DNA from: Thermoplasmata archaeon
GTDB taxonomy: Archaea > Thermoplasmatota > Thermoplasmata > Lutacidiplasmatales > UBA184
Direction of reading: 5' to 3'
DNA length: 34,276 bases
Assembly (NCBI GenBank): GCA_030037735.1
Contig: JASHQC010000078.1
Location: forward strand, 1 to 34,276
This document shows, one piece after another, positions 1 to 34,276 of this stretch. A program made the translations under genes and the position numbers. The notes beneath the pieces are model-generated. The model searched no databases. It was not told where the DNA came from and worked only from the letters and a program-made list of their open reading frames with translations. The stretch's first letter is position 1. Every line of letters begins with the position of its first letter.

Positions 1-2079
1 CGACTCCTGCCGTGCCTCGACCGCCCGGACCGGAAGGCCGTGTTCCATGTGTCCGTGACGGCCCCCCGCGACCTTCAGGTGATCTTCAACACGCCCGCGC
101 AGTCGAGCACGGAGGCGGACGGCCTTCGGACCACCCGGTTCGACCCCACCCCGCGGATGTCGACGTACCTGCTCTACCTCGGCATCGGACAGTTCGATAC
201 CGTCCGGAGCCAGGCGGGCCGAGTTCAGCTGGCGGCCTACACACCCCCGGGCCGGGGCGCCTCTGGCGCGTACGCCCTCGGAGTTGCGCAGAAGCTGCTG
301 CCGGAGTTCGAGCGGTACTACGGCATCCCGTACCCGCTGCCGAAGCTCGACCTCGTGGCCGTTCCCGAGTTCTGGGCCGGCGCGATGGAGAACTGGGGTG
401 CCATCGCGTTCTCCGAGATGGCGCTCCTCGCCGACGCGAACACGAGCACGCTCCGTCGCCGGGGCATCGCCGAGACCACGGCCCACGAAATGGCACACAT
501 GTGGTTCGGCAACCTGGTGACGATGAACTGGTGGAGCGACATCTGGCTCAACGAGTCGTTCGCGACGTTCATGAGCTACCGGATCCTTGACCGGACCTTC
601 CCGGAATTCGATAGCTGGAGCGATTTCCTCCCCCGGTGGAGCGCCCCGGCCTTCAAAGGGGATTCCCTCCAGAACACCCATCCGATCTTCCAGCCGGTCG
701 AGAACGCGGACGAGATCAACCAGATCTTCGACGAGATCAGTTACGGCAAGGGAGCGAGCGTGCTCCGGATGCTGGAACGCTACCTCGGGGAAGAGACGTT
801 CCGGAAGGGACTCAGCACCTACCTCGAGCGGTTCCAGTACGCCAACGCCTCCCACGACGACCTCTGGACGGCGCTCGAGGAGGCCTCGCAGAGCCCTGTG
901 CGTCGGGTCCTGAACGAGTGGATCTCCCGACCCGGCCTTCCGATGTTGGTCGCTCGCGTCATCGGGCACAAGCTCACGATCGACCAGCGCCGGTTCTTCC
1001 TCAACGGCCGGCATACCGAGGAATCGTGGCCGGTACCGGTCGTGGCCCGCATCGATGGACAGGAACGCCGGCTACTGTTCGAGGAGCCCCACACCGAGAT
1101 TGCGCTCACGACCGACGAGCCACCGTTCCTCAACGTCGACGCGAGCGGGTTCTATCGGGTGCTTTACGACATGCACACCCTCGACCAGCTCCGAAGCCGA
1201 CTCCCGACCCTCTCCGCACTCGATCAATGGGCGTTGGTCCACGACCTGTCGCCGCTGCTCCAGTCCGGAGACCTCGATCTCGATCAATACCTGGCCTTCC
1301 TGCGCGTCGGCGAGTCCGCGACCCACTTCGCGGTGGTCTCGCAGTTCGGGGGCAGTGGCGCCGTGCTCCGGTCGACCCTCTATGACCATCCCCAATTCAT
1401 CGAGGGCTACCGGAGATTTCTCCAGGTCCAAACCGATCGCCTGGGCGTGGAACCGGTCCCGGGAGAACCGGCAACCAACGGCGCCCTTCGCGAAACCTTG
1501 CTCGCCCACCGGGTCTGGGTAGATCTGGAGTTTGCTCGCCGCATCGCCACGCGCTACCCGGAGTACGACCGCGTGAACCCGGAGGCCCGCGACGCGATTG
1601 CCATCGCTTTCGTCCGCACGGGCGGAGCGGCCGAGTTCGAGATCGCGCTGCGTCGATTCCGTTCCGCGACCTCCGAGGACGAGAAGTTCCGACTGGTGGG
1701 CGCGCTGACCGCAGCGTCGGACCCTGCCCTCGTGGACCGCATCCTGACCATGGCGGAACGCCGGGAGATCCTGCTCCCCCTCATCCCGGCAGCGATCGCG
1801 GGCGCGTCCCGGAACGTCGAGGCCCGCGCCGCGGGGTGGGATTGGCTCCGTCGCAACCTCGACACGTTCGCCGAAAACTTCCGGGGCACGGGCCGGACGG
1901 GCGATCTGCTCGAAACCATCCTGCCTCGGCTGGGGCTCGGTCGCGAAGCGGAGGTCCGCGAGTTCTTCCGCGACCGGAATGTTCCGGAGGGCAGCCAAGG
2001 GGTCGCCAAGGGCCTCGAGCTCCTCGAGGCCGTGTCGGCGTTCCGCAGGCGCCTCAAGTTGGAGCCGTCGGACCGGTAG
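1..2079 (+). CDS. M1-family (gluzincin) aminopeptidase, 5'-truncated by window edge
   Basis: Frame 1 is open from base 1 (RLLPCLDRPDRKAVFHVSVT...); GAMENWG exopeptidase motif and HEMAHMWFGNLVTMNWWSDIWLNESFA (HExxH-x18-E zinc site). Confidence 0.95.
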   Translation, partial: RLLPCLDRPDRKAVFHVSVTAPRDLQVIFNTPAQSSTEADGLRTTRFDPTPRMSTYLLYLGIGQFDTVRSQAGRVQLAAYTPPGRGASGAYALGVAQKLLPEFERYYGIPYPLPKLDLVAVPEFWAGAMENWGAIAFSEMALLADANTSTLRRRGIAETTAHEMAHMWFGNLVTMNWWSDIWLNESFATFMSYRILDRTFPEFDSWSDFLPRWSAPAFKGDSLQNTHPIFQPVENADEINQIFDEISYGKGASVLRMLERYLGEETFRKGLSTYLERFQYANASHDDLWTALEEASQSPVRRVLNEWISRPGLPMLVARVIGHKLTIDQRRFFLNGRHTEESWPVPVVARIDGQERRLLFEEPHTEIALTTDEPPFLNVDASGFYRVLYDMHTLDQLRSRLPTLSALDQWALVHDLSPLLQSGDLDLDQYLAFLRVGESATHFAVVSQFGGSGAVLRSTLYDHPQFIEGYRRFLQVQTDRLGVEPVPGEPATNGALRETLLAHRVWVDLEFARRIATRYPEYDRVNPEARDAIAIAFVRTGGAAEFEIALRRFRSATSEDEKFRLVGALTAASDPALVDRILTMAERREILLPLIPAAIAGASRNVEARAAGWDWLRRNLDTFAENFRGTGRTGDLLETILPRLGLGREAEVREFFRDRNVPEGSQGVAKGLELLEAVSAFRRRLKLEPSDR

Positions 2080-2139
2080 ACCTAATATGGACAGGGGGCC
2101 CGCGGGGACCATCAACCGGAGCTTCTCCGCCGCGGCACC

Positions 2140-3090
2140 ATGTCCGACCTCTCGATCGATACCTCGAACCTCACGAAGAACTTCGGGAGCTTCACTGCGG
2201 TTAGCAACCTGACCCTCTCCTTCCGCGGCACGAAGTGCGTCGGCTTTCTGGGCCCCAACGGCGCGGGGAAAACGACCACGCTCAAGATGCTCACCGGGAT
2301 GGTCCACCCCAGCTCGGGGAGCGCCCGCATCAACGGGATCGACGTTCAAGCTGAGAAGAAGCAGGCGCTCTATCCCTGCGGCGTCCTCATCGAGTCGCCC
2401 GAGATCTATCCGGCGCTGACGCCGCGAGAGGCGCTGTCGTACATCGCGGAGCTGCACGGCATTCCGGCCTCCGAAACGCCGGGCCGCATCCGGTCCGTCC
2501 TCGACCAGGTCCGCATGACCGACTGGGTCGACAAGCGCACCGGCAAGTTCTCGAAGGGAATGAAGCAGCGCGTCAACATCGCGGCGTCCCTGATGTCCGA
2601 CCCGGACATCCTGATCCTCGATGAGCCCTCGACCGGCCTCGACCCCCGGGGCATGGCCGAGGTCCGGACCATCATCCTCGAGCTCAAGAAGCAGCAGAAG
2701 CTGATTTTCATGAGCTCCCACCTGCTCGGCGAGGTGGCGGACTTCTGTGACGAGGTCGCCATGATCGACCAGGGTCGGCTCCTGATTTACGACACGATCG
2801 AGTCCGTGGTCCAACGGGTGAGCGGACAAGGCGCCGCGGTCGAGATCGACCTCGCGAGCTCGGACCTCACGGGGGTTCAGGAGAAGATCCAGACGATCCC
2901 GGGCGTGGACCGCGTCGAGCACGTCGATGCCCGCACCTTCCTCATCCGATTCAGCGGAGGGCTCCCGATGCAGCAGCGGCTGCTCGAGCAGCTCGTCGCC
3001 GCCCACATCGGGATCATCAGCTACAAGCCGTCGTCGGGGATGGCGCGCCTCGAGGACGCCTATCTCAACCTGATCAAGGGAGGGTACTGA
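2140..3090 (+). CDS. ABC transporter ATP-binding protein
   Basis: Walker A GPNGAGKTT, signature FSKGMKQR, Walker B LILDEPSTGLDP, SSHLLGEV switch. Confidence 0.95.
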   Translation: MSDLSIDTSNLTKNFGSFTAVSNLTLSFRGTKCVGFLGPNGAGKTTTLKMLTGMVHPSSGSARINGIDVQAEKKQALYPCGVLIESPEIYPALTPREALSYIAELHGIPASETPGRIRSVLDQVRMTDWVDKRTGKFSKGMKQRVNIAASLMSDPDILILDEPSTGLDPRGMAEVRTIILELKKQQKLIFMSSHLLGEVADFCDEVAMIDQGRLLIYDTIESVVQRVSGQGAAVEIDLASSDLTGVQEKIQTIPGVDRVEHVDARTFLIRFSGGLPMQQRLLEQLVAAHIGIISYKPSSGMARLEDAYLNLIKGGY

Positions 3091-3095
3091 GCGCC

Positions 3096-3956
3096 GTGGC
3101 GACCGTGAACGCGCCGGCCCCGGTGACGCGGCCCCCGCTGCCGACCGACGTCGTCCAGATGACCCGCGTGACCAAGTATGAGCTCATCAACTACGTCCGG
3201 TCGCTCCGGTTCACCATCCTTCTTCTCATCACGGTCATCATTCTCGGCGCGCTGACCGGCGTCACGGCCTACTATCGGCCCCCGGCGCTTCTTGTCAACG
3301 GGCTCGCGTTCTACGGGACCTGGTGGACGGTCATCACGTTCCTGGTCGCGCTCTGCGCCGCGCTGTTCGGTGGGGATGCGATCTCGGGCGAGTTCCAGAA
3401 CAAAACCGGCTACTTCCTCTTCGGGCACCCCGTCCGGCGCTCGTCGGTCTTCCTGGGCAAGATGATCGCCGCGTTCCTTGCGAGCGCCGCGGTCATCTTC
3501 TTCTACGTGGCGGTCACGGTCGCGAACGGGTGGTACTACACCGGCATCCCGCCGGTTCAGTTCTGGGAGTCGGTCAGCTTCACGCTGATCTATCTCCTCG
3601 GTGCGCTCGGATTCACATTCATGTTCAGCTCGCTGTTCAAGAGCGGCGCGCTGTCGATCATCGTGACCCTCGTGCTGCTCCTGTTCGGATTCACCATCAT
3701 CGACGAGGTCGTGACCGATCTGGCGCACTACGAGCCCTGGTTCAGCATCGTCTACGCCGGCGGCATCATCAGCAACGTGCTCACGGTCCCGTTCCCGGCC
3801 CACTTCACCTCGACGATGATCAGGATGGGACGCTTCCACCTCACGGTAACGACCTACAACGCCACGATCCCGGAAGGGATCGCCATCATGCTGATCTACG
3901 CCGTGCTCGGCACCATCGCGGGGTACTTCCTGTTCCGCGGAGAGGACTTCACCTAG
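3096..3956 (+). CDS. ABC-2 type transporter permease
   Basis: GTG start 5 nt after the ATPase stop; several hydrophobic TM segments; GGDAISGEFQNKTGYFLFGHPVRRSSVFLGKM typical of ABC-2 permeases. Confidence 0.85.
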   Translation: MATVNAPAPVTRPPLPTDVVQMTRVTKYELINYVRSLRFTILLLITVIILGALTGVTAYYRPPALLVNGLAFYGTWWTVITFLVALCAALFGGDAISGEFQNKTGYFLFGHPVRRSSVFLGKMIAAFLASAAVIFFYVAVTVANGWYYTGIPPVQFWESVSFTLIYLLGALGFTFMFSSLFKSGALSIIVTLVLLLFGFTIIDEVVTDLAHYEPWFSIVYAGGIISNVLTVPFPAHFTSTMIRMGRFHLTVTTYNATIPEGIAIMLIYAVLGTIAGYFLFRGEDFT

Positions 3957-3989
3957 GCTCACCGGGTCCCGAGGTCTGGGACATCCACC

Positions 3990-4319
3990 CTACAGGATCT
4001 GCGCGAAGGCCTGCGCCACCCCGCGATAGAACTCGTGGAGGTCGCTCACGATCGCCTCCGACTGGGGGGTGTCGAGGCCGTCCAGCGTCTCGAGGGACTC
4101 GAGGCAGAAGGCTCGGAGGCACCGACCGGAACAGAAGGGCCGGTCCCGGAACAGCTCCTCGGCAGCGGCGGGTAGGTGCTGTACCCGGACGACTATGCCC
4201 CCGGACGGGATCCGAGTTCCACACCGGCAGACCTCGGGGTCCGGGGTGGGAGTCTCGGACACCCGGACCTCATGGAGCCGGTTCGATGGCTCTCTCAGCG
4301 AGCCGAAGACCACGTCCAC
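3990..4319 (-). CDS. small Cys-rich (TRASH/FCS-like zinc finger) hypothetical protein
   Basis: 109 aa with CRCGTRIPSGG...FRDRPFCSGRCLRAFC, a C-x-C...FCSxxC zinc-binding pattern. Confidence 0.6.
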   Translation of the reverse strand: MDVVFGSLREPSNRLHEVRVSETPTPDPEVCRCGTRIPSGGIVVRVQHLPAAAEELFRDRPFCSGRCLRAFCLESLETLDGLDTPQSEAIVSDLHEFYRGVAQAFAQIL

Positions 4320-4433
4320 GCCGGTCCCCCGATGACGGTTAACCGGCCTCCCTCTATTTCATGTTGCGGCAGACCGGTAATGTCCGAGGATTCCCGGCCC
4401 CACGCACGTGCCAGGAGTGGACAGAGGTTGCCG

Positions 4434-5555
4434 CTAGGGGAGCTCGCCGGCGTCGACCACGATCTTGCCGTCGACCTCGAGGGTCGCTCCGCCGAGAGAC
4501 TGATAGGCCGAGAAATGCGGCGTACGGGTGGCCCCGCCGTGGTGAGAGTTGTGGCCAATAGCGATCGTGACCTTGCCGCGTTCCTGATCGAACAGCAGGG
4601 GGATGGCCGAGGTGTGGGGGTTCAGTCCGACCGACAGGAGCCCGGGACGGTCCTTCCCAGCGCTCAACTTCGGGAACAGGCGAAGGAACTCCTCGCTTCC
4701 CGATCCGAACGAGTACTCGGCGAGCCGACCCCGGCGGAAGGTCCACGTTCCTGCCGACAGTGGGCTGTCGCGGCCCTGGTAGAACATCACCCCGGGGGTG
4801 TCGGCGACGAACCTCCCCTCGGCATATGTCTCGTCTACGGCCACCGTGGCCACACCACTCGGCAGCGTCGTCCACACGTTGCCGGCGCGGACGTCCCCCT
4901 CGTCGATGACCCCATCGTCGACCGTGGGTTTCCGCCGAGCGAGGCGCAGCCGGAGATCGGTTCCATTGGAGTGAGAGATGCTCACCGCCCTTCCTCGGCG
5001 AAGGACGTCGGCAACGCGCGTTCCGTCCTTCTGAAGGGACCGAGGATCGACGGTCGACCCCTCGATGAGTTCGCGCCGCCAGCGGTCGAGGTCCACACCG
5101 TACCGGCGGGCCCAGAGCTCGCTCGTTCGACCTAGGTCGAAACGCACGCATCGCACGCCGTGCTTCTCGATCAGACGGAACCACTCGTGGTCGATGGCTT
5201 GGAGCCGATGCTGGAGGCTCGGGGGCTGTGTCTCCTCCCGGGCGGCGTCCATCGGCCCGTAGAAGTACACGTAGGCGTCTGATTCCTTGAGCGCCGCCCA
5301 TTCGTGGCTCCCGACTTGCCCCACGTTCGGCGTTGGAGCTTCGTCGACGCTCTTCCAGTAGGTGGCTTCGTCCTCAACCAACAGGATGGGACGCGCTCCC
5401 AGGATGCGGGCCTCGAGTACGACACTCTCGGCCCACGGAAGGGTGCCGCTCCAGGTGTCGACGATCACGTTCTCTCCCCGCTTCATGCGGAGAGACTGGT
5501 GCAGCATGATCCGCGCGAGCTCCCGCCTGAGAGACTCCGGGTACTCCGGGAGCAT
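4434..5555 (-). CDS. M29-family (aminopeptidase T-like) metallopeptidase
   Basis: ORF 4434..5567; RGENVIVDTW N-terminus, GRxSELWARR, SNGTDLRLRLA, GNVWTTLPSGVATVAVDETYAEGRFV, GHNSHHGG. ATG at 5555 preferred because a TATA box (ATTTAAAT, 5581-5588) lies ~30 nt upstream (leaderless). Confidence 0.85.
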   Translation of the reverse strand: MLPEYPESLRRELARIMLHQSLRMKRGENVIVDTWSGTLPWAESVVLEARILGARPILLVEDEATYWKSVDEAPTPNVGQVGSHEWAALKESDAYVYFYGPMDAAREETQPPSLQHRLQAIDHEWFRLIEKHGVRCVRFDLGRTSELWARRYGVDLDRWRRELIEGSTVDPRSLQKDGTRVADVLRRGRAVSISHSNGTDLRLRLARRKPTVDDGVIDEGDVRAGNVWTTLPSGVATVAVDETYAEGRFVADTPGVMFYQGRDSPLSAGTWTFRRGRLAEYSFGSGSEEFLRLFPKLSAGKDRPGLLSVGLNPHTSAIPLLFDQERGKVTIAIGHNSHHGGATRTPHFSAYQSLGGATLEVDGKIVVDAGELP

Positions 5556-5580
5556 GGCGAGGGGCACGGAATAGAGACCT

Positions 5581-5588
5581 ATTTAAAT
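5581..5588 (-). promoter_or_regulatory. TATA box of the M29 peptidase gene
   Basis: ATTTAAAT ~30 nt upstream of ATG at 5555, in GC-rich background. Confidence 0.6.
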
Positions 5589-5597
5589 GACGGGCGA

Positions 5598-5611
5598 TTT
5601 AGCATCCTAAA
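5598..5611. promoter_or_regulatory. palindromic operator candidate copy 1 (TTTAGCATCCTAAA)
   Basis: TTTAG-N4-CTAAA inverted repeat, matching two copies at 6287 and 6319. Confidence 0.55.
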
Positions 5612-5646
5612 GCTGAAAACGCTAACTCGGTGGAAGTGAGAAGGTC

Positions 5647-5889
5647 GTGCGACTCCACAAGGTGATCAACCGGGTCCACGAGGGGACTGTGTACTACCGG
5701 TGGGTTCTGTCGGTACCGCCCAAGAGCGTGCGCGAATTGGGATGGGTGGACGGGCAGGAACTTGAAGCGGTGGTCAGCGGGACGCGACTCTGGGTCCAGC
5801 CGTCCGTTCGCGCGCGGCCGGGTCGTGGGGAACGGGGCACCGACGCCCTCGAAGAGGCGATTCATCGGAAAAGCCTCGCCCGCCACTGA
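5647..5889 (+). CDS. AbrB/SpoVT-like DNA-binding domain protein
   Basis: GTG start; VNRVHEGTVYYRWVLSVPPKSVRELGWVDGQELEAVVSGTRLWVQP resembles the swapped-hairpin AbrB fold. Confidence 0.6.
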   Translation: MRLHKVINRVHEGTVYYRWVLSVPPKSVRELGWVDGQELEAVVSGTRLWVQPSVRARPGRGERGTDALEEAIHRKSLARH

Positions 5890-5930
5890 AGATCGTCCAG
5901 GGCCCGAGGGGCCGGCGGGGCCAGCCCCCG

Positions 5931-6245
5931 TCAAAGGAGATGGCCCGCGTCGGGGCACTCGGCCGCAAGGCGCTCCGTGGCTCCGGAGCGGGCACTGGTA
6001 GCGCGAGGAGATCGGCGCCATTCGCTTCTTCCGAGCAAGCGTCTCCAGAAGGACCGGGGGCTTGCCGACGGGGTCGACTGGCGCGTCGGCAGGATCGGTT
6101 CCGGGGGCAGGGCCCACACCTCCGCCCACCGCCCAAAATCCTCCTCCATCACGGCCATCACCACCGCATTGCGACGGGAGGGAGATTGCTGCTGGGTGAT
6201 CAGGGACAGCTCGGGACCTAGCGGGGTTCGCACATCCGCGCACAT
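5931..6245 (-). CDS. hypothetical protein
   Basis: 104-aa ORF with ATG ~28 nt downstream of a TTAAGTA element; no recognised domain. Confidence 0.3.
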   Translation of the reverse strand: MCADVRTPLGPELSLITQQQSPSRRNAVVMAVMEEDFGRWAEVWALPPEPILPTRQSTPSASPRSFWRRLLGRSEWRRSPRATSARSGATERLAAECPDAGHLL

Positions 6246-6286
6246 GGGTGAGGGCAGAGGGACGGAGCTACTTAAGCGCTGTTTAA

Positions 6287-6300
6287 TTTAGTATACTAAA
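6287..6300. promoter_or_regulatory. palindromic operator candidate copy 2 (TTTAGTATACTAAA)
   Basis: Perfect 14-bp palindrome. Confidence 0.6.
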
Positions 6301-6318
6301 ACAAACAGTAAGCCGTAA

Positions 6319-6332
6319 TTTAGAATACTAAA
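6319..6332. promoter_or_regulatory. palindromic operator candidate copy 3 (TTTAGAATACTAAA)
   Basis: 13/14 identical to copy 2; centre-to-centre spacing 32 bp. Confidence 0.6.
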
Positions 6333-6420
6333 AATAAATCATAACGTGGAATTTCTCGGCGCCAATCCTCTCCCAGCCACGAACCAAATTCCGGGGGCCT
6401 CCCCGGGCCCGAGGTTCGCT

Positions 6421-6438
6421 GAGGGGGGATGCCCCCTC
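6421..6438 (-). terminator. hairpin downstream of tRNA operon
   Basis: GAGGGGG-GATG-CCCCCTC perfect 7-bp stem, 14 nt past the tRNA 3' end. Confidence 0.35.
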
Positions 6439-6451
6439 CCCGCCGCAAGAA

Positions 6452-6527
6452 TGGGCCCGGGCGGATTTGAACCGCCGACCGACCGGTTATGAGCCGGTCG
6501 CTCTGAGCCGGGCTAAGCTACGGGCCC
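6452..6527 (-). tRNA. tRNA with CAT anticodon; probably tRNA-Ile2 (agmatidine type) rather than elongator Met
   Basis: GGGCCCG TA GCTT...GAGC G ACCGG CTCATAA CCGGT CGGTC GGCGG TTCAAAT CCGCC CGGGCCC A: complete cloverleaf, no encoded CCA; GGGCCCGUAGC 5' end is Ile2-like. Confidence 0.9.
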
Positions 6528-6542
6528 ACCCGGGTCGGAAGG

Positions 6543-6645
6543 CGCCGCCGAGCGGATTTTCAGCTCGGGCGCACCCGCGCCCGACCGTTTGAACCGCTGA
6601 CCTTTCGGTTAACAGCCGATCGCTCTACCGCTGAGCTACGGCGGC
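6543..6645 (-). tRNA. tRNA-Asn (GTT) with 31-nt T-loop intron
   Basis: GCCGCCG TA GCTC AGCGGTA GAGC G ATCGG CTGTTAA CCGAA AGGTC AGCGG TTCAAA-[intron 6587..6557]-T CCGCT CGGCGGC G; mature 72 nt, discriminator G. Confidence 0.9.
6557..6587 (-). other. archaeal tRNA intron (BHB type) at T-loop position 59/60
   Basis: Removal of CGGTCGGGCGCGGGTGCGCCCGAGCTGAAAA restores TTCAAAT T-loop and AGCGG/CCGCT stem; BHB = TTCA/TGAA 4-bp helix flanked by AAC and AAT bulges. Confidence 0.85.
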
Positions 6646-6671
6646 ACCGGCGGCGCCGACCGACGAACCGT

Positions 6672-7070
6672 CTAATAGCCTTTCGGACCGGAGGACGATT
6701 TTCCCTGGTGCGCGCTCGCCTTCTGCTTCAGTTGCTGGACGAGCGTAGACATCCGGTCGAGCGATTCGTCGAGCTGGATCCAGAACTGGCGGGCCTTGTC
6801 GGTCAGCATCGCCCCCTCGGCTGACGGCTGTATCACCCCCTCCCGCTCCAGCAGATGCAACGAATAGCGCACCTTGTGGATCGGGAGGCGTAACGCCTCG
6901 CTGAGGCGGATGATCCCGAGGGGGTTCTTGTCGCCCAAGCGCTCGAGAATCTCGACGTTCCGGGACAGGAGGTCGAGCTCGCTCGCGATTCGGTCGACTA
7001 GCTGCGTTCCTTCGGCGAGCGGAGCGCCGTCGAACTCGGAAGTGCGAGGACTGGATTTCCCAAAGGGCAT
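6672..7070 (-). CDS. winged-helix HTH transcriptional regulator
   Basis: ORF 6672..7085; EILERLGDKNPLGIIRLSEALRLPIHKVRYSLHLLEREGVIQPSAEGAMLTDKARQF is a typical wHTH; ATG at 7070 likely. Confidence 0.75.
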   Translation of the reverse strand: MPFGKSSPRTSEFDGAPLAEGTQLVDRIASELDLLSRNVEILERLGDKNPLGIIRLSEALRLPIHKVRYSLHLLEREGVIQPSAEGAMLTDKARQFWIQLDESLDRMSTLVQQLKQKASAHQGKSSSGPKGY

Positions 7071-7165
7071 GTGATACCGGCACACGGACAGGTTGGGGCT
7101 TACTTGAACGTTCCCCGTCGCGATGTGTCCCAGTCACCTTTTCTCTCGGGGGCGCTGGGGGCACG

Positions 7166-8392
7166 ATGGCCGAGACCGACCGCGGGTATCTCGATCTGTT
7201 CCGGAACCGGCGTTTCGCCCTCGGACTGACCTCGTCCGGGCTTGCGTGGGGCGGCTACGCCGTCTACGAGATCTCCGTCCTGCTCCTCTCGTACCGGATC
7301 TCCCACAGCCTCGCGATCGCCGGGCTCGTGATCCTAGTCGAGTTCGGGGCCTATTCGGTCACCTTCATCGCCGGACCGACGGTCGACCGGGCCCGGAACC
7401 TTCGAACGGTCCTCCTCGTAGGGTACGCTCTACAGGCGCTGTTCGCCTTCGCCATCGGGCTGGGCCTTCAGAGCGGGCACCTGAGCGTTCCGGTCCTCCT
7501 GACTCTCGTGGCGGGAATCTCCTTGGTCTGGGATTTCACTTGGACCGCGGATACCGCTCTGATCCCTCGATTGGTTTCCGAAGGAGAGCTGTTCCGAGCC
7601 AACGCCCTCTTCAACACGATCTCCGGGGGAAACACCGTCGCCGGCTTCGGTGTCGGAGCCGCCCTGCTCCTGTTCGTCGGTCCCGGGGGCGGAATGTTCA
7701 TCTATGCCGGGCTCAACCTCGCCGCTCTCGTCATCGTGATCCCACTTTCCCTTCCCTCGGTCCGGACCGCCGTCACCGGCTTCCTGGAGGACTTCTGGGA
7801 CGGATGGCGGGAACTGGGCCGCGGCGTCGGAAAACCGCTTCTCCAGCTCGCGGTCTTTTCGAGCTTCCAGGGATTCTTCACCTCGGCTGGGCCGTTGCTG
7901 ATCACCCTGCTGACCCAGCGGGAGTTCGTGGACCCCACCTTCGCCTACGCCCTGCTGTTCACCTCGTTCACCGTGGGTGGGGTCGTGGGAGGCCTGATCC
8001 TGGGCTACCTCAACCCTCGATCGTGGGTCTCGTTGGTCATGCTCGGGAGCACCGCCGCGGAGGGGATCCTGATCGTATCGTCCGTCTACGCCGCCCCGGC
8101 GCTCGGCCCGAGCCTCATCCTGTGGTTCCTCACCGGCATCTTCGCGGCCGGATTCTATCAAGCGTACATGACCTTCCTGCAAGGGAAGGTGCCCGGGGAC
8201 CGGTTCGGTCGCGTGCTGACGAACCTGTACCTGTTCCGGGGCATCCCGACGGCCATTGGCGCTAGCGCCGTCGGGGTCCTGGCCACCCTTTGGGGTGCAC
8301 CCGCGCTGGCTTGGGTCATCGCGGCGACGTACCTTCTATGCGCCATCGTAGGGCCGCTCGTGCTCCCTGGAATTCGACGGCTATCTTTCTAG
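7166..8392 (+). CDS. MFS transporter
   Basis: 408 aa, ~12 TM segments, FRNRRFALGLTSSGLAWGGYAVYEISVLLLSYRISHS N-terminus typical of MFS efflux proteins. Confidence 0.85.
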   Translation: MAETDRGYLDLFRNRRFALGLTSSGLAWGGYAVYEISVLLLSYRISHSLAIAGLVILVEFGAYSVTFIAGPTVDRARNLRTVLLVGYALQALFAFAIGLGLQSGHLSVPVLLTLVAGISLVWDFTWTADTALIPRLVSEGELFRANALFNTISGGNTVAGFGVGAALLLFVGPGGGMFIYAGLNLAALVIVIPLSLPSVRTAVTGFLEDFWDGWRELGRGVGKPLLQLAVFSSFQGFFTSAGPLLITLLTQREFVDPTFAYALLFTSFTVGGVVGGLILGYLNPRSWVSLVMLGSTAAEGILIVSSVYAAPALGPSLILWFLTGIFAAGFYQAYMTFLQGKVPGDRFGRVLTNLYLFRGIPTAIGASAVGVLATLWGAPALAWVIAATYLLCAIVGPLVLPGIRRLSF

Positions 8393-8440
8393 CCGGAGGA
8401 AAGGCGGGAGGAAAGGCCGGAGGAGGAGGCCTCGGCGTCG

Positions 8441-8463
8441 AACCCGTCCCGTCTTGACGGGTT
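8441..8463 (+). terminator. hairpin between MFS gene and membrane operon
   Basis: AACCCGTC-CCGTCTT-GACGGGTT perfect 8-bp stem. Confidence 0.35.
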
Positions 8464-8520
8464 CTACCCAAGTGCGTACGGAGGGATTATCAGGCACCGC
8501 CTCCCTCGTTGCGCGTTTCT

Positions 8521-9822
8521 ATGGCCGACCGCCGGGCGAGCCCCGGAATTTGGGTCTTGCTCTCCCTATCCCACTCGAGGGCGCTGGTGCGGCGACCTCG
8601 GTTCTTCCTGCTCGTGATCGGCATTGCGGTCGTCTACGCACTGATCGCCATGGTGGTCGGTACCATGCTGGAAGTGTTCTCTCCCCCCGCCCACCTCGCT
8701 TCGTACTGGGTGATCCTCACCGCGGGCACACCGGCGTGGGATTATCCCGCGCTCCTCGCCGTGAATCCCTACTTCATCCTTGCTCTCCCGTTCCTGCCGA
8801 CGGTCTTCATGGTACTCACCTCGGCCGGGGTCGGACTGGGCATGTCGGTCGCCGCGATCCTGAGCGCGAACCTTCTTCGCCGCCGCAAAACCGCCTCGGC
8901 CCGTCCGGCGGCCGTCGGAACGGCCGCCGGGCTCACGCCGGCCCTGATTGCGCTCGTGACCTTGGGCGCCTGCTGCTCCACGACGGCCGCCGCGACCGCA
9001 GGAATCGGACTCACCGCCCAGGCGACCGGGACGAGCGCGTTGACGCTCCTGGCGAACGACTGGTACCTCGGGGTCTTCCAGCTCGTGATCCTGTACGTCG
9101 CCCTCCTTGCCCAGGAGCAACTGCTCACGGTGTACGGAGCGGTGGTTCCATCGACGGATGGTCTCGAATCCGCCAGTCCGGCTCCCGCGCCTGTCGACCG
9201 GCGCTTCGCCGCGGGAGCCATCCTTCGGGTCGCGCTGCTCGCCGCGGGAGTCACTTGGAGTCTCGCGATGCTCGCCGATTGGCTCACCGTGAACCCGGCC
9301 GCGGCGTCCGCCGCGATGTGGGCGAGCTGGCTCCTCCAGCACCAGCTCGTAGGGTTTGCCGCCATACTCGCCGCGCTCCTTCCTCTTCCCACGTACCGCG
9401 CCTTCGCTCGACTCGCGTCGTCGTCGGCGGGCCTCGGACTCCGGCTCCTGCTGGTGATCGGGGGCGCGTCGCTGGCGATCGGGACGCCACCGCCCTTGGC
9501 CGGTGCCGGGTGGCACGGATTCGTCAACGAATTCATCGGTGCTGTCGGGGTCTCCTCGACGTGGGGGGCGGTTTCCCCGGGTCTCGCAATAGGGCCCGCG
9601 CTCGCGGTTCGGTGGGCGGTGCAGTATCTCCTGCTCGGGAGCTTTGCTATCGCGCTGGGCCTTCGTCCGCTCGCGGCCCTCCGTCCCATCCTCTGGACGG
9701 TGACGGGCAGTCGCGAAGCCTCTCGCTCCGCCCGCCCAACGGCAGCGGCGCCCACTACCTCTCTACCCATTCCACCGGTTCCCGAAGGACGTCTGACCCT
9801 CGCCTCCGACACCCAACGGTGA
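8521..9822 (+). CDS. multi-TM membrane protein of unknown function (GACCSTTAAATAG motif)
   Basis: ORF 8509..9822; many TM segments; next gene starts 7 nt downstream. Confidence 0.7.
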   Translation: MADRRASPGIWVLLSLSHSRALVRRPRFFLLVIGIAVVYALIAMVVGTMLEVFSPPAHLASYWVILTAGTPAWDYPALLAVNPYFILALPFLPTVFMVLTSAGVGLGMSVAAILSANLLRRRKTASARPAAVGTAAGLTPALIALVTLGACCSTTAAATAGIGLTAQATGTSALTLLANDWYLGVFQLVILYVALLAQEQLLTVYGAVVPSTDGLESASPAPAPVDRRFAAGAILRVALLAAGVTWSLAMLADWLTVNPAAASAAMWASWLLQHQLVGFAAILAALLPLPTYRAFARLASSSAGLGLRLLLVIGGASLAIGTPPPLAGAGWHGFVNEFIGAVGVSSTWGAVSPGLAIGPALAVRWAVQYLLLGSFAIALGLRPLAALRPILWTVTGSREASRSARPTAAAPTTSLPIPPVPEGRLTLASDTQR

Positions 9823-9829
9823 GCTGACG

Positions 9830-11965
9830 ATGCTGGCCGACGAACTCGTCCTGGCGGTACTGGCCGCCCTGATGGCGGTGTTCACGGCCCTGGTGATTCG
9901 ATGGGCGGTGGAAGCCAAGGTTCCGCTCCACGCCGCCGGCGTCGTGTTCCTGCTGCTGATGATGGCGGCGATGTTCGGTGGCGCCGTCGTCTACTACCTG
10001 AACCCGGGGACCTCGGGGCTGGTCGAGGGCCTCTGGCTCGCTGCCGGTCTTATGTCGCTGGGCGCGTTCATCCCGTTCTTCACATTCCTACGCACCGCCG
10101 CGGGCCAGCTGGGCTCCAACACGCCGCCGGCGCCGCCGCTCCACAAGGGAGCGCTCTATGGCGCGATGGTCGCCGGCTTGGTCCTCAGCAACGAGTTCCT
10201 GATGGGGTGGGCGTTTAACCTCGCCTCCGGGGTCCACTTCGCCGGCCTCGCCGGTGGCGCCGGTGCGTTGGCCGGTGACGTCACAGCGGTGATCGACTCG
10301 CCCTGGTTCCTCTTCACAATGGCCGGAGAGATGGCGTTCACCACGTTCCTCCTCCGCTCCCGCCTGGACCGGGCGTTCGTCTTCGTGGTCGGTTTCCAGG
10401 CGGCGCTCATGTTCCTCTCCCCGCCGGCCCTCGCCTCATCGGTCTGGCGCGAGGTCACGGTGCTGCTGGGCAGCGGGGTCATGATCGTGCTCTTCGTCTA
10501 CCTGATGGAGCACATCTACCGTCAGAAGGAGCTCAACGCGGCCTACGCCACTTACCTCGTCCGCATCCTGGCCATCTACGGACTGATGATGGCCGGCCTG
10601 TTCCTCTGGGCGCTCTACGGGCAACCGCTCCTGTTCGCGGCGTCCATCGTGCTCGAGATGGTCGTCTATCTCGACGCCGTCGCTCGGCCGGACCGGTTCG
10701 TGGAGGGTGACCGGATGGCCTGGCAGCTCAACGCGCGTTGGGCGTTCCAGCTGCTGGCGTTCGTCTTCGTCGCGGAGCTGTTCATGGGGGCGCTCCTCGA
10801 CCTGCAGATCGAGCCCGCGGTGTTCGTGGGCGCCTTTCCTGCGCTGGCCCTGAGCGGACCGCCGATCGTCGTGCTCGAGAACGCCGTCTCGAACGGCTTC
10901 TGGTTCTTCGCGCTCGTCGCCGGGTCGACCTGGTTCCTCGCCATGATGGGCGCCGAGATGGGCGCGCTCGTCGTCTTCAAGTTCAAGGAGGTCCGCCAGC
11001 GCGAGACGAAGGTCCGGCTGGGGCTCATGATGGCCTGCTACGGCCTCTTCGTCGTGTTCTTCCCCAGCGTCTACTACACCGCGCTGTTCCCCACCTGGGC
11101 CTCCGGAACCCAGGTCCCGGTGCTCGGCTGGTCGATGGGGCTGGGCTCGGCCCCGATCGTTCCCTCCCTGTTCGCGGTCATCCTGGTGACCTACGCGGTC
11201 ATGGGGACGGCGTCGGCGCTGTTCGGCCGCCGGGCGATCTGCTCCGTGTTCTGTTCCGCCCCGTTGATGTACCAGGGCACGACGATCGATGCGATGAAGA
11301 CCTTCAACCGAAAATCGCCGGTGGCCCGGAAGTACCTCAGCAGCCGGTTCTCGAGCCTTTACTCCGCGACGACCGGTGTCGTGATGGTCGCCCTCGTGGG
11401 CACGTCGTTCCTCTCCTATTTCGACCAGATCGGCAAGCTGAACGTGACGGTCGGCGGCATCGATCCGAGCGTCTTCCTGTTCGTGCTCTCCTTCAGCGTG
11501 CTCTGGTACGTCATGTTCGTCACGATCCCGTATACCGGCAACTACAACTGCGTCACCATGGGCTGGTGCTACACGGGAACGATCGCTCAGGCGTTCCAGC
11601 GGATTGGTTTCTTCAAGCTCAAGGTGAAGGACCGGCAGGTCTGCAAGGACTGCACGACCCTCGACTGCGCGAAGAGCTGCCCCGTCGGACTGGTCGACAT
11701 GCCCGGCCACTTCCGGACGAAGGGGGAGTTCCGGAGCACCAAGTGCTGTGGAGTCGGCAACTGTGTCGGCGTCTGCCCGTACGGCAACCTCTACATCCAC
11801 GACATCCGCCACTGGGTCCGGGAGAGGTTCTCGCGTCCGGCGTCCCCGTCCGCCGATGTCTTGCTCCCGGTGGTTCGGGCTACTCCCCGACCGACCGAAG
11901 GGGCCCCGACCTCCGCGCACGGCGCCGCTCCCCGGAGCGGGGCCACGAAGGCCGGCTTCCCATGA
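9830..11965 (+). CDS. multi-TM membrane protein with C-terminal double Fe-S (polyferredoxin-like) domain
   Basis: 711 aa; TM N-terminus; GRRAICSVFCSAPLMYQGTTIDAMKTF then CKDCTTLDCAKSCP and CCGVGNCVGVCP. Confidence 0.8.
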   Translation: MLADELVLAVLAALMAVFTALVIRWAVEAKVPLHAAGVVFLLLMMAAMFGGAVVYYLNPGTSGLVEGLWLAAGLMSLGAFIPFFTFLRTAAGQLGSNTPPAPPLHKGALYGAMVAGLVLSNEFLMGWAFNLASGVHFAGLAGGAGALAGDVTAVIDSPWFLFTMAGEMAFTTFLLRSRLDRAFVFVVGFQAALMFLSPPALASSVWREVTVLLGSGVMIVLFVYLMEHIYRQKELNAAYATYLVRILAIYGLMMAGLFLWALYGQPLLFAASIVLEMVVYLDAVARPDRFVEGDRMAWQLNARWAFQLLAFVFVAELFMGALLDLQIEPAVFVGAFPALALSGPPIVVLENAVSNGFWFFALVAGSTWFLAMMGAEMGALVVFKFKEVRQRETKVRLGLMMACYGLFVVFFPSVYYTALFPTWASGTQVPVLGWSMGLGSAPIVPSLFAVILVTYAVMGTASALFGRRAICSVFCSAPLMYQGTTIDAMKTFNRKSPVARKYLSSRFSSLYSATTGVVMVALVGTSFLSYFDQIGKLNVTVGGIDPSVFLFVLSFSVLWYVMFVTIPYTGNYNCVTMGWCYTGTIAQAFQRIGFFKLKVKDRQVCKDCTTLDCAKSCPVGLVDMPGHFRTKGEFRSTKCCGVGNCVGVCPYGNLYIHDIRHWVRERFSRPASPSADVLLPVVRATPRPTEGAPTSAHGAAPRSGATKAGFP

Positions 11966-11987
11966 ACGGTCCCCGGGAGGCGACGGC

Positions 11988-12944
11988 GTGATTCCCGCGC
12001 TCCCCACAGCGAATCCCTGGCTTCCCCTGTTCGGCCTGCTGGCCGCGCTCATGGTCGGAGGGAACGTGTACGTGGTCTACCGGCTGTTCCCGCGGGATTT
12101 CTCGCGGCCGACCCTCGCGACCGCGATCCTGCTGCTCGGCCTCCTCCTCATGTCGACGGCCCTCTGGTTCGCCGGAATCTACGCCGTGCTGAGTCCGGGC
12201 CAGGCGTCGACCGTCTCGGTCTTCATCGCCGTGAACAGCATGATGGCGGTCGCCGGTCTCTGGGCGATCAGCCTCCTGTTCCGAGCCGGCACCCGGCATC
12301 TCCCGACCCGCGGATTCCTCTGGCCACTGGCGTTCGCCCTGCTGCTCGTCGGCAACGAGCTCCTGATGGGCATCACCTTCGTGCTGGCGCAAGTCGGGCC
12401 AGCGCCCTACGCCGCCGCGGGCTGGCCAGGACTCGCCGCGGTGGTCGGGGATGCGGGCCAGTCGGCCTGGTTCTTCTGGCCGATGCTCGTGACGATGTCG
12501 TTCTTGGTCTCTTGGCTCCCGTTCTCGCGGCCGGAGCGGGTCCTCCTCTACGGGTTTGCCGCCTCCTCGGCGATCGGTCCCTGGGTGGTTCCGGACCCGG
12601 TCATCGGCGCCGTGGGGATGGCGGCCGTCATGGTCGTCACCTTCTCCTTCCTCGCGCGCGAGCTGTGGAGACGACCGGCGCCCAGCCACCGGTACCTGTG
12701 GGCCGGACTGGGCGTCACGGTGGGCTTCCTATCCATGGTGGGCGGAGAGGCCCTCGCGTTCGTCCTTCGGACCTCGGTCTGGGGTTCCGTTCCGTTCGGC
12801 CTCACGGCGTTCGTCGCCATGACCATCGAGTTCTTCGTGCTGGCCCGATGGGTGATGGCCGGCGACTCCGTCGAGGTGCCGTTGGCCGTCCCCGCCGTGA
12901 CGCGGCCCGAGGCGTCCGCCTCGTCGTCTACGCTCCCGCCTTAG
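11988..12944 (+). CDS. multi-TM membrane protein, paralogous to N-terminal part of the upstream Fe-S membrane protein
   Basis: GTG start; LVGNELLMGITFVLAQ parallels LSNEFLMGWAFNLASG in the 711-aa protein. Confidence 0.65.
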   Translation: MIPALPTANPWLPLFGLLAALMVGGNVYVVYRLFPRDFSRPTLATAILLLGLLLMSTALWFAGIYAVLSPGQASTVSVFIAVNSMMAVAGLWAISLLFRAGTRHLPTRGFLWPLAFALLLVGNELLMGITFVLAQVGPAPYAAAGWPGLAAVVGDAGQSAWFFWPMLVTMSFLVSWLPFSRPERVLLYGFAASSAIGPWVVPDPVIGAVGMAAVMVVTFSFLARELWRRPAPSHRYLWAGLGVTVGFLSMVGGEALAFVLRTSVWGSVPFGLTAFVAMTIEFFVLARWVMAGDSVEVPLAVPAVTRPEASASSSTLPP

Positions 12945-14095
12945 GCGGACATCGCGGCGCGAGACTGCTTCCACTCGATCGGCGGCAGCGGATACGGGGA
13001 CTGAAAGTCCTCGGGCCCGAGCAGCAGGTCCGTGTACGGCAGCGCCGCGACAAGACCCGCGGTCTTCGGCTGGAACCCCGGGCGCCGCGCGTAGGGGCTG
13101 ACCCACACGACGAGATGCCCCCGCTGGTGAATCCGCCGGAGCTCGTCTCCGACCGCCGTCGACCCGGCCCGGTCCCACCCGTCGCTCACCACCACCACGG
13201 TGACCCGGTCGCCCACTGCGGTGGGGTACCGCTCGGCGAACTGCCGAAGGCACGGTCCGATCTGCGTGCCGCCTTCCGCGCGGGCGATTCGCGCCGCCAC
13301 GAGCGGGACGGCCTGACGGTACCCATGCTGGCGAATCACCTCCGTGATCTCGGCGATCCGGGTGCTGAAGGCAAATGAGCGGGCGGAGCGGGAAACCCGC
13401 TCGAGCGAGTACACGAGGCCGAAGAGCGCTGCGTCGTGCTCGCGCATCGACCCGCTGACATCCCAGAGCACCACCAGGTCGGTTCGCTGCTTCCGGGGCG
13501 TGCGCCGGGAGAGCCTGATCTCCTCGCCGCCCCATCCGATGCTGCGGCGCAGGGTCTCCGGAAAATCTACCTCCCCGCGACGGGACCGAAGGAACCGACG
13601 GCCCGGGAGCGTGGCCGTGAGGCGACGGAACCGACGGGCTCCGCGACGGAGCCAGAGCATCTCCCGCGGGCTGAGAGGACCCAGGTTGTGCCCGGCGCCC
13701 GGGGCGTAGGCGCTGTACATCCCGATCTGCGTTTCCCGGACCGGGGGTCGGGGGACCGGCTCGACGGACGCCGACCCGGTTCCCGCGACGGTGATTCCCA
13801 CCGGTTGAGGGGCGATCGATTGCCCGGGCGCCGGAGCCCGGCGCCGGCTGAAAGCCGGCGAAAAGAACGCGTCAAAGGCCCGATCCACGGTGGCGAGCTC
13901 CTCGGGGGACTTCGCCAGTACGGACCGGCAGGCGTCGCGGATACTCTCCCGGTCCAGGATGGGAAGAAGAGGGAGCGCCCGGCCGAGCTCCACCTCGGCA
14001 CCGATGCCGACCTGCACTCCTCGCTCCCGCAGGAAGCCTATGAACTCGACAAGCCGCCGGTGGAGGTAGTCCGGAGTAACGAGGGGGGCGGGCAT
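12941..14095 (-). CDS. coxE: VWA-domain protein, CoxE-like
   Basis: MIDAS motif LWDVSGSMREHD, VVVVSDGWDRAGS; follows the MoxR/CoxD gene. Confidence 0.85.
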   Translation of the reverse strand: MPAPLVTPDYLHRRLVEFIGFLRERGVQVGIGAEVELGRALPLLPILDRESIRDACRSVLAKSPEELATVDRAFDAFFSPAFSRRRAPAPGQSIAPQPVGITVAGTGSASVEPVPRPPVRETQIGMYSAYAPGAGHNLGPLSPREMLWLRRGARRFRRLTATLPGRRFLRSRRGEVDFPETLRRSIGWGGEEIRLSRRTPRKQRTDLVVLWDVSGSMREHDAALFGLVYSLERVSRSARSFAFSTRIAEITEVIRQHGYRQAVPLVAARIARAEGGTQIGPCLRQFAERYPTAVGDRVTVVVVSDGWDRAGSTAVGDELRRIHQRGHLVVWVSPYARRPGFQPKTAGLVAALPYTDLLLGPEDFQSPYPLPPIEWKQSRAAMSA

Positions 14096-14109
14096 CGGGA
14101 GGGGGGTTC

Positions 14110-15000
14110 TTAGGAACCGAGAAGGCGCGGTAGGCCCCGGTCATGGGCCAGCTGCACGTCCTGCGCGTCCTTGAGGAGGCATCCAAGGGTCTCGTCGACC
14201 ACCTCTGGGTCGAGCGCCTCGCGATGGAGCGCCAGCAGCGCGGCGGCCCAGTCAAGGGTCTCGGCCACCCCGGGTCGCTTCACCAGGTCCTTCTCGCTCC
14301 GTATCCGTTGGACGAAGGTAACGATCTCGCGTCCGAGGTGCTCACCCATTCCCGGGACCCTCGCCCGGAGAATCTCCGTCTCCCGCTCGAAGTTGGGGTA
14401 ATCGACGAAGGCGTAGAGGCAGCGACGCTTGAGGGCGTCGCTGAGCTCGCGGGACCGGTTCGAAGTAATGATGACCATCGGAGGTCGGCGCGCCTTGATC
14501 GTCCCCAGCTCGGGGATCGTCACCTGGAAATCCGAGAGGACCTCGAGCAACAGCCCCTCGAACTCTTCGTCCGCCCGGTCGATCTCATCGATGAGGAGCA
14601 CCGGTCGATGGGGGCCGCTCTCCTCGAGGGCGCGGAGCAGCGGGCGTCGGAGCAGGAACCGCTCGGTGAAGATCTCCTTCTCCACGGCCGTCGGCGACTC
14701 GTCCTTCTCGTGGAGCCGGATGGTGAGCATCTGCTTGGGGTAGTTCCAGTCGTAGAGCGCCGAGCGCGCGTCGAGCCCCTCGAAGCACTGGAGCCGGATC
14801 AGCTCGGTGCCGGTGGCCGCGGCCAGCGCCTTCGCCAGCTCGGTCTTTCCGCACCCGGGCTCGCCCTCGAGCAGCAGCGGCTTGCCGAGGCGTGCGCTCA
14901 GGTACGTCGACATCGCCAGCGACCGGTCGATCAGGTAGTTCTGCTGGGCCAATGCCTCGATGACCTCGGTCGGCGACGACCACGAATCTATGTCTGGCAT
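14110..15000 (-). CDS. coxD: MoxR-type AAA+ ATPase, CoxD-like
   Basis: Walker A GEPGCGKTE, Walker B VLLIDEIDRADEEFEGLLLEVLSDF; ATG at 15000 (MPDIDSW). Confidence 0.9.
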   Translation of the reverse strand: MPDIDSWSSPTEVIEALAQQNYLIDRSLAMSTYLSARLGKPLLLEGEPGCGKTELAKALAAATGTELIRLQCFEGLDARSALYDWNYPKQMLTIRLHEKDESPTAVEKEIFTERFLLRRPLLRALEESGPHRPVLLIDEIDRADEEFEGLLLEVLSDFQVTIPELGTIKARRPPMVIITSNRSRELSDALKRRCLYAFVDYPNFERETEILRARVPGMGEHLGREIVTFVQRIRSEKDLVKRPGVAETLDWAAALLALHREALDPEVVDETLGCLLKDAQDVQLAHDRGLPRLLGS

Positions 15001-15147
15001 TAAGTGGCGGGACGCCTGCCCGCTCCGGCCTCGAGACCGCCCGTGTGCCATCATGCTTTCCCCCCGACCGAAGGGCCCCGGAACGCCCCGCCACCCCACC
15101 CAGCGAGGACGAAGGTTTTAGACGGGTCGCCCATGGGTTATTGCTGC

Positions 15148-16119
15148 ATGCTGGTCGATACCTTCGGCCGCGAAGTCACTGATATTCGTATCAGCGTCAC
15201 GAAGCGGTGCAACTTCGGCTGCGTCTACTGCCACGACGAGGGGCTAGGCCCTGTCCTGAAACCGGGAACCTCCCACCCGGACGAAATGTCGATCGACGAG
15301 GTCGAGCGCATCGTCCGGATCGCCCGGGAGTTCGGCATCCGCTGTGTCAAGTACACCGGGGGCGAGCCCTTGGTCCGGCCGGACTTTGAGGAGATCATCG
15401 CCCGAACGGTCCACCATCTCTCCGATGTGTCCGTGACGACCAATGGGTCACTGCTCGCGAAGCGAGCCGAAGGGCTCCGCAACGCGGGCTTGAAGCGGAT
15501 CAATGTCTCCGTGGACTCTCTGGATCCTGCCGCGTTCCGCGAGATTCGACACGGGGAGCTCGCGCCCGTCTTGCGGGGCATTGAAGCCGCCATCCATGTC
15601 GGACTGACGCCGGTGAAGCTCAATCTGGTCGTGATCCGCCGGACCCTTCCCTACATCCCCGACCTAATCGATTTCGTGCGCGGCCGGGAAGGACTCCGGC
15701 TCCAGCTGATCCAGTTCATGCCGGAGCTCGTCGGGCCGCACGACTGGACCGTTGACATCGACGGGGTCAAGCGCTGGCTCGACAGTAAGGCCGATCAGGT
15801 GCTGATTCGCGAGATGCACCACCGGCACGTCTATTTGTTCGACGGGGCCGAGGTCGAGGTGGTCGACCCGGTGGCCAACCCGGAGTTCTGCATGAACTGC
15901 CACCGAATCCGGGTCACCCACAAGGGCGAGCTCAAGGGCTGCCTCAATCGGAACGACGACCTGATCCCGACCCGGGGCCTCGACGACGACGCGCTGCGGC
16001 TGGCCTTCCGGACCGTCGTCGCCCGGCGCGTGCCGTACTATGGAGCCTACGTCAAGGACTACCCGCGCCGGCACCCCGCCGAAGCGCCGCTCGTTAAGCT
16101 CGCGCCGCCACGCCCGTAA
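15148..16119 (+). CDS. moaA: GTP 3',8-cyclase (molybdenum cofactor biosynthesis, radical SAM)
   Basis: MLVDTFGREVTDIRISVTKRCNFGCVYCHDE (CxxxCxxC), TGGEPLVR, second cluster CMNCHRIRVTHKGELKGC; ATG 15148 ~30 nt after TATA-like TTTTAGA. Confidence 0.95.
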   Translation: MLVDTFGREVTDIRISVTKRCNFGCVYCHDEGLGPVLKPGTSHPDEMSIDEVERIVRIAREFGIRCVKYTGGEPLVRPDFEEIIARTVHHLSDVSVTTNGSLLAKRAEGLRNAGLKRINVSVDSLDPAAFREIRHGELAPVLRGIEAAIHVGLTPVKLNLVVIRRTLPYIPDLIDFVRGREGLRLQLIQFMPELVGPHDWTVDIDGVKRWLDSKADQVLIREMHHRHVYLFDGAEVEVVDPVANPEFCMNCHRIRVTHKGELKGCLNRNDDLIPTRGLDDDALRLAFRTVVARRVPYYGAYVKDYPRRHPAEAPLVKLAPPRP

Positions 16120-16127
16120 ACGGCTCG

Positions 16128-16958
16128 TCAGCCCGCGGACGCAGGATGCGCCACGTCCTTGCCGTACTTGGTCGCAATCACGTCCGACAGGATTGCCACC
16201 GTTAGTTCCTCCGGAGTCCGCGCCCCGATATCGAAACCGATCGGCGCGTGGAGGGATTTCAGGAAAGCCGGGTCCACGCCGTGCTTCTCGAGCTCGGCCA
16301 GGTTCTGCTTGAGCCGATGACGGCTCGCGAGCAGCCCCGCGAACTTTACGGGACGACGGGAGATCGCCTCGAGGACCGCCACGTCTCGTTCGCCCTTTGT
16401 GAGCACGACCACGTAATCGTGAGGACCCAGCTCGGCCGGGTCCACCACGGACGACTCGATCAGCTTGTGGGGAGGCTCGGGCAGCACCGGCAAGGGGTCG
16501 ATCACGACGACCTCGAACCCCAACAGCTTACCGTGGTGTACCAGCGCCGCTTCGATCTCGTCCTTTCCGCCTTGTCCCACGATCACCAGTCGATGGGAGG
16601 GAAGCATCGGCTCGATGTAGATCTCCAGCGTCCCTCCGCAGTTCGTCTGCACCCATATCTCGTCCGGGTTGGTCTCCCGGACCAGCCCCTCGACCGCCCG
16701 CTCAGTGTCGACCAAATGGACGCGAACGACTCGCGGTTCGCCCTTCTCCATGACTTCCTGAGCGACCGCCACAATCGGACCCTCCGGGCAGCCTCCCCCT
16801 AGCGTTCCGCCCGCGACCGTGCCCTCGTGAGTGATCAGGAGCTTGAACCCGGACTTCGCGAGCGTGGATCCCTCCGTCCGGATTACGGTCGCGACGGCGA
16901 ACGGTTCCCCTTTGGCCGTGAGTTCGGAGAGCTGGCGGGAGAAATGCGCGGCGTGCAC
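16128..16958 (-). CDS. XdhC/CoxF-family molybdoenzyme accessory protein
   Basis: FAVATVIRTEGSTLAKSGFKLLI...GTLGGGCPEG...CGGTLEIYIEP...LHAPIGFDIGARTPEELTVAILSDVIA. Confidence 0.9.
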   Translation of the reverse strand: MHAAHFSRQLSELTAKGEPFAVATVIRTEGSTLAKSGFKLLITHEGTVAGGTLGGGCPEGPIVAVAQEVMEKGEPRVVRVHLVDTERAVEGLVRETNPDEIWVQTNCGGTLEIYIEPMLPSHRLVIVGQGGKDEIEAALVHHGKLLGFEVVVIDPLPVLPEPPHKLIESSVVDPAELGPHDYVVVLTKGERDVAVLEAISRRPVKFAGLLASRHRLKQNLAELEKHGVDPAFLKSLHAPIGFDIGARTPEELTVAILSDVIATKYGKDVAHPASAG

Positions 16959-17067
16959 GGCGAATGTAGCCGGGACGGGGATTTCACGGTTCGGGGGAGG
17001 GCGGTCGCACGATGACGGCCCCGGGGCCGGAAACGATTAGAGTGCTTCGCGGCTCCGAAACGGAGCC

Positions 17068-18771
17068 ATGGCGGACCGAGCCAAGCACCGCCGCGGGGCT
17101 GACATTGGACGACCCCGGGTGACCGCCCTCGTCCTCGCCGCCGGCACGTCGTCCCGGATGGGTCGGCCCAAGCCGCTCGTGCCGATTCTGGGGCGACCCT
17201 TGCTCGCCCGCGTGCTGGAGACGGTCCGCAGCATCGACCCCGCGGAAACCGTCGTCGTGCTCGGCGCCGACGCGGAACGAGTCCGGGCCGGCGTCGACCT
17301 GCGGAAGGCCACGGTCGTGGTGAATCCGGAGTTCGCAGAAGGGATGGGAAGCTCCCTTCGCCATGGAGCGGAAGCGGCGGCCTCCTCGAAGGGTCCTCTC
17401 CTGGTGGTCTTGGGGGACCAACCGTTCGTCGAGCCCGCTACGCTGGAAGCGCTGATCCAACGACACGCCGCGGGTCAGGCCAAGGTCCTGATTCCGACCT
17501 TCGAGGGCGTTCGGGGGAATCCCGTCCTCTTGGACCACGCCGTGATACCCGAGCTCGGCTCCCTCCACGGCGACATCGGCTGCCGGGCGCTTTTTCCCGG
17601 CCATGCCGCGGACCTGGTCGAAGTGCCGGTGACCGACCCCGGAATTCTCATCGATGTGGACACCCCGGATGAACTGACCCGACTCGAAGAAACGCTTCGG
17701 GGTTCCTCGTCACCGACCCCGTCGGCGCTACGGCCGCTCGTGGCCGACCGGGTGGCCCTCCATCGCGAGGGCCCGGTGCGGGGGTTCGCTTCGCGAAGGA
17801 TTCTTCCGGACATGCTCAGCCTCGCCACCGAACTCGAACGTGCCCGCGAACCTTTCGCCCTGGCCACCGTGGTCAGCGTCCAGCCCCCGACCTCCGGGAA
17901 GCCCGGCTTCAAGGCGATCATCCGGCCGAACGGGGAGGTGACCGGATGGGTCGGCGGGAGCTGCTCGGGGCGAGTCCTGGTGGCGGAAGCGCTTCAGTCC
18001 CTACGGAATGGCCAGCCGAAGCTCATCCGCCTGTCACCCGACGCCGAGGAGGGAGGCACGCCCGCGCCGGGAATCGTCTCCCGCCGTCTTGAATGCGAAA
18101 GTGGAGGAATGATGGAGATCTACGTGGAACCGCACCTGCCCCAACCCGATCTCGTGGTCGTCGGCGACGCCCCGGTCGCGAAGGCCGTGGCCGCCCTGGG
18201 AGGCTTTCTCGGGTTCCGGGTCACCGTCGTGGCGCCGGGCGCCCGGACCTCCGACTTCCCGGACGGGGTGCGATGGGACCCCGACCTGGAGCACCTGCCG
18301 AAACTGGTGGCGCCCGGGAGTTTCGTGGTCGTGGCCTCGACGGGCATGTACGACGAGACCGCCCTCAAGGGAATCCTGCCGCGCTCCCCCCACTACGTCG
18401 GGTTGGTCTCGAGTCACCGGCGCGGGGCGGCGGTCTTGGATTCGCTGAAGGCAGACGGCGTTCCGGCGGACCAGCTCAGTACGGTCCACAGCCCCGCGGG
18501 GATGGACATCGCGGCCCGCGATCCGGAGGAGATCGCGCTCAGCATTCTGTCGGAGATCACGAAGGTGCGCCGGACCCCTCCGCTGCCGGCTCCCGAAGAG
18601 GATGCCACTCCCGCGTCAACGGCCCCAGCCTCCATCGACCCGGTCTGTGGGATGGAGGTGGAGGCCTCCAGCCCGCTGCGCACCGCTCACCACGGCGTGG
18701 TCTACCGGTTCTGTTCCGAGAGCTGCCTCGCGAAGTTCCGCCGGACCCCGGCCCGGTTCGTGTCCACCTAA
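17068..18771 (+). CDS. three-domain fusion: MobA/MocA-like nucleotidyltransferase + XdhC/CoxF + C-terminal YHS domain
   Basis: VTALVLAAGTSSRMGRPKPLVPILGRPLLARVLETV (NTP transferase); SGGMMEIYVEP...HSPAGMDIAARDPEEIALSILSEI (XdhC); DPVCGMEVEASSPLRTAHHGVVYRFCSESCLAKF (YHS). Confidence 0.9.
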   Translation: MADRAKHRRGADIGRPRVTALVLAAGTSSRMGRPKPLVPILGRPLLARVLETVRSIDPAETVVVLGADAERVRAGVDLRKATVVVNPEFAEGMGSSLRHGAEAAASSKGPLLVVLGDQPFVEPATLEALIQRHAAGQAKVLIPTFEGVRGNPVLLDHAVIPELGSLHGDIGCRALFPGHAADLVEVPVTDPGILIDVDTPDELTRLEETLRGSSSPTPSALRPLVADRVALHREGPVRGFASRRILPDMLSLATELERAREPFALATVVSVQPPTSGKPGFKAIIRPNGEVTGWVGGSCSGRVLVAEALQSLRNGQPKLIRLSPDAEEGGTPAPGIVSRRLECESGGMMEIYVEPHLPQPDLVVVGDAPVAKAVAALGGFLGFRVTVVAPGARTSDFPDGVRWDPDLEHLPKLVAPGSFVVVASTGMYDETALKGILPRSPHYVGLVSSHRRGAAVLDSLKADGVPADQLSTVHSPAGMDIAARDPEEIALSILSEITKVRRTPPLPAPEEDATPASTAPASIDPVCGMEVEASSPLRTAHHGVVYRFCSESCLAKFRRTPARFVST

Positions 18772-19217
18772 CTGGATGCGCCGGACTCGAGCTTCTTCCG
18801 GGCGTTCTCGAACAGGCCCGCCGCCTTCTTCTCGATCGTGGACCGGATCAGGTGCTCCGCCAGCGACGCCGCCTGGCCGGTTAAGGTGATGTCGGCTTGC
18901 CAAGCGATGGTCGTCCCCGGGCCGGCCGCCCCGAGAGCGGCGCTTAGGGTCGCATCCACAGCGTTCCCCAGACCCGACCCCCGGATCTTGGTCGAGATGC
19001 GCTGGCCCGGCAGCTTCTCCATGTACTGCCCGTCGAACCGGAACTTGCCGCGGATGAACGCCACGCCGGTCGTGATCGTGCCCGAGAACTGATCCCCCTG
19101 GACCGAGTCGAGCGTGTGAGGGTCGTCGAGGCAATCGAGCAGCTGCCGGGGGTCGGAGAAGAACGCAAAGACCTGGGCCGGGGCCGCGCCCACCTGGAAC
19201 TGGCCGTCGACGTGCAT
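18768..19217 (-). CDS. coxG: CoxG-like SRPBCC protein
   Basis: GQFQVGAAPAQVFAFFSDPRQLLDCLDD...GTITTGVAFIRGKFRFDGQYMEK; immediately downstream of CoxL. Confidence 0.88.
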   Translation of the reverse strand: MHVDGQFQVGAAPAQVFAFFSDPRQLLDCLDDPHTLDSVQGDQFSGTITTGVAFIRGKFRFDGQYMEKLPGQRISTKIRGSGLGNAVDATLSAALGAAGPGTTIAWQADITLTGQAASLAEHLIRSTIEKKAAGLFENARKKLESGASS

Positions 19218-19242
19218 CGACCCCCCCGCACGGACCGCGGGG

Positions 19243-21576
19243 TTACGTCTGGCCCTTGTCGTGGAGGATCTGCCAGACTTTCCACGGATAGACCGGGATG
19301 TCGATGTTCGTGACCCCCAGCGGGGAGAGCGCGTCCACGATGGCGTTCACGATAGCGGCGGGGGCGCCCACCGTCGCCGACTCGCCCACGCCCTTCGCCC
19401 CGATCGGGTGGTGGGGCGACGGCGTCACGGTCCTGCCGGTCTCCCAGTGCGGGGTCTCCACGGACGTCGGGACAAGGTAATCGAGGAAGGAGCTCCCCCG
19501 AATGTTCCCGCCCTCGTCGTACGTGATCTGCTCGTACATTGCCGGCGCGAGGCCCATCGTGAGCCCGCCGTGGATCTGCCCCTCCACGATCATTGGGTTG
19601 ATGACCGTCCCGCAGTCGTCCACGGCAACGAACCGCCGGATGTGGATGGCGCCGGTCCCCTTGTCGATGTCGACGACGCAGATGTAGCTCCCGAACGGGT
19701 ACGTCATGTTGGGCGGATCGTAGTAGTCCACCGCTTCGAGCCCGGCCTCGACGCCGGGCGCCGGGTTGGTATAGGCCGCGAACGCCACATCCGCCATGGT
19801 CTTCGACTTCTCGGGCACGCCCTTGACCTGGAACTTGTAATCCTTCCACTCCAGGTCCTCGGGACTGACCTCGAGGAGGTGGGCGGCGATCTTCTGCGCC
19901 TTGTCCCGTATCTTCCGGGCAGCCACGACGGCCGCAGCCCCTGCGGTCGGGGTGCTGCGGCTCGCGTACGTGCCGAGGCCGTAGGGGGCCGTGTCGGTAT
20001 CCCCCTCCTCGATGGAGATGTTCTCGGCCGGGATGCCCAACTCCGTGGCCAGGATCTGGGCGTACGTGGTCTCGTGACCCTGACCCTGGTTCTTCGTTCC
20101 GAACCGGGCCATCACCTTGCCGGTCGGATGAATTCGGATCTCGCAGGACTCGAACATCTTGAGGCCCAAGATGTCGAACGTATGGGCGGGACCGGCGCCG
20201 ACGATCTCGGTGAAGCTCGAGATGCCGATGCCCATGAACTCGCCTTTCTTGCGCTTCTCCGCCTGCTCGCGGCGCAGCGCCGGGTAGTCCACCATCTGCA
20301 TCGCGAGCTTGAGGGCCCCCCCGTAGTTTCCGCTGTCGTAGGTCCAGCCGAGGGCGGAGTGGTAGGGGAACGCCTCGGGCGGAATGAAGTTCTTCAGCCG
20401 CAGCTCCGCGGGGTCCATCCCGATCTTGTGGGCGACCTCGTCCACTAGCCGCTCGATCGAGTAGGCCGCCTCGGTCACCCGGAACGAGCACCGGTAGGCG
20501 ATCCCTCCCGGGGGCTTGTTGGTGTACACGCCGTCGACCTCGACGAACGCCTTCTCGAACGGATAGGAGCCGGTGATGATGTGGAACAGGCCCGCCGGGA
20601 ACTTCGACGGGTTGGCCGCCGCGTCGGCGTAACCGTGGTCGGCGATGGTCTTGACCTTGAGCCCGGTGAGTTTGCCGTCCTTCGTGACCCCGATGTCGGC
20701 GGAGATGTGATAGTCGCGGGCGAAGGAGCTCGACATGAGATTGTTCGTCCGGGTCTCGACCCACTTGACCGGGTGTCCGGTCTTCAGGGCGGCGACGATC
20801 GCGACGACGTAGCCGGGATAGACGGGGACCTTCCCCCCGAATCCGCCGCCGATGTCCGGCGAAATGACCCGGATGCTCTGCTCCGGCAGACCGGAGACGA
20901 GGGCGAAGACGGTCCGGATCGCGTGCGGCGCCTGCGTGGTCATGTACATCGTCAGGCGGCCCATCGGGTCGAACGAAGCGACGCAACCGCAGGTCTCGAT
21001 CGAGGAGACGTTGATCCGCGGAATGTAGAAGTCCTGATGGACGACGACGTCGGACTTGGCAAGGAGGGCGTCCGTCCCGGCCTTGTCTCCGACCTCCCAA
21101 TGCCAAATGTGGTTCGATTTCTTGGGCTTCTCCGGCCGCACGAGCGGCGAGTCCGGCTGGAGGGCCTTGACCGGGTCGGTGACGACCGGTAACGGTTCGT
21201 AGTCGATCTCGACGGCCGCGGCGCCATCGGCGGCGGCATACCGGTTCTCGGCCACCACGCCCGCGACCTCCTGGCCTTGGAACTTGACCGTGTCGATGGG
21301 CAGCACCATCTGCGTGTCCGACATCAACGTCGGCATCCACGCCAGCTTGGCCGCGTCTAGGTCTTTGCCCGTGATCACGGCCAGCACGCCCGGCACCTTG
21401 AGCGCCTTCTCGGACCGGATGGCGGTGATTTTCGCGTGGGCGTACGGACTCCGCGTGAAGTCGAGGTAGAGCATCCCGGCGAGCTGGATGTCGTCGACGT
21501 AGTTTCCCTTCCCCCGGATGAAGCGGGCGTCCTCCTTGCGCTGGAGGCTCTGCCCGATACCGCCGTGGATCGTCAT
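19243..21576 (-). CDS. coxL: aerobic carbon monoxide dehydrogenase large subunit, form I
   Basis: 777 aa from ATG 21576 ([30 protein letters not shown]); active-site AYRCSFR at 20479-20499. Confidence 0.95.
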
Positions 21577-22100
21577 TTGCCGCCTCCCGAGGCCTTGGCG
21601 GCGTGCTGGATCGCCTTCACGATGTTCACGTAGCCCGTGCACCGGCAGAGGTTCCCCGAAATCGCACGGCGGATCTCCTCCTCCGTGGGGTTCGGGTTCT
21701 TCGCGAGCAGCGCCACCGAGGTCATCATCATGCCGGGGGTGCAATACCCGCAGTGGAGGCCGTGCTCCGTCGTGAACCCCTCCTGGACCGGATGGAGCTT
21801 GCCCCCCGACTCGAGACCTTCCACGGTCCGGACCTTTCGGCCATCGGCCTGAACGGCAAGCACCGTGCACGACTTGACCGGCACATCGTCGAGCAGCACG
21901 GTGCAAGCCCCGCAGTGGGTCGTGTCGCACCCGATGTGCGTTCCGGTCATCCCGAGCGCATCCCGAAGGAAGTGGACGAGCAGGGTGCGGTCCTCGACCA
22001 TGAAGTCGAACGGCACGTCGTTGATGGTCACGTGGATCTTGTGCGTCGCGCCACGGATCGGTAGGGGAGAGGTGAGCCGCGGGATCGCCGTGCTCGCCAT
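21573..22100 (-). CDS. coxS: aerobic carbon monoxide dehydrogenase small (2x[2Fe-2S]) subunit
   Basis: [24 protein letters not shown] and [11 protein letters not shown]...[19 protein letters not shown] extends to 22124, MAST start ~22100 likely. Confidence 0.95.
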
Positions 22101-22981
22101 CAGCTCATCCCCCCGGCGCGCCATAGGGCCAGCTTCACGGCCCGTTGGGTGAGGGTTTGGACCACGCCTCGCTTGAATTCCGCCGGACCACGCAGGTCGG
22201 AGTTCGGCTGCGCGGCCTCAGCGGCGAGCTTCCCGGCCGCGAGAATGTCCGCGTTGGTCGGCTTCTTCGTCGTCAGCTGCCCCGCCGCTTGGGATGCGAG
22301 AAGGACCGTCGGCCCTACATTCGTGAGCGCGATTCCGGCCTGGTTCACGGTCCCACGGGAGTCGGTGCGAAGTTGTACGGCCACCGCCGCGATCGCGAAG
22401 TCACTGACCTTCCGTTCCATCTTGAGATAGGCGCCCCCGTCCCCCGGCTGGGCCTTCGGTACCTGGACCTCGACGAGAATTTCGGACGGGTCCAGCGAGG
22501 TCACGAAGGTGTCTTGGTAGAATCCCTGCGCGGGGATCGTCCGGTTTCCTTTCGGTCCGCGGACAACGTACGACGCTCCATAGGCCAGCATGCAGGCCGG
22601 AAGGTCGTTCCCCGGGTCCCCGTGGCAGACGTTGCCTCCGACCGTACCCATGTTGCGGACGAGCGGGTCGGCGATGTGCTGGGCGGCGTCCGCGAGGAGC
22701 GGGTATCGGTTTCGAATGAGGGCCGAATCGTTGAGGTCGTTGATCTTCGTCGTGGCGCCGAGGCAGAGACAGTCTGTCGTCTCGTTCACGTACGAGAGCT
22801 TCGGGATACGAGTGATGTCGACGAGCGTCTTCGGTGCGGCGAGGCGGAGCTTCATCAACGGCAGGAGACTCTGGCCGCCGGCGAGTACTTTCGCTTCGCC
22901 CGAATTCTGGAGAAGACCGATTGCCTCGTCGACGGAACCGGGCGCGTGGTATTCGAACTCAGGAGGAATCACTTCCGTCAC
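22100..22981 (-). CDS. coxM: aerobic carbon monoxide dehydrogenase medium (FAD) subunit
   Basis: [61 protein letters not shown]; probable GTG start (22972 or 22981), ORF continues to 23143. Confidence 0.93.
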
Positions 22982-23181
22982 TTCCGAGCCTTGACAGGCC
23001 GTAACAGGGCGAGGGGGTGGCCCGCTATGAATGTTGTTAGAGCCCTCTACGTTCCGACCCGCGATTCCGGTCCGGGACCTTGGACCGGCATTCGTCCACC
23101 AGTACCGGAGCCCTAAGTGAATCGACCCGGCTGTCGAGCACAACTATAACCCGGCGTCCGCTCCGGAAATGGCGCTAACCC

Positions 23182-23616
23182 ATGGCGACCCCATCTCCGC
23201 CATCCTTGCGGGCGACCCAATTGGCTGCCGTCCCGATGCTGTCGGTATTGGATCGCGACCAGTTGGAGAAGCTCGCAGGGGCCGGCGACGAACGAACCTT
23301 TCACGCTGGCGAGATGATCGTCCGGCAGGGAGAGAGGAGCCTCAGCTTCTACCTGATGCTCAGCGGAACGGCTGAAGTACGGCAATTCGGCCAGAAGGTC
23401 GCCACTCTCTCCGCCGGCAAGTTCTTCGGAGAGGCTGCGCTCCTCGTCGACGAGCCTCGAACCGCGGACGTGTTCGCCTCTTCCGAAGTCACGTGCTTCG
23501 TGTTGAACCGCTGGGACTTCTGGGGAGCGGTCGGGATCGATCCCCAGGTCGACCAGGTGCTCTACGACCAGACCGTCCAGCGACTGAAATCCTTCCAATC
23601 CCAGTTGATCGAGTGA
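23182..23616 (+). CDS. stand-alone cyclic-nucleotide-binding-domain protein (Crp-like sensor fold, no HTH)
   Basis: FHAGEMIVRQGERSLSFYLMLSGTAEVRQFGQKVATLSAGKFFGEAALLVDEPRTADVFASSEVTCFVLNRWDF. Confidence 0.85.
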   Translation: MATPSPPSLRATQLAAVPMLSVLDRDQLEKLAGAGDERTFHAGEMIVRQGERSLSFYLMLSGTAEVRQFGQKVATLSAGKFFGEAALLVDEPRTADVFASSEVTCFVLNRWDFWGAVGIDPQVDQVLYDQTVQRLKSFQSQLIE

Positions 23617-23723
23617 TCTTCCCCCCCGAAGTCCCCTGAGCCGGCCCGCGGATTGGCGCAACTGTGCTTCTCCACGAGCCCGGAGACCTCCAGTGCCCGC
23701 GCGTCCTTGTCGACCCTCTCCCG

Positions 23724-23748
23724 GGTGGCCGGCCGCTCGCCGGCCACC
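23724..23748. repeat. perfect 10-bp inverted repeat (hairpin)
   Basis: GGTGGCCGGC-CGCTC-GCCGGCCACC in the gap after the CNB gene. Confidence 0.6.
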
Positions 23749-24264
23749 TTCTCCCCGACCTTAGACTGGCCGGAACTCCCTATGCCTACAGGCACTTCGT
23801 TGCGATGGTGCGCACTCCACCGATGCTCACACGGAGCCATGAATGAATGACCGCCAGGCCACCCGAATGGGGTCGGGGATGAATCCGCTCCGTCGCCAGC
23901 AGTCGGGTTGCTTCCATCTCGGCCAACCGGCAGAAGGTCGTCGCCAGTCGCACCGCCTGCTCTCCTACTTCGAACGCCGCCATTTTTCGTGTTCCCCCTT
24001 GGTGTTGCCACCAAGAGAACGGAGGGGACCGGCGGAGTCATTCCTGCCGCAAGCAGTTTCGTCAAAATCGGCGGACAACGGTCCTGCATGACCGCTTTTA
24101 GCCGGGCTTCTGCGGAATTCGGCATTCGACGCCGGGGACCTCCGGGTGGGGGTGCGCCCGACCATCGTCTCAACGGCGAGCGCATTCGGCGGCCCCATAC
24201 GCCCGCACCGACCAAGCCGGCGGGCTTTTCCAAGCCCGATCCCGGTTGGGGGTTCACCTAACGC

Positions 24265-25608
24265 CTAGGTCGTCCGGGAGCGGGACGAGACCCGCGTCGC
24301 GGTGCCCGACACATCGGCCTTGGGGCGGTTCGCTTCCGGTTTGAGGAATTGCTCGGCCTCGGTCGACCCTTCCATGGCGAGGGTTGTCGTGAGGCCTCCC
24401 GAGAGCACCTGCGCCACCTCGTCGAAGTAGCCCGTGCCCACGAACGTTTGGTGCGTCACGGCCCGGTATCCTTCGGTCTCGGCGGCGAACTCCTCCTTCT
24501 GGAGCTCGGAATAGGCCAGCATGCCGCTCTCGGAGTACGCCCGCGCCAGCCGGAACATCGAGAGATTGAGGGCGTGGAATCCGGCCAGGGTCACGAACTG
24601 GAAGGCGTAGCCGAGCTGCCCCAGCTTCTCCTGGAATCGGGCGATCGCCTCGGGGGAGAGCTTCTTCTTCCAATTGAACGACGGAGAGCAGTTGTAGGCC
24701 ATCAGCTTCGCCGGGAACTTCGCGTGGATCGCCGCGGCGAACTTCTCCGCCTCGTCCATGTCGGGGCCGGCGGTCTCGAACCAGATGAGGTCGGAGTACG
24801 GGGCGTAGGACACGCCTCGGGCGATGGCCGCTTCGAGCCCACCCCGCATCTCGAAGAACCCCTCGGGCGTTCGACGCCCGGTGAGGAACTCGGTGTCCCG
24901 GGGGTCGACGTCGCTGGTGATGAGCTTCGCCGATAGCGCGTCGGTCCGGGCGATGATCACGGTCGGAACATCCAGGATGTCGGCCGCGAGTCGGGCCGCC
25001 CAGAGCTTCTGGTTGAACTCCCGCGTTGGGACGAGAACCTTGCCCCCCATATGGCCGCACTTCTTGACCGAGGCGAGTTGGTCCTCGAGGTGGAGGCCGG
25101 CGGCGCCGGCCTCGATGAGCGCCTTCGTCAGCTCGAAGACGTTGAGGGTTCCCCCGAACCCGGCTTCGGCATCGGCGACGATCGGAGCGAACCAGTACAC
25201 GTTCCCGGTCCCGGACGCGTGCTGCTTCTCGTCCTCGCGCCGCAAGGCATTGTTCATCCGACGGACGAGGTTGGGCATGCTGTCGGCGGGGTAGAGACTC
25301 TGGTCCGGGTAGGTCTGTCCCGCGTCGTTTGCATCGGCGGCCACCTGCCAGCCGGAGGCATAAATGGCCAGGAGTCCGGCTTGGACCATCTGGACGGCCT
25401 GCGTGCCGGTCATCGCTCCAAGGGCCGGCACGTACGGCTCCGAGTGGAGCAGCTGCCAGAGGCGGCGCGCGCCCAGGGAGGCGAGCGTGTGGGCGATCGG
25501 AATCGATCCGCGGAGTCGATTGACGGCTTCGGGAGCGTACGGCCTCGAGATCCCGTCCCAGCGTTCGTCCTGTTTCCAGACCGGCCCAAACTCTCCTGCT
25601 TCCTTCAT
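24265..25608 (-). CDS. aceA: isocitrate lyase
   Basis: [17 protein letters not shown] catalytic motif; [33 protein letters not shown] 25608 overlaps malate synthase stop. Confidence 0.95.
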
Positions 25609-27275
25609 TCGTTGACCCACGCCGCGGCGTCGAGTTCCCGATAAGCCCGTAGGATAAGAAACTCGGTGTAGGCCGAACTCGTCACGACCTCGTCGAGTAT
25701 CGCGGCGGCCCGATGCAGGGGATCCGCCAACGGGGTTCCTCCTCCCTGCTCCACCGACAGTAGCGTCGCTTCGTCCTCGAGGACGGACCGGAACATCGAG
25801 GCGTCGATGGCACGCCCGTCCGCGCGGCGCACCCGATGGCGGACCCACTGCCAGAGCAGGGAACGAGCGATCTCGACGGTGGCGGCATCCTCCATCTTGT
25901 TGTCGATCGGCACGCATCCGATTCCGCGCAACCACGCCTCCAGGTACCGAAGAGCGACCCGGACGTTCGTCCGGAACCCTTCTGCGGTAACCGGCCCTTG
26001 CGGCACGGCCAAGAGTTCCGCGGCGGTCACAATACGAGGCTCGCGAGGGATGTCAATCTGATTGGGTTCCGGCATCTGCCGATCGAACACGGCTTGGGCC
26101 ACGGGCACGAGACCGGGGTGCGCTACCCACGTCCCATCGTGGCCGGCCTGGACCTCGCGTTCCTTATCGGCAATCACTTCGGCAAAGGCGCGGGCATTGG
26201 CGGTGGGGTCGTCCCGTACCGGGATGTAGGCCGCCATGCCGCCGATGGCGTGTGCGCCCCGCCGGTGGCAGGTCTGAATGAGGAGCTCCGAGTAGGCTCG
26301 AAGGAACGGGGCCGTCATCTGTAACTGGGCACGGTCCGGAAAAATCACGTGAGGATCGTCCCGGAACTGCTTGATAAAGCTGAAGAGATAGTCCCATCGG
26401 CCGCAGTTCAGGCCCGCCGAGTGCTCGCGCAGCTCCCACAAGATCTCGTCCATCTGAAACACCGCCGGGAGCGTCTCCACGAGCACCGTTGCCCGGATGC
26501 TACCGCTCGGAAGACCCAGCGCCTCTTGCGCGAACCGGAAGACATCGTTCCAGAGCCGGGCTTCGTGGTGGTGTTCCAGCTTCGGGAGATAGAAGTACGG
26601 TCCGGTTCCCCGCCGACGCAATTCATGGGCGTTATGAAAGAAGAATAGCCCGAAGTCAAACAGGCTCGCCGAAATCGGCTGGCCGTTCAGGGTCACGTGC
26701 CGCTCGACGAGGTGGAGTCCTCTCGGCCGAACCATGAGAGTGGCAGTCCGGTCGTTGAGCGAGTACCGCCGCCCATCGGGTGCCTGATAGAGGATCCGGC
26801 GGCGGACGGCGTCCATCAGGTTGGCCTGCCCGACGATGGTTCCTCCCCAGGTGGGGGAGTGAGCGTCCTCGAAGTCGGCCATGTACACGCGGGCGCCGGA
26901 GTTGAGGGCGTTGATGATCATCTTGCGGTCGACCGGTCCGGTGATCTCCACTCGCCGGTCTCGCAGGTCTTCCGGTGGGGAGGGGACCCTCCAATCGCCC
27001 TCGCGGATGGCTCGGGATGAGGGAAGAAAATCCGGACCGGTCCCCTTCCGTATTCGCGCATGGAACCCAGACCTCGCCCGCAGCAGGGATCGACGCCGGC
27101 GATCGAATCGCAGAGCGAGCGACGCGACGAATCGCAAGGCCTCTTCGGTCAGCACGACCTCGAACGGATGGGGAACAGGTGCGTTGACCGTCAGGCGAGA
27201 TCTTCCCGCCCTTTTACCGGCGGTCCCGGACACCGGAATCGATATGCTCACCGCCGGCGATTCGTTCGAGTTCAT
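25605..27275 (-). CDS. aceB: malate synthase (A type)
   Basis: [95 protein letters not shown]. Confidence 0.93.
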
Positions 27276-27466
27276 GCGGTGCGCGGACCGGGACTTCGAA
27301 TCACCGACCAAGCCCAGAGCGCTCCCCGCCCATGGATTCAGCGCGCATTGGGGAAAATCGCATCCGGGTCGCGCAGATAAAGGAGGGTTCGAACCCACGT
27401 GACACTCGCGATCCTGAGTTCAACCCTCGGGCGGTCCTATGACCCCCTCCGAATCCGGGAACCGTC

Positions 27467-28459
27467 TTGCCGGCATTCTCCATCGGGCGGGTCGATCGAG
27501 GTGGGATCGTGAGCGCCCCAGCGGTCGATGTCGACTTCACTTCACGGGCCCCGACCTCGGGGGATCTGAATGTGGCATGGGTGCATGGTTCACCGACCCC
27601 CCGGCATCGCACAGATCCTCCGATTCAGGTGCACGCGTACGACCCGCACACGTACATTCTCCGGGAGAGTAAGGATGTCTCGTTCGAAGCTCCGTTCCTC
27701 TACTTGTTCCTGGGGAACCACCGGGCGCTCCTTCTCGACACCGGGGCAACGGCCGACCCCCATCGCTTCCCCCTGCGCCGAACCATAGACCAGTTGATAC
27801 ACAGCTGGCTCGATGAGCATCCGCGCCCGGTGCACGAGCTCGTGGTGGCCCACACGCATTCGCACACCGATCACACCGCCGGCGATGCCCAGTTTTCCGA
27901 CCGACCGGACACCCGAATCGTCGGAAGGACCCCGGAGGCGGTGCGGGAGTTTTTTGGACTGTCGGCCGGACCCGACGCGGTCGCGCGATTCGACCTGGGG
28001 ACCCGAGAACTCGAGTTGTTTGCGATACCAGGCCATCACCCGGCGTCCATCGCAATCTATGACCCTTGGACCGGGTTCCTGCTGACCGGGGACACCGTCT
28101 GTCCCGGGCGGCTCTACGTGTTTGACATGACGGCGTTTCTCGCGAGCATCGACCGGCTCGTCCGGTTCACCCAAAGCCGGCGTGTGACGCACGTCATGGG
28201 GGGCCACGTCGAGATGACCCAAGTGCCCGGGCGGGACTATCCGGTGGGTGCGAAGTATCAGCCCAGAGAACGACCGCTTCCGATGTCACCGGAGCGCCTT
28301 CCGGCCATTCAGTCGGCAGCCATCTCGGTGGCGAATCGGCCGGGAGCGTACGCTTTCGATGATTTCATGATCTTCAATGGACCGTGCACAGGAGCCATTT
28401 TGCGCCAGGTGATAGGAGGAAAAGTGTGGAATCTTCGCTACCGCCTCGGCCGGCTGTAG
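27467..28459 (+). CDS. metallo-beta-lactamase-fold hydrolase
   Basis: HTHSHTDHTAGD zinc motif, GHHPASIAIYDPWTGFLLTGDTVCPG; true start uncertain. Confidence 0.85.
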   Translation: MPAFSIGRVDRGGIVSAPAVDVDFTSRAPTSGDLNVAWVHGSPTPRHRTDPPIQVHAYDPHTYILRESKDVSFEAPFLYLFLGNHRALLLDTGATADPHRFPLRRTIDQLIHSWLDEHPRPVHELVVAHTHSHTDHTAGDAQFSDRPDTRIVGRTPEAVREFFGLSAGPDAVARFDLGTRELELFAIPGHHPASIAIYDPWTGFLLTGDTVCPGRLYVFDMTAFLASIDRLVRFTQSRRVTHVMGGHVEMTQVPGRDYPVGAKYQPRERPLPMSPERLPAIQSAAISVANRPGAYAFDDFMIFNGPCTGAILRQVIGGKVWNLRYRLGRL

Positions 28460-28468
28460 CGAGGTGGT

Positions 28469-28605
28469 TCATTCAGTGCACTGCCCGAAAGCAAAACCGC
28501 GCTTGTCGATGACGGCGAAGGGATTCCCGTTGGGGTCCGCGAGGGTCACGACGTCCCGACCCTCTTGCGCCGGCTGCGTCATCGTGGCTTCCGCTCCCGG
28601 GAGAC
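28469..28605 (-). pseudogene. C-terminal remnant of a VOC/glyoxalase-like protein
   Basis: Minus frame reads ...TMTQPAQEGRDVVTLADPNGNPFAVIDKRGFAFGQCTE*; a stop lies ~50 nt upstream of the ATG and no intact VOC ORF exists. Confidence 0.5.
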
Positions 28606-29178
28606 GTGGAATTCACAGAGCTCCTCCCGTGGCGCGGGAACCCACCAGCAGGTCGACATTGCGGGCGATCACTTGCCCGCCTGCCTCTCTCCGTTGCATC
28701 ACCGCGCACCGGCTCGCAGGAACGGTCCCTGGTGCTGTTGGATCGCCAAGAACGCTCCCTTGACATTGGCTCGAAATCGGTGCGTTTCCTGGAACACCTG
28801 GGGATGATGTCGCTACCGGAGGATCATCCGGCGCCAGACGGGATGGCCTCTCGAGCGAGCGGTCCGCCGGAACTTGGGAGGGAAGAACGGCTTGCCCTCT
28901 CGCTCCGCCACATAGGTGACGGCCCGTCGGCCGGCGTAGGCCGCCTCGCCGAGGATGGGTCTTCCGCCGCGCCATCGGCGGAACGGAACATGTCTACGTA
29001 CGCCCATGCCGGAAGGAGTCCCGATCGTGGGGGAGAGTCTCTCGCTGACCAGCGGATGGCCCCGTCGAAACGAAGACCCCCGGAATCATCCCCACGCCCG
29101 GGACCGCGACGCACGGAAAGACTTATTCTAGCCCGACATCAAGGACGTCCTTCTGTTGGACGGCTGAGGGGCGAATCG

Positions 29179-29919
29179 ATGCGAATCCATTTTCTTGGTA
29201 CGGGAGCCGGTAACTTTCGCGGAAGCCGGCGACAGCCAAGCTCGGCCCTGCTGGAAGAGCTCCTCCTCGATTGCGGGGCGGGCGCCACGGGGAAGCTCCA
29301 CGATCTGGGCCGTTTCGGTCAGGTCGACGCCGTTCTCATCTCGCATCTCCACTCGGACCACGTCGCCGGTCTGTTCGATTTCCTCCTCCACACCTTAATC
29401 ACGGGTCGCAAGCGCCCCCTGGTCCTCATCTCCCCCCCTGGGTTGCGCGGGGTGCTGCGCGCCGTGTTCGAGGTCAAGGGCACGGTCATCGATCCCTCCC
29501 ACCTTTACGATCTCCGTATCATGGAAGGGGATCAGATCGAGACCACGATCGGCCGATGGAAGGTCCGGTCTGTCCCGATGGACCACACGATCCTCGACCT
29601 AGGGTACCTTCTGTCCGCGGATGGGGTGACAGTGTTCTACACCGGCGACACCCGGGAGCCCTCGCCGGCCCGGACCTTGCGAACCGACTACCTGATCCAC
29701 GAGGCCACGTACCCCGACCGGTTCGCCGGTCTCGCCAAGGACTATGGTCACAGCACCGCCACCCAGGCGGCGAAGACGGCCGGTGCCATGCATGCGCGCC
29801 GCCTCCTGATCAATCACATTGGCGACCAACCGGACGCTGAGGTGGACATCGCGCGAGAGGCGAAGCACGTCTTTGCAGATACAACTGTGACCGAGGATCG
29901 CTTGAACCTAGATCTGTAA
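29179..29919 (+). CDS. MBL-fold (RNase Z-like) hydrolase
   Basis: MRIHFLGTGAGNFRGSRRQPSSALLEELLLDCGAG...ISHLHSDHVAGL...FYTGDTREPS...LIHEATY; GHSTATQAA. Confidence 0.88.
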   Translation: MRIHFLGTGAGNFRGSRRQPSSALLEELLLDCGAGATGKLHDLGRFGQVDAVLISHLHSDHVAGLFDFLLHTLITGRKRPLVLISPPGLRGVLRAVFEVKGTVIDPSHLYDLRIMEGDQIETTIGRWKVRSVPMDHTILDLGYLLSADGVTVFYTGDTREPSPARTLRTDYLIHEATYPDRFAGLAKDYGHSTATQAAKTAGAMHARRLLINHIGDQPDAEVDIAREAKHVFADTTVTEDRLNLDL

Positions 29920-30010
29920 CGGGCGCCCGGTTCCTCTCCCCGGGCCCGGACGGTGCCAGTCAGGCTCGCATGACCTACGTATTAATCCTTGAATCTCATT
30001 CGCGGGGGTT

Positions 30011-30451
30011 GTGTCCAGACCTGTCACCTTCCCCACCGCTGAGTTGGCGAAACGGCTGAAGAGCGTTTCGATTTTGGGTGCCCTTTCCCCGGCGCAGCTG
30101 AAGAGCCTCGCGAAATGGGCGTCGGTACTCGAGTTTGACGCCGGAGAGACCGTCGTCCGACGGGGCGACAAGGGGGACTCTCTCTACCTGATCCTTGACG
30201 GATCGGCGGACGTACGTCGAGGGAGCCGCCGTCTCGCCCAGCTCGGGAGGGGTCAGTTCTTCGGAGAGATGTCACTCTTCGACCATCAGCCCCGATCCGC
30301 CGATGTCGTGACCCGCACACCGTCCAAGTTGGCCGTCCTCCAGAACTGGGAGTTCTGGGGGTTTGCGGCGGGACAGCCCCAGGTTGTCCTGCGCATTCTG
30401 GAGGAAATGAGCCGCAGGCTCCGAGCCGCCAACAATGCGCTGGCCGCCTGA
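30011..30451 (+). CDS. second stand-alone cyclic-nucleotide-binding-domain protein
   Basis: GTG start ~27 nt after TATA-like GTATTAATC; FDAGETVVRRGDKGDSLYLILDGSADVRRGSRRLAQLGRGQFFGEMSLFDHQPRSADVVT. Confidence 0.85.
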   Translation: MSRPVTFPTAELAKRLKSVSILGALSPAQLKSLAKWASVLEFDAGETVVRRGDKGDSLYLILDGSADVRRGSRRLAQLGRGQFFGEMSLFDHQPRSADVVTRTPSKLAVLQNWEFWGFAAGQPQVVLRILEEMSRRLRAANNALAA

Positions 30452-30553
30452 AGGCACCGCGGAATTCTCCCTCGGAAACGGTTCCTGCTTCGTCTTCATG
30501 GGTTCCCCAAACCGCCATTAGGGAACCTCCCCTCCCCCCGAACCAACCGGCAT

Positions 30554-31513
30554 ATGGACCCTCTGGACTTCAGCGTCTATCGGTTCCTTTCCCCGGAGGG
30601 AGCGGCCCGATTCTGGGCCGGCCGCCGATGCCTCGATCCGCGGGTAACTCCCCGGGAGATCGCCGAACGAGTCGGCATCAGTGAAACGGCCGTACGCACC
30701 CGGTTACAGCATCTCGCGGAGCGGGGTTTCCTGCGGGACAAGGCGGTCGTACCGAACCCCTCCCTCTTTGGCAAACGGGTCTTCGTGGCCGACCTCCTGG
30801 TCAAGCAGTCGGCCGAGGTCGATCGGATTCTACGCGACCTCACATTGCTCGACGGCGTCGTGTTCACCCGGGACCTGATGGACGAGGACGAACGAAAGAT
30901 CCAGGTATACTTCGTCTCCGAGACGGAGGCCTCCGCGGAGCGATTCGCTAATCTTCTGGGCCGTATCTCGCCGGAGCGCGCTGCGGTCGTTGCTCGTCCG
31001 TACTATATCCCCGAATGCGATGGCCGGCTCTCCCCTCTGGACTGGCGCGTATTTCTCAGCGTGTGGCGCCATCCCGACTCGACCCTAGCCCAAATCGCGG
31101 AGGACGTGGGGGTTTCTGTCAAAACCGCGGGCCGGAGTTACCACCGTTTGATAGATACTCGCGCCTGCTGGTGGACGCACGGACCGGAGTCCGAAGAATT
31201 TCCGTTAGCGCTGGTCCGGGCCGATCTTCGGACGCCGAAGGCGGTGGAATCCATTCAGGGGTGGATCGATCGAGAAGCGCCCGCCTGGATGCCGGTCGCG
31301 AGCGATGGCTTTGGAAGTGATCCGCGAAGCGTCGCCACCACGATAGTCGGCCTCGTACCTGCCGATCTGCCCACGGTGCTGGAACGATTTCTCCGGAAAC
31401 TGGCTGCCCGAGAAGGCGTCGTCGGAGTCAGAAGGACCTTCTCGCTCGGATCGGTAATCTCCACGGCGTGGTTCGCGGACCGCGCGCTAGCGCTGACTCA
31501 TCGACCCGTTTGA
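30554..31513 (+). CDS. AsnC/Lrp-like regulator with two HTH segments
   Basis: TPREIAERVGISETAVRTRLQHLAERGFL and TLAQIAEDVGVSVKTAGRSYHRLIDT. Confidence 0.75.
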   Translation: MDPLDFSVYRFLSPEGAARFWAGRRCLDPRVTPREIAERVGISETAVRTRLQHLAERGFLRDKAVVPNPSLFGKRVFVADLLVKQSAEVDRILRDLTLLDGVVFTRDLMDEDERKIQVYFVSETEASAERFANLLGRISPERAAVVARPYYIPECDGRLSPLDWRVFLSVWRHPDSTLAQIAEDVGVSVKTAGRSYHRLIDTRACWWTHGPESEEFPLALVRADLRTPKAVESIQGWIDREAPAWMPVASDGFGSDPRSVATTIVGLVPADLPTVLERFLRKLAAREGVVGVRRTFSLGSVISTAWFADRALALTHRPV

Positions 31514-31575
31514 GGAGCCGCTCGTCCCGGGCGGGGTCCATTCCGCGGCCGGACGGTTCCGAGTGCCGGCAATGC

Positions 31576-32145
31576 TCAGCCGATGGTCACCTTTGCTGCC
31601 GCCAGCCGTTCCGCGGCGATCTTCTCCATTGCGGGCCGCACGGCCTCAATCCGCACGGTTCCAATCTTCAGGGCGCCTGGCTGGGCCATCCCGAGGTTCC
31701 GCATCGAAATCTGTCTCATCGCGAGATCGGCCGAGCCGATCTTGCGGACAGCGCTCCGAGCGAAGCCGAAACGGGCCACGGCATCCTTCATAATCGCCAC
31801 CTTCTCGATGGCGGCTTTCCTCACGGCCTCCCGCAGGGCGGCAAGCTGGGACGTCCCCATCCGCTCGAACGAGATACTGCGGACGCCGCGCTTGGCCACA
31901 ATCGCCCTGAGCATGTCCGCCTTCACCGCTGCGAGCCGCTCCATCGCGATCCTCGAGGAAGCGATCGCGTGCACGGCGCTCACCTTGAGCAAGGCCATGC
32001 TGGGTCCAAAGGCCCTAATCGCGATCCGGGATACCCCAGCGGCATCCCTCAGCGCTGCCATCGCCTGAATCGCCGCTGCCCCACGGGCTGCGGCGACCGC
32101 TGCTGCCCGTGCGGCCACTTCCAGTTCAGCCGGACCCATCAACAT
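31576..32145 (-). CDS. repetitive protein with strict 5-residue periodicity (pentapeptide-like)
   Basis: 189 aa, e.g. RKIGS ADLAM RQISM RNLGM AQPGA LKIGT VRIEA VRPAM EKIAA ERLAA AKVTI; SD-like GGGGGATG before ATG. Confidence 0.6.
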   Translation of the reverse strand: MLMGPAELEVAARAAAVAAARGAAAIQAMAALRDAAGVSRIAIRAFGPSMALLKVSAVHAIASSRIAMERLAAVKADMLRAIVAKRGVRSISFERMGTSQLAALREAVRKAAIEKVAIMKDAVARFGFARSAVRKIGSADLAMRQISMRNLGMAQPGALKIGTVRIEAVRPAMEKIAAERLAAAKVTIG

Positions 32146-32277
32146 ACTGCATCCCCCGGCGGTATCTCCGCCACGTCGACCAAGACGTCCGACTTCTTAA
32201 CCGTGCCTCGCTCTCGCCGACAAAGTGGGGAATCGGGAGGAGCGGAACTACCTGTTTCTAGGCGCGTGGCGCGAGAA

Positions 32278-32616
32278 TCAGAAGCAGGGCTGGTCATGGG
32301 AAAGTAGGTCGGCTCCCTGGTCGGCCTGCATCGGCAACCCGGGTCGCGCACCAACCTTGGAAAGGAATTCGGCTGCCTGGTCCGTGATCAAGCCGGCTCG
32401 CTTCGAGCCCCCGGAGGTTCGGTGGGCCGCGATCAGGCTTAGCAGCGTTTGAGCCCATTCGTACTGCCCCCCCAGTCGTTTCCAGAGATCAGCCGCCTCT
32501 TGGAACGAGGAGATCGCTGCCGCGGCATCGCCGCGGTGAAGCTGCATCCAGCCTTCTGCACGCAAACGGAAGGCGGACCCCGGGTCCTGCCCGAAGGCTT
32601 GGGCAAACTCCCTCAA
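32278..32616 (-). pseudogene. truncated TPR-repeat protein (C-terminal fragment)
   Basis: DPGSAFRLRAEGWMQLHRGDAAAAISSFQEAADLWKRLGGQYEWAQTLLSLIAAHRTSG is TPR-like; frame open upstream only to a stop beside vapC. Confidence 0.5.
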
Positions 32617-32661
32617 CTCTCCGAGGCGTAGGGCGGCTCCCGGACCTCGCGTTGGACCCTA

Positions 32662-33078
32662 CTACGCCCAGCCGGCCGGTAGCACCTCGAATCCAGCTTC
32701 GAGGAAGTTGTGGTCGAGAGTGAATGCGCGGGTCACTCCCGCCTCGCGCATGGTAACGAAGCTTGAACAATCCGTGAAGCTCCATCGTTTGTCCGCATGG
32801 GCCAGCATCAGGTTGAGGCTGGCTTCGAACGTCGTGTCGCTCACCCGCACGCGACGTACGGTCGGGCTCGCACGCAGAAGATCCACGAAACGGCGAACCG
32901 GTGCCATCCCCCACCGTAGCCTCAGGAGCGTGAACGTTTCGTCTAGCACGTAGTCCGTCGTGATGGGAGCTCCGAACCGGCCTTTTGCGACTTCCGCGAA
33001 GAACTCCTCTGCATCCGGGCGATGAACGTCCTTCTCCGAGAGAAGGGCGTACCAGGCCGAGGTGTCCACGAAAATCAT
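32662..33078 (-). CDS. vapC: PIN-domain ribonuclease toxin (VapC family)
   Basis: MIFVDTSAWYALLSEKDVHRPDAEEFF, TDYVLDETFTLLRLR, KRWSFTDCSSFVTMREAGVTRAFTLDHNF; overlaps antitoxin by ATGA. Confidence 0.9.
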   Translation of the reverse strand: MIFVDTSAWYALLSEKDVHRPDAEEFFAEVAKGRFGAPITTDYVLDETFTLLRLRWGMAPVRRFVDLLRASPTVRRVRVSDTTFEASLNLMLAHADKRWSFTDCSSFVTMREAGVTRAFTLDHNFLEAGFEVLPAGWA

Positions 33079-33314
33079 GGCGAAGCTCGGTAGAGGAGCT
33101 CGTCGACTCGCTCGGAGGTCCGGTCGCGACCCCGACGTAGCCCCCGGGGCGCCAACTCGCGGAAGATCGGCTCCCCCGCGTTCACCGCGTCCGTGAGCAC
33201 ATGGGCCCGGATCGCTTCCCGGACCACCTCCTGGATGGGACGATGTTCGGCCCTTGCACGCTTTCGCAGGAGCTCGTACTCGAGCTCCGGCAAACGGGTC
33301 TGGACGACCGTCAT
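33075..33314 (-). CDS. vapB: ribbon-helix-helix antitoxin (VapB-like)
   Basis: MTVVQTRLPELEYELLRKRARAEHRPIQEVVREAIRAHV. Confidence 0.85.
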   Translation of the reverse strand: MTVVQTRLPELEYELLRKRARAEHRPIQEVVREAIRAHVLTDAVNAGEPIFRELAPRGLRRGRDRTSERVDELLYRASP

Positions 33315-33315
33315 G

Positions 33316-33346
33316 TATCAGAATAATGATTCATGCATATATAAAT
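33316..33346 (-). promoter_or_regulatory. vapBC promoter: TATA box plus inverted-repeat operator candidate
   Basis: TTTATATATG (33337-33346) ~27 nt upstream of ATG; GAAT-CATT-ATTC inverted repeat at the expected TSS. Confidence 0.6.
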
Positions 33347-33463
33347 GGGCCCCTGATCAAACGATGCAGAACCGCATAATCCGAGTTCAGCCGGTCCAGG
33401 TCACTGCGGATCAGCGGACACGGAGACGGGGTTAGTCCGCGACGGCAGTTTTCGCTGACGGGA

Positions 33464-33500
33464 GGGGCACGCCGGGATTCGAACCCGGGGCTGAAACCCT
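33464..33500 (-). tRNA. isolated tRNA 3'-end fragment (T-arm + 3' acceptor strand)
   Basis: CCGGG-TTCGAAT-CCCGG followed by CGTGCCC(C); no matching GGGCACG 5' acceptor strand or D-arm found nearby. Confidence 0.45.
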
Positions 33501-33585
33501 GGGGCCCTGCAGAACGCTTCGACGCGCGGCAACGACGTCGGGACACAATTTTATTCTCAAGGAAACCCCAACGGCGGACCTCGGT

Positions 33586-34137
33586 ATGGACCGCCCCCGT
33601 CGTGTCGTGACGATCCCGTTCACCGTACGACGGCTTCGAGAGAGTGACTGGCGAGACTTTCGCGAACTGCGACTCGCTGCGCTGAGAACCGACCCTCTCG
33701 CCTTCGGCAGCACGCTCGAGCAAGAGTCCGGCTACCCCGAGGATCGATGGCGGGACTGGTGTCGGGGGGGATCCACGGGGCGCCGGGAGGCCACGTACGT
33801 GGCCCTCGACTCGTCCGGCGCGCGGATAGGCATGGTGGGCGCCTTCACCGCGCAGGGTACCCTTCATCTTTGGGGGATGTGGGTCCGCCCCGAGTGGCGA
33901 AGGCGAGGCGTGGGGCGACGCCTTGTGAGGACGCTCCTGAGGTGGATCGATCGGTTGCCGTCGCGAGATCCCATCCTCTTGGACGTGAACCCCAGCCAAG
34001 GAGAGGCAGTCCGCCTTTACCTCGAGCTTGGGTTCACGTTCACCGGAGTCGAGGAACCGCTCGGTCACGATCCACCGTCGGTCATCCGGCAAATGACTCG
34101 CGCGTCCCAAGCCGTTCCCGAGACGGCCCCTCACTGA
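33586..34137 (+). CDS. GNAT-family N-acetyltransferase
   Basis: FTVRRLRESDWRDFRELRLAALRTDPLAFGSTLEQE; LWGMWVRPEWRRRGVGRRLVRTLL; LDVNPSQGEAVRLYLELGFTFTG. Confidence 0.9.
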   Translation: MDRPRRVVTIPFTVRRLRESDWRDFRELRLAALRTDPLAFGSTLEQESGYPEDRWRDWCRGGSTGRREATYVALDSSGARIGMVGAFTAQGTLHLWGMWVRPEWRRRGVGRRLVRTLLRWIDRLPSRDPILLDVNPSQGEAVRLYLELGFTFTGVEEPLGHDPPSVIRQMTRASQAVPETAPH

Positions 34138-34276
34138 CGGCGGGCTGAAAAGGAAGTGCCTCGAGCGCGGGCGTGCAGACTCGCGTGCGGAGGGGCGGTC
34201 ATACGGGGGCCCTTGGGAACGGGTGACGGGCCCGGCGGGACCCGAATTCCTAGCCGTTCGAATCCGTCGGTGGAGC

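Follow-up and report, generated by a model that had tools for sequence, protein, structure and literature searches.

The 31 surplus nucleotides in the T-loop of a tRNA-Asn(GUU) gene from an uncultured acid-soil archaeon (Thermoplasmata, Ca. Lutacidiplasmatales) are very probably an archaeal tRNA intron spliced by EndA, belonging to an old, lineage-wide expansion of such introns in a family whose EndA would have to accept an A-G pair at position 57. The gene was read on the minus strand (6645..6543) of the window, that is, the whole 34,276-nt stretch of DNA analysed here, which is contig C105 of a 1.77-Mb, 112-contig assembly that is 85% complete (G000). The lineage bears out an earlier sequence-only reading, in which the genome was called apparently euryarchaeal.

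The tRNA-Asn gene and its insert

The gene spans 6645..6544 on the minus strand, with the discriminator base at 6543, and its features and those of its immediate surroundings are the following.

6588..6645, minus strand: tRNA-Asn(GUU) 5' exon, 58 nt (sequence; start of the RF00005 match at 6645; ARAGORN after splicing)
6613..6611, minus strand: anticodon GTT of tRNA-Asn (sequence)
6598..6594, minus strand: 5' strand of the T-stem, AGCGG (sequence)
6593..6588, minus strand: T-loop TTCAAA, end of the 5' exon (sequence)
6557..6587, minus strand: T-loop intron, 31 nt, at tRNA position 59/60, with an 8-bp hairpin TCGGGCGC/GCGCCCGA (sequence, T-arm fold, 24 other distinct orthologous introns)
6587..6593, minus strand: 5' half of the bulge-helix-bulge (BHB), with central helix TTCA at 6593..6590, bulge AA^C at 6589..6587 and predicted cut 6588/6587 (geometry common to the T-loop introns examined)
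6556..6562, minus strand: 3' half of the BHB, with central helix TGAA at 6562..6559, bulge AA^T at 6558..6556 and predicted cut 6557/6556 (geometry common to the T-loop introns examined)
6544..6556, minus strand: tRNA-Asn 3' exon, with T60, T-stem CCGCT and acceptor CGGCGGC; discriminator G at 6543 (sequence; splicing restores the tRNA)
6672..6683, minus strand: promoter-like AT-rich box AAAGGCTATTAG at -38..-27, overlapping the stop codon of the upstream reading frame (conserved columns, 25 loci)
6451..6528, minus strand: intronless CAU-anticodon tRNA, called tRNA-Met, in tandem directly downstream (ARAGORN; Rfam, 65.5 bits)

Excision of the insert leaves a tRNA with the acceptor GCCGCCG/CGGCGGC, the T-stem AGCGG/CCGCT and the mature loop TTCAAA/T, the insertion falling between T-loop positions 59 and 60, as it does in 25 tRNA-Asn genes and in other isotypes. 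The T-arm folds into the T-stem, a 4-pair central helix (TTCA/TGAA) with two 3-nt bulges on opposite strands (AAC and AAT), and an inner hairpin, in which a G-G mismatch separates the 8-bp helix from a G-C pair adjoining the central helix. Both flanking helices of the BHB are present, which places the precursor outside the relaxed BHB class (hBH, HBh' and BHL, where one flanking helix is missing), and the exon order is normal, the 3' half not lying upstream of the 5' half, so that the gene is not a permuted tRNA. The A runs permit shifts of the exact cut points, and it is the BHB geometry that picks 59/60. The sequence-only reading had described this intron, its position, its full BHB, the T-stem, the acceptor and the inner hairpin, and the minus-strand letters agree with it exactly; its statement that excision restores a tRNA is corroborated by ARAGORN, which calls tRNA-Asn(gtt) once the 31 nt are removed. 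The mishandling by gene finders that it had also foreseen holds for ARAGORN, which on the unspliced window misses tRNA-Asn and calls only the neighbouring CAU tRNA, and in part for Rfam RF00005, which reports a 36-bit tRNA that begins at 6645 and ends inside the intron at 6576; it would probably not extend to tRNAscan-SE 2.0, built to detect such non-canonical introns (PMC8450103). The tRNA counts of Lutacidiplasmatales MAGs therefore depend on the gene finder used.

A pattern scan for tRNA-Asn with this intron returned 26 records, of which 25 bear the title Thermoplasmata archaeon and one that of 'bacterium'. Among them, AcS11-62, AcS5-34 and SubAcS10-22 are Ca. Lutacidiplasmatales MAGs of PMC9287336, the main text of which holds no word starting with 'intron'. 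The 25 distinct tRNA-Asn genes of the lineage, including that of the window, carry an insert of 29-35 nt in the same place and retain 5/5 T-stem pairs. Across 20 T-arms from 12 isotypes, the cells of the BHB and inner helix are paired in 92.1% of cases vs 65.7% in shuffles, cells with double changes number 74 vs 27.5, and slid controls pair in at most 58.2% of cells; the rows are related, so that the shuffle counts are not probabilities, and more weight falls on the slid controls and on the range of isotypes. Because 25 orthologues share the place of the insert with full T-stems and the helices covary, the insert is not a chance occurrence, and the tRNA-Asn intron is, judging from this conservation, orthologous and under selection. 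Two side observations may be added: the 'bacterium' record (JAKBKR010000004.1, 'bacterium isolate DX1.bin10') carries an archaeal tRNA-Asn with the intron, and its label looks wrong; and in another family (G047, contig C24) a tRNA-Asn has an ordinary T-loop but extra bases 3' of the anticodon (CTGTTAACCATGCGCAGTTACCATAAGGTC), a different intron position.

Upstream of the 25 tRNA-Asn loci, the AT-rich columns -38..-36 and -32..-28 are conserved against a GC-rich background, and the box that they form is a putative promoter. Downstream, a tRNA beginning GGGCCCGTAG is found in 24/25 loci; the two genes (6451-6645 in the window) form a conserved pair, the CAU-anticodon tRNA lying within ~45 nt after tRNA-Asn in 24/25 Lutacidiplasmatales loci.

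Two other accounts of the insert may be weighed against these data. The gene could be a dead copy broken by insertion, with another tRNA-Asn doing the work, as the blindness of ARAGORN to it and the draft state of the genome (85% complete) would allow; this is extremely improbable in view of the shared insert position in 25 orthologues with intact exons and covarying helices, and of the conserved AT-rich box upstream. A second, intact tRNA-Asn, which the sequence-only reading had named as the observation that would speak against it, was looked for, and no other GTT tRNA, intronless or otherwise, is present among the genes found in G000, where assembly gaps could still hide an intronless copy, or in its 5-contig relative G029. 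The RNA could also function unspliced, its T-loop bearing a permanent hairpin extension, since the T-arm and hairpin fold stably on their own. Such an extension would, however, break the contact between D-loop and T-loop, while the loop retains the letters TTCRA and T60 of a normal T-loop, the genome encodes EndA and RtcB, and the 4+3 / 4+3 BHB geometry is maintained with GAA (or GGA, GAG) complementary to TTC, which a mere extension would not need; this account is likewise hardly credible, and a spliced intron remains the preferred reading.

T-loop introns in the family and the phylum

The intron of tRNA-Asn is one of many. T-loop introns occur in 12 tRNA genes of G000, seven of which are Asn, Ser(GCU), Arg(UCU), Arg(UCG), Gly(UCC), Glu(CUC) and Ala(GGC), while the other five, missed by the Rfam tRNA search, were found with a tRNA model built from family genes: Lys(UUU), Gln(CUG), His(GUG), Ser(CGA) and Leu(UAG). 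In-silico splicing turns all 12 into valid tRNAs, Leu(UAG) requiring removal of a D-loop intron as well. A family census with a T-arm-only model identified 6-14 T-loop introns, at the same position, in each of 37/37 sampled genomes. The geometry is 7x7 in all introns examined, the fourth pair often being A-G in relatives, and of 80 loci retrieved from relatives and other families, 79 can be read as a tRNA interrupted in the T-loop by an intron, a few multi-intron genes among the parsed loci receiving a wrong isotype, or none, from ARAGORN. Since the same position is used by 12 genes in G000 and by 6-14 in each sampled family genome, T-loop introns are an old, inherited, lineage-wide expansion in the Lutacidiplasmatales family; the 59/60 intron singled out as noteworthy by the sequence-only reading is thus real, but no lone oddity. 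The age of the trait within the family follows from how widespread certain introns are: Ala(GGC) and Ser(GCU) genes with T-loop introns are present in G000 and in all seven family genomes with fetched hits (the single-locus G012 excluded), and an Asp(GUC) gene with such an intron is present in 7/7 fetched family genomes, although not found in G000.

The relative G029, a near-complete sister MAG (5 contigs, 94% complete), allows a fuller inventory. Of its 32 tRNAs found by Rfam, 30 were read, and intronless Asn, Asp, His, Ala(GGC) and Ser(GCU) are absent among those 30, the versions with T-loop introns being present. As the T-loop-intron genes are the only Asn, Asp and His genes found in this genome, they would have to be spliced, with the proviso that an assembly 94% complete could still miss an intronless copy. 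Its 13 T-loop-intron genes, next to roughly 25-27 others, amount to an estimated third of its tRNA genes.

Two tRNAs of G000 carry an additional D-loop intron.

G000 contig C16, 4301-4439: tRNA-Lys(UUU), with T-loop and D-loop introns
G000 contig C81, around 17400-17503 and upstream: tRNA-Leu(UAG), with T-loop and D-loop introns

The D-loop intron of Leu(UAG) has a BHB-like arrangement of its own (CTC-GGCC-AAT ... GGCT-TCC-GAG), and similar double-intron genes are seen in G029 and G010. Elsewhere in G000, an identical tRNA-Cys with identical upstream sequence lies on contigs C5 and C97, by duplication or assembly overlap, and the locus C23:16538-16636, called Arg(tcg) with a 22-nt intron by ARAGORN, has an acceptor and D-arm that look like those of tRNA-Glu(UUC) with an anticodon-loop intron.

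Recent copying of introns between tRNAs was considered and rejected, similarity among the 12 introns of G000 averaging 0.49 vs 0.40 in shuffles, with a maximum of 0.71. This bears on the idea of Randau and Soll that such introns spread by breaking the attachment sites of tRNA-targeting integrases, a proposal that concerns the cause of the spread and is compatible with splicing. It is the 3' portion of tRNA genes that archaeal viruses use for integration, a protective role has been suggested for introns (PMC3293823), and position 59/60 falls within that portion; the introns are, however, diverged and without recent copies, and as the driver of the expansion the proposal seems doubtful.

For the phylum as a whole, 390 sampled genomes were scanned with a model (R3) trained on a diverse set of introns, and 92 of them have one T-loop intron or more; filters are stricter in scans that cover more than 40 genomes, so that these counts are lower bounds. 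A distribution restricted to the family, seen with the previous model (R2, trained on GC-rich family introns), was dropped once R3 matched across the phylum, and the recurrence of the T-loop position throughout Thermoplasmatota also runs against the statement in the sequence-only reading that 59/60 introns are known mainly from Thermoproteales. Many members of family f8 have one T-loop intron, always in Arg(UCU) in the 4/4 read, and in these small genomes it seems fixed, while no T-loop intron was found among the listed members of f19. In family f3, of the same order, genome G038 gave twelve T-loop matches; of the 12 read, 11 are 13-14 nt and one is 26 nt long. The short introns of G038 always have TTCA/TGAA and are almost devoid of an inner helix, the ~6 nt left for it making those of f3 look BHL-like. 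Several T-loop introns of G038 lie in genes that also bear anticodon-loop or D-loop introns, and its tRNA-Arg(CCG) appears to have three introns. Elsewhere in Thermoplasmatota, then, T-loop introns are sporadic, with a second expansion in the sister family f3.

Splicing enzymes and the position-57 pair

Each family genome with a hit encodes one EndA gene with two PF01974 units, and two genomes gave no hit. The family protein, of 355 aa, can be aligned for most of its length to 5x89 and to the A. fulgidus alpha'2 EndA, and sequence comparison identifies it as a single fused alpha'2-type protein. At the CSL/ASL insertion site it reads AYGSRIGSRLELSL, with no insert, where the A. fulgidus construct 3p1y has extra letters; the short form is found in 30/30 Thermoplasmata EndA proteins examined, and catalytic-type motifs in 29-30 of the 30. 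The host therefore has no (alpha beta)2 or epsilon2 EndA with a CSL/ASL loop, and typing of the enzyme, suggested in the sequence-only reading with relaxed-specificity forms in mind, gave one fused alpha'2-type gene instead. Three states are specific to the family: E219 and Q326, where most other proteins have Q and H, respectively, and the S of the YG[K/S] motif, which is usually K. RtcB was detected in 5/5 genomes tested, with a PF01139 match at E=7.8e-171, so that both EndA and a tRNA ligase are encoded.

Transcription, cleavage and ligation of the tRNA-Asn precursor can be predicted from these elements, through what would be an ordinary mechanism involving EndA and RtcB. In the precursor, the T-stem would act as outer helix and the intron hairpin as inner helix, and loop bases 54-57 (TTCR) would pair with the end of the intron in a 4-pair central helix, flanked by two 3-nt bulges. 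Cleavage by the single fused alpha'2-type EndA would fall after the second of the three bases in each bulge (AA^C and AA^T), and ligation of the exons by RtcB would yield the sole tRNA-Asn found. Such a scheme would oblige the family EndA to accept A-G instead of A-U at position 57.

The fourth central pair links tRNA base 57 to an intron base. Outside the family, it is A-U in 22 cases, G-C in 17 and A-G in 1; inside, it is A-G in 55, G-C in 20, A-U in 11 and other in 8. A·G accounts for 55 of 73 A57 cases in the family vs 1 of 23 outside (Fisher p about 1e-12), and family A57 faces G in 55 introns and C in 4, although G hardly exceeds C in frequency in these introns (p about 6e-12), these p values being descriptive, since the rows are not phylogenetically independent. 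Family G57 faces C in 20/21 introns. In the 25 tRNA-Asn genes, collected with patterns that leave the partner base unconstrained, it is G in 15, U in 6, C in 3 and A in 1. Four isotypes, Asp, Gly, Arg(UCU) and Asn, each show both states, and base and partner change in step, A57 mostly with G and G57 with C.

It could be argued that A-G merely marks a lost fourth pair, with G there by composition, the introns being GC-rich and one outgroup case also being A-G. That is unlikely given the 55 to 4 preference for G over a nearly as frequent C, the 20/21 pairing of G57, and the joint switching within four isotypes; a competing C-G pairing with the 5' bulge, tried as the cause of the G opposite A57, is possible in just 10/55 cases. 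The statistics rather suggest that A-G at position 57 is a real pair and a recognised feature, and the covariation of base 57 with the intron offers a ready-made substrate-specificity experiment.

Comparison with known splicing systems

No report of this T-loop intron distribution or of the A·G pair was found in openly licensed papers. According to reviews, the alpha4 or alpha2 EndA limits Euryarchaeota to canonical introns, and an extra EndA loop permits the rest (PMC4090602, PMC6379350, PMC12397907). The full BHB is the motif that alpha'2 enzymes are known to need, and the departure from the reviewed rule lies in the position and number of the introns and in the A-G pair. Tentatively, the family may represent a third, independent route to many non-canonical introns, in which an alpha'2 EndA without CSL/ASL, marked by E219, Q326 and the S of YG[K/S], recognises a non-Watson-Crick A-G formed by base 57 with the intron as belonging to the BHB; if true, this would detach intron expansion from loop acquisition.

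The closest parallels in the introns themselves are the non-canonical tRNA introns of Thermoproteales and other Crenarchaeota/Thaumarchaeota, which are short, lie outside 37/38, including in the T-arm, form a BHB and number up to three per tRNA (PMC8450103, PMC3218864, PMC4033280). Those of Lutacidiplasmatales resemble them in length, non-37/38 site and junction, whereas the expansion studied here uses one position, 59/60, and the enzymes differ: the hosts of the former have a heterotetrameric (alpha beta)2 EndA, with a CSL loop in Crenarchaeota, and Lutacidiplasmatales a fused, loop-less alpha'2-type protein. The euryarchaea with alpha'2 enzymes (A. fulgidus, T. acidophilum, Ferroplasma) resemble Lutacidiplasmatales in EndA architecture and in having a full BHB (4+3/4+3), complete with its two flanking helices. 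Introns of alpha4/alpha2 euryarchaea are stated to occur at the canonical position only (PMC4090602); euryarchaeal introns are described as single, at 37/38 and in <10% of tRNAs (PMC4090602), in contrast to the 12 genes with T-loop introns in G000, two of them also with D-loop introns. Korarchaeum cryptofilum, described as the only alpha2 archaeon with non-canonical introns (PMC4033280), combines the two traits as well, but its EndA is said to bear a specific loop that Lutacidiplasmatales EndA does not have. The permuted tRNAs of Thermofilum pendens and Cyanidioschyzon merolae use the same 59/60 junction (PMC3218864), with swapped halves, unlike tRNA-Asn with its normal exon order. An acid-soil order in which T-loop introns interrupt about one tRNA gene in three, and whose alpha'2 EndA has no extra loop, provides a natural test of the reviewed rule.
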